Assembly (NCBI GenBank): GCA_951802115.1
Contig: CATOPL010000006.1
Location: 62,001 to 126,000 of the forward strand
From: an uncultured Lachnospiraceae bacterium
Lineage (GTDB): Bacteria > Bacillota > Clostridia > Lachnospirales > Lachnospiraceae
Direction: 5' to 3'
Length of the DNA stretch: 64,000 nt
Of this stretch, positions 1-64,000 are shown one piece after another. The first letter of the stretch is position 1. Every line of letters starts with the position of its first letter. The position numbers and the translations under genes were made by a program. The notes under the pieces were generated by a model that had not been told where the DNA came from, ran no database searches, and saw only the letters and a list, made by a program, of their open reading frames with translations.

Positions 1-1
1 T

Positions 2-988
2 ACCCGTGTGCGCAAAACGCAGGGAACCGGTCTGGGTATGACGATAAGCAAATATATTGTAGATGCCATGGGCGGAACGATTGAGGTGGCCAGCGAACAG
101 GGAAAGGGAACAGAGTTTCATGTGGTCCTTGATTTTGAACAGGCAGATACGTCGGAAGCGGAAATGCTTCTTCCTGACTGGAGTATGCTGGTGGTGGACG
201 ATGATGAGCAGTTATGTCTCAGCACAGTAGACGCCCTGGAATCGATCGGCGTAAAAGCAGAGTGGACTCTGGACGGCGAGAGCGCTGTCCGGATGGTAGA
301 AAAGCGTCATAAAGAGAACCGGGATTATCAGGTAATTCTTCTCGACTGGAAACTTCCTGGTATGGATGGAATCCGTACAGCGCAGGAGATACGCAGACAT
401 TTGGGAGATCAAATTCCGCTTCTTCTGATATCCGCGTATGACTGGAGCGAGATCGAAAAGGAGGCGCAGGAAGCAGGGATTAATGGCTTTATCTGTAAAC
501 CGCTGTTCAGATCGACATTGTTTTACGGTCTCCGTCCATACGCAGGTCAGAAAGGTGAAAGGAACGAGGATTTGGAGGACAAGCCGACGCTTTCGGGTAA
601 AAAGATTCTCCTTGCTGAGGATAATGACCTGAACTGGGAGATCGCAGAAGAACTGTTTAGTGAAGAAGGGCTGGACCTTGAACGTGCGGAGAACGGTCAG
701 ATTTGTGTGGAAATGTTCCAACAGTCAGACGAACACTATTATGATGCGATTCTTATGGATATCCGGATGCCGGTAATGACCGGATATGAAGCGGCGTGGG
801 CAATCCGCGGGCTGACGCGTAAGGATTCAGACGTTCCGATTATCGCCATGACTGCAGATGCATTTTCAGAAGATGTGAAACGATGTCTGGACTGTGGCAT
901 GAATGCGCATGTATCGAAGCCGATTGATGTGCAGGAAGTGATGCGTCTTCTGGAGAAATTTATAAATCAAAAGGACAAAGACGTTTAG
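2..988 (+). CDS. Hybrid sensor histidine kinase, C-terminal part with two receiver domains
   Basis: The gene is cut by the left window edge; the frame is open from base 2. The first residues are the end of a HATPase domain, with the G2 box GTGLGM followed by the usual closing strands. A first receiver domain follows (VVDDDE acidic cluster, phospho-acceptor Asp in LLDWKLPGMDG, Lys in CKPL). A second receiver domain comes after it (LAEDND, Asp in LMDIRMPVMTGYEA, Lys in SKPID). This is the layout of a membrane or cytosolic hybrid kinase that passes phosphate through two receivers. No Hpt domain follows, so any downstream phosphotransfer partner is elsewhere. The sensory part lies outside the window, so the signal is unknown. 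A hairpin terminator follows the stop. Confidence 0.9.
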   Translation, partial: TRVRKTQGTGLGMTISKYIVDAMGGTIEVASEQGKGTEFHVVLDFEQADTSEAEMLLPDWSMLVVDDDEQLCLSTVDALESIGVKAEWTLDGESAVRMVEKRHKENRDYQVILLDWKLPGMDGIRTAQEIRRHLGDQIPLLLISAYDWSEIEKEAQEAGINGFICKPLFRSTLFYGLRPYAGQKGERNEDLEDKPTLSGKKILLAEDNDLNWEIAEELFSEEGLDLERAENGQICVEMFQQSDEHYYDAILMDIRMPVMTGYEAAWAIRGLTRKDSDVPIIAMTADAFSEDVKRCLDCGMNAHVSKPIDVQEVMRLLEKFINQKDKDV

Positions 989-1008
989 AAATAAAATAAA
1001 GTTGTTGG

Positions 1009-1062
1009 GAACAGCCAGGGCTGGCGAAAAACGCTGCTTTGGCTGTTCTTTTCCTGTTTTTG
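1009..1062 (+). terminator. Rho-independent terminator after the hybrid kinase
   Basis: A 9-bp stem (GAACAGCCA at 1009-1017 pairing with TGGCTGTTC at 1040-1048) is followed by two T-rich runs (TTTTCCTGTTTTT). It lies 20 bases after the kinase stop. Confidence 0.85.
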
Positions 1063-1137
1063 ATAAAATTGTTCACAAAACAAACATAATTAACTGTTAT
1101 AATAGCGGCAATATCGAAAAAGGCAGGGACAGCTGGA

Positions 1138-1818
1138 ATGGAGAAACTGAAAATACTGGTGGTCGATGATGAAAGCCGTATGCGAAAACTGGTGCGGGAT
1201 TTTCTGGTGAAGCAGAATTATGAGGTGCTTGAAGCCGGTGACGGGGAAGAAGCTGTGGATATTTTTTTTGAAGAAAAAGAGATCGCGCTGGTGCTGCTGG
1301 ACGTGATGATGCCGAAGATGGACGGGTGGCAGGTATGTCGGGAGATCCGCAATTATTCTAAAGTGCCGATTATCATGCTGACAGCAAAAGGAGACGAGCA
1401 GGATGAATTGCAGGGATTTGATCTGGGTGTGGACGAGTATATTACCAAACCATTCAGTCCCAAAATTCTTGTAGCCAGAGTGGAGGCAATCCTGCGCAGG
1501 GCGAATCTGCTGACCAGTGAGGATGTGATTACGGTGGGCGGAATCGAGTTGAATAAAGCGGCGCATCAGGTGAAGATTGACGGGCAGGATGTGGAACTCA
1601 GTTATAAAGAATTCGAACTGCTGGCTTATTTTATGGAAAATCAGGGTCTGGCATTGTCCAGAGAAAAAATACTTAATCATGTCTGGAACTATGATTATTT
1701 TGGAGACGCCAGAACTATTGACACTCATGTAAAGAAATTAAGAAATAAGTTGGGAGAGAAAGGGAATATGATCCGGACTGTCTGGGGACTGGGCTACAAA
1801 TTCGAGATGAACGAATAA
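1138..1818 (+). CDS. OmpR/PhoB-family response regulator without an adjacent kinase
   Basis: The 226-residue protein has an N-terminal receiver domain (VVDDES, phospho-acceptor Asp in LLDVMMPKMDGW, Lys in TKPFSPK) and a C-terminal winged-helix DNA-binding domain (residues about 130-224, with RTIDTHVKKLRNKLG and the terminal VWGLGYKFE). It is a cytoplasmic DNA-binding regulator. A TATAAT at 1098-1103 lies upstream but no good -35 is visible. No histidine kinase lies next to it, and the following gene is convergent. A kinase lacking a regulator sits at 17786-19297, so the two may be a separated pair. That pairing is inference. Confidence 0.92.
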   Translation: MEKLKILVVDDESRMRKLVRDFLVKQNYEVLEAGDGEEAVDIFFEEKEIALVLLDVMMPKMDGWQVCREIRNYSKVPIIMLTAKGDEQDELQGFDLGVDEYITKPFSPKILVARVEAILRRANLLTSEDVITVGGIELNKAAHQVKIDGQDVELSYKEFELLAYFMENQGLALSREKILNHVWNYDYFGDARTIDTHVKKLRNKLGEKGNMIRTVWGLGYKFEMNE

Positions 1819-1872
1819 AAGCGACAGGAGCATGTGCATTATCACAGATGTTGCAGTCTGGCAGTCTGTTTG

Positions 1873-3414
1873 TCATGTGTACAGATGAAAGCTGAACAGC
1901 CATGCGATCAGGATGCGCAGAGCGCTGGTCAGAAAACGGGAGGTCAGTATGGAAGAAACTCCGACTTTGATGGTGTCCTCTCTGGCCTGTGCAAGTCCCA
2001 GCCCGACAGGTATAAAATCACACGCAGCCTGTGTATTGACGGCAAACAGAGCGGGAAGCGCAAGCGATACCGCAATGTTTCCATTTCCGATCTGCGTTCC
2101 GATGATGGTTCCTATGACCTGCGCGATGATGGCGCCCGGAGCTAGAATCGGAGAAAGAAGCGGAAAAGATATGAGGACGCCCAGAAGAAGGAGTCCGAAA
2201 ATATTGGAACTCAAAGGAGTGAGCTGTGCGGCAATCCATGCGTTCATTCCGGAACACTCCACAACTGCGGTCAGCAGAGAAACAAAACCCATTAAGGGCA
2301 GCAAAGTGTGCAGGATTGTATGAACACTGTCCTGGGAAGCCTTATAAAACAGACCACATCCTTTTCCGATACGGGAAAGAAAACCGGTCCACAGACGCGT
2401 GAGGCAGAAAGCGAAGTCCGGACATTGCACAGAATGTTCAGCATTCTGATTCTCAGTGGGAAAAATACAATCAGCAGATACATCAGATACATAAATATCT
2501 TCTGTGATATAGCGGGCGAGGGGCCCGCTTTTTCCTGCGGGCAGAAGATTGACGGTGGGAATTCCCTTTTTGGGATAAATTCCACAGCGCAGGGTTCCGC
2601 CGCAGTCAATGACTGCCAGAAAAATTTCTTCATCCGGTACTGTGGATGAAAAACCGTTTACCGAAGTACATCCGGTCAGTTTTTCAATCTTATCCACAAC
2701 ATCTGGCCGGATTCCTCCTGTTATATAGATCAATTTATTGCGCTGTTGGTCCGGTTTTATGGTCAGTGGCCCGCCGTAACCGCTTTTTCCGGCTGTAATA
2801 CGGATTTCATGCCATAAATGTCCGGCAGAAGAATCTTTGGAATCCGGGCAGGGGGCAGATGGTTTTTGCAGATTGGGCTGATCCGGGAGCGTGAGATGCA
2901 TTTTCCGGGAATAGTAGACGGTGGTACAGTCTGTAATGACCCCACAGATAAAATTGGCGACGATTCCGGCCGCCAGATAGCGGATGGCAAGCGGATGGAC
3001 AGAATATCCAAGCTTTTCGACGCCGCGGGCAATTCCCAGCCAGATAAACAGTTCGGAAGAGTTAATATGAGGAAAGACACCGCTGCTTGTATGGCAGAAA
3101 AAAGAGGCACAGGCAAAATAAGAAGGTTTATCCTTTTCAGACATAAAACGTCCCAGCGTGAGGGCAGAAGGATTGCCGAGAAGGACGGCACCAAAAAAAG
3201 GAATCAACATATATTTCAGCAGCAGATGCCGGGAAGCCAGCACTGCTGCTTTTTCTATGAACCGGGAAGGAATCATTCGTATCATTGCATTGGTCAGGAT
3301 CAGAACCATGAAAATCGCTGGTATAAGATCCATGCACCAAGAGACCAGAAACTCTCCCCCATAGGAAAATAGTTCTGTAAAAAATGTAATCGTGTTCTCA
3401 ATTAAAACAGTCAT
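1873..3414 (-). CDS. Fused glucitol/sorbitol-family PTS membrane protein (EIIC + EIIB + second EIIC part)
   Basis: The 513-residue product joins two proteins that are separate in the facing operon. Residues about 1-180 match SrlA/EIIC (membrane segments, NPSALTLGRFM, CHTSSGVFPHIN). Residues about 200-300 match the EIIB part of SrlE ([46 protein letters not shown]). Residues about 340-513 match the C-terminal membrane half of SrlE ([22 protein letters not shown]). The start is the ATG at 3414, which has AGGAG nine bases upstream; a longer GTG start at 3447 would fall at the expected transcript start. Known family role: uptake and phosphorylation of a hexitol. No IIA partner is fused, so it probably borrows SrlB from the facing operon. 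Substrate is uncertain. Confidence 0.88.
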   Translation of the reverse strand: MTVLIENTITFFTELFSYGGEFLVSWCMDLIPAIFMVLILTNAMIRMIPSRFIEKAAVLASRHLLLKYMLIPFFGAVLLGNPSALTLGRFMSEKDKPSYFACASFFCHTSSGVFPHINSSELFIWLGIARGVEKLGYSVHPLAIRYLAAGIVANFICGVITDCTTVYYSRKMHLTLPDQPNLQKPSAPCPDSKDSSAGHLWHEIRITAGKSGYGGPLTIKPDQQRNKLIYITGGIRPDVVDKIEKLTGCTSVNGFSSTVPDEEIFLAVIDCGGTLRCGIYPKKGIPTVNLLPAGKSGPLARYITEDIYVSDVSADCIFPTENQNAEHSVQCPDFAFCLTRLWTGFLSRIGKGCGLFYKASQDSVHTILHTLLPLMGFVSLLTAVVECSGMNAWIAAQLTPLSSNIFGLLLLGVLISFPLLSPILAPGAIIAQVIGTIIGTQIGNGNIAVSLALPALFAVNTQAACDFIPVGLGLAQAREDTIKVGVSSILTSRFLTSALRILIAWLFSFHLYT

Positions 3415-3453
3415 GTGTCGATTCTCCTGATCTGATATCTTTTTCACAATCCC

Positions 3454-3482
3454 AATATAACATATTTACGGTGGATTTCCAA
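3454..3482 (-). promoter_or_regulatory. Sigma-A-type promoter of the fused PTS gene
   Basis: On the minus strand TTGGAA (3477-3482) and TATATT (3454-3459) are separated by exactly 17 bases. The predicted transcript start is near 3447, which favours the ATG start at 3414. Confidence 0.7.
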
Positions 3483-3619
3483 TGTCGGGAAAAAGAATGT
3501 ATTAATTTTGACTAAAAAACAGGTTAATATGCATTTAGACAAAGCAAAGTACACATGGCCAGGTGACTTGAAGAAAAAGTCTGATACACGATCACAGGTT
3601 CTGAAAGGAGAAACGAATC

Positions 3620-4081
3620 ATGAACATCATCCCGCTGATTATCCTGTTTTGCATTGCATTTGCACTGCAGTATCTTTTGACTTTTCTGCAGATGAGAAGT
3701 TTTATGAGTTCTTACAGAGAACTAAGGCAGAAAGGACGTGTGGCAATCGGAAAGGCCAGAGGCGCTTTTCGGGCCGGCGCGATTGCAATGTTTGCTATTG
3801 ACGGAAGCGGAACGATTCTGGAAGGAAATTACATGCAGGGTGTGACTGTATTTGCCAGGGTCCGGTCGTTGAGAGGATTTGAAGGAATGGACGTGGGAGC
3901 GTTACAAAGAAAAGATTGTGAGAGGAGACATCTTGCGAAGCCAATCACAAAGGCAGTGTTGGAAGCGTCATCCAATTATCGGATTCTGATGTCAGGAGGA
4001 GAACTCACGGAAGAACCGGCACCGCTTGTCAGGGCGGCCAGTGCGCTGAAGCGTCTGGCTTTACCGCGTACGGAACTATAA
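3620..4081 (+). CDS. gutM: GutM-like glucitol operon activator
   Basis: A 153-residue protein with one N-terminal membrane segment (residues about 2-20) and a GutM-like body (RGAFRAGAIAMFAID, then an ARVRSLRGFEGMD region). GutM family members accompany sorbitol PTS operons and act as positive regulators; the biochemical mechanism is not evident from sequence. The start has AAAGGAG eight bases upstream. It is the first gene of the + strand sorbitol operon and ends 15 bases before srlA. The upstream region has TTGACT at 3508-3513 but no convincing -10 at the right distance, which would suit an activator-dependent promoter. Confidence 0.85.
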   Translation: MNIIPLIILFCIAFALQYLLTFLQMRSFMSSYRELRQKGRVAIGKARGAFRAGAIAMFAIDGSGTILEGNYMQGVTVFARVRSLRGFEGMDVGALQRKDCERRHLAKPITKAVLEASSNYRILMSGGELTEEPAPLVRAASALKRLALPRTEL

Positions 4082-4096
4082 TTTAGGAGGTTTTTT

Positions 4097-4636
4097 ATGA
4101 ATGTTATTGTAAATGCAGCGGAAGGTTTTATGGGACTGTTTGATGCAGGCGCACTTACTTTTGTCAACTGGGTTTCTACGATTGTACCTAAAGTACTTCT
4201 GCTACTGGTGTTTATGAATGCACTGATTGCGCTGATCGGACAGGAACGGATCAATAAATTTGCAAAAGTATGTTCGGGCAATGTCATTATGGCCTATGGC
4301 GTGCTTCCGTTTCTCTCTGCGTTCATGCTTGGCAATCCAATGGCGCTGTCGATGGGGAAATTTCTTCCGGAAAGAATGAAACCAAGCTATTATGCATCAT
4401 CTACTTATCACTGTCATACCAACAGCGGAATGTTTCCGCATATCAACGTAGGTGAGATTTTTATCTATCTTGGCATTGCGGACGGTATCACAACGCTGGG
4501 ACTGAGCACTACACCGCTGGCGATCCGTTACCTGCTGGTTGGTCTGGTCATGAATTTCTTCGCGGGCTGGATTACGGATTTTACGACCACCTTTGTAATG
4601 AAGCAACAGAAGATTGAACTGAAAAACACAATATAG
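4097..4636 (+). CDS. srlA: PTS glucitol/sorbitol transporter subunit IIC
   Basis: This 179-residue integral membrane protein has the EIIC-gut signature: an N-terminal amphipathic stretch, several hydrophobic segments, [32 protein letters not shown] and the terminal [12 protein letters not shown]. Together with SrlE it forms the sugar channel of the sorbitol phosphotransferase system, and SrlB supplies phosphate. AGGAGG stands upstream of the ATG. The N-terminal third of the divergent fused protein at 1873-3414 is a paralogue. A 340-bp repeat array separates it from srlE, whereas such subunits are normally tightly linked. Confidence 0.92.
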
Positions 4637-4658
4637 TACATAAACAGCATCGCTGCGA

Positions 4659-4987
4659 GCGGAACTCAAAAACAGCATGGCCGGGAACAGTGCGCAGAGA
4701 AGTTTCAGGAAGCCGGAGGCGCAAGGAAACTGCTCTGGGAAGGAAAGGCACTGTGAGAGGAGATGCGGAACTCAAAAACAGCATGGCCGGGAACAGTGCG
4801 CAGAGAAGTTTCAGGAAGCCGGAGGCGCAAGGAAACTGCTCTGGGAAGGAAAGGCACTGTGAGAGGAGATGCGGAACTCAAAACAGCATGGCCGGGAACA
4901 GTGCGCAGAGCAGTTTCAGGAAGCCGGAGGCGCAAGGAAACTGCTCTGGAAGGGAAAGGCACTGTGAGAGGAGATGCGGAACTCAAA
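4659..4987 (+). repeat. Three-copy tandem repeat (106, 106, 105 bp) with internal hairpins, between srlA and srlE
   Basis: Copies begin with GCGGAACTC at 4659, 4765 and 4871; a fourth start at 4976 is cut after 12 bases. Copies 1 and 2 are near identical; copy 3 has one A fewer in an A-run and a few substitutions. Each copy can fold into a nested hairpin: ACAGTGC with GCACTGT outside, AGAGCAGTTTC with GAAACTGCTCT inside. The inner stem is perfect (11 bp) in copy 3 and has one mismatch in copies 1 and 2. The array is open in the srlE frame, but its translation is Arg/Glu/Lys-rich and unlike any PTS protein, and srlE has its own ribosome site after the array. It is therefore probably transcribed but untranslated. 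Confidence 0.9.
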
Positions 4988-5001
4988 TTAGGAGAGAACA
5001 G

Positions 5002-6033
5002 ATGGCAGAATATAGGGCAATTAAAATAGAGAGAGGAAGCGGAGGCTTCGGCGGACCACTGACGGTTATGCCTAAAGAAGGAAAAGACAAAGTAGTTTTT
5101 ATTACAGGAGGAGGCGCGGAGCCGGATATTATTGAGAAGATCGTGAAGATGACCGGCTGTACGGCTGTCAATGGATTTAAGACGTCAGTGCCGGACGAAG
5201 AGATTTTCCTGGTTGTTATTGACTGCGGCGGCACGCTGCGGTGTGGAATCTATCCGCAGAAGCGGATCCCGACAGTCAACATCATGCCGGTTGGGAAGAG
5301 CGGTCCACTGGCAAAATTTATCACAGAGGACATCTATGTTTCTGCAGTTGGTCCGGATCAGATCAGTGCGGCGGACGGATCAGAAGCGGTTTCACCAGAC
5401 AGAGCGGCGGAAACAGAAAAAGAGCCGGAAACAAAGGCAGAACCGGAACGCAAATTTAAGTACAGTACAGATAAAAAAGTGTCCGAGACGCTTGGAGAGA
5501 CCAGCAAGTCCAGCATTATCCAGAAGATCGGTATGGGCGCCGGAAAGGTGGTGAATACCCTTTACCAGGCCGCGAGAGATGCGGTACAGTCTATGATTAC
5601 GACGATCCTGCCGTTTATGGCGTTTGTGGCCATGCTGATCGGAATTATCCAGGGTTCCGGCTTCGGAGACTGGTTTGCAAAGCTTCTGGTACCCCTGGCA
5701 GGAAACGGGGTAGGTCTGGTCATTCTTGGTTTTATCTGTTCCATTCCGGTGCTGTCGGCACTGCTTGGACCTGGAGCGGTTATTGCACAGGTTATCGGTA
5801 CGATGATCGGCGTAGAGATCGGAAAAGGAAACATCGCACCAAGTCTGGCGCTCCCGGCATTGTTTGCAATTAATACTCAGTGTGCCTGCGACTTTATCCC
5901 GGTAGGACTGGGACTTGCGGAAGCGGAGCCGGAAACAGTAGAAGTCGGAGTTCCGGCGGTACTGTATTCCAGATTCCTGGTGGGTGTGCCGCGCGTACTG
6001 GTTGCATGGGTAGCGAGTATCGGGCTTTATTAA
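5002..6033 (+). CDS. srlE: PTS glucitol/sorbitol transporter subunit IIB (IIBC)
   Basis: The start chosen is the ATG at 5002 with AGGAGAG six bases upstream, giving 343 residues beginning [15 protein letters not shown]. This matches the family; a longer frame through the tandem repeats does not. The N-terminal half is the soluble EIIB domain ([31 protein letters not shown] with the likely phosphocysteine, [17 protein letters not shown]). A charged Glu/Lys-rich linker (residues about 120-155) leads to the C-terminal membrane half ([42 protein letters not shown]). It transfers phosphate from SrlB to incoming hexitol and completes the channel with SrlA. Confidence 0.92.
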
Positions 6034-6130
6034 AGATAGATCAGGGTGTTTTGGAAAACGGGGATGTGGACATAAAATGCAGACTGCTAAAACTGAAATT
6101 TTATTTAAAAACTGAAAGGAGCAAAATAAT

Positions 6131-6943
6131 ATGAATACATGGTTAAATCTGGAAGGAAAGACGGTAATTGTAACTGGAGGAGCATCCGGAATCGGAAAAG
6201 CAGTGGCGGAAGAGTTTCTGAATCAGGGAGCCAATGTGGTGGTGGCGGATATGAGTCCGGAGGTGCCGAAAATGGCTTCGGATTCGGGCAGATGTCATTA
6301 CGTGGTCACAAATGTCACAGATCGCGGGAGTGTGGAACATATGGTGGAAGAAACTGTGAAAACATTTGGAAGCGTGGATATTCTGGTAAACAATGCGGGT
6401 ATTAATATTCCCAGACTTCTGGTGGATGATGCAAAACCGCAAGGGGAATTTGAACTGGATGACACCGTATTCGACAAGGTGGTAAATGTTAATCTGAAGG
6501 GTGTCTATCTGTGCGCACAGGCAGCAGGACGTGTGATGGTGGAGAAACAGAACGGAGTCATCATCAATATGTCGTCAGAGAGCGGACTGGAAGGTTCCGA
6601 GGGACAGAGCGTCTATGCGGCGACTAAAAATGCGGTAAATTCCTTTACCAGATCCTGGGCCAAGGAACTGGGAAGAAAAGGCGTCAGAGTGGTCGGGGTG
6701 GCTCCTGGAATCATGGAGGCGACAGGACTTCGCACCATCGGATATGAAACTGCACTGGCATATACCAGAGGTATTACGATTGAAGAATTGCGGGCGGGCT
6801 ACAGTAAGACTTCCACGACACCGCTTGGACGCTCCGGAAAGCTTTCGGAAGTGGCGGATATGGTATGTTATCTGAGCAGTGAGAAAGCATCTTATGTGCA
6901 TGGAGTGACTTATAATGTGGCAGGTGGAAAAACAAGAGGCTGA
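6131..6943 (+). CDS. srlD: Short-chain dehydrogenase, probable sorbitol-6-phosphate 2-dehydrogenase
   Basis: A 270-residue SDR-fold protein with the nucleotide-binding motif TGGASGIG (residues about 16-23), NNAG, a catalytic Ser in the NMSSESG region, and the catalytic pair in YAATK. In sorbitol PTS operons this enzyme oxidises sorbitol-6-phosphate to fructose-6-phosphate with NAD(P). The context (directly after srlE, before the PRD regulator and srlB) supports this substrate. AAAGGAGCAAAATAAT precedes the ATG. Substrate assignment is by family resemblance and neighbours, since SDR motifs alone do not fix it. Confidence 0.85.
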   Translation: MNTWLNLEGKTVIVTGGASGIGKAVAEEFLNQGANVVVADMSPEVPKMASDSGRCHYVVTNVTDRGSVEHMVEETVKTFGSVDILVNNAGINIPRLLVDDAKPQGEFELDDTVFDKVVNVNLKGVYLCAQAAGRVMVEKQNGVIINMSSESGLEGSEGQSVYAATKNAVNSFTRSWAKELGRKGVRVVGVAPGIMEATGLRTIGYETALAYTRGITIEELRAGYSKTSTTPLGRSGKLSEVADMVCYLSSEKASYVHGVTYNVAGGKTRG

Positions 6944-7033
6944 TCTGCGCTGAGATTTTTGTTCCGGTCAAAGTACTGCTTTTCCGGCGGCGTGATTTCG
7001 AATATAATAAAACTGAATGAGAGCAACAGGGCA

Positions 7034-7058
7034 GTCCTCCTGTATGGGGCAGGAGGAC
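7034..7058 (+). other. Perfect 9-bp stem-loop in the leader of the PRD regulator gene
   Basis: GTCCTCCTG (7034-7042) and CAGGAGGAC (7050-7058) pair perfectly around a 7-base loop, 48 bases before the chosen start of the regulator. No T-run follows, so it is not a terminator. It could protect the transcript or present an AGGAGG decoy. Confidence 0.6.
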
Positions 7059-7106
7059 CGGAACAAAAGATCAGGTTTTATGATATCAGAGCGGGGGATA
7101 TACATT

Positions 7107-9017
7107 ATGACAGCAGGAACACCGGACAGCAGGATCGCACAGATTCTGGAGATCATGGAGCTTCGCAGGACAGCGAGGCTGGAAAGTCTGGCAGATAAAC
7201 TGAAAGTCGGAACAAAGACAATCAGAAATGACATCAGGGAACTGAACCAACTTCTGGAAGACAGCGCGCTGGTGGAATCTGTATCCGGGCGGTATGCGCT
7301 TTTCGTACTGGATGAAAGGAAATTTCAGGAGACGAGACAAAGGATTTACAGCCAGAATGACTACATGAATTCGCTGACCAAGCGGTACGGGCATATCCTG
7401 AACCGACTGATGCACGAGTCGGAACCGCTGCTTATCGATGATCTGGCAGAAGAGATTTGTGTGGGCAGAACGACGATCAACGGGGATTTGAAAAAGCTGC
7501 GGGAACTGCTGGAAAGTTATCAGCTGAGGATTTCCGGCAGGACCAATACAGGGATCTGCCTGGAAGGAGAAGAATTTCAGCTTCGGCTTTTTGTTCTGGA
7601 ACAGATGTATGATCAGATATTTGAATCCTTTCTCCTGGATGATGATCTGGAAAGTATGGTGAACGCATACTGTCAGGAATATGGACTGGATTATATTACG
7701 ACGCAGTACTTTATGCGCTCTTATATATTGATGATTGATCGGGTGCTGAACGATCATCCTCTGAGCCATCTTCAGGAAAAATATCATGAACTGGAACAGA
7801 CAACGGCTTATCGTTTTGCAGAAAAAATTGTCGGGCGGACGATCGATATGTTTCAGATTGAAATTCCCATGGAAGAGATTCTGTTTCTGTCCCTGCCGAT
7901 TGCCGGAATGCGTACTCCTGTGAACAGAGGAGACGCGCAGACGCTGGAAATCAGTGAAGAGGTGGCGGAACTGGTAGTAAAGATTCTCAACAGGATCGCT
8001 TACGATATGAATTTCCATATTTCGCCGACCGATCTGCTGGACGATTTTGTATATCATATCAATTTTATGCTGAACCGGCTCAGATACCGGTTCTATATCA
8101 GAAATTACGCGCTGGAAGAGATACAGGAGAGATATCCGCTGGCGTACCGGATGGCGGAACTGGCGAAAAAGGTTATAGAGGAACAGACCAGTCTTGCGGT
8201 GGTGGACGATGAACTTGGTTTTCTTGCCTCTTACTTTAGCCTTTTTCTGGAAGAGCAGCACTATAAAAATCAGAAAGTATTCCGGATAGGGATCGTCTGT
8301 GCTCAGGGTGCAGTCTCGGGAAGACTGATTCAGGTCCGGCTGGGAAAGATGGTGTCGGATCAGACAGAGTTTGAACTGCTTTCAGAAAAAGAAGCGCAGG
8401 ACAGGAGAGATTTTGACCTGATGATTTCTACATCCCGCACCTATGAGTCAGAAACGATACCGGTGATCTGGCTGCAGGAGATTTTTGACGAAGTGGAAGT
8501 ATTGCGGCAGATTGAGCGCCTTAAGTATCTGGGAAATCTGGATATTTCCATGAAGACAGGGATTCATTCCCTGATTGCTACGATCCTGGAACCGGAACAC
8601 TTCTATGTGCTGGATCCCGGGCTTGCCTGGCTGGAGGCAGTACAGGAGATGACAGAACGGCTGATTCAGGAGGGCGTGCTGGTCCCTGGATTTAAAGAGG
8701 CGATTTTGGAACGTGAAAAGAAAAGCACCATGCTGTTTGATGAAGAGATTGGATTCCCACATCTGCAGTATGAGGGTGAAAAGATTATACTGGCAGTTGG
8801 AGTCATGGACCGCACAGGATCAGGAGTCCGTTTTGTGCTTTTTCTGGCATTACCCAGTACATCAGAGCTTCATGACGATATTCTGATACATATTTACAAT
8901 GAACTGCTGGTGATTGCTTCTGATCAGGAGCTGACGAAAGAGATTTCAAGGTTGAAATCAGGCGGTGAATTTGTTCGTTATATGATCAGAAACAATGAAT
9001 TATTTGAAAATATATAG
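7107..9017 (+). CDS. PRD-domain transcriptional regulator of the sorbitol operon (GutR/MtlR type)
   Basis: The ATG at 7107 gives 636 residues. In order: an N-terminal HTH (AQILEIMELRRTARLESLADKL, then GTKTIRNDIRELNQLL), a second HTH (IDDLAEEICVGRTTINGDLKKLRELL), two PRD-like helical regions (about residues 170-390), an EIIB-like domain (about 395-480) and a C-terminal EIIA-like domain with the potential phospho-His in EIGFPHLQ. Such proteins are switched by PTS phosphorylation and activate sugar operons. It sits inside the operon it probably controls, between srlD and srlB. The start at 7017 offered by the open frame lacks a ribosome site; the chosen ATG has a G-rich GCGGGGGA upstream, itself modest. 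Confidence 0.85.
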   Translation: MTAGTPDSRIAQILEIMELRRTARLESLADKLKVGTKTIRNDIRELNQLLEDSALVESVSGRYALFVLDERKFQETRQRIYSQNDYMNSLTKRYGHILNRLMHESEPLLIDDLAEEICVGRTTINGDLKKLRELLESYQLRISGRTNTGICLEGEEFQLRLFVLEQMYDQIFESFLLDDDLESMVNAYCQEYGLDYITTQYFMRSYILMIDRVLNDHPLSHLQEKYHELEQTTAYRFAEKIVGRTIDMFQIEIPMEEILFLSLPIAGMRTPVNRGDAQTLEISEEVAELVVKILNRIAYDMNFHISPTDLLDDFVYHINFMLNRLRYRFYIRNYALEEIQERYPLAYRMAELAKKVIEEQTSLAVVDDELGFLASYFSLFLEEQHYKNQKVFRIGIVCAQGAVSGRLIQVRLGKMVSDQTEFELLSEKEAQDRRDFDLMISTSRTYESETIPVIWLQEIFDEVEVLRQIERLKYLGNLDISMKTGIHSLIATILEPEHFYVLDPGLAWLEAVQEMTERLIQEGVLVPGFKEAILEREKKSTMLFDEEIGFPHLQYEGEKIILAVGVMDRTGSGVRFVLFLALPSTSELHDDILIHIYNELLVIASDQELTKEISRLKSGGEFVRYMIRNNELFENI

Positions 9018-9062
9018 AGAGATTCTGGAGAGTACATAAAAAAGATCAGGAGGTAAGATTTT

Positions 9063-9422
9063 ATGAAAGCAATTTATGAAAATACCATTAAAGGGGTCGG
9101 AGATCTGGCAGCTGCATTTGCAGAGGAGAAAACAATTATTTTGTTTGGAGACAGTGCGCCGGATACCTTGAAGGATTACTGTTACAGTATTGATGTGAAA
9201 AATGCGGATGCCGTTATAGAACCGGGACAGACTTTGGAGATCGACGGAAAACAGTATAAGATTCTCGTAACCGGACACGTGATGCAGAAAAATCTGGAAG
9301 CTCTGGGACATATTTCTATTCAGTTTAACGGTGCACAGGACGGCCTTCCGGGAAGTATGGTTGTGGAGGAAGCAGAGGTGCCGGTACTTCAGATCGGAAG
9401 TGTCATCCGTATTTTGGTATAA
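9063..9422 (+). CDS. srlB: PTS glucitol/sorbitol transporter subunit IIA
   Basis: A 119-residue soluble protein with EIIA-gut features: an N-terminal GVGDLAAAFAEEKTIILFGDSAPDTL stretch interrupted by family-typical residues, then ITVTGH-like ILVTGHVMQKNLEALGHISIQF, and a conserved C-terminal IGSVIRIL. It accepts phosphate from HPr and passes it to SrlE. AGGAGGTAAG precedes the ATG. Unusually it lies after the regulator rather than directly after srlE, and is followed at once by an HPr-like gene. It may serve both the separate SrlA/SrlE system and the fused paralogue at 1873-3414. Confidence 0.92.
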   Translation: MKAIYENTIKGVGDLAAAFAEEKTIILFGDSAPDTLKDYCYSIDVKNADAVIEPGQTLEIDGKQYKILVTGHVMQKNLEALGHISIQFNGAQDGLPGSMVVEEAEVPVLQIGSVIRILV

Positions 9423-9431
9423 CCGGATCTG

Positions 9432-9689
9432 ATGGTCAGAAAGAAGATTCAGGTGTCTGTATCCGGCGGCATCCATATGGCTATTGCGTCTGCTCTGAGT
9501 CAGACAGTCCGGACTGAAAATATCCATGTATTTCTGAAAGTAGGAAAGAAAATGGCGAGCATCCGGGAGCCGTTAAAAGTTCTGGCACTGGGAGTTCATG
9601 CTCAGGACTGGGTAGAAATAATTGCGGATTGTGAAGGAGAAGAAGAATCTGTGATAGAGCAGATGGAGAAAATACTGTGTAAAAAATAA
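9432..9689 (+). CDS. HPr-like phosphocarrier protein of the sorbitol operon
   Basis: The 85-residue product aligns with HPr along its length. The active-site loop reads GGIHMAIAS, so the phosphorylatable His-15 equivalent is present, but Arg-17 and Pro-18 of the usual GLHARPA are replaced. In the regulatory helix the usual KSIMGVMSLG is REPLKVLALG, placing Glu where the HPr-kinase target Ser-46 would be. The gene starts nine bases after srlB without a clear ribosome site, suggesting translational coupling. It is probably a dedicated phosphocarrier or regulatory HPr paralogue for this operon rather than the general ptsH; this role is inference. Confidence 0.8.
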   Translation: MVRKKIQVSVSGGIHMAIASALSQTVRTENIHVFLKVGKKMASIREPLKVLALGVHAQDWVEIIADCEGEEESVIEQMEKILCKK

Positions 9690-9790
9690 AAAACTGCAGC
9701 AAGATGCATCTTGCCTGTTTACTCAGACCGCTCCAGACGACAGGGAGCAGCTGAAGAAACAGGCAGGATTATGTTTTGCTGCAGTTTCTT
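9688..9790. terminator. Large bidirectional hairpin between the sorbitol operon and the MATE gene
   Basis: AAACTGCAGCAA (about 9691-9702) pairs with TTGCTGCAGTTT (about 9776-9787), and GCCTGTTT pairs with AAACAGGC inside. A/T runs flank both sides, so it can terminate both convergent transcripts. It overlaps the last codons of the minus-strand gene. Confidence 0.65.
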
Positions 9791-11112
9791 ATAACAATGA
9801 AGTAGCTGACAACCAGAATTACAACGGCACCGGTCCAGGCCATGATTTCTGCATAGAAAATACCGTTTTCCCCGATCAGACGGGGCAGGAAAACAGCGGT
9901 CAGCGCCCGCATGAAAAATTCCGCAATGCCGGAAGCCATAGGGAGAACCGTGTTGCCCATTCCCTGAATAACAGAACGGGTGACATGCAGAATGTAAAGA
10001 ACAGGCAGGCAGAAACTCATGACAGCCAGATAAAAATAAGCGATTTGAAGCGTCTGTTCAAATTCCTCAGGCGTTCCCGAAATAAAGCATCCGAGGATAA
10101 ATTTTCCGCCCAGAAGCATGCAGACTGCAATCAGCGCGGAGGTGCCAAGCGCGATCAGAAGTGCAGCGCGCATACCCTGCCGGATTCGTCGGATCTGTCC
10201 GGCGCCCAGATTCTGTCCTGTATAAGTGACCATAGCATATCCATAGGAAGTGGCAGCCACTTCCAGCACGCCATAGAGCTTGTTGGTAGCAGTGAATCCG
10301 GCGATAAAGATGACACCAAAACCGTTGACTACAGACTGTACGATCATTCCGCCTATGGAAATAATGGCGTTCTGAAAAGCCATGGGAGCGCCGAGAAACA
10401 GCAAATGCAGGGAAAGTCCTTTTTGCAGACAGAAATCGGAACGGCTCATCTTCAGCAGGTCAATTTTACGGATATGATAAAAACAGAAGATGCAGGATAT
10501 CATCTGCGCGATCAGGGTAGCTGCAGCTGCGCCTCCGATTCCAAGCCCGAAGCCCAGGACAAACAGGAGGTCAAGCGCGATGTTGACCGCGGCTGCCACG
10601 ATCATGGCGTATAAAGGCGTCTTGCCGTCTCCTAAGGAGCGCAGGACGCTGGCGGACAGATTATAAGCCATGACAACGGGAATACCAAGGTACATAATGC
10701 GCAGATACAGAAGAGAGTTCTCCATAATATCTGCCGGCGTCTGCAAAACAAAAAGGACAGGCCGGGCGATCGCCTGTCCCAGACAGAGCAGCGCGGCGGA
10801 GGACAGGAGGGAAAGGAGGACAGAACTGCCAACGCTTTGTCTCAGTTCTTCCGCTCTGCCGGCGCCGAAATGCTGTGCCATCAGGATTCCAAAGCCCTGG
10901 GTCAGCCCTTGAATAATTCCCAGCATCATCCAGTTCATCCAGTCGGCGGCACCAAGAGCGGCAAGAGCATGTACGCCCAGCGCCTTGCCGACCACCATGG
11001 TGTCAACAACAGTATATAATTGCTGAAATACATTGCCGATCATCAGCGGCAAAGCGAAAGTAAAGATCAAAGAGGCGGGCTGCCCCTTGGTCATCTGTCT
11101 TGTCCGTGCCAT
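9769..11112 (-). CDS. MATE-family multidrug/toxin efflux transporter
   Basis: A 447-residue membrane protein with about 12 hydrophobic segments in two homologous halves, typical of MATE proteins (family length 430-480). The N-terminal signature is clear: LPLMIGNVFQQLYTVVDTMVVGK, then GLTQGFGILMAQHFGAG; the second half has MAFQNAIISIGGMIVQSVVN and GMGNTVLPM. These exchange cations for organic cations or other toxic compounds. GAGG lies upstream of the ATG. The gene is transcribed alone, convergent with the sorbitol operon. The substrate cannot be read from sequence. Confidence 0.92.
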   Translation of the reverse strand: MARTRQMTKGQPASLIFTFALPLMIGNVFQQLYTVVDTMVVGKALGVHALAALGAADWMNWMMLGIIQGLTQGFGILMAQHFGAGRAEELRQSVGSSVLLSLLSSAALLCLGQAIARPVLFVLQTPADIMENSLLYLRIMYLGIPVVMAYNLSASVLRSLGDGKTPLYAMIVAAAVNIALDLLFVLGFGLGIGGAAAATLIAQMISCIFCFYHIRKIDLLKMSRSDFCLQKGLSLHLLFLGAPMAFQNAIISIGGMIVQSVVNGFGVIFIAGFTATNKLYGVLEVAATSYGYAMVTYTGQNLGAGQIRRIRQGMRAALLIALGTSALIAVCMLLGGKFILGCFISGTPEEFEQTLQIAYFYLAVMSFCLPVLYILHVTRSVIQGMGNTVLPMASGIAEFFMRALTAVFLPRLIGENGIFYAEIMAWTGAVVILVVSYFIVIRNCSKT

Positions 11113-11440
11113 AGTTTTTCCTCATTTTTCTTGTGTGTAACAGTAACGATTATAGGGAGTCTGTGTTCTTAAGTCAAGTATTAAAACGATTGGCAGAATC
11201 TGATAAGATGTAAAATAACGGAAATAATTACAGGGATTGTGACAAGAATCATGAAAACGGTGCAGACAGAGGTAAAGAATATAAGATATATGGAGGACTT
11301 TATCCGGAAGTGAACGAAAACCGAAAGAATCTGCCGGATCATCAGTCCCGGCCGGATCATAAATATAGATCTGGCCGGGACCTGCGTTTTCCGACAGTCT
11401 TTTTGTTCATGAACTTACAAAAAGAAGTAAAGATATAATT
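11113..11440. other. Intergenic region with one strong hairpin
   Basis: This 328-base stretch between the MATE gene and hydG has no convincing gene. TCCCGGCC (11346-11353) pairs perfectly with GGCCGGGA (11373-11380) around a 19-base loop. It lies where the minus-strand hydG transcript would end, but there is no T-run directly after the stem in that direction, so termination there is only possible. Confidence 0.5.
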
Positions 11441-12862
11441 TTAAAATCTAAAATCCCGTTTTCCTTCTGCGATATCGTGGATATGTTCTGCGGCGATCCG
11501 CTTTACTTTGGGATTGGGAATCTTTTTAAGCTCTTGTTCAATCAGTTCCATGCCGATTTTCCTGGTTTCGTCGCCGGCATAATCCTCCAGATATTCTTTC
11601 AGCGTCATCAGTGCGTTCGGATGACAGCAGTTTAAAATCTGCATGTTTTTACAGAGAGCCATGAACCGGTCTCCGGTCCGACCTTCCCGATAGCAGGCAG
11701 TACAGAAGCTGGGGATATAGCCCAGTTTTATCAGCCAGTTTACGACTTCATCCAGAGTTCTCTGATCACTGACATCAAACTGAGCGCTGGTCACTTCTTC
11801 CGGTGTTTCCGGTTCTGCATATCCGCCTACACTGGTTTTTGAGGCTCCGCTGATCTGGGATACTCCCAGCGGAAGAACGCGTTCTCTTACTTCCTGGCTT
11901 TCCCTGGTGGAGATGATCATGCCGGTATAGGGAACAGCGATACGGATCAGAGCGCAGATCTTTGCAAAAATATCGTCGCTGATGCTGTTGTCAAAAGCAG
12001 ACGGATCAATATCGTCTGCATGTTTGATTCTGGGAACACTGATCGTGTGCGGTCCTACTCCGTGGACTGCTTCCAGATGCTCTGCATGCATCAGAAGTCC
12101 GGCGAATTCGTAGCGGTACAATTCCAGTCCGAACAGGACTCCCAGCCCTACATCGTCGATACCGCCTTCCATGGCCCGGTCCATGGCTTCCGTGTGATAA
12201 GCATAATCGTGTTTCGGGCCTGTGGGATGGAGTTTCTCATAGCTTTCCCTGTGATAAGTTTCTTGAAACAAAATATAAGTTCCGATCTCCGCTTCCTTCA
12301 GTTTGCGGTAGTTTTCAACAGTTGTCGCCGCGATATTGACGTTTACTCTGCGAATAGCACCGTTTTTGTGCTTGATACTGTAGATCGTATGGATACATTC
12401 CAGGATGTAGTCGATGGGATTGTTGACCGGATCTTCTCCGGCTTCTATGGCCAGTCTTTTGTGTCCCATATCCTGCAGGGCAGTTACTTCCTTAATGATC
12501 TCCTCCTGCGTCAGTTTTTTTCTGGCAATATGTTTGTTTTTGGCATGATACGGGCAGTAGACGCATCCGTTGACACAATAGTTGGACAGATACAGCGGTG
12601 CAAATAGAACAATTCGGTTCCCATAATAGTCTTTTTTCAACTGCTCTGCCAGGGCGAAGATTTCATTTACTTTTTCCGGAAGCTCACAGGCCAGAAGTAC
12701 GGACGCTTCGCGGTGCGTCAATCCTTTGCGTTCTTTGGCCTTATGAAGAATCTGATCGATGACTTCAAGATTCTCTTTGTTGGCGTCTGCATAGGCCAGC
12801 GTCTCCCGGATTTCCTCGTCAGAGATGAATTCCTCTGCTTTTAATGATGATACATTGTACAT
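11441..12862 (-). CDS. hydG: [FeFe] hydrogenase H-cluster radical SAM maturase HydG
   Basis: A 473-residue radical SAM enzyme of the ThiH/HydG type. The SAM cluster motif is CVNGCVYC (Cx3Cx2C, residues about 97-104). The C-terminal region carries the auxiliary-cluster cysteines (CTACYREGRTGDRFM, then NCCHPNALMTLKEYLEDY). HydG cleaves tyrosine to supply the CO and CN ligands of the H-cluster. AAAGGAG precedes the ATG. It lies in a minus-strand unit behind a TM1266-type regulator and diverges from hydC-hydB-hydA, which encode its client enzyme. The other maturases, HydE and HydF, are not in the window. Confidence 0.95.
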   Translation of the reverse strand: MYNVSSLKAEEFISDEEIRETLAYADANKENLEVIDQILHKAKERKGLTHREASVLLACELPEKVNEIFALAEQLKKDYYGNRIVLFAPLYLSNYCVNGCVYCPYHAKNKHIARKKLTQEEIIKEVTALQDMGHKRLAIEAGEDPVNNPIDYILECIHTIYSIKHKNGAIRRVNVNIAATTVENYRKLKEAEIGTYILFQETYHRESYEKLHPTGPKHDYAYHTEAMDRAMEGGIDDVGLGVLFGLELYRYEFAGLLMHAEHLEAVHGVGPHTISVPRIKHADDIDPSAFDNSISDDIFAKICALIRIAVPYTGMIISTRESQEVRERVLPLGVSQISGASKTSVGGYAEPETPEEVTSAQFDVSDQRTLDEVVNWLIKLGYIPSFCTACYREGRTGDRFMALCKNMQILNCCHPNALMTLKEYLEDYAGDETRKIGMELIEQELKKIPNPKVKRIAAEHIHDIAEGKRDFRF

Positions 12863-13011
12863 GATAAATGTACGCTCCTTTCTTTTCGGTCAGGCGGGCA
12901 GAACAGATAAAACTGAGCCGCGGCTTCCCGATTAGTATAATTTTTAATATGTAAAGCTGAGCAGTCGCTTATCTGTAAAAAGTCAGTACTCAGCCGCCAT
13001 ACAGCAGAAAA

Positions 13012-13266
13012 CTAAACACTTTTTATATTGGAATACACAGTCTTGGCGGTAACGCCCTGAAGTCTTCCGATCTTTCCTGACAGTGCATTTATGATGTTCT
13101 GCGGCGCGTCTACTGCAACACTGATAATATTTACTTTCCGTTCCCGGTAAGGAATTCCCATTCTTCCTATAATATAACTTCCGTATTCATGCAGAAGACT
13201 GTTTAGGTGTTCAACGGCATCTACATTTTCCACAATGATCCCAATCAGTGCAATTCTTGTTTCCAT
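13012..13266 (-). CDS. TM1266-family iron-only hydrogenase system regulator
   Basis: An 84-residue ACT-like ferredoxin-fold protein (METRIALIGIIVEN, then GSYIIGRMGIPYRERKVNIISV and a terminal ITAKTVYSN-like strand). This family sits beside hydrogenase maturation genes in many anaerobes and is presumed to sense or bind a small ligand; the ligand is not established from sequence. It is the first gene of the minus-strand unit and is followed by hydG after about 150 bases. A good promoter stands upstream at 13321-13349. Confidence 0.88.
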   Translation of the reverse strand: METRIALIGIIVENVDAVEHLNSLLHEYGSYIIGRMGIPYRERKVNIISVAVDAPQNIINALSGKIGRLQGVTAKTVYSNIKSV

Positions 13267-13320
13267 GCAATTTCTCCAAAAACAGATTTGGTTTTAAAAT
13301 GTTGTGAAATACTGATATAA

Positions 13321-13349
13321 ATTTTAACACAGTATTCTGAAAATAACAA
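13321..13349 (-). promoter_or_regulatory. Promoter of the TM1266-hydG unit
   Basis: On the minus strand TTGTTA (13344-13349) and TAAAAT (13321-13326) are 17 bases apart. The remaining 170 bases up to hydC are A/T-rich, with TTTGTACA occurring twice (near 13430 and 13485), possibly part of a redox operator. Confidence 0.65.
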
Positions 13350-13520
13350 CTATTTATAATATTCGTTGGAAGTGATTTTTTGATAATATGGGTAAAAACA
13401 TACAAATATAATGGGGTAATTCTGTGCGTTTTGTACATTGTGTAAAATGCAGCGGAGTGATAAAGTTATATGTGTATATATGTGCGGTTTGTACAATCAA
13501 CAAGCAAGGAGGAAAAACGA

Positions 13521-13997
13521 ATGCTGGATCAGTCTTATTATCGTAAGACAGATGAGATTATTGAGCATTATGGCCGCAAGGCAGGCTCATTAATCCCAAT
13601 CATGCAGGATATTCAGGCAGAATATCGTTATCTGCCGGGAGAACTGCTGACCTATGTGGCAAAGGAGATCGGAATCAAGGAGGCGAAAGCTTACAGTGTG
13701 GCTACCTTCTATGAGAATTTCTCTTTTGAGGCAAAGGGAAAATATGTGATCAAGGTATGTGACGGCACAGCCTGTCATGTCCGGAAATCCACACCGGTGC
13801 TGGAAGCACTCTGGAAGGAACTGGGACTCAGCAAGAAGAAACATACGACAGATGATATGATGTTTACTGTAGAAACAGTATCATGCCTGGGCGCATGCGG
13901 TCTTGCTCCGACGATGATGGTAAACGAAGATGTATATCCTTCTATGACACCGGAAAAGGCACTTGCAGTAATTGAAGAATTGAGAGGTAAGGGCTGA
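13521..13997 (+). CDS. hydC: Electron-bifurcating hydrogenase subunit HydC (NuoE-like, [2Fe-2S])
   Basis: The ATG at 13521, with AGGAGG eight bases upstream, gives 158 residues. The thioredoxin-like ferredoxin fold carries four cysteines for one [2Fe-2S] cluster: CDGTACH (C-x4-C) and CLGACG (C-x3-C). N-terminal helices (IPIMQDIQAEYRYLP) match NuoE. It is the small subunit of the HydABC complex, which couples H2 turnover to NAD(H) and ferredoxin. Its stop overlaps the start of hydB by one base. A longer start at 13470 has no ribosome site. Confidence 0.93.
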   Translation: MLDQSYYRKTDEIIEHYGRKAGSLIPIMQDIQAEYRYLPGELLTYVAKEIGIKEAKAYSVATFYENFSFEAKGKYVIKVCDGTACHVRKSTPVLEALWKELGLSKKKHTTDDMMFTVETVSCLGACGLAPTMMVNEDVYPSMTPEKALAVIEELRGKG

Positions 13998-15883
13998 TGA
14001 TTAAAAACAAAGAAGAACTGTTACAGGTGCGTGAGTCAGCCAGAGAACAGGTAGCAGCGTATGACTGCAGGATACTTGTCTGTTCCGGTACCGGCTGTAT
14101 TGCAACAGGATCTGCGAAGATCTACGAAGAATTCCTGACTCTGACCAAAGATGCTCCGGGTATCGTACTCGATTTTGCTCCTCATGATGAGGGAGAGCAT
14201 GACCATGTGGGCGTGAAGAAGACCGGGTGTCAGGGCTTCTGCGAACTGGGCCCTCTGGTCCGTATTCAGAAAGGTGACGAAGTCATTCAGTACGTAAAAG
14301 TTCAGGTGGAAGACTGCAAGGAGATCTTTGAATCTACGGTTGTAGGCAATGAAGTGGTAGATCGTCTTCTCTATACAAAGAAAGATGTTCATTATAAGCA
14401 TCCGGAAGATATTCCGTTCATGGCGAAGCAGACCAGGATCGTTCTGGAGAACTGCGGACGCGTGGATGCAGAGTCTCTGGACGAATATATCGCAGCAGGC
14501 GGCTTCGAGGCCCTGACCAAGGCTATGTTCGATATGAGCAGAGATGAGATTATCGATGAAGTGGACCGCTCCGGACTTCGCGGACGCGGCGGCGGCGGCT
14601 TTCCCTGCGGAAGAAAATGGAAGCAGGTGGCAAGACAGAAAGAAAAAATCCGCTATGTGGTCTGCAACGGAGACGAGGGTGATCCGGGAGCATTCATGGA
14701 TGGTTCCGTTATGGAAGGTGATCCGTTCAAGCTGATTGAAGGTATGATGATTGCCGGATATGCGGTAGAATCCACGGATGGATATATTTATGTGCGTGCA
14801 GAGTATCCGATGTCTGTAAAGAGACTGCGCCATGCCATTGCTCAGTTAGAGGAGAGAGGGCTGTTAGGCGATAATATTCTCGGTACTGATTTTTCCTTCC
14901 ATTTACATATTAACAGGGGTGCGGGCGCATTTGTCTGCGGCGAGGGTTCTGCTCTGACTGCGTCCATCGAAGGCAACAGAGGTATGCCTCGTGTAAAACC
15001 ACCTCGTACAGTAGAGAAGGGACTGTGGGAAAAACCGACGGTTCTGAACAATGTAGAGACTTATGCGAATGTTCCGAAGATTATTCTTCAGGGCGCAGAC
15101 TGGTACCGGACCATCGGTACAGAGGGCAGTCCGGGAACAAAGACCTTCTCTTTGACCGGTTCCATCGAGAATACGGGCCTGATTGAGGTACCGATGGGAA
15201 GTACTCTTCGTGAGATCATCTTCGATATCGGCGGCGGTTTAAAGAACGGTGCTGAGTTCAAGGCAGTGCAGATCGGCGGACCGTCCGGCGGATGTCTGAC
15301 AGAGAAGCATCTTGACGAGCCTCTTGATTTTGATTCCGTGAAGAAGTTCAATGCCATTGTCGGTTCCGGCGGTATGGTAGTTATGGATACCAATACCTGT
15401 ATGGTGGAGGTTGCACGTTTCTTCATGAGCTTCACCCAGAGAGAATCCTGCGGAAAATGTGTGCCCTGCCGGGAAGGTACCAAAAGAATGCTGGAGATTC
15501 TCGAAAAGATCGTAGCCGGTGAGGGCGAGATGGAAGATCTTGACCGTCTGGAAGAGCTGGCGAACATGATTCGCAGCATGGCTCTGTGCGGACTTGGCAA
15601 GAGCGCCCCGCTTCCGGTTATCAGTACGCTGAAAACCTTCAGGGATGAGTATGTTGAGCATATCGTGGATAAGAAATGTCCGGCAAAAGTCTGTCAGGCA
15701 ATGCGCCGCTTCTCCATCAATCCGGAGTACTGCAAAGGCTGCGGCAAGTGTGCGAAGAACTGTCCGGTGGGCGCGATCACAGGTGTCCGCAAAGAATGCT
15801 ATCATATCAACCCGAAACTTTGTATCAAGTGCGGCGCATGTAAGGATAACTGCGCATTTGACGCGATTTATATCGAGGAATAG
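13997..15883 (+). CDS. hydB: Electron-bifurcating hydrogenase subunit HydB (NuoF-like, FMN and FeS)
   Basis: A 628-residue protein with three parts. An N-terminal thioredoxin-like [2Fe-2S] domain (CSGTGC and CQGFCE) comes first. The NuoF core follows, with the NAD site GRGGGGFPCGRKW, the FMN region CNGDEGDPGAFMD, and the [4Fe-4S] site ESCGKCVPCREG. A C-terminal pair of ferredoxin motifs (CKGCGKCAKNCPVGAI and CIKCGACKDNCAFDAI) ends the chain. This is the flavin subunit of HydABC that binds NADH. Length and layout match bifurcating hydrogenases of clostridia. It overlaps hydC by one base and hydA follows after 11 bases. Confidence 0.95.
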   Translation: MIKNKEELLQVRESAREQVAAYDCRILVCSGTGCIATGSAKIYEEFLTLTKDAPGIVLDFAPHDEGEHDHVGVKKTGCQGFCELGPLVRIQKGDEVIQYVKVQVEDCKEIFESTVVGNEVVDRLLYTKKDVHYKHPEDIPFMAKQTRIVLENCGRVDAESLDEYIAAGGFEALTKAMFDMSRDEIIDEVDRSGLRGRGGGGFPCGRKWKQVARQKEKIRYVVCNGDEGDPGAFMDGSVMEGDPFKLIEGMMIAGYAVESTDGYIYVRAEYPMSVKRLRHAIAQLEERGLLGDNILGTDFSFHLHINRGAGAFVCGEGSALTASIEGNRGMPRVKPPRTVEKGLWEKPTVLNNVETYANVPKIILQGADWYRTIGTEGSPGTKTFSLTGSIENTGLIEVPMGSTLREIIFDIGGGLKNGAEFKAVQIGGPSGGCLTEKHLDEPLDFDSVKKFNAIVGSGGMVVMDTNTCMVEVARFFMSFTQRESCGKCVPCREGTKRMLEILEKIVAGEGEMEDLDRLEELANMIRSMALCGLGKSAPLPVISTLKTFRDEYVEHIVDKKCPAKVCQAMRRFSINPEYCKGCGKCAKNCPVGAITGVRKECYHINPKLCIKCGACKDNCAFDAIYIEE

Positions 15884-15894
15884 GGAGGACAGAT

Positions 15895-17601
15895 ATGGGA
15901 ACAATTACAATAGATGGTAGAAAAGTAGAATTTACCGACGAGAAGAATGTCCTGTCTATTATCCGTAAAACCGGCATCGACATTCCGACTCTTTGCTATC
16001 ACTCGGAGCTCTCCACGTTCGGCGCCTGTCGTCTGTGTACAGTGGAAGACGACAGAGGAAGGATGTTTGCATCCTGCTCCGAGGAGCCCCGTGACGGTAT
16101 GGTGATCTATACCAATACCGGAAAACTGAAGAAATACCGTAAGATGATCATTGAACTGCTTCTGGCAGCTCATTGCAGAGACTGTACTACCTGTGTCAAG
16201 AGTGGTGACTGTGATCTGCAGGCGCTGGCTCTTCGCTTTGGTGTGACGGAAGTTCGTTTTCAGAATTACCGGGAAGAGAAGCCTCTGGACTTCAGTTCTC
16301 CGTCCATCATCCGTGATCCGAACAAATGTATCCTCTGCGGAAACTGTGTGCGTGTCTGCAGCGAGCTGCAGGGCGTAGGCGCTCTTGGATTTGCTCATCG
16401 TGGATCGGATGCCATGGTTATGCCAGCGTTCGACCGTGAGATCGCTACCACCGAGTGCGTGAACTGCGGACAGTGCCGTGTGTTCTGTCCCACCGGTGCG
16501 ATCAGCATCAAGGATGACAAGGAAGCTGTATGGGATGCACTGGCAGATCCGAATGTCCGTGTGGTGGCTCAGATTGCTCCGTCTGTCCGTGTGGCAGTGG
16601 GCGATGCTTTTGGACTTCCCAAAGGCAAGAGTACCATGGGCAAGATCGTCAGCGTGCTTCACAGAATGGGCTTTGACGAAGTTTATGATACAAACTTCAG
16701 TGCGGACCTTACGATCATGGAAGAATCCGCAGAGTTTCTGGACCGCGTGAAGAACGGCGGCAGACTGCCGCTTCTTACTTCCTGCTGTCCGGCATGGGTG
16801 AAGTTCGTAGGCGATCAGTTTGAGGAATTCAAAGATAATGTATCCACCTGCCGTTCCCCGCAGGGTATGCTTTCCGCAGTAGTGAAAGAATACTTCCGTG
16901 ATCCGGCCAACGGCGGGGATAAGAAGACAGTGATGGTATCCTTCATGCCGTGTACGGCCAAGAAGATGGAAGCAAAACGCCCCAACAGCTGTACCGACGG
17001 TGAACAGGATACCGATTATGTCATCACCACCACAGAGCTGGTACAGATGATCAAGACCACGGGTATTGATTTTGCAGACCTTGAGTCGGAAGCTTCTGAT
17101 ATTCCGTTCGGGCTTGGTTCCGGCGGCGGCGTGATCTTTGGTGTGACCGGCGGTGTGACGGAAGCAGTTATCAGAAGACTGACCGAAGGACATGATAAGG
17201 CAACTCTGGACCGTATTGCAGAGTGCGGTGTCCGTCAGTCAGGTGATGATGATTTCATCCGTGAATTCACGATTCCTTATGATGGGATGGATGTGAAGAT
17301 CTGTGTCGTCAGCGGACTTGCCAATGCAAAGACGGTCATGGAGCAGGTGAAGAGCGGTGAGAAAGAATATCATCTCATTGAGGTGATGGCGTGCCGCCGC
17401 GGATGCGTTATGGGCGGAGGACAGCCTCGTCTGAAAGGTCTGAAGGCGAAAACTGCAAGAACCACAGGCATCTATAATGCAGATAATATTTCTGTCATCA
17501 AGAAATGTGACGAGAACCCGACAGTGATCTCTTTGTATGAAGGTTTCCTGAAAGGCAAAGAGCATAAGCTTCTTCATAATGAGGAGTTCTGCTCCTGCTA
17601 A
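15895..17601 (+). CDS. hydA: [FeFe] hydrogenase catalytic subunit HydA
   Basis: A 568-residue catalytic subunit. In order: an N-terminal [2Fe-2S] domain (CRLCTVE region), a His-ligated [4Fe-4S] motif (HCRDCTTCVKSGDC), two [4Fe-4S] motifs (CILCGNCVRVC and CVNCGQCRVFCPTGAI), then the H-cluster domain with L1 TSCCPAWVKF, L2 MPCTAKKME and L3 EVMACRRGCVMGGGQP. The L3 dipeptide RR between the cysteines differs from the better-known xGGC forms. Length resembles the CpI-like architecture, without an extra C-terminal [2Fe-2S] domain. GGGAGGA precedes the ATG. It reduces protons or oxidises H2 and depends on HydG for cofactor assembly. Confidence 0.95.
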   Translation: MGTITIDGRKVEFTDEKNVLSIIRKTGIDIPTLCYHSELSTFGACRLCTVEDDRGRMFASCSEEPRDGMVIYTNTGKLKKYRKMIIELLLAAHCRDCTTCVKSGDCDLQALALRFGVTEVRFQNYREEKPLDFSSPSIIRDPNKCILCGNCVRVCSELQGVGALGFAHRGSDAMVMPAFDREIATTECVNCGQCRVFCPTGAISIKDDKEAVWDALADPNVRVVAQIAPSVRVAVGDAFGLPKGKSTMGKIVSVLHRMGFDEVYDTNFSADLTIMEESAEFLDRVKNGGRLPLLTSCCPAWVKFVGDQFEEFKDNVSTCRSPQGMLSAVVKEYFRDPANGGDKKTVMVSFMPCTAKKMEAKRPNSCTDGEQDTDYVITTTELVQMIKTTGIDFADLESEASDIPFGLGSGGGVIFGVTGGVTEAVIRRLTEGHDKATLDRIAECGVRQSGDDDFIREFTIPYDGMDVKICVVSGLANAKTVMEQVKSGEKEYHLIEVMACRRGCVMGGGQPRLKGLKAKTARTTGIYNADNISVIKKCDENPTVISLYEGFLKGKEHKLLHNEEFCSC

Positions 17602-17707
17602 AAACAGGGTTCTTGTATCAGTCGCAGTTTTTCAGAGACAATGTGATTATGTGAATTTCCTGTGAAAAAGCTGGAAGTTTACGGGGAGTGTGTTAGAATA
17701 TAATAAA

Positions 17708-17749
17708 ACAGCAGGGACGGAGCCGCAAAAGCTGCTCCGTCCCTGCTGT
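17708..17749. other. Perfect 16-bp hairpin in front of the sensor kinase gene
   Basis: ACAGCAGGGACGGAGC (17708-17723) pairs perfectly with its complement at 17734-17749 around a 10-base loop. TATAAT at 17699-17704 (with TTTACG 15 bases upstream) would place the transcript start at the base of this hairpin. Read on the minus strand the hairpin is followed by TTTTATTATA, which fits a terminator, but no minus-strand gene feeds it. Confidence 0.75.
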
Positions 17750-17785
17750 CTGAAAATATACGGGCTTTATTCCGGGAGGTAGACC

Positions 17786-19297
17786 ATGCTCTGGATTAAG
17801 AAAAAACAGCAGCTGATCGGACATTCTATCAGCAGAAAAATAACCGTTTTGTTTTCGGTGGTACTTCTGGCTGCACTTACGGCGTGCTGGCTGGCCAACA
17901 GCTTTTTTCTGGAACGTTATTATGTATTAAATAAAGAAAATGTTTTAAAGGAAGCGTGCAAAAAGCTGGATGAAGCTTCTAAAGCCGGGATTTTGGATCA
18001 GGAACAGTTTGTACAGCAGCTGGGGGTCATCTGTGAGACCAATAACATCAGTCTGTTTGTTATGGAGAGCAGCGGACAGGTAAAGATTTATACAATGAAG
18101 GATTATGAACTGATGCGGCACAGGCTTTATATGTATTTGTTTGGACAGCTTCCGGCGGGGGGGAAAGGAGAGATTCTGGAGGAAGCAGACTATTATACGA
18201 TTCGCACGAATCAGGATTCTTATTCTGATATGGAATATGTAGAGGTGACAGGTGTGCTGCAGAACGGAGAGCTGTTTCTGATGAGAACGGCGCTGGAACC
18301 GATCCGGGAGAGTGTGCAGCTGGCCAATCGTTTTCTTCTGTACGTGGGGATTTCCGTGCTGTTGATCAGCGCTCTGATCATTCAGATGCTTGCCAGAAGG
18401 ATTGCGGAACCGATTCTGGAGCTGGCGAAATTGTCGGAGCGTATGAGCAATCTGGAATTTGATGTGAAGTTTTCCGGTAAAAAAGATGATGAAATTACGT
18501 TTCTGGGCAATCATATGAACCGGCTTTCAGAAGCACTGGAAAAGGCAGTCTCAAAATTAAAAACGGCAAACAATGAACTTCAGCGGGATATCGAGCAGAA
18601 GACAAAAAATGATGAGATGCGCAAAGAATTTCTTTCGAATGTATCTCATGAACTGAAAACTCCGATTGCGCTGATTCAGGGGTATGCGGAAGGACTTCAG
18701 GAATGCGTTAATGAAGATCCGGAGAGCAGGAGCTTCTATTGCGATGTTATCAAGGATGAGGCAGAGAAAATGAACCGTATGGTAAAAAGTCTGCTGACGC
18801 TGAATGAGCTGGAATTCGGCAATGAGATTATAACAATGGAACACTTTGATCTTGCGCTTATGATCCGCAATATACTGCAGTCGACCAGGATTCTGTTTGA
18901 ACAAAGACAGGTGTCGCTTGTTTTTGAACAGAAAGAGCCGGTTTATGTATGGGCAAATGAGTATAAGTTACAGGAAGTGATGAATAACTATATCAGTAAC
19001 GCGTTGAACCATATAGATGGTGAAAAAATTATCAAAGTAACGATTCAGAAGCAGGAAGAACAGGTTCGTGTCGGGGTTTTTAATACCGGGAAGCCGATAC
19101 CGGAGCAGGAAATTCACCGGATCTGGGATAAATTTTACAAAGTGGATAAAGCCAGAACGAGAGAATATGGAGGAAGCGGTGTAGGCCTGTCTATTGTAAA
19201 GGTGATTCTGGAATCCATGCACCGGGATTATGGAGTGGTCAATTATGAGAATGGAGTTGAATTCTGGTTTGATGTGGACGGACATACGTATACTTGA
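17786..19297 (+). CDS. Membrane sensor histidine kinase without adjacent response regulator
   Basis: A 503-residue kinase. It has a membrane segment at residues about 22-44, an extracytoplasmic domain of about 130 residues, a second membrane segment (about 188-208, LLYVGISVLLISALIIQML), a HAMP linker, a HisKA box with the phospho-His in SNVSHELKTPIALIQGYAEGL, and a HATPase domain (NYISNALNH, DKFYKVDKARTREYGGSGVGLSIVK). GGGAGG precedes the ATG. It is alone, flanked by hydA and lysA. The orphan regulator at 1138-1818 resembles the regulators that commonly partner this NSFFLERYY-type kinase in Lachnospiraceae; that link is from memory and needs testing. Confidence 0.92.
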   Translation: MLWIKKKQQLIGHSISRKITVLFSVVLLAALTACWLANSFFLERYYVLNKENVLKEACKKLDEASKAGILDQEQFVQQLGVICETNNISLFVMESSGQVKIYTMKDYELMRHRLYMYLFGQLPAGGKGEILEEADYYTIRTNQDSYSDMEYVEVTGVLQNGELFLMRTALEPIRESVQLANRFLLYVGISVLLISALIIQMLARRIAEPILELAKLSERMSNLEFDVKFSGKKDDEITFLGNHMNRLSEALEKAVSKLKTANNELQRDIEQKTKNDEMRKEFLSNVSHELKTPIALIQGYAEGLQECVNEDPESRSFYCDVIKDEAEKMNRMVKSLLTLNELEFGNEIITMEHFDLALMIRNILQSTRILFEQRQVSLVFEQKEPVYVWANEYKLQEVMNNYISNALNHIDGEKIIKVTIQKQEEQVRVGVFNTGKPIPEQEIHRIWDKFYKVDKARTREYGGSGVGLSIVKVILESMHRDYGVVNYENGVEFWFDVDGHTYT

Positions 19298-19370
19298 CAG
19301 ATCAGGGAATCCGGGGACTGAATTGCAGCAGAAAAGAAAAAAGCAGATTTTTTCCGGATATGAAAAATGA

Positions 19371-19399
19371 TTGTAATATAAGAGATCTTATATTATAAT
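19371..19399 (+). promoter_or_regulatory. lysA promoter containing a 22-bp palindromic operator
   Basis: TTGTAA (19371-19376) and TATAAT (19394-19399) are 17 bases apart. The spacer carries a perfect inverted repeat, TAATATAAGA-GA-TCTTATATTA (19374-19395), overlapping both promoter boxes. This is the position expected for a repressor operator. Confidence 0.75.
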
Positions 19400-19430
19400 A
19401 ACTCCGGATTATGCAGCGAGGAGGAGCAAA

Positions 19431-20711
19431 ATGCAGATGAAAAAGGTACCTTTTGTTACAAAAACACAGGTTGAAGAAATTGTAAAGACATACCCGACCC
19501 CGTTTCACATTTATGATGAAAAAGGAATGCGCGAAAATGTGAAGGAATTATATGAGGCTTTTTCATGGAATAAAGGCTATAAAGAATATTTTGCAGTGAA
19601 AGCGACGCCGAATCCGTTTTTGATGCAGATTTTAAAGGAATATGGATGTGGGAGCGACTGTTCCTCAATGGCGGAGCTGGTATTGTCGGAGGCGGCAGGT
19701 ATTACAGGCGGGGATATTATGTTCTCTTCAAATGATACTCCGCCTGAGGAGTTTGCCTACTGTGAAAAACTGGGCGGCATCATTAATCTGGATGATATCA
19801 CCCACATTGAGGTGGTAGAAAGATCCGTCGGTTATCTTCCGGAAACGATGAGCTGTCGTTACAATCCCGGAGGATATTTTAAAATGAGCAACGGCATCAT
19901 GGACAATCCGGGTGATTCCAAATATGGTATGACGGAAGAGCAGATTACGGAAGCGTTCCGGATTATGAAAAAAAAGGGGGTAAAGAATTTTGGTATCCAT
20001 GCATTTCTGGCCAGCAATACAGTGACCAACGAGTATTATCCGCTGTTGGCGAAAGTTTTGTTTGAGCTGGCGGTGAAGTTGAAAAAAGAGACAGGAGCCA
20101 ATATCACTTTTATCAATCTTTCAGGCGGCATCGGGATTCCGTATACGCCGGATCAGGAAGCGAACAATATTCAGGTTATCGGTGAAGGGGTACGTAAAGT
20201 ATATGAGGAAGTACTGACGGCGGCAGGCATGGGGGAAGTAGCGATCTATACGGAACTTGGCCGCTATATGATGGGGCCTTATGGTGCGCTGATAACACAG
20301 GCAATTCATGAAAAACATATCCATAAAGAATATATCGGTACGGATGCCTGCGCAGCCGATTTGATGAGGCCTGCGATTTATGGTGCATATCATCATATCA
20401 CGGTGCTTGGGAAGGAAGAGGAGGCCTGCGATCACATATATGATGTGACCGGATCTCTTTGTGAAAACTGTGACAAATTTGCCGTAGACCGTCATCTTCC
20501 AAGGATCGAGAAAGGGGATTATCTGTTTATTCATGATACAGGAGCGCATGGACATTCCATGGGTTATAATTATAATGGAAAACTTCGTTCTGCGGAGCTT
20601 TTGCTCAGAGAAAACAAGGAAGTACAGCTGATTCGAAGGGCAGAGACATTAAACGACTATTTTGCTACTTTTGACTGTTTTGAGATCGGAAAGAAACTGC
20701 TGAAAAGATAA
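19431..20711 (+). CDS. lysA: Diaminopimelate decarboxylase
   Basis: A 426-residue PLP enzyme of the Orn/DAP/Arg decarboxylase group 2 fold. The PLP lysine is in YFAVKATPNP (residues about 50-60). Also visible are the HAFLASNT strand, the glycine loop SGGIGIPY, ELGRYMMGPYG, the CENCDKFAVDR motif at the subunit interface and the C-terminal DTGAHGHSMGYNYNG. It decarboxylates meso-diaminopimelate to lysine. GAGGAGG lies upstream of the ATG. It is monocistronic, with its own promoter and palindrome instead of a lysine riboswitch. A related decarboxylase substrate cannot be fully excluded, but the motifs fit DAP. Confidence 0.88.
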   Translation: MQMKKVPFVTKTQVEEIVKTYPTPFHIYDEKGMRENVKELYEAFSWNKGYKEYFAVKATPNPFLMQILKEYGCGSDCSSMAELVLSEAAGITGGDIMFSSNDTPPEEFAYCEKLGGIINLDDITHIEVVERSVGYLPETMSCRYNPGGYFKMSNGIMDNPGDSKYGMTEEQITEAFRIMKKKGVKNFGIHAFLASNTVTNEYYPLLAKVLFELAVKLKKETGANITFINLSGGIGIPYTPDQEANNIQVIGEGVRKVYEEVLTAAGMGEVAIYTELGRYMMGPYGALITQAIHEKHIHKEYIGTDACAADLMRPAIYGAYHHITVLGKEEEACDHIYDVTGSLCENCDKFAVDRHLPRIEKGDYLFIHDTGAHGHSMGYNYNGKLRSAELLLRENKEVQLIRRAETLNDYFATFDCFEIGKKLLKR

Positions 20712-20734
20712 AAACAGCCGTCAGAAAATTTTTC

Positions 20735-20763
20735 TTGCACTTTAGAATAACCTGTGGTAAACT
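20735..20763 (+). promoter_or_regulatory. Promoter of the tRNA-Leu gene
   Basis: TTGCAC (20735-20740) and TAAACT (20758-20763) are separated by 17 bases and lie 15 bases before the tRNA. Confidence 0.75.
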
Positions 20764-20778
20764 ACAAGAGTTAAGAGC

Positions 20779-20861
20779 GCAGGAGTGGCGGAATGGCAGA
20801 CGCATCAGACTCAAAATCTGACGTAGGTGACTATGTGTGGGTTCAAGTCCCATCTCCTGCA
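20779..20861 (+). tRNA. tRNA-Leu (anticodon CAA)
   Basis: The acceptor stem GCAGGAG pairs with CTCCTGC. The anticodon stem TCAGA/TCTGA encloses CTCAAAA, giving anticodon CAA, which reads UUG. A long variable arm and a T arm (GTGGG-TTCAAGT-CCCAT) are present, as expected for a class II leucine tRNA. The CCA end is not encoded (the sequence continues ATCAG after the acceptor stem). Confidence 0.95.
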
Positions 20862-20867
20862 TCAGAA

Positions 20868-20911
20868 GGCGCGAAGCAGAACACAGGCGGTTTAGGTTTC
20901 GCGCCATTTTA
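20868..20911 (+). terminator. Hairpin after tRNA-Leu
   Basis: GGCGCGAA (20868-20875) pairs with TTCGCGCC (20898-20905) and is followed by ATTTTA. It probably ends or processes the tRNA transcript. Confidence 0.6.
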
Positions 20912-20925
20912 TGTATGAGTATTAT

Positions 20926-20958
20926 GGGGGTATTGCAAAGTGCGATACCTCCTTTTTT
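20926..20958 (+). terminator. Rho-independent terminator after tRNA-Leu
   Basis: An 11-bp stem with two G-U pairs (20926-20936 with 20942-20952) and a 5-base loop is followed directly by TTTTTT. Confidence 0.85.
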
Positions 20959-20967
20959 GTAAGTGCC

Positions 20968-20996
20968 TTGCATTCCACAGAGCCATTCGTTATAAT
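20968..20996 (+). promoter_or_regulatory. Promoter of the anti-sigma-like/polA/coaE operon
   Basis: TTGCAT (20968-20973) and TATAAT (20991-20996) are 17 bases apart. They follow a terminator and precede the tightly packed gene series starting at 21044. Confidence 0.8.
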
Positions 20997-21043
20997 TGGG
21001 AGCATATGGATGAATGATGAATGCAGGCGGCAGGAGTATGATT

Positions 21044-21367
21044 ATGAACTGTAAAGAAACGCAGAGACTTCTGGTTCCGTATATCAACGGAGATCTGGAA
21101 TCAGGAGAGGAAGAAGAGTTTGTCCGGCATATCCGTCACTGTCCGGAGTGCTATGAAGAACTGGAAGTCTATGCCACGGTATTTGCCGGAATCCGTCAGC
21201 TGGACGGTGCGGACGAGAAAATTGATTATCGGACGCTGGTAGAAGATTCCCTGGATCATTCAGAAGAAGATGCGATTGATGAACATTTTCTTTCAACTTA
21301 TGCATTTTTATTGAAAACAGCGGCGACAATAATTCTGTTTTATATGTTGGTGAGGTGGTTTTTTTAA
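21044..21367 (+). CDS. Small membrane protein with anti-sigma-type zinc finger (zf-HC2)
   Basis: The ATG at 21044, seven bases after AGGAG, gives 107 residues. The N-terminal part is a zf-HC2 domain (MNCKETQRLLVPYINGDL, then FVRHIRHCPECYEEL with the H-x3-C-x2-C zinc site). A C-terminal hydrophobic segment (about residues 86-105, ATIILFYMLVRWFF) anchors it in the membrane. Such proteins usually bind an ECF sigma factor, but no sigma gene is adjacent; its stop codon overlaps the start of polA. Function beyond the fold is unknown. Confidence 0.8.
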   Translation: MNCKETQRLLVPYINGDLESGEEEEFVRHIRHCPECYEELEVYATVFAGIRQLDGADEKIDYRTLVEDSLDHSEEDAIDEHFLSTYAFLLKTAATIILFYMLVRWFF

Positions 21368-23970
21368 TGAGCAGAAAAATGGTATTGATTGACGGACATA
21401 GCATTATTCACCGGGCATTTTACGGAGTGCCGGATCTGACCAATGCGGAAGGACTTCATACCAATGGTATTTACGGGTTTTTGAATATTATGTTTCGAAT
21501 CCTGGAGGAGGAAAAACCGGATTATTTTATGGTGGCGTTCGATCTGAATGCGCCGACGTTTCGTCACCAGATGTACAACGCCTATAAAGGGACAAGAAAA
21601 AGTATGCCGGATGAACTAAGAGAACAGGTTCCGGTGCTGAAAGAACTGCTTATTGCCATGAGAATTCCTCTTTTAATGAAGGAAGGATATGAGGCGGATG
21701 ATCTGCTTGGCACAATAGCGAGAAAAAGTGAGACAGAGGGCCTTGATACGGTCATCGTATCCGGAGACAGGGATCTTCTGCAGATTGCGACAGACCGGAT
21801 CATGATTCGAATGCCGAAAACCAGAAAAGGGGTCACGGAGATTGAGAACTATTATGCTGCAGATGTGCAGTCTGTGTATCAGGTGACGCCGCCGCAGATT
21901 ATTGAGCTTAAAGCGCTGATGGGGGATTCGTCAGATAATATCCCGGGAGTTCCCGGTATTGGAGAAAAAGGAGCCACGGCTCTGATTACGGCCTATGGCG
22001 ATATTGAGACTGCTTATGCACATGTGGATGAGATCAGACAAAAACGTACCAGGGAAGCACTGCGGGAGCATTTTGATATGGCAGTGATGAGTAAAAAGCT
22101 GGCGACGATCTGCGTGGAGGCTCCTGTAACACTTGATCTTGAAGCGGCAGAATTTACGAATCCTTATACCCCGGAGGCATATGAATGGTGTAAAAAACTG
22201 AATTTTCGAAAATATCTGGAGCGGTTTGAAAAAGAAGGGACGCAGTTGCTGCAGGAGACAGAGCCGGAGGCAAAACGGATTACGGACCCTGTGGAAGCGG
22301 AAAATATATTTCGAAGAGCAGAAAAACAGGAGCGGGTCGCATTTGAACTTCTGAGGCGGAAAAAAGAAGACGGCCTGACTCTGACTCTGTCATCGGACGG
22401 CTATGGAATGACAACGGCAGAAGAGGAGATGTCTTTCTCACTGGCTTTGTCGGGTACTGAGGCATATGAGCTGGCAGAAGAGGGAATTCTGACGGCAGAA
22501 GCTCTGCTTGACGGTCTGCACCGGATCATCAGAGCAGTGCCGTTTTGTGCCACGTCGGATGTAAAAAAACTGCTGAAGGATGTAAAAGTTGCCCCGGAAC
22601 ATCAGTCACATCTGTTTGACATTGAGATTGCTGCTTATCTGAACAATCCGCTTGCCAGTCAGTATGCGCATGAAGACCTGGAAAAGCCGTATGCGGCTCT
22701 GACAACATGGAAGCGGGCCGGAATACTGGAAGAAAAACTGAGTGCAACAGGGATGCAAAAGCTGTTTGACGAGGTGGAGATGCCGCTTGTATTTACCCTG
22801 TATGACATGGAAGAGGACGGAATTCGTGTCCATGCAGAAGAGCTGAAAGCATATGGGGAAGCGCTGACGGGAAGGATCAAAGAGCTCGAAAAGCAGATTC
22901 ATGCGGCGGCAGGAGAAAAGTTCAATATCAATTCTCCGAAACAGCTCGGCGTGATTCTGTTTGAGAAGCTGGGACTGCCGGAAGGAAAAAAGACCAAGAC
23001 CGGTTATTCTACATCCGCGGAAGTGCTGGATAAACTGGCTCCGGAACATGCGATTGTAAAAGATATTCTGGAATACCGTCAGCTGACCAAATTAAAATCC
23101 ACCTATGCGGACGGGCTGGCAGGATGTATCGCAGAAGACGGAAGGATTCACAGTAATTTCAACCAGACGATTACGGCAACCGGAAGGATCAGCAGTACGG
23201 AACCGAATCTGCAGAATATTCCGGTCCGTATGGAGCTGGGACGACTGATCCGAAAGGTTTTTGTTCCCCGGGAAGGCTGTATTTTTGTGGATGCGGATTA
23301 TTCGCAGATCGAGCTGCGGGTGCTGGCGCATATGTCCCAGGACGAGAAGCTGATCGAGGCATATCAGCAGGCGGAGGATATCCACCGGATCACGGCTTCT
23401 GAGGTATTTCATGTGCCCTTAGAAGAAGTCACATCTTTACAGAGGCGCAATGCCAAAGCGGTAAATTTTGGGATTGTGTACGGGATCAGCTCTTTTGGAT
23501 TGTCTCAGGATCTGAGCATTTCCACAAAGGAAGCCAGAGAATATATTGACCGGTATTTTGAGACTTATCCGGGGATCAAGACGTTTCTGGACGGGCTGGT
23601 ATCCGGGGCCAAGGAACAGGGGTATGTGACTACCATGTACGGCAGACGCAGGCCCATACCAGAGCTGAAATCTTCGAATTATATGCAGCGTTCCTTTGGG
23701 GAACGGGTGGCAATGAATTCTCCGATTCAGGGAACAGCCGCCGATATCATCAAAATTGCCATGATCCGCGTACATGATAGGCTGAGAGAGGAAGGACTTC
23801 GTTCCCGCCTGATTCTGCAGGTGCATGACGAACTTTTGATTGAGGCGTATGAAGAAGAAGCAGACCGGGTGGAGCAGATTCTGCAGGAAGAGATGCAGCA
23901 GGCGGCCAGACTGGATGTGGCGCTGGAGATTGACATGCACAGGGGGCAGACCTGGTATGAGGCAAAATAG
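21367..23970 (+). CDS. polA: DNA polymerase I
   Basis: The ATG at 21367 overlaps the preceding stop and has GAGGTGG upstream, giving 867 residues. The N-terminal 5'-3' exonuclease domain (about 1-290) has LIDGHSIIHRAF, the acidic EADDLLGT and SGDRDLLQ, and the helix-hairpin-helix GVPGIGEKGA. The middle region (about 300-470) is a degenerate 3'-5' exonuclease domain without obvious catalytic acids. The polymerase domain carries DADYSQIELRVLAHMSQDEKLIEAY, RRNAKAVNFGIVYGIS and QVHDELL. It fills gaps and removes RNA primers. A GTG start at 21355 is possible but less likely. Confidence 0.95.
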   Translation: MSRKMVLIDGHSIIHRAFYGVPDLTNAEGLHTNGIYGFLNIMFRILEEEKPDYFMVAFDLNAPTFRHQMYNAYKGTRKSMPDELREQVPVLKELLIAMRIPLLMKEGYEADDLLGTIARKSETEGLDTVIVSGDRDLLQIATDRIMIRMPKTRKGVTEIENYYAADVQSVYQVTPPQIIELKALMGDSSDNIPGVPGIGEKGATALITAYGDIETAYAHVDEIRQKRTREALREHFDMAVMSKKLATICVEAPVTLDLEAAEFTNPYTPEAYEWCKKLNFRKYLERFEKEGTQLLQETEPEAKRITDPVEAENIFRRAEKQERVAFELLRRKKEDGLTLTLSSDGYGMTTAEEEMSFSLALSGTEAYELAEEGILTAEALLDGLHRIIRAVPFCATSDVKKLLKDVKVAPEHQSHLFDIEIAAYLNNPLASQYAHEDLEKPYAALTTWKRAGILEEKLSATGMQKLFDEVEMPLVFTLYDMEEDGIRVHAEELKAYGEALTGRIKELEKQIHAAAGEKFNINSPKQLGVILFEKLGLPEGKKTKTGYSTSAEVLDKLAPEHAIVKDILEYRQLTKLKSTYADGLAGCIAEDGRIHSNFNQTITATGRISSTEPNLQNIPVRMELGRLIRKVFVPREGCIFVDADYSQIELRVLAHMSQDEKLIEAYQQAEDIHRITASEVFHVPLEEVTSLQRRNAKAVNFGIVYGISSFGLSQDLSISTKEAREYIDRYFETYPGIKTFLDGLVSGAKEQGYVTTMYGRRRPIPELKSSNYMQRSFGERVAMNSPIQGTAADIIKIAMIRVHDRLREEGLRSRLILQVHDELLIEAYEEEADRVEQILQEEMQQAARLDVALEIDMHRGQTWYEAK

Positions 23971-24558
23971 ATGAAAGTAATCGGAGTGACCGGAGGAGTC
24001 GGAGCCGGAAAAAGTACGGTGCTTCAATATCTGGAAGAAGCATACGGCGCAGAAGTGATTCTGGCAGATCAGGTGGGACATGAGGTTATGGAGCCGGGAA
24101 CGCAGGCGTACCAGGAAATACTGTCTGTTTTTGGAATTTCTGTCAGAGCCGGAAACGGAAGAATTGACCGCAGAGTTCTTGGAGATCTGGTTTTTGGAAG
24201 TGAACAGAAGAGAAGAGAACTCAATGCCATTGTTCATCCGGCAGTGAAGCGGGAGATACTTCACAGGATCGAACAGGCAGAGGTAAAAGGAACGAACCTG
24301 GTGGTCGTGGAGGCGGCGTTGTTTCTGGAAGAAAAATATGATGAATTCTGCGATGAAACATGGTATATTTATGCGGATGAGAGCAGGAGGCGAAGCAGGC
24401 TCAGGGATTCCAGAAATTATACCGATGAACGAATCGACCAGATATTCCGAAGTCAGAAAAAACATGAAGAGTTTTTGCGCCGGTGTGATCAGGTGATTGA
24501 TAATAATGGAACAGCAGAGGATACCTGCTGTCAGATAGATAAAAGGATGAAGAGATAG
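23971..24558 (+). CDS. coaE: Dephospho-CoA kinase
   Basis: A 195-residue P-loop kinase with GGVGAGKST (residues 7-15), the ADQVGHEVM substrate region, and RRSRLRDSR in the lid. It phosphorylates the 3'-OH of dephospho-CoA, the last step of coenzyme A synthesis. The ATG follows the polA stop directly, and its own stop is followed at once by the next gene; the polA-coaE order is common in Firmicutes. Confidence 0.93.
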   Translation: MKVIGVTGGVGAGKSTVLQYLEEAYGAEVILADQVGHEVMEPGTQAYQEILSVFGISVRAGNGRIDRRVLGDLVFGSEQKRRELNAIVHPAVKREILHRIEQAEVKGTNLVVVEAALFLEEKYDEFCDETWYIYADESRRRSRLRDSRNYTDERIDQIFRSQKKHEEFLRRCDQVIDNNGTAEDTCCQIDKRMKR

Positions 24559-25356
24559 ATGAGATTGTGCAGTATTGCCAGCGGCAGCAGCGGAAACTGT
24601 ATATATACAGGAAGCGACAGGACCCATCTTCTGATAGACGCGGGAATCAGCGCCAAAAAAGTGGAGGAAGGCCTTCGGGAACTTCAGGTGGAAGGAAAGG
24701 ACATTCAGGGACTTCTGATCACTCATGAACATTCGGATCATATCAAAGGAGCCGGAATTCTGGCCCGGAGATACGGAATTCCGATCTATGCCACAAAAGG
24801 CACGATCCGGAGAATGAAGGCGGCAAAGAGCCTGGGTGTTATTGATGAAGGCCTGTACCGTGTGATCCGTGCGGATGACCGTTTTATGATCGGGGATGTA
24901 CAGGTAGAGCCGTTTCGAATCTCTCATGATGCGGCAGAGCCGGTGGCGTTCCGGTTTTCCTGCGGAGGAAAAAGTGCGGCGATTGCCACAGACATGGGCG
25001 TATATACGGACTACATAGTTGAACATCTGAAGGAACTGGACGTACTTTTGCTGGAAGCAAATCATGATATTCAAATGCTTCAGGTAGGTCCTTACCCATA
25101 TCCTCTCAAGCAGCGGATTCTTGGAGAATGCGGACATCTGTCCAATGAAAGCGCGGGGCAGCTTCTGTGTAAAATTCTGCATGACCATATGAAAAAAATC
25201 TATCTCGGGCATCTGAGTAAAGAGAATAACTATGCAGAGCTTGCATATGAGACGGTAAAACTGGAGATCCAGCTGGGACCGGTGACCTATGGTGCAGGAG
25301 ATTTCGATATACAGGTGGCAAAAAGAGACTGCTGTTCCGGAATCTGCGAATGGTAA
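24559..25356 (+). CDS. walJ: MBL-fold metallohydrolase of the WalJ/YycJ type
   Basis: A 265-residue metallo-beta-lactamase-fold protein starting MRLCSIASGSSGNC, which is typical of YycJ/WalJ. Metal ligands are visible in THEHSDH (residues 54-60), in a Cys/Asp region AIATDMG, in LEANHD and in GHLS near the C-terminus. WalJ is thought to link DNA metabolism or cell division with cell-wall control. Elsewhere it neighbours walRK, but here it follows coaE with no gap. The start overlaps nothing and there is no separate promoter. Confidence 0.88.
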   Translation: MRLCSIASGSSGNCIYTGSDRTHLLIDAGISAKKVEEGLRELQVEGKDIQGLLITHEHSDHIKGAGILARRYGIPIYATKGTIRRMKAAKSLGVIDEGLYRVIRADDRFMIGDVQVEPFRISHDAAEPVAFRFSCGGKSAAIATDMGVYTDYIVEHLKELDVLLLEANHDIQMLQVGPYPYPLKQRILGECGHLSNESAGQLLCKILHDHMKKIYLGHLSKENNYAELAYETVKLEIQLGPVTYGAGDFDIQVAKRDCCSGICEW

Positions 25357-25402
25357 GAGGACCGGAACTGTGGATGTTTTAGAAAGAATGAGGAAAGCGA
25401 AG

Positions 25403-25672
25403 ATGAAAAAATTTATCATTACAGTAGTAGGACATGATGCAGTGGGGATTATTGCCAGAGTCTGCACTTATCTGGCAGAGAACAGTGTAAATATTCTGGA
25501 CATTTCTCAGACAATCGTGGACGGGTATTTTAATATGATGATGATTGTGGATGCAGGAAATGTGGAGGATGTGACAAAGATGTCAGATGAGCTTTCCGGA
25601 CTGGGTGAGGAGATCGGGGTTATTATCCGTTGTCAGCATGAGGATATTTTTAATATGATGCACAGGGTATAA
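25403..25672 (+). CDS. ACT domain protein (UPF0237 type)
   Basis: An 89-residue single ACT domain ([21 protein letters not shown], then [25 protein letters not shown]). The ATG at 25403 has AGGA eight bases upstream. It is co-directional with the DUF711 gene 37 bases later; this pair is conserved in many Firmicutes and is thought to be functionally linked. ACT domains bind amino acids or similar ligands; the ligand is unknown. Confidence 0.88.
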
Positions 25673-25709
25673 GAAAGTTGTGCGGGGCGCTAATAGACAA
25701 GGAGAGACT

Positions 25710-27074
25710 ATGATTAATATTCAAGAGGTACTTGAGACCAATAAAATGATCGAGCAGGAAAACCTGGATGTAAGAACGATTACACTGGGGATCAGTCTGA
25801 TTGACTGCATTGATTCGGATCTGGAAGTGCTGAAAAAAAATATCTACAAGAAGATCACAAACACAGCCAAAGATCTGGTATCGACGGGGCAGGCGATAGA
25901 ATCTCAATATGGAATCCCGATTGTAAACAAGCGGATTTCTGTTACCCCGATTGCGCTGGTCGGGGGCGCTGCCTGCAGGACGCCGGAAGACTTTGTGGAG
26001 TTGGCAAAAGTGTTGGATCAGGCGGCGGAAAAGGCAGGAGTCAATTTTCTGGGCGGATTTTCCGCACTGGTGTCCAAAGGAATGACAAAGAGCGACGAGC
26101 TTTTGATGCATGCGATTCCCAGAGCGCTTGCTGTGACAAAAAGGGTATGCGGTTCCGTGAATCTGGGATCCAGCAAAACAGGAATCGATATGGATGCAGT
26201 GAAACTGATGGGGGAAATTATCAGGCAGACGGCGGAGCTTACAAAGGAGCAGGATTCGCTTGGCTGTGCAAAACTGGTTGTGTTCTGTAATGCACCGGAT
26301 GATAATCCCTTTATGGCAGGCGCTTTCCACGGTGTAACAGAAGCAGATGCGGTTATCAATGTGGGAGTCAGCGGTCCGGGAGTTGTAAAGACGGCGTTGT
26401 CCGGGGTACGTGGAGAGAACTTTGAAGTGCTCTGTGAGACTATCAAAAAGACAGCATTTAAAGTTACCCGTGTAGGGCAGCTGGTGGCTCAGGAAGCTTC
26501 CAGGCGTATGGGGATTCCGTTTGGTATCATTGATCTCTCTCTGGCTCCGACACCTGCAGTCGGAGACAGCGTGGCGGAAATCCTCGAAGAGATCGGGCTG
26601 GAATATGCAGGTGCGCCGGGAACCACGGCGGCGCTGGCTCTTTTAAATGATCAGGTTAAAAAAGGAGGCGTTATGGCTTCTTCCTATGTCGGGGGATTAA
26701 GCGGCGCATTTATTCCGGTCAGCGAGGACCAGGGGATGATCGATGCAGTACAGGCGGGAGCGCTGACACTGGAAAAGCTGGAGGCAATGACCTGCGTCTG
26801 CTCTGTAGGTCTCGACATGATTGCCATTCCAGGGGATACCAGTCCGTCGACCATCTCCGGTATCATTGCAGACGAAATGGCGATCGGTATGGTGAATCAG
26901 AAAACAACGGCGGTTCGTGTGATTCCGGTTATCGGTAAAACAGTCGGTGATATGGTGGAGTTTGGCGGTCTGCTCGGGTATGCGCCGGTTATGCCGGTTA
27001 ATCCGTACTCCTGCGAGGCCTTTGTCAGCCGCGGAGGAAGGATTCCGGCGCCGATCCACAGTTTTAAAAACTGA
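25710..27074 (+). CDS. DUF711/UPF0210 family protein
   Basis: A 454-residue protein of the UPF0210 (DUF711, PFL-like) family, with conserved blocks [68 protein letters not shown] and a C-terminal PIHSFKN. The family is distantly related to glycyl radical enzymes in fold, but no glycyl radical motif is present and its activity is unknown. AAGGAGAG precedes the ATG. It pairs with the ACT protein upstream. The stop lies eight bases before the -35 box of the next transcription unit. Confidence 0.88.
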
Positions 27075-27081
27075 TACAGTC

Positions 27082-27110
27082 TTGACGGTTCACAGAGTAT
27101 CGATTATAAT
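27082..27110 (+). promoter_or_regulatory. Strong promoter driving the cobalamin riboswitch RNA
   Basis: TTGACG (27082-27087) and a perfect TATAAT (27105-27110) are 17 bases apart. The predicted start near 27117 falls at the 5' edge of the riboswitch, so the riboswitch is transcribed from its own promoter rather than from the DUF711 gene. Confidence 0.85.
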
Positions 27111-27116
27111 AAGTAA

Positions 27117-27332
27117 CGTGCAGAGAATGCTGTGTCAAGTGCGCATGGAAGTGCGAAAAGGGAATCAGGTGTGAATCCTGAACGATCCGGTCACTGTATT
27201 CGGAGAGTCTGCCTTCGGTATCCCATTGCAGAACCCGCGAGAAACATGCGAGAAGGGGAAGACAGACATTTGATCCGTAAGCCAGGAAACCTGCTTGACA
27301 TATGAGATGAGCTTCCGTGCAGAGCGTTACAT
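27117..27332 (+). promoter_or_regulatory. Cobalamin (B12) riboswitch
   Basis: The conserved core of the cobalamin aptamer is visible in order: AAAAGGGAA, CAGGTGTGAATCCTG, GGTCACTGTA, then GGGGAAGACAGACA, GATCCGTAAGCCAGGA and AACCTGC. Spacing and order match the classical btuB-type aptamer. Downstream, GACAGGA (27339-27345) pairs with TCCTGTC (27357-27363), hiding an AGGAGG and the ATG of a 12-codon frame, and could be the expression platform. The next gene, kdpE, is on the opposite strand, so no B12-related gene is controlled in cis. Confidence 0.88.
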
Positions 27333-27525
27333 CCAACAGACAGGAGGAATGGCGCATCCTGTCTTGAATGGTCGACTTGTGGGTTAAGGCGGCTTACAGT
27401 ATGTAGCTGTTTATATAAAAACGGCTATTGATGAATCTCATGCAGTCATGCACAGACATAGAACCGGATGTATATGCGATAACCTCCATAAAACAAATCG
27501 CATAGAATGGCGCATCCGCATTACA

Positions 27526-27587
27526 GACGCTCCCCCGCGGTGCAGGTTTCCTGAGTATCCTGCTTCCGCGGGAGAGCGTCCGTTTTT
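27526..27587 (+). terminator. Strong terminator of the riboswitch RNA
   Basis: GACGCTC-C-CCCGCGG (27526-27540) pairs with CCGCGGG-A-GAGCGTC (27566-27580) with one mismatch. An inner GCAGG/CCTGC extends the stem, and CGTTTTT follows on the + strand. Only A/C-rich sequence follows on the minus strand, so it mainly serves the + transcript. Confidence 0.85.
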
Positions 27588-27594
27588 ACGTTTG

Positions 27595-28299
27595 CTAATC
27601 TTCCTCCGCCATCCGGTAGCCAACGCCGATCTCTGTAAAAATATAGATTGGTTCGGCAGGATTGGGTTCGATCTTTCGCCGGATATTGGCCATGTTTACG
27701 CGGAGAATCGTATTGTCGCTTTCGGAATAAGGCCCCCAGATATGCTCAATCAGCCGATCATACAACAGGACTCTTCCGCAGTTTTTTGCCAGAAGTGCCA
27801 CAATTTTGAATTCGTTCTGCGTCAGATGGATTTCTTTTCCGTCCCGTGTGACGAGATGCTTTTCAAAATCGATGGTCAGTCCGCCGGAGTGATAGGAGCG
27901 TTCGGAGGCAGAGCTGCCGTTTTGCAGCTGGCTGCTGTGCCGCAGGGCAGTACGGATACGGGCCAGCAGTTCCGAGTTGCCGAAAGGCTTTGTAATGTAG
28001 TCGTCGGCGCCCTGATCCAGTGCCTGTACCTTGTCGTCTTCCTGAATTCTGGCAGAGATCACAATAATCGGGGTGCTGTTCCATTCCCGGAGTCTTGTGA
28101 TCAATTTCATGCCGTCCATGTCAGGAAGACCCAGATCCAGAAGAATCAGATCTGGACACTGGGAAGCGGCCTGGGATAAGCCGTCTCTTGCTGTGGCGGC
28201 CGAAAGAACCTGATAATGCTGGGAAGTCAGTACGGAAGTAATGAAATTTCGGATGTTTTTTTCATCTTCAATCACAAGGATTCTGATCATCTGGTTCAT
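27595..28299 (-). CDS. kdpE: KdpE-like OmpR-family response regulator
   Basis: The ATG at 28299, after AGGAGG, gives 234 residues. A receiver domain (VIEDEKN, phospho-acceptor Asp in LLDLGLPDMDGM, Lys in TKPFGNSELLARIR) is followed by a winged helix (LTQNEFKIVALL, NTILRVNMANIRRKIEPNP, GVGYRM). The receiver and linker are KdpE-like. Its start overlaps the end of the kinase gene by 32 bases, so they form one operon. No kdpFABC potassium-ATPase genes are in the window. Upstream residues of the longer frame lack a ribosome site. Confidence 0.85.
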   Translation of the reverse strand: MNQMIRILVIEDEKNIRNFITSVLTSQHYQVLSAATARDGLSQAASQCPDLILLDLGLPDMDGMKLITRLREWNSTPIIVISARIQEDDKVQALDQGADDYITKPFGNSELLARIRTALRHSSQLQNGSSASERSYHSGGLTIDFEKHLVTRDGKEIHLTQNEFKIVALLAKNCGRVLLYDRLIEHIWGPYSESDNTILRVNMANIRRKIEPNPAEPIYIFTEIGVGYRMAEED

Positions 28300-29425
28300 A
28301 ATAGATATCCTCCTTTGGCAATATAAAATAAAATTCAGCTCCGTCCGGATGATTCTGCGCACGGATTTCTCCTCCATGAGCCGTCACGATTGCTTTGCAG
28401 ATCGAAAGTCCGATTCCCATTCCTTTTCGGGTATCGGCAGCGGAAGTAGGGGCGGAAGGCGCCGCGTCAAAAACGCTTTCCAGTTTCTCCGAAGGAATGC
28501 CATGTCCGTAATCCCGGACATGGATACAGATAAAATGGTCTTCGCTGTCAAGTGTGCATTCTACAGGTCTGACGCTGTGGGCATGATAGTAAGAATTCTC
28601 AAACAGATTTAATATTACCTGTTTAATCAGAAGCGGATCCATGGGAGCGACGAGAAAATTATCCGGAATATGCATATGAATCTGCAGATCAGGGTAACGT
28701 TTTTTGGCAGTGGCAACTGCGTCAAACAGTATTTCTTCCACGGCTTCCGGGGATTTTTTCAGCACATTGTTTCCTCCTTCTGTTATGCGGGTGACAGAAA
28801 GAAGATTTTCAACCATATGCAAAAGCCAGTGTGCGTCCTCCTGGATCTGTTTTACCAGTTCCCTTTTTTCCTCTTCCGACAGAGAGCGTTCATTGTCCAG
28901 ATAAGAAGCGCTTGCGCCGATCATGCTGGTGAGCGGTGTGCGCAGGTCGTGGGAGACTGCACGCAGAAGATTGGCGCGGAGTTTCTCTTTTTCTGCCTCC
29001 ATTAAAAGCTTTTCTCCCTCCTGAATCCGGGATGCCTGCTCTTTCGAGTGAAAGGTGGTGGCGCTGGTCAGAATGGAAATAAAGTACATTACGAGGAATG
29101 TGAACGGATAACCGGTCATCGTAAAATTAAACTCGTAAAACGGATAGGTATACAGATAGTTTATAGAAAAAACACTAAAAATGGCAGCCAGAATTCCGTA
29201 ACGATATTTATCTGTGTGATTGGAGATCAGGATGATCGCCAGAATATAGATCAGGATAATATTTGTAGTACCTGAAGGATTGATATGGTGATAAAAAGAG
29301 GCGGCCAGTGCAGCGGCGGCAGTCACTCCGATGGTATACAGGAGACTGAAATGGGCGTGGAATGTATGTGTCCGGGAAATAGCGTCTGCAAAATGAGTAA
29401 ACAAGCTCCAGATATATTTTCTCAA
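28268..29425 (-). CDS. KdpD-like membrane histidine kinase lacking the N-terminal KdpD sensor domain
   Basis: About 385 residues from a TTG start at 29425, which has AAAGGAGG five bases upstream. An ATG at 29464 overlaps the neighbouring gene and has no ribosome site. Four closely spaced membrane segments (DUF4118 type, residues about 25-125) are followed by a HisKA box with phospho-His in RAVSHDLRTPLTSMIGA, an N-box NLFENSYYHAH and G-boxes GHGIP and GMGIGLSICKAI. This is the C-terminal half of KdpD. The N-terminal ATP-binding/Usp sensor part is missing, as in many short KdpD homologues, so the signal may not be potassium. Confidence 0.85.
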   Translation of the reverse strand: MRKYIWSLFTHFADAISRTHTFHAHFSLLYTIGVTAAAALAASFYHHINPSGTTNIILIYILAIILISNHTDKYRYGILAAIFSVFSINYLYTYPFYEFNFTMTGYPFTFLVMYFISILTSATTFHSKEQASRIQEGEKLLMEAEKEKLRANLLRAVSHDLRTPLTSMIGASASYLDNERSLSEEEKRELVKQIQEDAHWLLHMVENLLSVTRITEGGNNVLKKSPEAVEEILFDAVATAKKRYPDLQIHMHIPDNFLVAPMDPLLIKQVILNLFENSYYHAHSVRPVECTLDSEDHFICIHVRDYGHGIPSEKLESVFDAAPSAPTSAADTRKGMGIGLSICKAIVTAHGGEIRAQNHPDGAEFYFILPKEDIYYEPDDQNPCD

Positions 29426-29436
29426 AAGGTCCTCCT

Positions 29437-30615
29437 TTAAATTACAAGCATTTTTCTTTGACATTCATTCTGGAAAGGCTGACTGTGCAGAAGAGAACGA
29501 ACATGTTCATAAAGCCGGTCGGCATACAGCCAGTCCGCGGATAAGCTGCCGTCATGAGCGGAAGTTACCAGAGGAGTACGGCTTTGCAGGGTTATTTCTT
29601 TCAGAAGAGGAGCGGCTTTCTTTCGGAAACCGAGAACACGCAGTACAGTACAGGCTTCATATTTCTGAATACCAAGCAGAATATGCAGAAGCGCACGGCT
29701 GACCGATGTTCTGGTCAGATTTCTGGTCTTTAACAGATCGGTAAACTGTGTGAATGACATAAAATGATTCTCACAGTTGCGAATACGGTTTGAGAGTTCT
29801 TTTGTCACATCAAAATAAAGACTTAAATCTTCCTCCGGATTCCGGATCAGGCGCTCGATCAGGAGAAGAGAAAATGCATCTTCGGTGATCGGAAGCTGCC
29901 CGTGATACGGCAGATACAGTTCAGAAGAGGGAAGCTGTTTTAAAATATCGGGAGTAAATGTTCCGCGGTTTTTTAAAAGCTCCTGTCGGATTCCGCTGGC
30001 GGAAGAAAAGCATTCCGCTGTGATCCGACGCTCATGATAAGGCGCTCCCGCACGTTTGACAGCATGTACACGCAGAGGACTTTTAATCCGCTGCAGAGCT
30101 TTCAGGTATTCGATACCAAGCAGATCGTTGGGCGACTGCAGGATTTTCAGAGAGATGGAAGGGTCATATTGCTGCAGAGCCAGCATCCGGGCTTTCGGCC
30201 ATGGTGTTCCGGCGCGAAGAAACTCTTTCAGCAGTCTGCGGTATGCATCCGGTTCTTCTGCCAAAATACGGGCGCAATGTCTGAGAGATTCGGTATCCGC
30301 GCTTTCGCTTCCAAAGCACAGGTCTGTGACGACTTTGGTATCGGCAAGGATCCGGACGGCTCCCGCAGCAAAATATTCTGCGCTGCCGGTTGCAGTGCCG
30401 GGAGGCAGCTCCAGCACAAGGTCGGCGCCGTTTTGAAGAGCGGCACGGGCGCGGGTGTATTTGTCAAACATGGCCGGAACGCCGCGCTGCACATAATTGC
30501 CGCTCATGACAGCGATAACATAGTGCGCGCCGGTCATACGGCGGGCCTGTGCCAGATGAAAGGCATGACCCAGGTGAAAGGGGTTGTATTCTGCTATGAT
30601 ACCTACAACGTTCAT
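29437..30615 (-). CDS. tmcAL: tRNA(Met) cytidine acetate ligase
   Basis: A 392-residue nucleotidyltransferase-fold protein (formerly YlbM). The N-terminal motif is GIIAEYNPFHLGHAFHL, with the HxGH nucleotide-binding signature. MSGNYVQRGVPAMFDKYTRARAAL and ELPPGTATGSAEYFA follow. TmcAL uses acetate and ATP to acetylate the wobble cytidine of elongator tRNA-Met. AGGAG precedes the ATG. It is first in a minus-strand unit with the KdpD/KdpE-like genes, whose kinase start falls 12 bases after its stop. Confidence 0.92.
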   Translation of the reverse strand: MNVVGIIAEYNPFHLGHAFHLAQARRMTGAHYVIAVMSGNYVQRGVPAMFDKYTRARAALQNGADLVLELPPGTATGSAEYFAAGAVRILADTKVVTDLCFGSESADTESLRHCARILAEEPDAYRRLLKEFLRAGTPWPKARMLALQQYDPSISLKILQSPNDLLGIEYLKALQRIKSPLRVHAVKRAGAPYHERRITAECFSSASGIRQELLKNRGTFTPDILKQLPSSELYLPYHGQLPITEDAFSLLLIERLIRNPEEDLSLYFDVTKELSNRIRNCENHFMSFTQFTDLLKTRNLTRTSVSRALLHILLGIQKYEACTVLRVLGFRKKAAPLLKEITLQSRTPLVTSAHDGSLSADWLYADRLYEHVRSLLHSQPFQNECQRKMLVI

Positions 30616-30653
30616 GAAAAAGCTCCTGTTTGTGTCTGCATTGTCTGATTTTT

Positions 30654-30682
30654 ATTATAAGAACGGCGGATACAACTGACAA
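30654..30682 (-). promoter_or_regulatory. Promoter of tmcAL
   Basis: On the minus strand TTGTCA (30677-30682) and TATAAT (30654-30659) are 17 bases apart, 40 bases before the tmcAL start. Confidence 0.8.
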
Positions 30683-30702
30683 AGCAGGATCCGTCTCCTT
30701 TA

Positions 30703-30732
30703 TAGACAAGTATACCACAAATATGCTATACT
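30703..30732 (+). promoter_or_regulatory. Promoter of topB
   Basis: TAGACA (30703-30708) and TATACT (30727-30732) are 18 bases apart. It diverges from the tmcAL promoter with about 20 bases between the -35 boxes. Confidence 0.6.
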
Positions 30733-30834
30733 TTCACAGATGAAATATAATGGATATCAAAGGATGTTTTTGCCGTGTCTGTGGAACTGCCGGTCATCGG
30801 CATGCAGATCCGAAGCGAAGACGGACAGGAGGAT

Positions 30835-32901
30835 ATGGGTAAAAATTTATTTATAGCGGAAAAACCCAGTGTGGCGCAGGAATTTGCCAGGGCTTTGAAA
30901 CTGAACATGAGAAAACAGGACGGATATATGGAATCGGAGGATGCTATCGTAACCTGGTGCGTAGGCCATCTGGTAACCATGAGCTATCCGGAAGTTTATG
31001 ACGAGAAATATAAACGCTGGTCTTTGCAGACGCTTCCTTTTCTTCCGAAAGAATGGAAATATGAGGTGATCGGCGGAGTAAAAAAACAATATACAATCGT
31101 CAGCGGTCTTTTGAACCGGAAAGATGTAGACTGCATTTATGTGTGTACAGATTCCGGCCGGGAAGGCGAATATATTTATCGTCTGGTGGAACAGATGGCA
31201 GGTGTGAAAGGAAAACAGAGAAAGAGAGTCTGGATTGATTCCCAGACAGAAGAGGAGATCTTAAGGGGAATCAAAGAGGCCAAAGATCTGTCAGAGTATG
31301 ATCATCTGTCAGATTCCGCATATTTGCGGGCAAAAGAAGATTATTTGATGGGAATTAATTTTTCAAGGCTTCTGACACTCCAGTACGGGCGCTCGGTCTC
31401 AAGTTTTCAAAATACAGACCATACGGTGATCTCTGTGGGAAGGGTTATGACCTGTGTGCTTGGCATGGTGGTCCGCAGAGAGCGGGAGATTCGAGGTTTT
31501 GTAAAGACGCCGTTTTATCGTGTGCTTCTTGTTCAGGAGCTGGAAGGAAAGACGTTTGAGGGAGAGTGGAGAGCGGTGGAAGGCAGCGCTTATTATCAGT
31601 CGCCTCTGCTCTACAAAGAGAACGGATTCAGGAAAAAGGAAGATGCAAAAGCGCTGATCGGGAAGCTGAAAGAAATGGTTCCTCAGGAGACACTGGTAGT
31701 ATCGGCAGAACGAAAAAAGGAGACGCGTTATGCCCCTCTTCTTTACAACCTTGCAGAGCTGCAGAATGAATGTTCAAGACGGTTTAAAATCAGCCCGGAT
31801 GAAACTTTGAAGATTACCCAGGAACTGTATGAGAAAAAGCTGGTTACTTATCCGAGGACGGACGCGAGAGTTCTGTCCGGTGCGGTGGCGAAGGAGATTG
31901 GCCGCAATATCAAAGGGCTTTTACAATATGCGGCAGTTTCAACGCATGTTCAGGAAATTCTGGCAAAGGGCAGTTACAGGGAGATCGGCAAAAGCCGTTA
32001 TACAAATGATAAGCAGATTACAGATCACTATGCGATCATTCCCACCGGGCAGGGGCTTTCGGCTCTTCGAAGCGTGTCAACGACCGGACAGCAGGTGTAT
32101 GAGACGATTGTACGACGGTTCCTCAGCATCTTTTATCCTCCTGCGGTGTATCAGAAAACAACGCTGGTGACACAGATGGGAGCGGAACGGTTTTTCTCGA
32201 ACTTTCGGGTGCTTCAGGAAGAGGGATACTTAAAGGTTACGCCGAATACATATGACAGTAAAAAGAAAAAAGGAGCAGAAGAAGAGGAAGAGACCGGCTG
32301 TGATAAAGATATGCAGCAGGTGCTTCAGAAGCTTCGCAGGGGAATGAAGCTTCCGGTAAAAGACGCAAAGATAAAGGAGGGTGAAACTTCTCCTCCCAAA
32401 CGTTATAATTCGGGTTCGATGATTCTTGCCATGGAAAATGCCGGACAGCTGATTGAGGACGAGGATTTGCGGGCACAGATGAAAGGAAGCGGCATCGGCA
32501 CCAGTGCGACCAGGGCTGAGATCCTGAAAAAACTGGTTCATATTAAATATATGGCTCTGAATAAGAAAACGCAGATTATCACACCGACGCTTTTGGGGGA
32601 AAATATATTTGATGTGGTAAATGTAACGATTCGTTCTCTTTTGAATCCGGAACTGACTGCGAGCTGGGAAAAGGGACTTACTTATGTGGCGAACGGGGAA
32701 ATTACTTCAGAAGAGTATATGGGAAAACTGGAACATTTTGTGAGAAGTCGAACGGAGCAGGTGCTGGGCAGCAGACAGCATTATGCTATGCGTCCGTATT
32801 TTGACGCGGCGGCAGTATACTATCAGAAGCCGGAGAAAACTTCCGCGGCAAAAAAAGGAAAACACAAAAGACTGCAGAATGATGATAAGGAGCAAAAATA
32901 A
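30835..32901 (+). CDS. topB: DNA topoisomerase III (type IA)
   Basis: The ATG at 30835 gives 688 residues starting MGKNLFIAEKPSVAQEFARAL, the typical TopB N-terminus with the Toprim fold (acidic triad region CTDSGREGEYIYRLV). The active-site tyrosine is in LVTYPRTDARVLS. Core motifs GIGTSATRAEIL and the C-terminal SWEKGLTYVANGE complete the domain; no zinc ribbons follow. It relaxes and decatenates DNA. AGGAGG is only two bases from the ATG, which is short, but upstream in-frame starts give residues unlike the family. Confidence 0.92.
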   Translation: MGKNLFIAEKPSVAQEFARALKLNMRKQDGYMESEDAIVTWCVGHLVTMSYPEVYDEKYKRWSLQTLPFLPKEWKYEVIGGVKKQYTIVSGLLNRKDVDCIYVCTDSGREGEYIYRLVEQMAGVKGKQRKRVWIDSQTEEEILRGIKEAKDLSEYDHLSDSAYLRAKEDYLMGINFSRLLTLQYGRSVSSFQNTDHTVISVGRVMTCVLGMVVRREREIRGFVKTPFYRVLLVQELEGKTFEGEWRAVEGSAYYQSPLLYKENGFRKKEDAKALIGKLKEMVPQETLVVSAERKKETRYAPLLYNLAELQNECSRRFKISPDETLKITQELYEKKLVTYPRTDARVLSGAVAKEIGRNIKGLLQYAAVSTHVQEILAKGSYREIGKSRYTNDKQITDHYAIIPTGQGLSALRSVSTTGQQVYETIVRRFLSIFYPPAVYQKTTLVTQMGAERFFSNFRVLQEEGYLKVTPNTYDSKKKKGAEEEEETGCDKDMQQVLQKLRRGMKLPVKDAKIKEGETSPPKRYNSGSMILAMENAGQLIEDEDLRAQMKGSGIGTSATRAEILKKLVHIKYMALNKKTQIITPTLLGENIFDVVNVTIRSLLNPELTASWEKGLTYVANGEITSEEYMGKLEHFVRSRTEQVLGSRQHYAMRPYFDAAAVYYQKPEKTSAAKKGKHKRLQNDDKEQK

Positions 32902-32903
32902 AA

Positions 32904-33575
32904 ATGAGCAGAATAACAATCAGGGATCTGTATGATCTGAACGAAACAATCGCAGCAGAACTGTTTGACGGACTTACCTATCCGTGGGAAGCGCTTCCGA
33001 AGATCGGGGATTTTATCAGAAAGCTGGGCGAAACTCTGAGCAGGGAAGAATATGAACAGGTTGGCGATGATGTATGGATCGCCAGGTCGGCGCATGTATT
33101 TCCAAGCGCTTATATTCACGGACCGGCAATCATAGGGAAAGAAGCAGAAGTACGCCACTGTGCATTTATTCGTGGAAATGCGCTGATAGGAGAAGGCGCT
33201 GTGGTCGGCAATTCTACAGAACTGAAGAATGTGGTTCTGTTTAATAAAGTACAGGTGCCTCATTATAATTACGTAGGAGATTCCATTCTGGGCTACAGAG
33301 CGCATATGGGTGCAGGTTCCATCACTTCTAATGTGAAATCTGACAAAAAGCTGGTGAAAGTTCATACGCCGGAGGGCGATATAGAAACCGGAATCAAGAA
33401 ATTCGGAGCCATGATCGGCGACGGCGTGGAAGTGGGGTGCGGTTCTGTTCTGAATCCGGGGACAGTGGTAGGAAAAGAAAGTAATATTTATCCGCTGTCT
33501 TCTGTCAGAGGGACAGTTCCAGAGTATTCAATCTATAAAAAACAGGGAGAAGTTGTAAAAAAACATGAAGAATAA
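32904..33575 (+). CDS. Left-handed beta-helix acyltransferase-like protein
   Basis: A 223-residue protein with hexapeptide repeats (PAIIGKEAEVRHCAFIRGNALIGEGAVVG interrupted, then MIGDGVEVGCGSVLNPGTVVG) forming a left-handed beta helix. Similar proteins are often labelled UDP-N-acetylglucosamine pyrophosphorylase, but the N-terminal nucleotidyltransferase domain of GlmU is absent, so at most an acyltransferase-like role is supported. The ATG comes two bases after the topB stop, with AAGGAG inside the topB end. It overlaps the next gene by 11 bases. Confidence 0.8.
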   Translation: MSRITIRDLYDLNETIAAELFDGLTYPWEALPKIGDFIRKLGETLSREEYEQVGDDVWIARSAHVFPSAYIHGPAIIGKEAEVRHCAFIRGNALIGEGAVVGNSTELKNVVLFNKVQVPHYNYVGDSILGYRAHMGAGSITSNVKSDKKLVKVHTPEGDIETGIKKFGAMIGDGVEVGCGSVLNPGTVVGKESNIYPLSSVRGTVPEYSIYKKQGEVVKKHEE

Positions 33576-34296
33576 GTCCGGGATCAGCGCAGGAATGCTG
33601 AAATGGCTGGCCGTTCTTTTGATGGTCGTTGATCACATGGGTGCAGGTCTTATGGAGGCTTATGCAATGAATGCATGGGGCGGTTCGCCCCTTGGAAGTA
33701 TATTTCTGGGCAGATGGGATGAGCTTCTGGGGGTGGACCGAATACTTCGGGCGGTCGGACGTCCGGCGTTTCCGATTTTCTGCTTTCTTCTGGTGGAAGG
33801 ATTTGTCCATACCCGTGATGTAAGAAAATATGCGTTCAGGCTGGGAATCTTTGCTCTGATCAGTGAGATTCCTTTTGATCTGGCGTTGCGGATCACACCA
33901 TTTTACTGGGAACACCAAAATGTGTTTTTTACATTGCTCATAGGATTGCTTGCCATCTGGTTTATGAAGCGGTTTGATAACCGTCTGTGGGCGCGGGCGG
34001 CAGGGCTGTTTGCCGGTGCCGGACTGGCGGAGCTTTTCGGTACAGATTACGGCGCATTTGGAGTCGCTTTGATCGTAATGCTGTATCTGCTGCGGGATAA
34101 AAGACTTCTGCAGTGTGTTCTGGGAGCGATCTGCTGTGCATGGGAGACGACGGCCCCACTGGCATTTCTGATGATCTGGTTTTATAACGGGAAACGGGGC
34201 AGACAGCCAAAATGGTTTTTTTACTGGTTTTATCCGGTGCATCTTCTGCTGTATGCACTGATTGGAAGCTACATACTTCCGGCGGTGTTTTTGTAG
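33565..34296 (+). CDS. TraX-family membrane protein
   Basis: A 243-residue integral membrane protein with TraX features: N-terminal KWLAVLLMVVDHMGAGL, VGRPAFPIFCFLLVEGFVHT, a middle LISEIPFDLAL, and several hydrophobic segments. TraX is an acyltransferase-3-related protein first seen on F plasmids, where it acetylates pilin; chromosomal homologues are common in Firmicutes and their substrate is unknown. No conjugation gene is nearby, so the plasmid role does not apply here. It overlaps the previous gene by 11 bases. Confidence 0.85.
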   Translation: MKNKSGISAGMLKWLAVLLMVVDHMGAGLMEAYAMNAWGGSPLGSIFLGRWDELLGVDRILRAVGRPAFPIFCFLLVEGFVHTRDVRKYAFRLGIFALISEIPFDLALRITPFYWEHQNVFFTLLIGLLAIWFMKRFDNRLWARAAGLFAGAGLAELFGTDYGAFGVALIVMLYLLRDKRLLQCVLGAICCAWETTAPLAFLMIWFYNGKRGRQPKWFFYWFYPVHLLLYALIGSYILPAVFL

Positions 34297-34358
34297 ACCG
34301 GAAATCTGTCCAATATACAATTTGATATATTATATGTAAAACTCGAAGAGGTGGAAAA

Positions 34359-34949
34359 ATGACAACGAAGATAACTAGAGAACAGGCGCTGGCGCTTTTG
34401 AAAAAGTATAATCAGGAGCCGTTTCACATTCAGCATGCCTGTACGGTAGAAGCTGTGATGAAATGGTTTGCAGAAGAACTGGGACATGGGGACGAAGAAT
34501 TCTGGGGAATCTGTGGTCTTCTTCATGATGTGGACTTTGAAAAATATCCGGAGGAACACTGCCAAAAAGCGCCGGAACTGCTGGCGGAAATCGGTGCGGA
34601 GGAGGAGCTGATTCATGCAGTATGCAGTCATGGCTACGGGATCTGTGTGGACGTGGAGCCAATTCATGAAATGGAAAAAGTGCTGTTTGCCTGCGATGAG
34701 CTGACCGGGCTTGTAGGCGCTGCGGCAAAGATGCGTCCGTCAAAAAGCTGTATGGATATGGAATTGTCCAGTCTGAAGAAAAAATTTAAAGATAAGCGGT
34801 TTGCCGCCGGCTGTTCCCGGGATATTATTCGCTCCGGAGCGGAACAGCTTGGATGGGAGCTGGAAAAACTGATGCAGATGACGCTGGCTGCCATGAAAGC
34901 TGGCGAGGCGCAGATAGAAGCGCAGTTTCATGAAGATATGGAGAATTAG
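34359..34949 (+). CDS. HD-domain hydrolase
   Basis: A 196-residue HD-superfamily protein with HIQHACTVEAVM (first His), GLLHDVDFEKYP (HD pair), a later His in VCSHGYG, and ACDELTGLVGA with the final Asp. Family members are metal-dependent phosphohydrolases acting on nucleotides or similar substrates; the substrate is unknown. AGAGGTGG precedes the ATG. The following gene starts right after its stop, so they are co-transcribed. Confidence 0.85.
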   Translation: MTTKITREQALALLKKYNQEPFHIQHACTVEAVMKWFAEELGHGDEEFWGICGLLHDVDFEKYPEEHCQKAPELLAEIGAEEELIHAVCSHGYGICVDVEPIHEMEKVLFACDELTGLVGAAAKMRPSKSCMDMELSSLKKKFKDKRFAAGCSRDIIRSGAEQLGWELEKLMQMTLAAMKAGEAQIEAQFHEDMEN

Positions 34950-35501
34950 ATGAAAACGTTGATTTTAACCGGATCACCAAGAAAAAAAGGACATACGGCA
35001 GAACTGACTGCGTATCTTGCAGACCGGCTGGAGGGAGAGGTGGAGATCCTCTCCCTGGATAACAGAAAAGATATTACGCCCTGCAGAGACTGTCGTTACT
35101 GTTTTACTCATAAGTCCTGCAGTATTCAGGACCCCATGCAGGAAATCTATCATAAGCTTGACGAAGCTGATCAGATTGTTTTTGCGGCGCCTGTTTATTT
35201 TTATAATATTCCCGGCTCGATGAAGGCGGTGCTGGATCGCCTGCAGGTTTACTGGGCGGCTGTGGTCCGCGGAGACAGACCGTCTGAAAATCGAAAGGGC
35301 GGAATCATTCTTGTGGGCGGCGCGCCTGAATCGGTACATCAGTTTTCCGGAGCAGTCCAGACCTTTCAGTATATGCTGGGCGATCTCGGTGCAAAGTGTG
35401 AAGGCGTGGTTACAATGGGAGGCTCAGACCGGACCGGTCTTTGCGACCGGCCCGATGTACAGAAAAAACTGGACGAGCTGGCGTCCCGCCTGAACGGATA
35501 A
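34950..35501 (+). CDS. NADPH-dependent FMN reductase / flavodoxin-like oxidoreductase
   Basis: A 183-residue flavodoxin-fold protein with the phosphate-binding loop TGSPRKKGHTAEL and AAPVYFYNIPGSMKAVLDR. A cysteine cluster, CRDCRYCFTHKSC, resembles the iron-sulfur motif of iron-sulfur flavoproteins. It probably binds FMN and possibly an FeS cluster, shuttling electrons in an anaerobe. The ATG follows the HD gene stop directly. The electron partner is not evident. Confidence 0.85.
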   Translation: MKTLILTGSPRKKGHTAELTAYLADRLEGEVEILSLDNRKDITPCRDCRYCFTHKSCSIQDPMQEIYHKLDEADQIVFAAPVYFYNIPGSMKAVLDRLQVYWAAVVRGDRPSENRKGGIILVGGAPESVHQFSGAVQTFQYMLGDLGAKCEGVVTMGGSDRTGLCDRPDVQKKLDELASRLNG

Positions 35502-35518
35502 CGAACAGAAACCCGTGG

Positions 35519-35710
35519 TCATCCACGCGGCTGTCCGCTGGTTTTGGTCGGAACTTTGGGCAGAAACGGATAGAGCTCTTCATAATCTTCCATTTCTTCT
35601 TCTCCCACAGGTCCTGCAGGGATCAGCCCTGTCATTTCCTGCGCAGAACAGGGGGTCAGATAGCGATATTCTTCCGGCGCTGCGGAAGATGTTATATGCT
35701 CTTTTTTCAT
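35519..35710 (-). CDS. Small acidic protein of unknown function
   Basis: A 63-residue reading frame from an ATG at 35710 with AGGAGA seven bases upstream. The sequence begins MKKEHITSSAAPEEYRYLTP and continues with a Glu/Asp-rich middle and a proline-rich end (YPFLPKVP, GQPRG). It has no signal peptide or membrane segment and one cysteine. It faces the FMN reductase gene. The strong ribosome site supports translation, but no family is recognised. Confidence 0.5.
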   Translation of the reverse strand: MKKEHITSSAAPEEYRYLTPCSAQEMTGLIPAGPVGEEEMEDYEELYPFLPKVPTKTSGQPRG

Positions 35711-35823
35711 AATACGTCTCCTCACGGGTCCTGTGAACAGGACTCTGTTTTTTTAAACCGCCAATATTCAATCAGCGGGATTTATGATCGTTTTCCGTTA
35801 ATATGTGTTATAATAAGAAAAAT

Positions 35824-35871
35824 ATGCAGGCTTTCTTTAGGAATTCTTTAGAAATACCTGCATTTGTTTTT
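35824..35871. terminator. Hairpin with T-runs on both sides, upstream of the response regulator
   Basis: ATGCAGG (35824-35830) pairs with CCTGCAT (35857-35863), with further pairing inside, followed by TTGTTTTT. T-rich sequence also follows on the minus strand. A TATAAT at 35809-35814 directly precedes it, so it could also be an attenuator in the leader of the regulator gene. Confidence 0.6.
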
Positions 35872-35931
35872 AAGATTCTGCCCATAGAATACAAGTCAGA
35901 ACAAAAAGTCTGGCGGCGAAAGGAGGGCGGA

Positions 35932-35979
35932 ATGTATACTTACTTGAACTGTGAATGTTCAATAAGGCATACTTATTGA
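35932..35979 (+). CDS. Possible 15-codon leader peptide
   Basis: AAAGGAGG followed five bases later by ATG opens a short frame encoding MYTYLNCECSIRHTY and then TGA. The frame runs into the first two palindromes of the tandem array. The regulator gene 90 bases downstream has a weaker ribosome site. Either this is a leader peptide affecting folding of the repeats, or the array was inserted behind the original ribosome site of the regulator. Confidence 0.35.
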   Translation: MYTYLNCECSIRHTY

Positions 35980-36030
35980 ACTACTAATGTTCAATAAGGC
36001 ATACTTATTGAACTACTAATGTTCAATAAG
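35940..36030 (+). repeat. Three tandem palindromes, 32-bp period
   Basis: Palindromes lie at 35940-35966 (left arm degenerate, TTGAAC retained), 35972-35998 and 36004-36030. The last two are perfect: CTTATTGAAC, spacer TACTAAT, GTTCAATAAG. The period is 32 bp, about three helical turns. The third is followed by GTATAAGATA. The same element, with another spacer and one G-U change, occurs upstream of the AOR gene at 43314-43340, also followed by TATAAGAT. Confidence 0.9.
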
Positions 36031-36066
36031 GTATAAGATATGAAGAAAGCAGAGGGTGAAAAAGTT

Positions 36067-36774
36067 ATGGATAAATATCATGTGCTGGTAGTAGAAGATG
36101 ACAAGGAAATTCGCGACGGAATCGAAATTTATTTAAAAAGTCAGGGGTATGAAGTCTACAAGGCAGCAGATGGGATTGAAGGACTGGAGATCATCTACCG
36201 GGAAGAAATTCATCTTGCGATTGTGGATGTGATGATGCCCAGAAAGGACGGCATCCAGATGGTTATGGAGATGAGAAAAGATTATGATTTTCCGGTGATT
36301 ATGCTGTCGGCGAAATCAGAAGAAGTGGATAAAATTCTGGGACTTAACATGGGTGCGGACGATTATGTGACCAAACCGTTTACGCCGCTGGAACTTCTGG
36401 CGAGAGTGAATTCACAGCTTCGGCGTTACAGTCGGTATCTTGAGAAGCTGAAAAACGGGGGAGCGGAAGAGGGACATGTATACCGTATCGGCGGACTGGA
36501 GCTGGATGAAGAAAAGGTAGAGCTTCGGGTAGATGGCGTACAGGTCAAAGTAACCCCGATGGAATACCGGATTCTGCTTCTTTTAATGAAACATCCGGGA
36601 AGGGTGTTTTCCGCAGATGAAATATATGAGCGGGTCTGGAATGAAAAGGCGGTAAACTCTGATACGATTATGGTTCATGTACGGAATATCCGTGAGAAGA
36701 TTGAGATTAATCCAAAAAATCCAAAATATTTAAAGGTGGTGTGGGGCGTTGGCTATAAAATGGAAAAACAGTGA
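36067..36774 (+). CDS. OmpR/PhoB-family response regulator
   Basis: The ATG at 36067 (GAGGGTG upstream) gives 235 residues starting MDKYHVLVVEDDKEIRDG. The receiver has the phospho-acceptor Asp in IVDVMMPRKDGIQMV and Lys in TKPFTPLELLARV. The C-terminal winged helix has VTPMEYRILLLLM, NSDTIMVHVRNIREKIEINP and GVGYKME. An ATG at 36040 is in frame but follows TATAAG too closely if that is a -10 box. It overlaps the kinase gene by 26 bases and is preceded by the tandem palindromes. Confidence 0.92.
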   Translation: MDKYHVLVVEDDKEIRDGIEIYLKSQGYEVYKAADGIEGLEIIYREEIHLAIVDVMMPRKDGIQMVMEMRKDYDFPVIMLSAKSEEVDKILGLNMGADDYVTKPFTPLELLARVNSQLRRYSRYLEKLKNGGAEEGHVYRIGGLELDEEKVELRVDGVQVKVTPMEYRILLLLMKHPGRVFSADEIYERVWNEKAVNSDTIMVHVRNIREKIEINPKNPKYLKVVWGVGYKMEKQ

Positions 36775-39106
36775 AAAGACTGGAAACAAAGCATACACAT
36801 CTGTCAGAGAGAGCAGTATAAAAGGAATTCTGCTGATTCTTCTTTGTGCGGCGATCGCAGCGACAGTTATGTGCAACTCCTATCCTTTTTTCCGCAGCCA
36901 GGCGGAAGAAAAGATGGCGGTATACCAGAAGGAACGGGTGTCGGAAAGAGAGAAAGAACCGGTTTACGAGCCGGACGATATATACAAACGGTATCTGCTT
37001 TCTTCCATTTATTATATGAATTATGAAATGACGCCGGATATGGATGCCTATACGTATTTTACCCAGAGCTATGATATGAGTAAATTTTCGGAGGAAGAAC
37101 AGAACCGGATCAGAGAAGCGTCCACACGTCTGATGCAGAACATGCGTAATCAGTATTCGACGGTACAGGACAGCTATGACTATAGCAGCTTTGGTTCCGG
37201 GCCCTTTCGGGATTTCGGAGTTGACGGTTATCTGAGTAATGCCATTCATGGCAATATTGAGGAGGCAAAACAGTATTACCGATCCGGTCTTGTGATTCAG
37301 TATGACAGCAGAGGAGTTCCCAGCATCCGGGAATCCTGGGGATTCCGAATTGACGAAATGGATATACTGGGATATCTTCAGCAGGCGTCGATGGTCCGTC
37401 TGATGGAAGACAACGGGATGGCGGAGGTGGTGTATGATACCGTGCTGTCCTATAAGGAAGAGGAGGCAGTGGTCGATGAGGTTCTGCTGGAAGATCGCGA
37501 GGGCTATGAACAGGTTTATGCGGATCCCTATGAAGAGGCGGAGCGTAATGATCAGCTTCTGAAGGCGATTCCGGTGCCTCTGATTCAGAATACCTCTTTT
37601 GTATTTGCAGTTCACAGCAGCGAAAGTTATGATTATATCTGGGAAGACTACTGGATGGAGCAAAATGCATATATGCGGAGCGGTTACAGTATCGCTGTGG
37701 CAGGAATTCTGGCTGTGATGATGCTTCTGGCTCTCGTTTTGCAGAATGTTCCGGCGTTGAAACTCAGACAGAATCTTTTATTCCGGTTGCCTACGGAACT
37801 GACGATCTGGGTGGGATTCCTGGGGCTTATTGCCACCGGAGAGTTTGCCATGGATTTCGGAATGTATTCTATGAAGTCCGCCATCGTGGAAGACTTTGAG
37901 ACAATAGGATTCGGAGGCTCTGCACAGGCGTCAGCGACTGTTTTTATCTGGCTGTTCTGGTTCTGTTTTGCATTCTGCTGGTATTGGCTGGCAGCGTCAG
38001 TGCTTCCATACCTTACGCATCCGATCCGGATGCTGAAAGAAAACATGCTCTGCATTCGTTTCTGCAGGTGGATGAAAAATTTCTGGCTGAGATTCTGGTA
38101 CTGGGCGACGGACGTGGAGCTGAATGAAAATCTGACGAGGAATATCTGGAAAGTGGTTGGCCTAAACGGTGTAATCGTAGTATTCCTCTGCTGTATCTGG
38201 TTTGGCGGTGTGGTAGGGGCAGTGATTTATACAATTCTCCTCTATGTGCTGATTAAGAAAAAATGTGCCCAGATCCAGGAGAACTATGAGAAGCTTCTGA
38301 AAGTAACCCGAACCATTGCACAAGGGGAGCTGAACGCTTCGACAGAGGAAGACATGGACCTGTTTAATCCCATCCGGGATGAACTGACCTCTATCCGCAA
38401 CGGATTTCGCAAAGCGGTCAGTGATGAGGTTCGAAGCCGGAATATGAGGACGGAGCTGATCACCAATGTATCTCATGATCTGAAGACGCCACTGACAGCC
38501 ATTATTACTTATGTGGATCTTCTGAAAAAGGAAGATATTACAGAAGAACAGAGAAGAGACTATGTTGATACGCTGGATAAAAAATCTCAGAGGCTGAAGG
38601 TCTTGATTGAGGATCTGTTTGAAGTCAGCAAGGCGACTTCTGACAATATTGTCATGAACTTTGACGAGGTAGATCTAGTCAGTCTGATCAAACAGGTTCG
38701 TCTGGAGAATGAAGATAAAATTCAGGAAAGCACACTCGATTTCCGCTGGAATCTGTCGGAAGAAAAATGTATTCTGACGTTGGATCCCCAGAGAACTTTC
38801 CGGATTATTGACAATCTGGTTCAGAATATTTTAAAATATTCCATGCCGCATTCGCGTGTGTATATTGATATGAAGGAGCGGGAAGCGGAGGTTGTGGTAA
38901 TCTTTAAAAATATGTCCGCTACGGAGATGAATTTCTCTCCTGAAGAGATTACAGAACGATTTGTCCGCGGGGATCTGTCCCGCAATACAGAGGGCAGCGG
39001 ACTTGGGCTGGCCATTGCGCAGAGCTTTACGGAGCTGCAGAACGGGACTTTCCGGGTAGAGACAGATGGGGATCTTTTTAAAGTGATTATCTGCTGGAAA
39101 CGATAA
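36749..39106 (+). CDS. Large multi-pass membrane histidine kinase
   Basis: A 785-residue kinase, probably from the TTG at 36749 (AAGGTGG upstream, overlap with the regulator). A membrane segment at about 26-44 is followed by an extracytoplasmic domain of about 260 residues, then four or more membrane segments (from about 310 to 500). A HAMP-like linker leads to a HisKA box with phospho-His in TNVSHDLKTPLTAIITYVDLL. The HATPase domain has NLVQNILKYSM, SPEEITERFVRGD and GSGLGLAIAQSF. The extracellular domain is not recognised. It clearly pairs with the regulator upstream. Confidence 0.9.
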   Translation: MAIKWKNSEKTGNKAYTSVRESSIKGILLILLCAAIAATVMCNSYPFFRSQAEEKMAVYQKERVSEREKEPVYEPDDIYKRYLLSSIYYMNYEMTPDMDAYTYFTQSYDMSKFSEEEQNRIREASTRLMQNMRNQYSTVQDSYDYSSFGSGPFRDFGVDGYLSNAIHGNIEEAKQYYRSGLVIQYDSRGVPSIRESWGFRIDEMDILGYLQQASMVRLMEDNGMAEVVYDTVLSYKEEEAVVDEVLLEDREGYEQVYADPYEEAERNDQLLKAIPVPLIQNTSFVFAVHSSESYDYIWEDYWMEQNAYMRSGYSIAVAGILAVMMLLALVLQNVPALKLRQNLLFRLPTELTIWVGFLGLIATGEFAMDFGMYSMKSAIVEDFETIGFGGSAQASATVFIWLFWFCFAFCWYWLAASVLPYLTHPIRMLKENMLCIRFCRWMKNFWLRFWYWATDVELNENLTRNIWKVVGLNGVIVVFLCCIWFGGVVGAVIYTILLYVLIKKKCAQIQENYEKLLKVTRTIAQGELNASTEEDMDLFNPIRDELTSIRNGFRKAVSDEVRSRNMRTELITNVSHDLKTPLTAIITYVDLLKKEDITEEQRRDYVDTLDKKSQRLKVLIEDLFEVSKATSDNIVMNFDEVDLVSLIKQVRLENEDKIQESTLDFRWNLSEEKCILTLDPQRTFRIIDNLVQNILKYSMPHSRVYIDMKEREAEVVVIFKNMSATEMNFSPEEITERFVRGDLSRNTEGSGLGLAIAQSFTELQNGTFRVETDGDLFKVIICWKR

Positions 39107-39122
39107 ATGAAAATGATCAGGG

Positions 39123-39166
39123 CGATCCCGGAACAGGCATTATGGTCTGCACCGGGGTCGTTTTTT
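39123..39166 (+). terminator. Rho-independent terminator after the kinase
   Basis: CGATCCCGG (39123-39131) pairs with CCGGGGTCG (39152-39160) with one G-U pair and is followed by TTTTTT. Confidence 0.85.
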
Positions 39167-39305
39167 ATGAGGTTGTTTGCCGGAATAAAGTTAAAGCAGG
39201 TTCTGTATTTGTGAGATGACGCAGCAGATTATTTAACTCTGGTTTATATTCTGTTAATTTTCAGGAATCATAATTCTATATAGCTATATTACAAGGAGGA
39301 ATCAC

Positions 39306-41138
39306 ATGCAGCAGATAAAAAAACCAAAGAAACCCCTGATCTTTTATTATGGTGTTGGACTTTTGATAATGTTTGTGCTGAATGCAGTCATATTTCCCAG
39401 ATACGTCCGGAATCAGATCGAAGAAGTGGACTACGGAACCTTTTTGACGATGCTGGAAGAGAAACAGGTGTCGATGGCGCAGATGGAAAAGGATTATATT
39501 TATTTTGTGGATAATAACGAGGAAGATCCTTCCTTTTATTCTACGATTGCCTTCAACGATCCGGAGCTGGTCGACCGTCTGAGAACATCCGGATGCAAAT
39601 TCGGTAAAGTAAAGGAAAAAGAAGCGTCTATATTCGGCACCATTCTTTCGGTTGTTGTTCAGGTGGCGGTTTTTGTTTTTATCGGACAGCTGCTTTCCCG
39701 GATATTGATGAAGCGCATGGGCGGCAGTATGGGAAATGCCATGTCTTTTGGAAAAAGCAGCGCTAAAATCTATGTTGCCAGTGAAACGGGAATTAAATTT
39801 ACAGATGTTGCGGGGGAAGATGAAGCCAAAGAACAGCTTCAGGAAATTGTGGATTTTCTGCACAACCCGGACAAATACCAGGAAATTGGGGCAGTGATGC
39901 CCAAGGGAGCTCTTCTGGTCGGACCGCCCGGCACCGGAAAAACCCTGCTGGCGAAAGCAGTGGCGGGAGAAGCCGAGGTGCCCTTTTTTTCTATTTCCGG
40001 TTCCGAGTTTGTGGAGATGTTTGTGGGTATGGGTGCGGCAAAGGTCAGGGATCTGTTCAAACAGGCCAACGAAAAAGCGCCGTGTATTGTATTCATTGAT
40101 GAGATTGATACGATTGGCAAAAAGCGTGACAGCGGCGGTATGGGAGGCAATGACGAAAGAGAGCAGACGCTGAATCAGCTTCTGACGGAGATGGATGGTT
40201 TTGACGGTTCCAGAGGCGTGGTGATTCTGGCAGCGACCAACCGTCCGGAAACTCTGGATCCGGCGCTTCTGAGGCCGGGACGTTTTGACAGACGGGTTCC
40301 CGTGGAGCTTCCGGATCTGGCGGGAAGGGAAAACATCCTGAAAGTACATGCAAAGAAGGTAAAGCTGGGGGATGATATTGACTTTAATGCTATCGCAAGA
40401 GCGGCGGCAGGCACTTCCGGAGCGGAGCTTGCGAATATGGTCAATGAGGCGGCTCTGCGGGCCGTAAGGGGAGGCAGAGCTTATGTGACACAGGCCGATC
40501 TGGAAGAAAGCATTGAAGTGGTCATTGCCGGTTATCAGAAAAAAAACCAGGTTTTGTCGGATAAAGAGAAGCTGATCGTATCTTACCATGAGATCGGTCA
40601 TGCACTGGTAGCAGCTTTGCAGACGGATTCTGCGCCGGTAACGAAGATTACGATCATTCCCAGAACTTCCGGCGCGCTGGGGTACACCATGCAGGTGGAA
40701 GAGCGGGAACACAACCTGATGAGTAAAGAGGAACTGGAGAATAAGATTGCTACGTATGCAGGCGGACGGGCGGCAGAAGAGCTGATTTTTGGTTCTGTTA
40801 CCACAGGAGCGTCGAATGATATTGAGCAGATGACAAAAATGGCCCGTGCCATGATCACCCGTTACGGCATGAGCGAAGAATTCGGCATGATGGCGCTGGA
40901 AACGGTCAATAATCAGTACATGGGGGGCGACACTTCGATTGTATGCGCTGCGGAGACGGCAGCTGCGGTGGATGAGAAGGTCAGCGCCCTGCTAAAGAAA
41001 CAGTATCAGAAAGCGGTAAAGCTTCTGCAGGAGAAAAAACAGAAGCTGCACGAGCTGGCGAAGTATCTGTATGAGAAGGAAACCATTTCAGGAGAAGAAT
41101 TTATGAGAATACTGAAAGAGGCACCGGAATGTGTCTGA
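39306..41138 (+). CDS. ftsH: ATP-dependent zinc metalloprotease FtsH
   Basis: A 610-residue membrane protease. An N-terminal membrane segment (about 11-31) and a second (about 112-132) flank a small outer domain. The AAA+ module has Walker A GPPGTGKT, Walker [13 protein letters not shown] and the second region of homology RPGRFDRRV. The M41 zinc site reads HEIGHA (the common form is HEAGHA) and a third ligand region follows in [10 protein letters not shown]. It degrades membrane and regulatory proteins. AAGGAGG precedes the ATG. It follows the two-component pair after a terminator. Whether it is the only FtsH of the genome is unknown. Confidence 0.95.
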
Positions 41139-41146
41139 AAATTATG

Positions 41147-41178
41147 GAGGGCTGCAGTCTGGCCCTCTTTTCTTTTTT
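41147..41178 (+). terminator. Rho-independent terminator after ftsH
   Basis: GAGGGC (41147-41152) pairs with GCCCTC (41162-41167), followed by TTTTCTTTTTT. Confidence 0.85.
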
Positions 41179-41547
41179 CTGTAAGTGAATATTTATTCTA
41201 TGGCCTTGCCGGCCGTGGAGTGTGGTATTTGTGCCGACAAAAACCCGGTAGAGGTTATGTGCCGGATCAGGCATAACAATACAGACGACAGAAGTAAATA
41301 AATTGTAAATATGGTTTTTTTCTGGTAAAATAAATAACATCTATTAAAAAGGAATCATGATTTTCTGATGCTGTATATTTTATGAGGGATCATGGATGTA
41401 TTGACAGAAACGGATGACAGCCGGAGGAAAGTCCGGCGGATCTGCGGAATATGCCGGTAATTTTTGATAAAAGAAAAAACTGCAGAAAATCTGGATTCGG
41501 TGACAGAAATTAACAGTATATATAAAAATAGCACAAAGGATAAATGT
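41179..41547 (+). other. Long leader region of the endonuclease V gene
   Basis: This 369-base stretch has no convincing gene. It contains the promoter at 41303-41331 and, in the leader, a small hairpin GCCGGA/TCCGGC near 41422-41440. No known riboswitch was recognised. Confidence 0.5.
41303..41331 (+). promoter_or_regulatory. Promoter upstream of endonuclease V
   Basis: TTGTAA (41303-41308) and TAAAAT (41326-41331) are separated by 17 bases. It leaves a leader of about 210 nt before the coding start. Confidence 0.65.
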
Positions 41548-42252
41548 ATGGACAAAGAAACATGGAAGACACTCTCTTTGGAACGTGCCATTCGGATTCA
41601 GAAAGATCTTTGGCCCAAAGTGGTCCAGAGCTGCAGCAAAAGAGCGGAAGAATTTGAGACAGTGGCGGGAATTGATCTGGCTTACTGGAATGAGGGGGAA
41701 CAGGAATTTGCCGTATGCTGTATCGTGGTGCTGGAGCAGAGAAGCAGGAAGGTGCTGGAGAGCAGATCTTCTTTTGGCAAGGTGGAGGTTCCCTATATTC
41801 CGGGGTGTCTTGCCTTTCGGGAGCTTCCGCTTATTCTGGAGACGGTGAAGATGCTTACAGTGTATCCGGACCTGTTCATGCTGGACGGAAATGGCTGTCT
41901 GCATCCGCGCCGTATGGGGATCGCCACTCATGCTTCGTTTTATCTGGACCGGCCGACTATAGGGGTAGCGAAGCATTATTATAAGATCGACGAGGCAGAG
42001 TGTTCCCTGCCGGAAAATAAACAGTTTGCATATACAGATGTTCTTGTGAACGGTGAGATATACGGACGGATCCTGCGTACAATCAAAGATGTGAAGCCGG
42101 TATATGTATCTGTGGGAAATTATATCGATCTGGATACAGCCACAGAGCTGGTATGCCGTTTTATTGACCAGGAAAGTCATATCCCCATGCCCACAAGGCT
42201 TGCCGATCTGGAGACGCACAAAAGGCGCAGGGAGCTGAAAGGAAAGATATAA
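41548..42252 (+). CDS. nfi: Endonuclease V (deoxyinosine-specific)
   Basis: A 234-residue protein with endonuclease V motifs: VAGIDLAYW (catalytic Asp), PYIPGCLAFRELP, LDGNGCLHPRRMGIATH and the C-terminal VSVGNYIDLDTATEL. It nicks DNA near deoxyinosine in repair. AAAGGA lies seven bases before the ATG at 41548. It precedes a broken xdhC-like gene and the tungsten island but has no known link to them. Confidence 0.92.
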   Translation: MDKETWKTLSLERAIRIQKDLWPKVVQSCSKRAEEFETVAGIDLAYWNEGEQEFAVCCIVVLEQRSRKVLESRSSFGKVEVPYIPGCLAFRELPLILETVKMLTVYPDLFMLDGNGCLHPRRMGIATHASFYLDRPTIGVAKHYYKIDEAECSLPENKQFAYTDVLVNGEIYGRILRTIKDVKPVYVSVGNYIDLDTATELVCRFIDQESHIPMPTRLADLETHKRRRELKGKI

Positions 42253-42419
42253 GGAAGAACAGATGGCAGGAATGAATTTCAGACACGCTCTGATATCCGG
42301 GAAATTTCAGAGGTGAGATGTCAGGAATATTGTGTTTTACGGGATGCAGATGAGAATAGCAGTAGATGGGGGCAAGAGTTTGCAGAATTTGCCGCAATAC
42401 AGAAAGGAATACAAATAGT

Positions 42420-42972
42420 ATGAAACAGAGAATTGAAAGCATGATCCGGGCGCTGGAACAGCATCGGGCGCTGATTCTGGTGAGTATTCTGGCAAGCTCG
42501 GGTTCCACGCACAGGGGGGCCGGCGCAATGATGCTTGTGTTCGAGGATAGACATATTGAAGGGACTATCGGCGGGGTGCAGTGGAATATGCGGCGCAGCA
42601 GCATGCAGAAAAGCTTCTGGAACAGAAGGCGTCTGACATGGTGGGGTACAGTCTGAAAAAAGACGATGTGGCAAATTTGGGGATGCTCTGCGGCGGCGAC
42701 GTGAAGGTGTTTTTTCAGTATCTGCAGGGGGAAAAGGAACTGCCTCTCCAGTGTTGTCTCAAAGCGGCTGCTGTTCCCGGTCAGGACGCCTGGCTGATTC
42801 GCAGGTTCGAGGGACATAAGGTAACTGCCATGGACGTTTACGATAAAAAGGGCTTGCTTTTGGTGAAGGGATTCAGGAAGAAGAGATCAAAGATCTGCGA
42901 AAGCCCGGCACCGTCTATCGGGAAAAATTCGCGGCACCGGAGCGTTTTCCAGGGGCTGCATGTGGAAAATAA
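42420..42972 (+). pseudogene. XdhC/CoxF-like gene with two frameshifts, truncated
   Basis: The translation is recognisable as an XdhC N-terminal domain in three successive frames. The first gives MKQRIESMIRALEQ, LASSGSTHRGAGAMMLVFED and GTIGG. After a missing base near 42576 a second frame gives VEYAAQQHAEKLL and GMLCGGDVKVFFQYL. After another missing base near 42870 a third frame gives GIQEEEIKDLRKPGTVYREKFAAPER. Intact XdhC proteins are about 300 residues and continue with a Rossmann domain, which is absent here. XdhC-type proteins help load molybdenum cofactor into hydroxylases, so this is probably a relic related to the adjacent cofactor island. Confidence 0.82.
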
Positions 42973-43171
42973 GCAGTAGCGCACAGCTGGCAGAAAATAA
43001 TTTTCAGATATGTTCTGGACAAGCGCGCCTGATCGGATAAAACGCAGCTGTGATACGAAAAAAGAAGACATTGCGGTTCTGTAATTGTCAGATTTATGCT
43101 TTGTTTTGTATGAATTTGCCATATTAAATGTAGTATTCTCAGAATATCCTATAAAATATATCCAAAAAATA

Positions 43172-43200
43172 TTGTAAAATACAGAATGATGTGTTATGAT
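43172..43200 (+). promoter_or_regulatory. Promoter of the AOR operon
   Basis: TTGTAA (43172-43177) and TATGAT (43195-43200) are 17 bases apart. The predicted start near 43207 falls just before the riboswitch. Confidence 0.75.
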
Positions 43201-43210
43201 AACGCTATAT

Positions 43211-43292
43211 AAATCCGAGTCTTGTTCAGAGGGAACCTGACCATTGGGTATTGACCGCTTGAATCAATGCCTCCCGTGTTTGGAAAGGATTT
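43211..43292 (+). promoter_or_regulatory. Moco/Tuco (molybdenum/tungsten cofactor) riboswitch
   Basis: The closing stem AAATCC (43211-43216)/GGATTT (43287-43292) encloses the recognisable pattern of the Moco RNA motif: GAGGGAACCTGACC, ATTGACCGCTTGAATCAAT as an internal hairpin, ATGCCTCCCG and TTTGGAAAGG. The motif responds to the pterin metal cofactor. Its position before a tungsten AOR and TupABC fits the tungsten-cofactor form. Between it and the AOR ribosome site lies the palindrome at 43314-43340, whose left arm can also pair (CCTTA with TAAGG) with the AOR Shine-Dalgarno. Confidence 0.8.
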
Positions 43293-43313
43293 AGTCACCA
43301 GATAATTTCATAC

Positions 43314-43340
43314 CTTATTGAACATTAACAGTTCGATAAG
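43314..43340 (+). repeat. Single copy of the palindromic element shared with the 36-kb regulator leader
   Basis: CTTATTGAAC, spacer ATTAACA, GTTCGATAAG, then TATAAGATGT. Arms (10 bp) and spacer length (7 nt) equal those at 35972-36030. In the AOR transcript it would fold as a stem-loop ten bases before AAGGAGG. As DNA it also contains a TTGAAC-17-TATAAG promoter-like pair. Confidence 0.85.
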
Positions 43341-43365
43341 TATAAGATGTAAGGAGGTAATCTGT

Positions 43366-45165
43366 ATGAAAACATCTTACAATGGAAAGCTGGCGCGTAT
43401 TAATCTGAGCACTGGAGAGATTAAGGTAGAGCAGCTTGACATGGAACTGGCAACAAAATTCATCGGCGGGCGCGGACTTGGAACGAAGATGCTCTATGAT
43501 GAAGGCGTGGCGACGGTGGATCCGCTGTCCGAGAATAACAAGCTGATTTATATCACCGGACCTATGACCGGTACGGCATCTCCTTCAGCGGGACGCTATA
43601 TGGTTGTGACCAAATCTCCGCTGACCGGTATGATCGCGTCCTCCAACTCCGGCGGCGTATGGGGTGCCAGACTGAAATATGCAGGCTGGGATGCTCTGAT
43701 CGTGGAAGGCAAAGCATCTGAGTGGACTTACATTAACATAGTGGATGACAAAATTGAACTGCTTTCTGCAAAAGATTATGTGGGTATGATGAGTGAGGAA
43801 GCGGATGAGAAGCTTAAAGAAGCACATCCGGGCTGCAATGTACTCAATATCGGACCGGCAGGAGAGCATCTGTCTCTGCTGGCGGCGATTATGAACGATA
43901 AGGATCGTGCAGCCGGCAGAAGCGGCGTGGGAGCTGTTATGGGTTCCAAGAATCTGAAGGCAATCACCGTTACAGCAACGGCGAAAGTAGTTGAGCCTTT
44001 CGATGCGGCGAAGTTAAAAGAAGCAACCAAGGCATGCAATCAGAAAATTCGTGAGAACGGCGTTACCGGAGGCGGACTTCCCACTTATGGAACGGCAGTA
44101 CTGGTTAATATTATCAACAACACCGGTTCTTTCCCGACCAAGAACTGGCAGGAGTCTTATTATCCGGAAGCAGACGATATCTCCGGCGAGACTCTGAAAG
44201 ATACCTATCTGGTAAAGAATGCGGCCTGCCACAGATGTCCGATTGCCTGCGGCCGTGTGATCAAGGTAGGCGACAAGGTCGTCGGCGGACCAGAGTACGA
44301 GCCTCTGTGGGCGTACGGCGGAAACTGCGGCCTGCATGATCTGAATGCGATAGATGAAGCAAATATGTGGTGTAATGAATATGGACTGGATGCGATCTCC
44401 ACACCCTGTACGATCGCAGCGGCCATGGAATTATTTGATAAAGGATATATTAAGGAAGAAGAGTGTGATGGCATTCCTCTTGCATGGGGCAGCAGTGAGG
44501 CTATCGTAGAATGGACCAAACGGATGGGAGAAGGAAAGCTTCCGCTGGCAAAACTGATGGCAGACGGTTCCTATCGTCTTTGTGAGCATTACGGACATCC
44601 GGAGATTTCCATGAGTGTGAAGAAGCAGGAAATGCCGGCGTACGATGCAAGAGGCATCCAGGGCATCGGCATTACATATGCCACCAGCAACCGCGGTGGC
44701 TGTCATGTGCGTGGATACCTGATCTCCCCGGAGGTGCTGGGTCTTCCGGAGCAGCTGGATCGTACGACTACAGAAGGAAAGGCGCAGTGGTGTAAGATTT
44801 TCCAGGATCTGACAGCAGTGATTGACTCCATGGGTCTGTGTCTGTTCTCGTCCTTCGCACTGGGTGCGCCGGACTATGCAGCGCTTCTGAATGCAGGTAC
44901 CGGAACTGAGTATACGCCGGAAGAGCTTCTGACGGTAGGTGAACGAATCTACAACATTGAGCGTCTGTTTAACAAGGCGGCAGGTATGAAGCCGGAGGAT
45001 GACAGACTTCCGAAGCGTCTGACAGAAGAGCCGATCTCATCCGGACCGTCCAAGGGACAGATAAGCCAGATCAACGTGACACTTCCGCAGTATTATGAGG
45101 TGAGAGGCTGGGAGAATGCGTTCCCGACCAAAGAGACATTGGAGAGACTGGGACTGACAGAGTAA
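43366..45165 (+). CDS. aor: Tungsten-dependent aldehyde:ferredoxin oxidoreductase
   Basis: A 599-residue AOR-family protein. The N-terminal pterin-binding domain has NGKLARINLSTGEI, FIGGRGLGTKMLYDE and SPLTGMIASSNSGGVWG. The middle carries the cluster cysteines CHRCPIACGR (C-x2-C-x3-C) and a later CLFSSF, plus GGPEYEPLWAYGGNCG. It interconverts aldehydes and carboxylates with ferredoxin, using a W-bis-pterin and one [4Fe-4S] cluster. AAGGAGG is eight bases before the chosen ATG. A Moco/Tuco riboswitch controls it, and cofactor and tungstate-transport genes follow. The precise aldehyde substrate is unknown. Confidence 0.93.
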   Translation: MKTSYNGKLARINLSTGEIKVEQLDMELATKFIGGRGLGTKMLYDEGVATVDPLSENNKLIYITGPMTGTASPSAGRYMVVTKSPLTGMIASSNSGGVWGARLKYAGWDALIVEGKASEWTYINIVDDKIELLSAKDYVGMMSEEADEKLKEAHPGCNVLNIGPAGEHLSLLAAIMNDKDRAAGRSGVGAVMGSKNLKAITVTATAKVVEPFDAAKLKEATKACNQKIRENGVTGGGLPTYGTAVLVNIINNTGSFPTKNWQESYYPEADDISGETLKDTYLVKNAACHRCPIACGRVIKVGDKVVGGPEYEPLWAYGGNCGLHDLNAIDEANMWCNEYGLDAISTPCTIAAAMELFDKGYIKEEECDGIPLAWGSSEAIVEWTKRMGEGKLPLAKLMADGSYRLCEHYGHPEISMSVKKQEMPAYDARGIQGIGITYATSNRGGCHVRGYLISPEVLGLPEQLDRTTTEGKAQWCKIFQDLTAVIDSMGLCLFSSFALGAPDYAALLNAGTGTEYTPEELLTVGERIYNIERLFNKAAGMKPEDDRLPKRLTEEPISSGPSKGQISQINVTLPQYYEVRGWENAFPTKETLERLGLTE

Positions 45166-45179
45166 CCAATAACATGATT

Positions 45180-45209
45180 GGCGAAAGGGAGTTCTTCCTT
45201 TCGCCTTTT
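45180..45209 (+). terminator. Rho-independent terminator after AOR
   Basis: GGCGAAAGG (45180-45188) pairs with CCTTTCGCC (45197-45205), followed by TTTT. It probably reduces transcription into the cofactor genes. Confidence 0.88.
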
Positions 45210-45260
45210 GAATTTTAAGAACAAGGGTGTATGATGTAGGGAGACTTTTCTGCAGGATGC

Positions 45261-45299
45261 GCCCCATAAGATGGGCAGGGGAAGAAAGATCTCCTGCCC
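45261..45299 (+). other. Mutually exclusive hairpins in the moaD leader
   Basis: CCCAT (45263-45267) can pair with ATGGG (45271-45275), or GGGCAGG (45273-45279) can pair with CCTGCCC (45293-45299). The two stems share bases 45273-45275. They lie 25 bases before the moaD ribosome site. Confidence 0.5.
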
Positions 45300-45324
45300 G
45301 GTCCTGATTTTATGGAGAGAAGCT

Positions 45325-45546
45325 ATGATCGAAGTGAGGTTGTTTGCCACGTTCCGGGAGGGAAGGGACAAGATTGTTTTTCTGGAGCCGGAACGGGCGG
45401 CTTGTCCGGCGGATGTACTGGACCATCTGGGGATTCCCCATGAGGAAGTTGCCATTTGTCTGATTAATGGATTTCACAGCGGGTTGTCTGATCCGGTGAA
45501 AGATCAGGATGTGCTTGCTCTTTTTCCGCCTGTAGGCGGAGGCTGA
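45325..45546 (+). CDS. MoaD/ThiS-like ubiquitin-fold sulfur carrier
   Basis: A 73-residue beta-grasp protein starting MIEVRLFATFREGRD and ending in VGGG. The C-terminal Gly-Gly is the site of adenylation and thiocarboxylation in MoaD. The start with GGAGAG upstream removes unrelated leading residues. It lies two bases before a MoeB/ThiF-type enzyme, its expected activating partner. In AOR operons a MoaD-like protein supplies dithiolene sulfur for the pterin cofactor. Confidence 0.85.
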   Translation: MIEVRLFATFREGRDKIVFLEPERAACPADVLDHLGIPHEEVAICLINGFHSGLSDPVKDQDVLALFPPVGGG

Positions 45547-45548
45547 GG

Positions 45549-46271
45549 ATGTCGGATGAGAGCCGGTACACCCGGCAGATCCTGCTTTCACAGATTGGAG
45601 AGCAGGGACAGAAAAAGCTGACAGAGAGCACAGTGGCTGTCATCGGCTGCGGAGGTCTTGGAGCACCGGTTCTGACCAGTCTGGCGCTTGCCGGGGTGGG
45701 GAAGATCCGGATGATCGACCATGACAGGGTGAGTCTGAGTAATCTGAACCGACAGTTTATATATGAAGAGTCGGATCTGGATAAAGAGAAATGTAAAAGA
45801 GCGGCAGATTTTCTGCAGAAGAGGAATTCCGGGATTGTGCTGGAACCCGTCTGTGAATGTCTGAACGCAGAGAATGCAGGACAGCTTCTGTACGGTGCAG
45901 ATGTGATTGTGGACTGTGTGGACCGGATAGAGACAAGAAGACATGCGGGACGCGCCGCGAGGAAACTGCTGGTTCCTCTGGTAGAAGGAGGCGTGCATGG
46001 GTTTTACGGGTTTGTGTTACCGATTTTACCGGGAGAGAGTGCCTGCCTGGAATGCGTGACGGTGGGGAACGCGGAAGAGAAAGGTCCGGTTCCGGCAGTC
46101 GGGGCTGTGGCCGGGGTGATCGGAAGTCTGCAGGCGGTGGAATGTCTGAAGATTCTGCTGGGGTTTGATCATGTCCTGTACGGGCGGATGCTGCAGTATG
46201 ACGGATTGTATGGGGAATTTACAGAAGTGCCGGTACATGTAAGGTCGAATTGTGTCTGTCAAATAGGATGA
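45549..46271 (+). CDS. moeB: MoeB/ThiF-type adenylyltransferase
   Basis: A 240-residue E1-like enzyme with SRYTRQILLSQIG, the ATP-binding GCGGLGAPVLTSLALAG, the IDHDRVSLSNLNRQF stretch and a Cys pair CLEC; the second metal-binding pair appears reduced to CVC at the C-terminus. It adenylates the Gly-Gly end of MoaD-like proteins. It starts two bases after the moaD stop, supporting this role rather than thiamine synthesis; no thi genes are nearby. Confidence 0.87.
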   Translation: MSDESRYTRQILLSQIGEQGQKKLTESTVAVIGCGGLGAPVLTSLALAGVGKIRMIDHDRVSLSNLNRQFIYEESDLDKEKCKRAADFLQKRNSGIVLEPVCECLNAENAGQLLYGADVIVDCVDRIETRRHAGRAARKLLVPLVEGGVHGFYGFVLPILPGESACLECVTVGNAEEKGPVPAVGAVAGVIGSLQAVECLKILLGFDHVLYGRMLQYDGLYGEFTEVPVHVRSNCVCQIG

Positions 46272-46338
46272 AAAAGGTTGTAGATGACAAAAAAGTCATA
46301 TGCAATAGATTATTAATATTCCAAGGAGGAAATCATCT

Positions 46339-47313
46339 ATGAAAAAACAGAGACAATGGCTGGCAGTTGTGCTGGCGACCTTATTGCTGGCAGGGGCACT
46401 GAGCGGTTGCGGCGGTAAGGAAGCGGAGACACCGCCGGCGGAGTCCCCGGCAGAGGCGCAGGAAGAAGCGCCTGCAGAGACTCCGGAGGAGACGCCTGCA
46501 GAAGAACCGGAAGAGACAGAACCGGCGGCCGATGAAGCAGATGCGGCGCCAGTGGAGAAAAAAGGTGTGCTCATGATGGCGACCACTACCAGTACGGCAG
46601 ACACAGGGCTTCTGGATTATCTGGCTCCGATCTTTTTGGAGCAGACCGGATGGGAGCTTCAGTGGAACGCAGTGGGTACCGGAGAAGCGCTGAAGATGGG
46701 CGAGAACGGGGATGTGGATATCGTTCTGGTTCATGCGAAGGCAAGTGAGGAAGAATTTGTAGCCAATGGATTTGGCGTGGAGCGCTTCCAGGTTATGTAC
46801 AATGATTTTATCGTGGTCGGACCGGCGGAGCCTATCGCTCATACAGAGGATATCGAAGCGGCATTTAAGACGATTCAGGAAGAGCAGCTGACCTTTGTTT
46901 CCCGGGGAGATGATTCCGGAACAGACAAGAAGGAGAAAGGCATCTGGAAGAAGCTGGAGCTTGACCAGACGCAGAATCCCAACTATCTGGAGTCGGGACA
47001 GGGTATGGGCGCTACGATTACCATGGCAGATGAAAAGGGCGCATACTGCCTGACCGACAGAGGCACCTGGCTGAAGATGAAGAATGATGCAGATGTGGAA
47101 TTGCAGCTGGAAGTTATCTGCGAGGGTGCAGCGGATCTTTTGAATCAGTATGGAATCATCGCGGTAAGTCCGGAGAAATATCCGGAAGTTAACAATGAGG
47201 CGGCCAATACCATGATCGAGTGGATCTGCTCCGAAGAAGTCCAGGAGCTCATTGGCAATTACGGTGTGGAAGAGTACGGACAGGCACTGTTCACTCCCAA
47301 TGCCAACGAATAA
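46339..47313 (+). CDS. tupA: Tungstate ABC transporter substrate-binding lipoprotein
   Basis: A 324-residue lipoprotein: signal peptide with lipobox LSGC (Cys near residue 23), then a Pro/Glu/Ala-rich linker (about 25-70). The TupA domain has MATTTSTADTGLLDYLAPIF, GDVDIVLVHAKASEEEFV, VMYNDFIVVGP and SRGDDSGTDKKEKGIW. The TTST and SRGDDSGT motifs characterise TupA/WtpA-type oxyanion binders selective for tungstate. AAGGAGG precedes the ATG. A terminator follows before tupB, likely to give more binding protein than membrane subunits. Confidence 0.93.
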   Translation: MKKQRQWLAVVLATLLLAGALSGCGGKEAETPPAESPAEAQEEAPAETPEETPAEEPEETEPAADEADAAPVEKKGVLMMATTTSTADTGLLDYLAPIFLEQTGWELQWNAVGTGEALKMGENGDVDIVLVHAKASEEEFVANGFGVERFQVMYNDFIVVGPAEPIAHTEDIEAAFKTIQEEQLTFVSRGDDSGTDKKEKGIWKKLELDQTQNPNYLESGQGMGATITMADEKGAYCLTDRGTWLKMKNDADVELQLEVICEGAADLLNQYGIIAVSPEKYPEVNNEAANTMIEWICSEEVQELIGNYGVEEYGQALFTPNANE

Positions 47314-47323
47314 AGAAAGGACC

Positions 47324-47350
47324 GGGGCTGTGTAAAACAGCCCCTTTTCT
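47324..47350 (+). terminator. Terminator/attenuator between tupA and tupB
   Basis: GGGGCTG (47324-47330), loop TGTAAAA, CAGCCCC (47338-47344), then TTTTCT. Since tupB and tupC follow on the same strand with no clear promoter, partial read-through is expected. Confidence 0.85.
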
Positions 47351-47365
47351 CAATCGGGTGATGAT

Positions 47366-48058
47366 ATGCAGGTTATAAAAGAATTACTGGATACTTTCTT
47401 TTCGGATGTGGGAGTGTTTGATGCCATCTGTGTGACTTTTCAGATGGCGTTCTGCGCTACAGCGATTTCATCTGTCCTGGGAATTCTGCTGGGACTTTTG
47501 CTGGAGAGGGCGGATTTTGTGGGAAAAAAGGTGGTCATCCGTATCAACCGCACGCTGATGGGCGTTCCTCCGGTTGTGGTTGGTCTGATCGTCTATATGC
47601 TTCTGATGCGAAGAGGTCCTCTGGGGAGGCTGAACATGCTGTTTTCGATCCGGGGGATGATCCTGGCGCAGGTGCTGATCATTACGCCGATTATCTGTGG
47701 GATGACTTATACAACTCTTGTCTCCCGGGCGCCGGCGGTGCGGGCATTTGCAAAAACCATGGGGGCAGACCGGCTCCAGACACAGTGGCTGGTGGTGCGG
47801 GAGCTGAAAAAAGAGCTGTATTTTGCGGTGGTTACCGGATTCGGGCGTTCCATCAGCGAAGTAGGTGCGGTGATGCTGGTGGGAGGAAACATTAAGGGTC
47901 ATACCCGCACCATGACTACGACGATCTCTCTTCTGAAAAGTCAGGGGATCTTCACGGAAGGGCTGACGCTGGGCCTTCTTCTTTTGCTCATGGCATTTGT
48001 GATCCAGAGTCTTGCGGATTTTTTCCAGAAGGGAGAGCGGTCGGATGAGAATTATTGA
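47366..48058 (+). CDS. tupB: Tungstate ABC transporter permease
   Basis: A 230-residue permease with about five membrane segments and the cytoplasmic loop GADRLQTQWLVVRELKKELYFAVVTGFGRSISEVGAV interrupted by helices, the EAA-like coupling motif. TupB forms the channel for tungstate with TupC. GGTGATGATATG provides a weak GGTGAT ribosome site. It overlaps tupC by 14 bases. Confidence 0.92.
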   Translation: MQVIKELLDTFFSDVGVFDAICVTFQMAFCATAISSVLGILLGLLLERADFVGKKVVIRINRTLMGVPPVVVGLIVYMLLMRRGPLGRLNMLFSIRGMILAQVLIITPIICGMTYTTLVSRAPAVRAFAKTMGADRLQTQWLVVRELKKELYFAVVTGFGRSISEVGAVMLVGGNIKGHTRTMTTTISLLKSQGIFTEGLTLGLLLLLMAFVIQSLADFFQKGERSDENY

Positions 48059-48755
48059 TCTTGAGAAAAGTCAGGGCGATTTTCAGATGAGAACCGGCAG
48101 CTTTTCTATAGAAGAGAGGAAGATTCATGGGATTATCGGCGGGAACGGCTGTGGAAAGACGACGCTTTGCAAGCTGATTATGGGGATTTTAAAGCCGGAC
48201 AGCGGAAGGATCGACTATGAAGGGCTGAATGTCAGAGAGATTACGATGACGGCTCAGAGACCCTATTTTATTCAGGGGAGCGTATATGAAAATATCTGCT
48301 ATCCACTGAAGCTCAGACGGATCTGCCCGGATGAACAGAAGATTGACGGCTGGCTTGCAAGATGCGGACTGGAGGAGAAAAAGTATCAGTATGCCAGGAG
48401 TCTTTCCAGTGGGGAGCAGCAGAAGATTTCCATGATCCGGGCTCTGATCTTTGATCCGAAGTTTATTATGATTGACGAGACTTTGTCGAATCTGGATCCG
48501 GAAAATCTGGAGCTGTTTGAGCAGGTGATTCTTGAAATACAGAAGGAACGGCCGGTAACCTGGCTGTTGATCAGCCATCGGCTGGCGCATATATACAAAA
48601 TGTGTGAGGTACTGCATTTTATGCATCAGGGCGAGATCCTAGCCAGCGGGAGCAAGGACGAGATCTTGTTTGGCTCGGAGGATGAACGAATTCGCCGGTT
48701 TGTTGCAAATGAAGTGATCAGGATGGAGGGAAAGCATGGAGCTTTTGAAAGTTGA
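48045..48755 (+). CDS. tupC: Tungstate ABC transporter ATP-binding protein
   Basis: A 236-residue ABC ATPase with Walker A GGNGCGKTT, Q-loop TAQRP, signature LSSGEQQKISMIRAL, Walker B FIMIDETLSNLDP and the switch His in LISHRL. The ATG at 48045 has GGGAGAG upstream; a start at 48012 would add residues unlike the family. It overlaps tupB by 14 bases and moeA by 20, so the three are translated together. Confidence 0.92.
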   Translation: MRIIDLEKSQGDFQMRTGSFSIEERKIHGIIGGNGCGKTTLCKLIMGILKPDSGRIDYEGLNVREITMTAQRPYFIQGSVYENICYPLKLRRICPDEQKIDGWLARCGLEEKKYQYARSLSSGEQQKISMIRALIFDPKFIMIDETLSNLDPENLELFEQVILEIQKERPVTWLLISHRLAHIYKMCEVLHFMHQGEILASGSKDEILFGSEDERIRRFVANEVIRMEGKHGAFES

Positions 48756-49965
48756 TACGCTGGAACAGGCGAGAGAGAAACTGATGCAGGCCGTGGGGGA
48801 CGGCTGGCTGACAACCTGTGAAGTACCAGTCGTGGAGGCGCTGGACAGGGTGCTGGCGGAGGACATATACGGGGAACTGGATATTCCATGTTTTCGCCGT
48901 TCCATGGTGGACGGTTATGCAGTACAGGCAAAGGATACGATGGGGGCCGGAGAGAGTATTCCGGTCTTTTTGCAGGTGATTGAAGATGTGGCCATCGGGA
49001 CCAGAGCCTGCTCCACGATTGGTCCTGGAACCTGTGCCTATGTGCCTACGGGCGGGATGATCCCGGAGGGAGCGGACAGCTGTGTCATGGTGGAATATTG
49101 CGAGCAGTTTGATGAAGACCATATTGCAGTCAGCCAGTCGGTATCTTCGGGAAGACATGTGGTGGAAGCCGGAGAAGACAGCCGGAAAGGAGCTTTGCTA
49201 TTAAAAAAAGGGACAAGGCTCCGGCCTCAGGAGATCGGAGCGCTGGCAGCAGAAGGGCTGACCTGCGTAATGGTGTATGAGCCTCTTAAGATTTCCATCA
49301 TTTCCACCGGAGACGAGCTGACAGCCCCGGGGGAGGAGCTGCAGGAGGGGAAGATTTATGACATCAATACATATGCGCTGGCAGCTCTGGCAAAGAAGCA
49401 CGGTTTTATGGTCAGTAATACCAGAACAGTGCCGGATGTATACGATGCCCTGCGCAGTGCCATCCTGGAAGCAAAAGATGAAAGCGACATTGTGGTGATC
49501 TCCGGGGGAAGCTCCAAGGGAAAGAAGGATATGACTGCACTTCTGGTGGACGAGCTGTCCGATCCGGGGGTATTCACCCATGGCCTTGCACTGAAACCGG
49601 GAAAACCTACGATCCTGGGGCTGGATCAGAAGAGTCGGACCCTGATGCTTGGGCTTCCCGGTCATCCGGTGGCGGCCATGGCTGTGTTCGAGATGCTTCC
49701 GGTGTGGCTGAAGAGGCAGCAGGAGGGAGAGCAGGAGAAGCTTCCTGTCCCGGCAGTTTTAAACGGAAATGTCCCGGGGACGCCGGGAAGGAAAATGTTG
49801 CTGTTTGTGGAGCTTACAAAGACGCCGGAAGGGTATCTGGCCAGTCCGGTATTTGGAAAATCCGGTCTGATGTCAACTATGACAAGGGCGGACGGCTATG
49901 CGGTGGTGGAACTGAATCAGGAGGGACTGAAGACCGGTGACCGGATCTGGGTACAGGTATTTTAA
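48736..49965 (+). CDS. moeA: Molybdopterin molybdenumtransferase MoeA
   Basis: A 409-residue MoeA protein. The order is MoeA N-terminal part (EALDRVLAEDIYGELDIPCFRRSMVDGYAV), the linker domain (YVPTGGMIPEGADSCVMVEY), the MPT-binding domain (ISTGDELTAPGEELQEGKIYDINTY, VISGGSSKGKKD, KPGKPT, LPGHPVAAM) and the C-terminal beta domain. It inserts the metal into adenylated pterin, here presumably tungsten given TupABC. The start lies inside the tupC end. Confidence 0.93.
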   Translation: MELLKVDTLEQAREKLMQAVGDGWLTTCEVPVVEALDRVLAEDIYGELDIPCFRRSMVDGYAVQAKDTMGAGESIPVFLQVIEDVAIGTRACSTIGPGTCAYVPTGGMIPEGADSCVMVEYCEQFDEDHIAVSQSVSSGRHVVEAGEDSRKGALLLKKGTRLRPQEIGALAAEGLTCVMVYEPLKISIISTGDELTAPGEELQEGKIYDINTYALAALAKKHGFMVSNTRTVPDVYDALRSAILEAKDESDIVVISGGSSKGKKDMTALLVDELSDPGVFTHGLALKPGKPTILGLDQKSRTLMLGLPGHPVAAMAVFEMLPVWLKRQQEGEQEKLPVPAVLNGNVPGTPGRKMLLFVELTKTPEGYLASPVFGKSGLMSTMTRADGYAVVELNQEGLKTGDRIWVQVF

Positions 49966-50134
49966 TGATTCTGTTCCTTCTTTGGAATTGTGTACCTGCT
50001 TACAAAGTATCCATTGCTGCATGATATGAATTGGGTGTAAAAGGATATATGAATTTTTCAGTTTCGTAGCATGGGCACTCTTTTCGAAATGGATGTTATT
50101 TTTATAGAAAAACAGTATCAGCTAGGAGTACATG

Positions 50135-52045
50135 ATGGGAAAAAGAAATCTGTATTTGAAAACAACTCCGGTGGAGGAAGCAAAAGAAATCTATCTGGAG
50201 GCACTGAAGAAAATATGGGAACCGGAATATGAGACAGTTCCGGTCATTGAAGCGTGCAAAAGAGTGACGCGTCATGCGGTGTATGCAAAAAACAGTTCAC
50301 CGCTGTACAATGCATCGGCCATGGACGGAATCGCAGTGATTTCTTCCAGAACTGGCGGGGCGTGTGAGACAACGCCGGTACGTCTGCAGGAAGGGGAAGA
50401 CTATGTGGTGGTGGATACGGGAGATCCTGTGCATCACCCCTATGACGCGGTGATCATGGCGGAGGACCTGCTGGAGACGGAGCGGGAAGATCAGGTGGAA
50501 ATCATCGCTTCCGCGGCAGCCTGGCAGCATGTGCGTCCGGTAGGAGAGGATATTGTGGCGGGAGAGATGATCCTGCCCAGCTGCCATAGGATTCGTCCTA
50601 TCGATGTAGGCGTCCTTCTGTCGGCGGGCATTCTTGAGATTGAGGTGGTGAAACAGCCGAAAGCGACGATTTTTCCCACAGGAACCGAGATCATCGAACC
50701 GGGGGCCGCGATCGAGGAAGGGAGTATCATCGAATCCAATACACGGATGTTCGAGCAGATGGTTCTGGAGCAGGGGGGCGTTCCGGATCGCCGTCCTATA
50801 TTGGCGGATGACTATGAGACGATCCGGGATGAGGTGAAAAAGGCAGTTTCGGAATCAGATATGGTCCTGATCAATGCGGGTTCCAGTGCGGGCCGGGACG
50901 ATTACACGGTTCATGTTCTCCGGGAGCTGGGAGAGGTCCTTGTCCACGGAGTTGCGATCAAGCCGGGAAAACCGGTCATTCTGGCCATTGTGGATCAAAA
51001 ACCGGTCATAGGGCTTCCGGGGTATCCAGTGTCTGCCTATATTGCTTTTGAGAACTTCGCGGCTCCGGTGCTTGCCATGATGGGACAGCTTCCGATGAAA
51101 ACCGATCATGAAGTGGAAGCGGTGATCTCCAGACGTCTGGTGTCCAACCTGAAGCATAAGGAATATGTGCGGATCAAGGCCGGAGTTGTGGAGGACCGGA
51201 TGGTGGCAGCGCCTCTGGCACGAGGGGCGGGGGCGGCCATGTCGCTGGTGCGGGCGGACGGGTTCTGTGTTATTGACCAGAACTGTGAAGGCGTGGAAGC
51301 AGGAGAAAAAGTGAAAATTTCTCTGTACCGGACTCCGGAGGAGATCGCCCGTACGGTAGTAGTGACCGGCAGCCATGATCTGATCCTCGATGTGGCAGCG
51401 GATCTGATGCCCATATTGCACAGGGGCATGCATCTGTCCAGCACTCATGTGGGAAGTATGGGCGGTCTTATGGCACTGAAGAGAAAAGAAGCCCATATTG
51501 CGCCGATTCATCTTCTGGATGAGACAGACGGCACATACAATGACTGTTATGTGAAGCGGCTGTTCCAGGAACCGGTAGCCGTTGTGACCGGGGTCCAGAG
51601 AATCCAGGGCATCATGGTAAAGAAAGGAAATCCATTTGGTATCCGGGGGATTGAAGATCTGAAAAACGGTCGTTTTGTAAACCGGCAGCGGGGCGCCGGA
51701 ACCAGACTGCTGCTGGATTATCAGATGAAAAAAGCGGGGATGCTTCCCGGGATGATCAACGGCTATGACAGAGAAGCGTCCACTCATATGGCGGTAGCGG
51801 CGCTGGTGGCCAGCGACAGTGCGGATGCCGGCATGGGAATCCTTTCTGCGGCCAGATCCATGGAGCTGGATTTCATTCCGGTGGGAGAAGAATGGTATGA
51901 ATTTGCCATACCGGAATCATTCCTTGAGCTGCCTCATGTACAGGCATTTCTGGACGTCTTGAAGAGCAGGCGCTTTGCAGAAGAAGTGACAAGACTTGGG
52001 GGCTATGGGATGGAAAGATCAGGAGAGGTCAGATGGATTCGATAG
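50135..52045 (+). CDS. MoeA fused to a periplasmic-binding-like domain
   Basis: About 636 residues from the ATG at 50135 (AGGAG six bases upstream; ATG 50132 is also possible). Residues about 1-400 form a second MoeA (SPLYNASAMDGIAV, GDPVHHPYDAVIMAEDL, PTGTEIIEPGAAIEEGSIIESNT in parts, NAGSSAGRDDYTVHVL, LPGYPVSAYIAFE). Residues about 410-636 form a PBP-like domain related to molybdate/LysR-substrate binders (VVTGSHDLILDVAAD, HVGSMGGLMALKRKEAHIAPIHLLD, RFVNRQRGAGTRLLLDY). Such fusions occur in anaerobes with Mo/W enzymes; the PBP part may hold metal oxyanion or a cofactor precursor. It overlaps the MOSC gene by 13 bases. Confidence 0.88.
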   Translation: MGKRNLYLKTTPVEEAKEIYLEALKKIWEPEYETVPVIEACKRVTRHAVYAKNSSPLYNASAMDGIAVISSRTGGACETTPVRLQEGEDYVVVDTGDPVHHPYDAVIMAEDLLETEREDQVEIIASAAAWQHVRPVGEDIVAGEMILPSCHRIRPIDVGVLLSAGILEIEVVKQPKATIFPTGTEIIEPGAAIEEGSIIESNTRMFEQMVLEQGGVPDRRPILADDYETIRDEVKKAVSESDMVLINAGSSAGRDDYTVHVLRELGEVLVHGVAIKPGKPVILAIVDQKPVIGLPGYPVSAYIAFENFAAPVLAMMGQLPMKTDHEVEAVISRRLVSNLKHKEYVRIKAGVVEDRMVAAPLARGAGAAMSLVRADGFCVIDQNCEGVEAGEKVKISLYRTPEEIARTVVVTGSHDLILDVAADLMPILHRGMHLSSTHVGSMGGLMALKRKEAHIAPIHLLDETDGTYNDCYVKRLFQEPVAVVTGVQRIQGIMVKKGNPFGIRGIEDLKNGRFVNRQRGAGTRLLLDYQMKKAGMLPGMINGYDREASTHMAVAALVASDSADAGMGILSAARSMELDFIPVGEEWYEFAIPESFLELPHVQAFLDVLKSRRFAEEVTRLGGYGMERSGEVRWIR

Positions 52046-52485
52046 GAAGACTGGAAAAGATCGTGTATTTTCCGGCCAAAGGAGAGCCGGGAGTCGTCGT
52101 GGATGAGCGGAAAGTAACTCTGGAATCCGGACTGGACGGAGACTGGCATGGACTGAACGCCAATGGCAGTCTGACTGTATGGACGGCGGAAGCCAGAGCG
52201 CTTCTGACAGAGCAGGGATTCTCCGGGATCTGCTTTCGGCGTTTCAAAGAAAATCTTTCTCTGTCCGGACTTGACCTGTCAAAGCTTGCAGCCGGAACAC
52301 AGCTTCGGATCGGCGATGTGGTGCTGGAGGTGGAATCTGAAAAAAAGAGCTGTCATCCGGACATCTGTCCTTTGACAGAAGGCAGAGCGGACTGTCTGCT
52401 GAAAAAGCAGAGCCGATATGTAGTGGTGGTGAAAGCGGGGACACTGTACAGAGGTGCGCAGGTGCAGGTGAATGAAGTTCTGTAG
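52033..52485 (+). CDS. MOSC-domain protein
   Basis: A 150-residue protein resembling free-standing MOSC domains (VTLESGLDGDWHG, a conserved Cys in KSCHPDICPL, GDVVLEV). MOSC domains are sulfur-carrier modules also found at the end of molybdenum cofactor sulfurase. Its overlap with the MoeA fusion gene and place in the island argue for a role in W-cofactor sulfur chemistry. GAGAGG precedes the ATG. Confidence 0.82.
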   Translation: MDSIGRLEKIVYFPAKGEPGVVVDERKVTLESGLDGDWHGLNANGSLTVWTAEARALLTEQGFSGICFRRFKENLSLSGLDLSKLAAGTQLRIGDVVLEVESEKKSCHPDICPLTEGRADCLLKKQSRYVVVVKAGTLYRGAQVQVNEVL

Positions 52486-52555
52486 ACATCGTTTTTCTGG
52501 AATAGCATCCTGCCGGTTCGGATTGCAACTGATTGTACGAAAAACGAGCAGAGAC

Positions 52556-52590
52556 TGCCTGCCTGTGGTTCAAAAAACTGCAGGCAGGCA
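52556..52590. terminator. Hairpin between the convergent MOSC and moaA genes
   Basis: TGCCTGCCTG (52556-52565) pairs perfectly with CAGGCAGGCA (52581-52590). No long T-run is directly attached on either side, so its terminator role rests on the convergent context. Confidence 0.6.
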
Positions 52591-52606
52591 AAGTTGCGAT
52601 ATAAAA

Positions 52607-53581
52607 TTATCCTCCAATCTGAGACATTTTTCTGGCCTCTTCGGTTCCTTCCAGCGCTGTGTGATAGAACTGATGTTCTGCGGGCTTGTGGAAAATGGCA
52701 TCCTGCATGACAGCCATGATCTGTTCGTCTTCCAGTTGATTTCGGATCATTTCTTTTATATTGATACCATTATTGTAGTAAAGACATAGTTTCAGCATGC
52801 CGTCTGACGTCAGGCGGATACGGTTGCACTGGTGACAGAATTTTCCATGGATGGCATCAATAAAGCCGATGTATCCCTGGAATCCGGGGATGGATACATA
52901 GACTGCCGGGCCGTTGCCTCTTGTCTTGTTCGTTGTCTCGTAATCCGGATATCTGGTGCTCAAAAGCGGGAGCAGGGAACTGCGGTCATATCCCTGATAC
53001 TCTTTCCCAAAGCCAATAGGCATGATCTCAATAAACCGGACATCCAAAGGATAGTCGTGCGCCAGCTGAATCAGATCCCAGAATTCGTGGTCGTTGACGT
53101 CTTTTAACAGGACCGTATTGATTTTGGTGCGGATACCGCATGCCTGGCAGGACAGGATGGCGTCCATAACCCGGGCAAAATCAGAACGGCCGGTAATATG
53201 GCGGAACGTGTCCGGATTCAGAGTATCCAGGCTTATGTTGACACCGTCAATTCCGATAGCCTGAAGCTCCGGAAGGCAGTCTTTTAGAAATACGCCGTTG
53301 GTAGTCAGAGTGACCTGATCAGTATCCGGGAGTTTTTTTAATTCTTTTAAAAAAGACAGACAGCCTTTTCGGATCAGGGGTTCTCCTCCTGTAACTTTGA
53401 ATTTGCGGATTCCCAGCCTGCCCGCCAGTCGACAGATGCGCAGGATCTCTTCGAAACGCAGGATTCGTTCATGGGATATAAATGGAACATCTTCCGGCAT
53501 ACAGTATCTGCAGCGGAGATTGCATCGATCAGTAATGGAAATGCGCATATAATTTATACTTCTGTTGTGAGAGTCCTTCAT
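52607..53581 (-). CDS. moaA: GTP 3',8-cyclase (molybdopterin synthesis)
   Basis: The ATG at 53581 gives 324 residues starting MKDSHNRSINYMRISITDRCNLRCRYCMPEDVP in outline, with the radical SAM CxxxCxxC (CNLRCRYC). The second cluster site FCHQCNRIR ... MLKLC is near residue 260, and the chain ends in Gly-Gly, as MoaA requires. It converts GTP to the cyclic intermediate used by MoaC for cPMP. The longer frame would add a hydrophobic stretch unlike MoaA. No moaC or moaE is visible in the window, so the pathway is completed elsewhere. Confidence 0.93.
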   Translation of the reverse strand: MKDSHNRSINYMRISITDRCNLRCRYCMPEDVPFISHERILRFEEILRICRLAGRLGIRKFKVTGGEPLIRKGCLSFLKELKKLPDTDQVTLTTNGVFLKDCLPELQAIGIDGVNISLDTLNPDTFRHITGRSDFARVMDAILSCQACGIRTKINTVLLKDVNDHEFWDLIQLAHDYPLDVRFIEIMPIGFGKEYQGYDRSSLLPLLSTRYPDYETTNKTRGNGPAVYVSIPGFQGYIGFIDAIHGKFCHQCNRIRLTSDGMLKLCLYYNNGINIKEMIRNQLEDEQIMAVMQDAIFHKPAEHQFYHTALEGTEEARKMSQIGG

Positions 53582-53754
53582 GGTTATCCCTTTCTTTCGC
53601 CTTTTGTTGATAGTATACCAAAAAAAGAATAAAAAAGATATATTTCTCGTTAAAAAAACTAAATAAAACATATAGTTCTGTACAAATTCACACAAAATTA
53701 CTAAAAATATATTTATTATTCTAAAAATAGTATAATAAATGACTAAATTGACTG

Positions 53755-53783
53755 TTTACAATAAGGAAGAAAAGGGATATACT
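53755..53783 (+). promoter_or_regulatory. Promoter of the iron alcohol dehydrogenase gene
   Basis: TTTACA (53755-53760) and TATACT (53778-53783) are 17 bases apart, followed by a roughly 110-nt leader. Confidence 0.7.
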
Positions 53784-53789
53784 GTAGTT

Positions 53790-53806
53790 ATCTGATAATA
53801 TCAGAT
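53790..53806 (+). promoter_or_regulatory. Palindrome at the alcohol dehydrogenase transcript start
   Basis: ATCTGATA-A-TATCAGAT is a perfect 8-bp inverted repeat centred on the predicted start of transcription. A half-site-like TTATCAGAAATAA follows near 53850. The position suits a repressor operator. Confidence 0.55.
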
Positions 53807-53893
53807 TTTTGAAAAAGAAAAGCAGAAGTCTTGGAGCCAGAGCTCCGGTATTATCAGAAATAATATATTTTTAATAAAAGGGGGACTTTAAAA

Positions 53894-55075
53894 ATGGCAA
53901 GATTTACGTTGCCCAGAGATCTGTATTATGGGAAAGATGCACTGGAGAATTTGAAGACACTTTCCGGGAAAAAAGCAATCGTTGTATCTGGCGGAAGCTC
54001 AATGAAAAAGGGCGGTTTTCTTGACAAAGTAGGGGATTATCTGAAAGAAGCCGGTATGGAAGTCAGATTTTTTGAAGGTGTTGAGCCTGATCCGTCTGTG
54101 GAAACCGTGATGAAGGGTGCAGCAGCTATGAAAGAGTTTGAGCCGGACTGGATCGTAGCGATCGGCGGCGGTTCACCTATTGATGCAGCAAAAGCTATGT
54201 GGGCGTTTTATGAGTATCCGGATGTGACATTTGAAGATCTGTGCGTTCCGTTTAATTTCCCCAAGCTGCGGACAAAAGCGAGATTTTGTGCAATCTCTTC
54301 GACTTCCGGTACCGCTACGGAAGTGACCGCATTCTCCGTTATCACGGATTATGCAAAAGGCATCAAGTATCCGTTGGCAGACTTTGAGATTACTCCGGAC
54401 GTGGCGATTGTTGACCCGGCGCTGGTGGTAAGCCTTCCGGTGAAGCAGGTGGCTTTTACAGGTATGGATGCGCTGACTCATGCGATTGAGGCATATGTTT
54501 CCACGCTGAACAGTCCGTTTACAGATCCTCTGGCAATCCAGGCGATTGAGATGGTATTTGACTATTTGCTGCAGTCCTACAGTCTGGATATGGACGCAAG
54601 AGAACAGATGCATTATGCACAGTGCCTTGCAGGACAGGCATTCTCCAATGCGCTTCTGGGTATCGTGCACTCCATGGCTCATAAAACAGGCGCGGCATTC
54701 TCCACCGGTCATATTCCGCACGGCTGTGCCAATGCAATTTATCTGCCTTATGTTATTAAATACAACGCGCATGAGCCGGAAGCAATGAGAAGATATGCAG
54801 ATATCGCAAGAAGAGTCGGTCTTGGCGGCACATCAGAAAAAGCTCAGGTGAATGCACTGATTGAGAAGATTGAGTCGTTCAACCGCGCAATGAATATTCC
54901 GAAGACCATTCAGGAATTTGGTGTCAAAGAACCGGAATTCCTTGAGAAGCTGGATTCTATTGCAGCAAACGCAGTGGCAGATGCATGTACCGGCTCCAAC
55001 CCGAGAACGATTACTCCGGAGCAGATGGCAAAACTGTTCAAGTGTACTTTCTACGGCACGGAAGTAGACTTCTGA
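53894..55075 (+). CDS. Iron-containing alcohol dehydrogenase
   Basis: A 393-residue family III dehydrogenase. The NAD-binding region has IVVSGGSSMKKGG and the VAIGGGSPIDAAKAM loop; the metal site is formed by GMDALTHAIEAY and the histidines of HSMAHKTGAAFSTGHIPHG. It reduces aldehydes to alcohols with NAD(P)H. Lying among the AOR and cofactor genes, it could extend AOR-made aldehydes to alcohols or run the reverse. GGGGGA precedes the ATG. Substrate is unknown. Confidence 0.92.
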   Translation: MARFTLPRDLYYGKDALENLKTLSGKKAIVVSGGSSMKKGGFLDKVGDYLKEAGMEVRFFEGVEPDPSVETVMKGAAAMKEFEPDWIVAIGGGSPIDAAKAMWAFYEYPDVTFEDLCVPFNFPKLRTKARFCAISSTSGTATEVTAFSVITDYAKGIKYPLADFEITPDVAIVDPALVVSLPVKQVAFTGMDALTHAIEAYVSTLNSPFTDPLAIQAIEMVFDYLLQSYSLDMDAREQMHYAQCLAGQAFSNALLGIVHSMAHKTGAAFSTGHIPHGCANAIYLPYVIKYNAHEPEAMRRYADIARRVGLGGTSEKAQVNALIEKIESFNRAMNIPKTIQEFGVKEPEFLEKLDSIAANAVADACTGSNPRTITPEQMAKLFKCTFYGTEVDF

Positions 55076-55197
55076 TATCAGGATACATAAAGCGTTTCAG
55101 AATGCAGTACAGAAACTTATCATTTTTCTGTCGGCTGCATGTTCTGCCCGGGTCGGATATGCCGGCGCGGGCAGATGCTTTTAATTCCTGTCTGTGT

Positions 55198-55279
55198 TTA
55201 ATGAAAGGATGCAGAACCGTACATGGAAAAAAGTAAAATGCATCTGATCGCATTCGTATACCATGCATCCTTTCATTAA
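55198..55279. repeat. 82-bp element with 16-bp perfect inverted ends (MITE-like)
   Basis: TTAATGAAAGGATGCA (55198-55213) is the exact reverse complement of 55264-55279. The 50-base interior is A/T-rich with weak internal pairing (CATGG/CCATG). No T-run follows, so it does not look like a terminator, although it follows the dehydrogenase gene. Confidence 0.7.
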
Positions 55280-55334
55280 GTACAGGCAGGTTTTGAATGT
55301 CGCCACCAAAGGGATCGTATTCTACTTTGGTCGA

Positions 55335-55376
55335 AGCCGGTCACAGGTCATCTTGTTATCCGACAGCCGGTCACAG
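55335..55376 (+). repeat. Direct repeats upstream of the ModE-like gene
   Basis: AGCCGGTCACAG occurs at 55335-55346 and 55365-55376, 30 bases apart (three helical turns), 50-90 bases before the ModE-like start. They may be binding sites for a regulator, perhaps the encoded protein itself. Confidence 0.55.
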
Positions 55377-55425
55377 ATGAATAAATTTGCGGAAAAATAT
55401 TTTTATGCAGACAGACGGAGGCACC

Positions 55426-55785
55426 ATGGAGAAGAAATTTGACTGTAATATTCGTATACTGGTGAAAGAAAAAGATGCGGATGTTGATAATTATTTTGGA
55501 CGTGGAGTAGCAGATCTGCTTCATGGGGTGGTGAAATACCATTCATTAAGCGTATCTGCCAGGCATATGAAAATGGCATACAGTAAGGCATGGAGGATTA
55601 TCCGGCAGGCGGAGGAAGGACTTGGAATTCAGCTTCTGTCCCGCATGGGGAAAAAAGGATCGGAACTGACAGAAGAAGGAGAGACCTTTCTGAAAGTGTA
55701 TGAAGAGGTTGAACAGGAAACTTTGAAACTGGCCAGTCAAATATTTCAAAAATATTACAGAGAAAGCGAAAGTCAGGATATATAA
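55426..55785 (+). CDS. ModE-type winged-helix DNA-binding protein without ligand domain
   Basis: A 119-residue protein matching the LysR-like N-terminal domain of ModE: YFGRGVADLLHGVVKYHSLSVSARHMKMAYSKAWRIIRQAE as helix-turn-helix in two segments, then a wing (LLSRMGKKGSELTEEGETFL). The C-terminal molybdate-binding domains of ModE are absent. Stand-alone ModE HTH proteins often regulate Mo/W genes. The ATG at 55426 follows GGAGG. It is the best candidate local regulator of the tungsten island; its binding site is unknown. Confidence 0.85.
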   Translation: MEKKFDCNIRILVKEKDADVDNYFGRGVADLLHGVVKYHSLSVSARHMKMAYSKAWRIIRQAEEGLGIQLLSRMGKKGSELTEEGETFLKVYEEVEQETLKLASQIFQKYYRESESQDI

Positions 55786-56087
55786 AAATGAATAAAAAGA
55801 CAGATACAGAATCCAGAGGACACAGACAGCCCGGCGGGTTCTGCATTTTTGTTTGTTAAGGCTTGGCTTTTCGGGAGTCTGTATATAATCGGCATGGCGA
55901 ACAGAAATACTGGCACTTTGCCTTGGTATAATATTGACTCTGAGCTGGTTTGATTTGTTTTCCTGATAGTTGCCAAAGAATTCTGGCATCTCCTATTAAA
56001 AAAGACTCAGAGGTACAGAGCTTGCATGTTTCTGTGATCCATAGTAAAATAACAGATAAGAAGCCAGAGAAAGCGGAGGTTGTTTTC
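55786..56087 (+). other. Intergenic region between the ModE-like gene and the mogA leader
   Basis: About 300 bases without a convincing gene. TATAAT-like boxes occur at 55884-55889 and 55927-55932 but without good -35 partners. No terminator or riboswitch was recognised. Confidence 0.45.
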
Positions 56088-56201
56088 ATGGGAAAGACCG
56101 CGGCAGTCAGTGCCGGTGCGACAAAAAAGGAATTACAGAAGGTGTCTTTCAATGGGGACAGTACAGCAGAAGTATGTTTGAAAATAATACGATTGAGGTG
56201 A
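56088..56201 (+). CDS. Possible 37-residue protein before mogA
   Basis: An ATG with GGAGG nine bases upstream opens 37 codons (begins MGKTAAVSAGATKKELQKVS) and ends eight bases before mogA. The length is too short for a known domain and no family is recognised. It could be a small protein, a leader or a remnant. Confidence 0.35.
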   Translation: MGKTAAVSAGATKKELQKVSFNGDSTAEVCLKIIRLR

Positions 56202-56208
56202 TGAAGGA

Positions 56209-56703
56209 ATGAAAATGAGAGCGGCGGTTCTTACCTCCAGCGATTCCGGATATGCAGGCCAGAGGGAAGACCTGAGCGGTCCGGTAATCAGAGAGATTCT
56301 GGAGAAAAATGGATATGAGGTAGTACATATGATCCTGCTTCCGGACGACCGGCAGATACTTTCAAGAGAAATGGCGCGTATTGCAGATGAGAAGATAGCA
56401 GATCTGCTTCTGACCACCGGCGGAACAGGATTTTCTCCCAGGGACTGTATGCCGGAGGCAACAGCCGATATTGCGGAGCGGGCAGTGCCGGGGATTCCGG
56501 AAGCGATCCGTGCTTACAGCATGACAATTACACCAAGAGCCATGTTAAGTCGTGCGGCAGCAGGTATTCGTAAAAATACGTTGATTATCAACCTGCCCGG
56601 AAGCCCGAAGGCAGTGAGGGAAAGCCTGGAGTACATTATGCCCGCTCTGGGACATGGATTGGAGATTTTGACTGGGGAAGCTTCTGACTGTGCCAGGAAA
56701 TGA
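56209..56703 (+). CDS. mogA: Molybdopterin adenylyltransferase (MogA/MoaB family)
   Basis: A 164-residue protein with the MoCF-biosynthesis fold: VLTSSDSGYAGQREDLSG, LLTTGGTGFSPRDCMPEAT and LPGSPKAVRESLEYIMPAL. It adenylates the pterin before metal insertion by MoeA. GAGGTG precedes the ATG. Together with MoaA and the MoeA proteins it supplies late steps of cofactor synthesis. Confidence 0.9.
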   Translation: MKMRAAVLTSSDSGYAGQREDLSGPVIREILEKNGYEVVHMILLPDDRQILSREMARIADEKIADLLLTTGGTGFSPRDCMPEATADIAERAVPGIPEAIRAYSMTITPRAMLSRAAAGIRKNTLIINLPGSPKAVRESLEYIMPALGHGLEILTGEASDCARK

Positions 56704-56763
56704 GGCGTTTGGCTTTGCAGCGGAAATATTCAGAAAGAAAACAGTATTGAGAAGGAGATATAC

Positions 56764-57303
56764 ATGCAGAACATTTTAATTGTTGTGGACATGCAGAATG
56801 ATTTTATTGACGGAGCTCTGGGAACCAAGGAGGCCGAGGCGATCGTGCCGGGAGTGAAACAGAAAATTGAGCGTTTTCAGGGACGTGTAATCTTCACCCG
56901 GGATACACACGGAGAAAATTATATGAATACGCAGGAGGGGCAAAAGCTTCCTGTGCCTCATTGCATCAAAGGAACGCAGGGATGGCAGATCAGCCCGGAG
57001 CTTGCATCGCTTTGCCAGGATACACCGGTTGACAAGGTGACTTTTGGCGCTTCTGAACTGGGAGACATACTGAAAGAAGCAGATCAGAGAGAAACGGTCG
57101 AAAGCGTCACGTTGATCGGGCTTTGTACGGATATCTGCGTTATTTCCAATGCTCTTCTTGCAAAAGCTTTTCTGCCGGAGGCAAAAATCGTTGTAGATGC
57201 TTCCTGCTGTGCAGGTGTAACTCCGGAAAGCCATAAAAATGCTCTGGAAGCAATGAAAGTATGTCAGATTGAAGTGGAAAATGAGCAGAACGGTATGGCG
57301 TAA
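56764..57303 (+). CDS. Isochorismatase-family cysteine hydrolase (nicotinamidase-like)
   Basis: A 179-residue protein with the acidic triad residue in VVDMQNDFIDGALG, a Lys region and the catalytic Cys in IGLCTDICVISNALL. HCIKGTQGWQ and the TRDTH segment resemble nicotinamidases, which also use metal-binding histidines. It probably hydrolyses nicotinamide or a related amide, feeding NAD salvage. GAAGGAG precedes the ATG. Exact substrate is not fixed by sequence. Confidence 0.85.
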   Translation: MQNILIVVDMQNDFIDGALGTKEAEAIVPGVKQKIERFQGRVIFTRDTHGENYMNTQEGQKLPVPHCIKGTQGWQISPELASLCQDTPVDKVTFGASELGDILKEADQRETVESVTLIGLCTDICVISNALLAKAFLPEAKIVVDASCCAGVTPESHKNALEAMKVCQIEVENEQNGMA

Positions 57304-57487
57304 TACTGTTTTGAGGAGAGTTATACCGCAGATTTAAGAAAAGAAAGTGAAAAGATTTGCTGTCGGCAGAAATTTTCAGGATATTTCGCCCTGGCTGTAA
57401 TTGGTACTGGCGGACGTGAGATCAAAGAGTCTGTACCATGCATTTGTAAAATTTGGTTTGATTTGAATTCTGAATTGGTATGAAAAT

Positions 57488-57542
57488 AAAAGGGGTACAA
57501 AATGCGGTCTGCCCTCTGCAGCGGCATATTGTACCCTTTTGT
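57488..57542. terminator. Bidirectional terminator after the cysteine hydrolase
   Basis: AAAAGGGGTACAA (57488-57500) pairs with TTGTACCCTTTT (57529-57540) with one bulged base; T-runs lie on both strands. The convergent folate transporter gene ends just beyond it. Confidence 0.8.
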
Positions 57543-57560
57543 GCGGGAGTTATAAAATAG

Positions 57561-58142
57561 TTATTTCTGTGCAGGCAACGCTACACGGATGATTCTCTGG
57601 AAAGCTTCGATAAATATGTAGACAATGATAATATTTACGAAGAAATTCAGCGTACATTTGATCAGTCTGCTGGTTAACAGTACCTGAAGCGGAGTTCCAT
57701 ACATCAGATACAGCCACAGAGACGTGAATGTGATACTGATAAGATACTCCACAAACGCACAGCCCGCAGCGCGGAATTTTGTCACCCGTGCTTTGTAAAG
57801 GATCAGGCCGCACAACGCGCCGACCAGAGCATAACTGAGTGAAAAACCCGGGAAATAGGCAAAGCCGCGAACCAGACAGTTCAGCATATCGCCGAGGAAT
57901 CCCACTACGAATCCCATAACCGGTCCGCCGACCATTCCGGCGGCGATAAATGCGAGAAAACCGATTCGAATTTCCAGCGTGGGGGAGAGTACAATGTTAC
58001 AGAAGGAAAGAACCACATAAAGGGCGATCAACAGACCGCACATACAAAGATGGGGCACTTTCCGGAGATTTTCGAGCTGACTCCGAAAATCCAGAGCTTC
58101 CCTGGGGCTTTTGAGACTGAAAGTATCTTTTGAAATCTGCAT
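57561..58142 (-). CDS. folT: Folate-family ECF transporter substrate-specificity component
   Basis: The ATG at 58142, with GGAGGTG upstream, gives 193 residues of a membrane protein with about five to six segments. ECF S-component traits are visible: an N-terminal LCMCGLLIALYVVLS helix, LEIRIGFLAFIAAGMVGGPVMGFVVGFLGDMLNC in the core and LSYALVGALCGLILYK. A THF riboswitch upstream identifies the substrate as folate. It captures folate and works with a shared ECF module not in this window. The longer frame from 58262 would start inside the leader RNA. Confidence 0.92.
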   Translation of the reverse strand: MQISKDTFSLKSPREALDFRSQLENLRKVPHLCMCGLLIALYVVLSFCNIVLSPTLEIRIGFLAFIAAGMVGGPVMGFVVGFLGDMLNCLVRGFAYFPGFSLSYALVGALCGLILYKARVTKFRAAGCAFVEYLISITFTSLWLYLMYGTPLQVLLTSRLIKCTLNFFVNIIIVYIFIEAFQRIIRVALPAQK

Positions 58143-58281
58143 AAAAAATACACCTCCATAGATGAAATGCAGGGCGGGAGGAAACCTCCTTCCATGGCGA
58201 GGAATGAATCCTCCACTGAAATGATAAGTAGCACAACATAAATAATATCTTTCAGGCACCACATCTGAGATGTACTCATAT

Positions 58282-58378
58282 GTAGCAACGGGTGCGAATC
58301 AAACATCGTAAACCTCGAGGGCTTTTCGTTCCGTGACAACTCCCCATCCACGGACACTTAACGCGTAAGATTCTACTT
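58282..58378 (-). promoter_or_regulatory. Tetrahydrofolate riboswitch
   Basis: Read on the minus strand, the THF aptamer pattern is clear: GTAGAATCTTACGCGTTAAG, GTGTCCGTGGATGGGGAG, GTCACGGAACGAAAAG, then GAGGTTTACGATGTTTGATTCGCACCCG and the closing GTTGCTAC, which pairs with GTAG. It lies about 140 bases before folT. Downstream, ACATATGAG/CTCAGATGT can form a further hairpin. Confidence 0.88.
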
Positions 58379-58399
58379 CGCTATTATTTACTTGTCCTT

Positions 58400-58427
58400 A
58401 TTATAACACTTGTTTGAAAATATGCAA
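58400..58427 (-). promoter_or_regulatory. Promoter of the THF riboswitch-folT transcript
   Basis: On the minus strand TTGCAT (58422-58427) and TATAAT (58400-58405) are 16 bases apart, just before the aptamer. Confidence 0.75.
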
Positions 58428-58657
58428 GATACTATCGGTTTTTTTGGTAAAAATTTACTGAAAAAGTTTTCGTTCAGGTCGTAAAACAGGCAGAGGGGAG
58501 GCTGCGCACGGTCAGGCGTCCGGGTGAGCGACAGCAGTCTGAATAGAAAGGTATTTGAAAATGATTGCAGAAATTGAGAAGAGTCGCTATAATAAGCATA
58601 TTGCTGCAGGTTGGCTGTGCAGATAATGTGAATCAATAACAAAAAAGGGATGAGGGA

Positions 58658-59485
58658 ATGATACAGGATATCGCACCAAAAAAATATGACAATCATTATG
58701 TAGAGCAGCTTCCCGAACCAAAAGACTGGCTTTTGGTTTATCGGGACAAGGATGTGTTATGCCGTTTTGAAGCTGGGATGATATTTTTTCCCAGGGTAGA
58801 AGAGATTCTGCAAAAAGAGAAAGATATGACCTATTTGTTTTCTATCAGCGGAGAACGTTTTTTTCTTCTGAAAAATCAGATAGAACAGGAGCCGGATGGA
58901 TACATATGGGAAAAACCACCCGTATTTCGGAATGCAAAGCCGCAGTATCGGGGGTTTGCAGGAATCACCGGCCAGCAGCTGGAGGAGTGGTATCATTCTA
59001 ATCGGTTTTGCGGAAGCTGCGGAGCGCCGATGGTGCCTGATCATGCCGAACGGATGGTACGCTGCGAGGGGTGCGGCAATATGGTGTATCCGAAGATCTG
59101 TCCGGGGGTGATCGTGGCGGTTACGGACGGGAACCGTCTGCTCCTGACCAAGTATGCCAATCGTCCCGGGGTAGTGAATTATGCACTGGTGGCGGGATTC
59201 ACGGAAGTAGGGGAAACTCTGGAAGAGACTGTTCAGAGAGAGGTGATGGAGGAAGTCGGGCTGAAAGTAAAAAATATCCGTTATTATAAGAGTCAGCCCT
59301 GGTCCTTTTCTTCTACACTGCTCTGCGGTTTTATCTGTGATGTAGATGGCGGTACGGATATTACTCTGGACCGGACAGAACTTGCTGTGGCAGAGTGGTT
59401 TGAACGGGAAAATATCCCTCTGGAGGACGACGGAGTCAGCCTGACCAGAGAGATGATCGATCAGTTTAAGAATGGGAAAATTTAG
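58658..59485 (+). CDS. nudC: NAD(H) pyrophosphatase / RNA decapping enzyme NudC
   Basis: A 275-residue Nudix protein of the NudC type. It has a zinc ribbon (CGSCGAPM and CEGCGNM, residues about 112-135), PKICPGVIVAV, the Nudix box GFTEVGETLEETVQREVMEEVGL and the NudC signature SQPWSFSSTLL. It hydrolyses NADH and removes NAD caps from RNA. GATGAGGG precedes the ATG. Its last 20 bases overlap the convergent WYL gene. Confidence 0.92.
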   Translation: MIQDIAPKKYDNHYVEQLPEPKDWLLVYRDKDVLCRFEAGMIFFPRVEEILQKEKDMTYLFSISGERFFLLKNQIEQEPDGYIWEKPPVFRNAKPQYRGFAGITGQQLEEWYHSNRFCGSCGAPMVPDHAERMVRCEGCGNMVYPKICPGVIVAVTDGNRLLLTKYANRPGVVNYALVAGFTEVGETLEETVQREVMEEVGLKVKNIRYYKSQPWSFSSTLLCGFICDVDGGTDITLDRTELAVAEWFERENIPLEDDGVSLTREMIDQFKNGKI

Positions 59486-60452
59486 CTGAAAAAAGTGTCG
59501 CCTGCTGCCAGAGACGTTTCTTTACCTGAGCTAAAAAGTTTTCAGGTCCGGTCACACGGACGGCGGGGCCAAAAGACAGCACTTCAATAAGCAGTTCTGT
59601 TTCCGTGGAATTATTGTAATAGATGAGGCATTCCCAGGTGTCCTCATCTATTTTTCTGGTTTGCTTCTCATAGTTGGCAAAATGAAGCATGGCGCGCTCC
59701 AGTGCGTTTCTCCGGTTTTTAATAAGCAGCCGGACCGGTTCATGATAATAAGATTTTCGAATCACATTTTCAAACTCAAAATCTTCTTCATCATGACGGG
59801 GAAGAAGACGGACTTCTTGAATACCGCACAGATTAATCGTGCGGACATAAATAGAATGTCGTTCGTTTTCCGGAACAGCCAGCAGACGAAACTGATCGTT
59901 TTTGACAGAGTATTCGAGCTTCAGCGGCAGATAACGGTGTGTGATCCGGTTTCCTTTCATAGACTGATAAGAAATATGTACATATTGTCGCCGGGAGATT
60001 GCGGTAAGCAGAGTCTGAAAATGCTGACGGTATGCCAAAGAAGCGTAATCATCTCCGTTTTTGTACTGGTCATAGTAGTGAAAATCATCAGAATTCCAGA
60101 GAATTTCGGCGTTTTCTGTGTAATATTCCAGGGCTGTCAGTTCTTCGTCGGTAAAAAACAGCCGGAAGCGTTCATCCTGTATCAGAGTTCTGATCCAGGA
60201 ACGCTGAAGCAGAGTAAAAGGCATGGATGCATGTTCGGCTGTCAGACTCTGAAAAGAAGTTCCGTCGAAGGACAGAAGCTTCCATTCGCCTCCGGTCAGT
60301 TTGGGGAGAATATAGAGACTGCTTTCTGAAAATCCCATATCTGTACAGATCCGGTGGATTTGTTCCTTTGTAAGCGGATGCTTTTCTGCTTCTTTTAAAA
60401 TATGATCAACAATCTGATAATAACAGTTATAGATTTCTGAAAATAATTCCAT
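59466..60452 (-). CDS. WYL-domain regulator, second of a pair
   Basis: About 328 residues from the ATG at 60452. The N-terminal part is weakly HTH-like, and the middle-to-C-terminal part is a WYL domain (RRQYVHISYQSMKGNRITHRYLPLKLEYSVKNDQFRLLAVPE in pieces). WYL proteins bind nucleic acid or nucleotides and often regulate stress or defence genes. The AGGAG lies 12 bases from the ATG, rather far. It follows another WYL gene by about 30 bases. No defence genes are visible nearby. Confidence 0.8.
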   Translation of the reverse strand: MELFSEIYNCYYQIVDHILKEAEKHPLTKEQIHRICTDMGFSESSLYILPKLTGGEWKLLSFDGTSFQSLTAEHASMPFTLLQRSWIRTLIQDERFRLFFTDEELTALEYYTENAEILWNSDDFHYYDQYKNGDDYASLAYRQHFQTLLTAISRRQYVHISYQSMKGNRITHRYLPLKLEYSVKNDQFRLLAVPENERHSIYVRTINLCGIQEVRLLPRHDEEDFEFENVIRKSYYHEPVRLLIKNRRNALERAMLHFANYEKQTRKIDEDTWECLIYYNNSTETELLIEVLSFGPAVRVTGPENFLAQVKKRLWQQATLFSAKFSHS

Positions 60453-60481
60453 ACAGCTCGTCTGCTCCTTTCCATGGCATT

Positions 60482-61720
60482 TTATAACAGGCCGTACATT
60501 TGAGCCATTTCCCGGATGTCCTGATAGAATTTCCGGCACAGAAAAGGATTGCTGGATTCAAAAGAAAGAATCCTGCCGATGAATGTTCTGATCCAGGGCA
60601 TGAGTTCATTGCCGTCAAAAACCGTGATTTCGTAGGACCAGATATCCTGCTTTATACGGGTTACGGTTCCGCCTCTTCCCTCCCGTTCAAGCCGGGTTAT
60701 GATATAGTCTTCAACTCCCTGCCGGACAGACAGAGTCATCCGGACAGTATCCATTTCATGACTGATACCGAAAGAGACTCCGAAACAAAAAGGAAGATTG
60801 TTTTTCAGTTTGTTTTTATAATATTCATAGTCGGCATATGGCTCCAGCAGCACGACGTTCTGGATCTGGTCCAGCCTCAGAGTAGTAAATCTGCGGATTT
60901 TTGTCTGATAGCCGCACAGGAAACGGCGTCCGGTACGGGTGCTCACGAAAATCTGCAAAGGGACGACAGAGAACTTTTCTTCCTGTGTGCGGGCAGTCCG
61001 GTTGCTTTGGTTCAGCAGACGGATTGTGCGCTGTTCACGGATGGCCTGTAAAAGCTTAGACAGGATTTCGTCCTCCAAAGTAAAACCGCAGTAGCCATGT
61101 TTGACAAGGAAGATGCCGTTGCCGGTTTTCTGGCTGTCCAGAATCGTACTTCCGATAAAGCCAAAGGGTGTGGCGAGCTGGCAGAAGCGGATGGCGTGAA
61201 GAAGCTGGGGAAGGATTCCGGGAAAAGAACGTGCCGGTTCCGGATTCAGAGAGTAAAAAAGTTTCCGGCCTTTTCTGCCGGTGGTAAGAATGCCCTCTTT
61301 CACATATTCATTCGCTTTTTTCCGCACGAGCTGGGATTCAAACAGGACGCCGTACCGGTCCACAATCAGATTGGTCAGTTCGTCGGCGGTATAACTTTCG
61401 CCGGCATGAAACAGATCCAGAAAGAAAAAATGCAGCATGATATCGTTGGCTGTGAAGCTTCTGGATTTCCAGACCCGGTAGAGCGGATTTGTGTCAAGCA
61501 GATTGCTGTCCAGTGCGATGGAGACAGTTTTTCCCTGCGTTCCGTAATCCGTCCGTATATATTCTGACAGCCAGGATTCAATCCGGCGTCTCTCGTTGTC
61601 GTAGGTTCGTCCGCTTTTGACTGTAAAATCGTCTCTGGATTTAAAACCATAGACCAGAAAATCACGGACATAGTTCCGGCTTTTCTGAAAAGACTTGATT
61701 AATTCCTGAAATTCTGACAT
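60482..61720 (-). CDS. WYL-domain regulator, first of a pair
   Basis: The ATG at 61720, seven bases after AAGGAGTG, gives 412 residues. The N-terminal half has winged-helix features (YTADELTNLIVDRYGV, VRKKANEYVKEGILTTGRKGRKLFYSL). The C-terminal half is a WYL domain (EEKFSVVPLQIFVSTRTGRRFLCGYQTKIRRFTTLRLDQI in pieces). It is co-transcribed with the following WYL gene; the pair may form a heteromeric regulator. The target and ligand are unknown. Confidence 0.82.
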   Translation of the reverse strand: MSEFQELIKSFQKSRNYVRDFLVYGFKSRDDFTVKSGRTYDNERRRIESWLSEYIRTDYGTQGKTVSIALDSNLLDTNPLYRVWKSRSFTANDIMLHFFFLDLFHAGESYTADELTNLIVDRYGVLFESQLVRKKANEYVKEGILTTGRKGRKLFYSLNPEPARSFPGILPQLLHAIRFCQLATPFGFIGSTILDSQKTGNGIFLVKHGYCGFTLEDEILSKLLQAIREQRTIRLLNQSNRTARTQEEKFSVVPLQIFVSTRTGRRFLCGYQTKIRRFTTLRLDQIQNVVLLEPYADYEYYKNKLKNNLPFCFGVSFGISHEMDTVRMTLSVRQGVEDYIITRLEREGRGGTVTRIKQDIWSYEITVFDGNELMPWIRTFIGRILSFESSNPFLCRKFYQDIREMAQMYGLL

Positions 61721-61951
61721 GGTATCACTCCTTGTGCAGATTTTGTTCACGGGGGTGTTTTCCTTGATTATACTCCTGATGTTTAATAAATTCAATTTGT
61801 TCATGCAGAGAGTGTCTGCCGGCGGATATCCGGGACACTGAAATGGACAGGAACATACAGATGCTGCTTTAAAATTTCTGGAATGATAGTGGTGCATCTT
61901 TCATAATATAGTAGTATAATGTCTTTGAAATCGATTTTTGGGAGAAGCCTT

Positions 61952-64000
61952 TTGTCTGTAATAAAAAAGATTTGTAAAATATTTTTGATTCTGTTTTTAC
62001 TTGTCCTCCTTTTCGTCTGCGCGGCATGCGGCATTTTGTATTACAAATATTATCCGGTCTATCGGGATTATCAGAAAGATGCCGTGCATGCAGTTGTAGA
62101 GTCAGATGAGGACACATTTAGAAAAAATCTGAGCAGCTATATCTATGATGACGGCGGTTCTCTGATCAGCAAACTGTCAGTGGATACCAATTCAGATTAT
62201 CTGAATTATGAAGAGATTCCAGTGCGCGTGATTCAGGCGTTTACAGCCGTGGAGGACAGGCGTTTCTGGGAACATGGAGGATATGATCTCAATGGGATCA
62301 TAAGAGTATGCTGGCGTTATTTTGTGACCAAAGGAGAGGAAAAGCACGGGGCCAGTACAATCACACAGCAGCTAGCAAGAAGTGTGTTTTTGTCCAGTGA
62401 GGTGACAATGGAGCGGAAAGCGCGAGAGATCCTGATTGCAGTTGAACTGGAGAAAAAATACAGTAAGGAACAGATTCTGGAATTTTATATCAACAGCGCA
62501 TATTTTTCCGGACGCTGTTATGGAATTGAGGCGGCGGCGGTCAGATATTTTGGAAAGACCTCCAGCGAACTGAGTCTGAGCGAGACTGCATATCTGTGCG
62601 CGATTCCCAATGCGCCCTCTTATTATGATCCGGTGGAACACGGAGAAAATACAATACAAAGAAGGGACAAGATACTGGCAGATATGCAGGAATGCGGTTA
62701 CATTACAGAACGGGAACGACTGGAAGCCTGCAGTGAGGAAATTGTGCTCAGTCCTCAGCCGGAAGAGAGACTGCAGAACTATGAGACGACTTATGCGGTT
62801 GACTGTGCAGTCCGGTATCTGATGAGCCTGGATGGTTTTGCATTTCGGTACGAATTTGAAAGTATGGATACGTACAGGGCGTATATGGAACATTATAATG
62901 ATATTTATGAGGCCTGCCGGGGAAAACTGTATACGGGAGGATATGTCATTACAACGTCTCTGAATCAGGAAAAACAGGAGCTTTTACAGAGTACCATCGA
63001 TAAAATTCTGGCTTTTGACGAGGAGATCGCAGGGGAAGGAATCTATGCGCTTCAGAGCGCTTCGGCGGTGATTGATAATCAGACGCATAAAGTGGTGGCC
63101 ATTGTTGGCGGAAGGAGTCAGAAGACAGATATCTATACTCTGAATCGCGCATATCAGTCCTATCGTCAGCCCGGCAGTTCTCTGAAGCCGCTGGCAGTGT
63201 ACGCACCGGCGCTGGATCAGGGTTATACTGCGGATTCGATTTTGCGCAATATCAGTATATCGAAAGCAAAAGAAATGGGGATTGAGGCGGCGAAACTGCA
63301 GGGAAGCGGCGTAAGGCTGGATCAGGCAGTGGAAAAATCCATTAACGGCTGCGCCTGGTGGCTGTTTTGCTGTCTCACTCCTCAGAAGGCGCTTTCCTAT
63401 GTCAGGCAGATGGAGTTTGCCAGGATTGTTCCCGACGATGATTATCCGGCGTCTTCACTGGGCGGACTCACATTCGGGGTGACTGCGGTTGAGATGGCGA
63501 ACGGGTATTCAACGCTGGTCAACCAGGGGGAATACCACAGAGCTTCCTGTCTGACTTCCCTGAAAGACCGGGATGGAATGGAGCTGTATCGGGAACCGGG
63601 AGCGCAGCAGGTTTATTCTCCCTGGGCGGCGTCGGAGATGGTGGAGATTATGAAAGGCGTCATCCGTTCAGGAACGGCGGCTTCCATGAAGTGGGAGCAG
63701 GATGTGGAGGCGGCGGGAAAGACCGGTACGACAAATGAATGTAAGGATGGATGGTTCTGCGGGGTTACACCGGATTATTCCATGAGCGTGTGGGTCGGAT
63801 ATGATGAACCGCGGATTCTTGAAAATCTGTATGGTGCAACTTATCCGGCATCCATATGGAAAGAAGTGATGTCCGGGCTGATAGAGGACAGCAGTAATAA
63901 AACGTTTATAAAGGCGGAGGAAGAAGGAAAGGAGCTGTATGACCGCTCGGGAGCGCAGCCGTACGACAGTTATCTGCCGGGGCGTGACGATAACGAAGTG
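61952..64000 (+). CDS. Class A penicillin-binding protein, 5' part
   Basis: The reading frame runs to the window end, so the C-terminus is missing. The likely start is the TTG at 61952 (GGGAGAAG upstream); an in-frame ATG at 61919 has no ribosome site and overlaps TATAAT at 61915-61920. An N-terminal membrane anchor (about residues 5-30) is followed by the glycosyltransferase domain (EDRRFWEHGGYD, GASTITQQLAR, RKAREI). The transpeptidase domain has the active Ser in PGSSLKP, a SIN motif in KSINGCAWW, and AGKTGTTN. It polymerises and cross-links peptidoglycan. Confidence 0.92.
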   Translation, partial: MSVIKKICKIFLILFLLVLLFVCAACGILYYKYYPVYRDYQKDAVHAVVESDEDTFRKNLSSYIYDDGGSLISKLSVDTNSDYLNYEEIPVRVIQAFTAVEDRRFWEHGGYDLNGIIRVCWRYFVTKGEEKHGASTITQQLARSVFLSSEVTMERKAREILIAVELEKKYSKEQILEFYINSAYFSGRCYGIEAAAVRYFGKTSSELSLSETAYLCAIPNAPSYYDPVEHGENTIQRRDKILADMQECGYITERERLEACSEEIVLSPQPEERLQNYETTYAVDCAVRYLMSLDGFAFRYEFESMDTYRAYMEHYNDIYEACRGKLYTGGYVITTSLNQEKQELLQSTIDKILAFDEEIAGEGIYALQSASAVIDNQTHKVVAIVGGRSQKTDIYTLNRAYQSYRQPGSSLKPLAVYAPALDQGYTADSILRNISISKAKEMGIEAAKLQGSGVRLDQAVEKSINGCAWWLFCCLTPQKALSYVRQMEFARIVPDDDYPASSLGGLTFGVTAVEMANGYSTLVNQGEYHRASCLTSLKDRDGMELYREPGAQQVYSPWAASEMVEIMKGVIRSGTAASMKWEQDVEAAGKTGTTNECKDGWFCGVTPDYSMSVWVGYDEPRILENLYGATYPASIWKEVMSGLIEDSSNKTFIKAEEEGKELYDRSGAQPYDSYLPGRDDNEV

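Follow-up and report, generated by a model that had tools for sequence, protein, structure and literature searches.

Positions 27082-27590 of the window (the whole 64,000-nt stretch of Lachnospiraceae DNA that was analysed) hold what, judged from sequence, is a stand-alone transcription unit in which a promoter, a cobalamin aptamer, a structured RNA and a terminator follow one another and a gene is absent. That the element is real, conserved and structured is near certain, and that it is a noncoding RNA is very likely. Strong support for a stand-alone noncoding RNA following a cobalamin aptamer comes from the conservation of the element, its covarying hairpins, the lack of a reading frame common to all loci and its shifting neighbours. 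Its product is probably a B12-controlled regulatory RNA; a role as a base-pairing regulator appears likely, whereas action in trans and control by B12, the latter suggested by the aptamer, are plausible. The features of the unit are summarized in Table 1.

Table 1. Features of the RNA unit and of its convergent neighbour, in window coordinates.
Feature	Position	Strand	Remarks
Sigma-70 type promoter TTGACG-17-TATAAT	27082-27110	+	11 of 12 consensus letters
GUGCA, predicted RNA 5' end	27118-27122	+	possible partner UGCAC 27449-27453 (helix P0)
Cobalamin riboswitch aptamer	27120-27312	+	RF00174, 94.3 bits, E 3.6e-22
B12 box CAGGAAACCTGC	27283-27294	+	complementary over 12 nt to 27542-27553
UGAGAU	27303-27308	+	possible partner AUCUCA 27435-27440 (helix P14)
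P13-like hairpin	27338-27364	+	loop with GAAUGGCG, candidate L13 kissing loop
T1, terminator-like hairpin	27370-27393	+	one mismatch; double changes in 1 of 7 pairs
AAUCUCA...AUGCAC	27434-27453	+	3' partners of P14 and P0
Two-tier seed hairpin	27464-27518	+	outer stem, GAAUGGC bulge (27505-27511), inner stem, open loop
CCUCCAU, proposed seed	27483-27489	+	conserved loop, complementary to Shine-Dalgarno sequences
T2, final terminator hairpin	27526-27580	+	U-run 27583-27587; changes on both sides in 11 of 18 pairs
kdpE-like response regulator	27595-28299	-	convergent neighbour; PF00072 and PF00486

The preliminary description of this DNA had listed a TTGACG-17-TATAAT promoter, a well-conserved cobalamin aptamer, a strong terminator at 27526-27587 and a kdpE gene on the other strand without overlap, and each of these was recovered. 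TTGAC and TATAAT are invariant in all 16 loci compared (window included), and GTGCAG follows 3' of the promoter in every one. The covariance-model check that had been proposed for the aptamer (Rfam Cobalamin) matched positions 1-189 of the 189 in RF00174, well over the gathering score of 31.5 bits, and the four of the 15 relatives that were scanned all scored 88-98 bits. The terminator consists of the T2 stem, two bases and a run of five T, and the kdpE stop at 27595 lies beyond it. The predicted RNA is about 470 nt long, with approximately 270 nt between aptamer and terminator that contain no evident gene. The segment 27388-27590 has a folding energy of -70.6 kcal/mol, compared with a mean of -51.4 for shuffled sequences (z -4.2; none of 200 shuffles as good).

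Of the 17 genomes of the genus, 16 carry the unit, that of the window included. A 526-nt DNA query matched in all 16 other genomes, recovering the whole element in 15; in the remaining one (G009, 77% complete) it found only the aptamer core of another riboswitch, which by eye precedes a cobalamin gene. R1, a covariance model of the post-aptamer module, was built from 14 of the 16 loci, which match it by construction; 16 of the 17 genus genomes gave a single strong match each (E 3e-30 or better), with further weak matches (E 0.007-0.08) in three of the 16. Weak matches also occurred in five of 397 genomes drawn from the family (E 0.003-0.07), beside two genus members, and in three of 392 drawn from the order (E 0.002-0.009), beside the window's own genome. 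No cobalamin aptamer was found in the five weak loci of the family search, and R1 gave no convincing relative outside the genus among the 397 family and 392 order genomes; distant relatives may be missed because these draws overlap and were searched with stricter filters. An Rfam search of 27300-27610 returned nothing even at E up to 5, plasmid records gave no match to the element, and no report of the present RNA was found in the literature on cobalamin riboswitches and noncoding RNAs, most subscription papers lying outside the search.

The earlier statement that no substantial open reading frame follows the aptamer agrees with the comparison of loci, which revealed no reading frame common to all 16. 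In the window, a mechanical frame of 243 aa (27448-28179) runs through the terminator and then antisense to kdpE, and several loci have mechanical frames of up to 300 aa that open within the segment and continue past T2. All starts common to at least eight loci were scanned from the aptamer end to T2. The nearest to a conserved frame has 13 codons (27307-27348); its ATG at 27307 is present in all 16 loci, and in 12 it has the same end and stops just before the AUG of the P13 loop, while in the other four it is longer (26-53 codons; 26 in the window). Neither a clear ribosome-binding site nor a coding signature was found for this frame, synonymous differences being no commoner than in another frame (151 to 418 versus 151 to 409), and it is probably a chance frame within a constrained RNA. 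A small protein translated from the two AUGG sites was rejected, as those frames differ in length and sequence across the 16 loci.

The post-aptamer hairpins comprise 31 base pairs in covariation alignment A2 (14 rows, 13 distinct). In this alignment, 94.0% of cells are paired compared with 79.4% in shuffles, 21 of the 31 pairs carry double changes, and the covariation score is 0.486 versus 0.206. None of 500 shuffles was as high on four of the five covariation measures, and 20 of 500 were for the fifth, further pair types; related sequences can exceed shuffles without structure, though seldom on pair counts. Sliding controls by 1-3 columns lowered pairing to 37-56%. When RNAalifold was applied to all 16 loci, 44 of 119 consensus pairs had a double change in one sequence or more.

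The preliminary description had pointed to a perfect 8-bp hairpin with a loop complementary to Shine-Dalgarno sequences. The eight perfect pairs are there, at 27473-27504 inside the two-tier hairpin, but the loop, AACCTCCATAAAACAA, has 16 nt and not the nine letters quoted. Both sides change in 10 of the 13 pairs of the seed hairpin (14 of the 16 loci aligned) and in six of the seven pairs of the inner stem around the invariant seed; folded alone, the hairpin exceeds its shuffles by a smaller margin (z -2.3; 6 of 200 equalled or bettered it). CCTCCA is present in all 16 loci and CCTCCAT in 15, the exception being CCTCCAA in G008. The RNA thus carries a conserved, unpaired C-rich loop on a conserved and covarying stem, and the invariance of CCTCCA is as would be expected of a seed for Shine-Dalgarno sequences. 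The cross-genome comparison proposed earlier for the downstream segment, in which the hairpins covary and the loop is invariant, strengthens the point originally made about its ACCTCC loop. The apical loop of T2, UCCUGA, is invariant as well (TCCTGA in the DNA of the loci).

A 13-nt word, GAATGGCGCATCC, occurs twice in the window, in the P13 loop (27347-27359) and beside the seed stem (27505-27517), and AATGG is kept at both sites in all 16 loci; the two copies could represent two competing L13-like elements. Several further internal pairings were considered. A kiss between the seed loop and the P13 loop (CCAU-AUGG) would have 3-4 invariant pairs by eye and was rejected. Folding of CCAU back on the adjacent AUGG was ruled out by eye because the connector is too short. 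Through a perfect 12-nt match in the window, the T2 loop might act as antisense to the B12 box, but the box is nearly palindromic and most loci are one U shorter.

The genes around the unit vary. About ten different upstream neighbours were counted across the 16 loci, with a DUF711 gene in the window and an ABC transporter, a subtilisin-like protein and others elsewhere (by eye). Downstream, kdpE lies within 1.5 kb in 14 of 16 loci and is the immediate neighbour in 13. A 132-aa gene stands between the RNA and kdpE in G006 and next to the RNA in G015, where kdpE was not found, and in G003 (L111, about 11685-14586) a cobalamin-synthesis operon (cbiK, cbiC, CobB/CobQ-like) runs towards the RNA from the other strand and ends beside it. 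Since the upstream genes vary, and the downstream gene is mostly kdpE but a cobalamin operon in one locus, the RNA appears to be conserved as its own unit.

This arrangement bears on two other explanations. Under the first, read-through past T2 would interfere with the convergent response regulator gene, making the RNA an antisense regulator of kdpE. Cobalamin riboswitches of such action are known from the available excerpts of PMC9943018 and PMC8079631, the former a survey counting 292 antisense-acting riboswitch cases, and kdpE is the immediate convergent neighbour in 13 loci; nevertheless, T2 is conserved and precedes the kdpE stop, the immediate neighbour differs in three of the 16 loci (cbiK in G003, the 132-aa gene in G006 and G015), and the invariant loop would be left unexplained, which makes this explanation very unlikely. 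Under the second, the unit would be a remnant, namely an ordinary cobalamin riboswitch whose gene was lost and whose remaining sequence is leftover leader and terminator. The aptamer and the first downstream part do resemble, by eye, a riboswitch of the same genome that precedes a cobalamin gene, and T1 of the window is followed by an insertion and not by a U-run. Conservation of the whole unit in 16 of 17 genomes and a covarying 3' module with invariant loops nonetheless make a remnant extremely unlikely, and no B12 gene was found downstream on the same strand within 1.5 kb in any of the 16 loci (genes named by eye). The preliminary description had named beforehand, as an arrangement that would speak for a remnant, a B12 gene directly downstream with the structure lost; this was seen at none of the 16 loci, and in G003, where B12 genes adjoin the RNA on the other strand, the RNA structure is kept.

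The region joining aptamer and seed hairpin contains the P13-like hairpin and T1. The former is conserved, with changes on both sides in six of ten pairs, 96% of cells paired and AAUGG invariant. In the case of P. megaterium metE, an L5-L13 kissing loop steadies P13 and hence the terminator, according to the available part of PMC10653944, from which the definition of this kissing loop was taken; the P13 loop of the present RNA has, by eye, only UGG to set against CCG of L5. A run of at least four T follows T1 in 13 of the 16 loci and is missing in G002, G013 and the window, where an insertion stands in its place. With the aptamer forced in a transcript ending at T1, predicted T1 formation rises by more than 0.05 in nine of 16 loci and falls by that much in none, whereas in the full-length RNA it rises in eight and falls in five; when left unconstrained, the full-length RNA often folds with neither aptamer nor P0. 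In the free state, the 5' strand of T1 is predicted to pair with the aptamer core in some species and with the adjoining linker in others, and a single conserved antiterminator was rejected, as the partners vary from species to species. Ligand-dependent shut-off by termination is the favoured, though tentative, reading. Simple attenuation at T1 fails in the window's own genome because its T1 lacks the U-run, and therefore another route, such as RNA stability or seed display, has to be considered there.

Such a route defines a further explanation, in which the RNA is one ligand-folded device whose bound aptamer closes P0 and P14 and alters RNA stability or seed display, with no regulated termination. 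Both sides of P0 are invariant in all 16 loci, and the pairs of P14 are kept in all 16, one of its six varying (U-A to U-G in three loci); zero pairs of either helix show double changes, and because covariation is absent in both, invariance is all that suggests their pairing. With the aptamer forced, 11 of 16 full-length folds give P0 a mean pair probability of 0.7 or more, but five give it less than 0.2, and P14 attains 0.5 in only six. The absence of the U-run in three loci and the recurrence of GAAUGGC in the P13 loop and beside the seed stem would suit such a device, and the U-run kept in the other 13 argues against it. Taken together, we regard it as rather unlikely.

The explanation that best accounts for the whole, to which we give slightly better than an even chance, is a stand-alone unit in which the aptamer controls a structured RNA acting through its seed in a corrinoid-dependent manner. 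The aptamer at the 5' end would replace the leader of a gene, and the structured regulatory RNA would replace the gene. When corrinoid is scarce, polymerase would pass T1 and complete the full RNA, whose open CCUCCAU loop, perhaps together with UCCUGA of T2, may pair with ribosome-binding sites of targets and lower their translation. When corrinoid is bound, the P13/T1 region would favour a short RNA without the seed. A likely use would be to restrain B12-dependent functions at low B12, an effect that Rli55 and AspocR achieve differently in Listeria.

These two cobalamin-riboswitch-controlled noncoding RNAs of Listeria are described in the excerpts available of PMC8079631, on which the following comparisons draw. 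Like AspocR of Listeria monocytogenes, whose long form is made without B12, the present RNA has a cobalamin aptamer before a noncoding RNA; unlike AspocR, a 1,400-nt antisense to pocR, it is predicted to stop before kdpE and to overlap no gene. With Rli55 and EutX (Listeria, Enterococcus), it shares the cobalamin aptamer and a candidate intervening terminator, although the U-run of T1, found in 13 of 16 loci, is missing in the window; the long form of Rli55 is about 450 nt (PMC8079631). Rli55 and EutX carry EutV-binding hexaloops (PMC8079631, PMC8934654), and the ANTAR site recognised by EutV has A1 and G4 in such loops, as given in the available text of PMC8934654; the present RNA has no conserved hexaloop of this kind.

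That the RNA instead captures an RNA-binding protein, as Rli55 and EutX capture EutV, is made conceivable by the similar layout of aptamer, early terminator and long form of about 450 nt (PMC8079631), and one ANTAR response regulator is encoded in the window's genome. Only two of the 16 post-aptamer segments, at unrelated places, contain an A1 and G4 hexaloop whose unbroken stem has five or more pairs, by which an ANTAR decoy was rejected, and the neighbours of the ANTAR gene have, by eye, no evident B12 link; a protein decoy is improbable, although a different protein could be the one bound. At that locus (L050, G000:C1:303000-311000), the ANTAR regulator adjoins a sensor with an ABC-ATPase-like region and a triosephosphate-isomerase-like gene (neighbours by eye).

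Base pairing by riboswitch RNAs and by small RNAs has parallels in the same source. LhrC is a Listeria sRNA family with UCCC loop motifs (PMC8079631), and the present RNA resembles it in having pyrimidine-rich motifs in hairpin and terminator loops, which in LhrC pair with Shine-Dalgarno regions. The excerpts describe no ligand aptamer for LhrC, and the motifs here are CCUCCA and UCCUGA. The SAM riboswitches SreA and SreB of Listeria likewise act on distant mRNAs (PMC8079631), but SreA is the terminated leader of a real operon, whereas the present RNA lacks an operon and the part proposed to be active comes after its early terminator. The different design suggested in the preliminary description is borne out by the missing ANTAR hexaloop, which sets the RNA apart from Rli55/EutX, and by the missing antisense overlap, which separates it from AspocR. 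The best reading is that of a riboswitch-controlled, base-pairing variant of the AspocR/Rli55/EutX theme that appears to have the defining mechanism of neither.

AUGGAGG, the complement of the seed, is located 3-10 nt before an ATG at 169 sites in the window's genome, compared with 37 for a reversed control. Because AUGGAGG is so frequent before starts, the seed alone cannot name a target, and targets chosen by the seed alone were rejected as too many. The target prediction proposed earlier consequently proved unspecific with the seed alone; a look at B12-binding proteins gave a lead, the gene of a corrinoid protein as candidate target. Four B12-binding protein matches, three over the cut-off, were identified in the window's genome, and the candidate among them is a 211-aa corrinoid protein adjoining a pterin-binding methyltransferase and near a RACo-type activator. 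Orthologues were defined as a set of 13 at 86% identity or more, leaving out the copy of G005 (71%, probably a paralogue) and lower-scoring copies in G000, G002, G004 and G016. AUGGAGG precedes the start in 11 of these 13, the window's genome having UUGGAGG and G004 AGGAGG; it is absent in G005 and in the three lower-scoring copies inspected (L128, L130, L132).

Duplex energies were compared for 16 gene families, each present in at least five genomes, within two fetched regions, the corrinoid-protein family being represented by eight genomes. This family had the best median of the 16 for both the seed loop (-13.0) and the T2 loop (-9.0), followed by a uracil-DNA glycosylase-like family (-11.8, -8.8), kdpE (-11.2, -5.6) and the partner methyltransferase (-11.1, -6.5), in a comparison where the corrinoid gene was chosen post hoc among B12 genes, the gene caller is crude, the species are related and the background 'genes' include false frames that lie antisense to this very RNA. 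In single genomes, the gene ranked 1-5 among 28-41 genes for the seed loop in 10 of 11 (13 in G004) and 4-9 for the T2 loop in 10 of 11 (26 in G006). When AUGGAGG was counted over 12 families, this family alone had it in the majority of its genomes (7 of 8; 2 of 113 for the other eleven). G003 and G008 (79% and 88% complete) keep the RNA and show no corrinoid orthologue, and so the corrinoid-protein gene cannot be the only target; in G008, the only one whose seed is altered, PF02310 matched nothing.

More specifically, the product might be a B12-sparing RNA, in which the CCUCCAU and UCCUGA loops would, at low corrinoid, cover the ribosome-binding site of the corrinoid protein and probably restrain other B12-dependent functions. 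In this specific form we consider the proposal unlikely; if true, the RNA would keep a scarce cofactor from waste. RyhB is an iron-sparing RNA, of which a B12-sparing RNA would be the B12 counterpart.

As far as the excerpts of the sources cited describe them, B12-riboswitch noncoding RNAs act by antisense overlap or protein capture. If the favoured explanation is true, gut Lachnospiraceae would have a B12-riboswitch RNA acting via a base-pairing loop, with aptamer and seed module forming one small, self-contained sensor-effector RNA gene. The unit offers a small, testable system and a covariance model for finding further cases, and cautions that riboswitches lacking a downstream gene may be complete and not broken.

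Two other riboswitches are found in the window. A molybdenum/tungsten cofactor riboswitch at 43201-43306 (+; 42.7 bits) is ordinary, preceding a gene at 43366 that resembles aldehyde:ferredoxin oxidoreductase by eye, with tungstate transport and Moco genes farther downstream (by eye). A THF riboswitch at 58284-58382 (-; 77.1 bits) is followed at 57561-58142 (-) by a gene for a small membrane protein, by eye probably folT. In a genome of another genus (G029, L021 1400-3166), a cobalamin riboswitch is accompanied by terminator-like hairpins with no obvious gene close behind and is possibly another orphan; repeated short frames after it resemble, by eye, small hydrophobic toxins.
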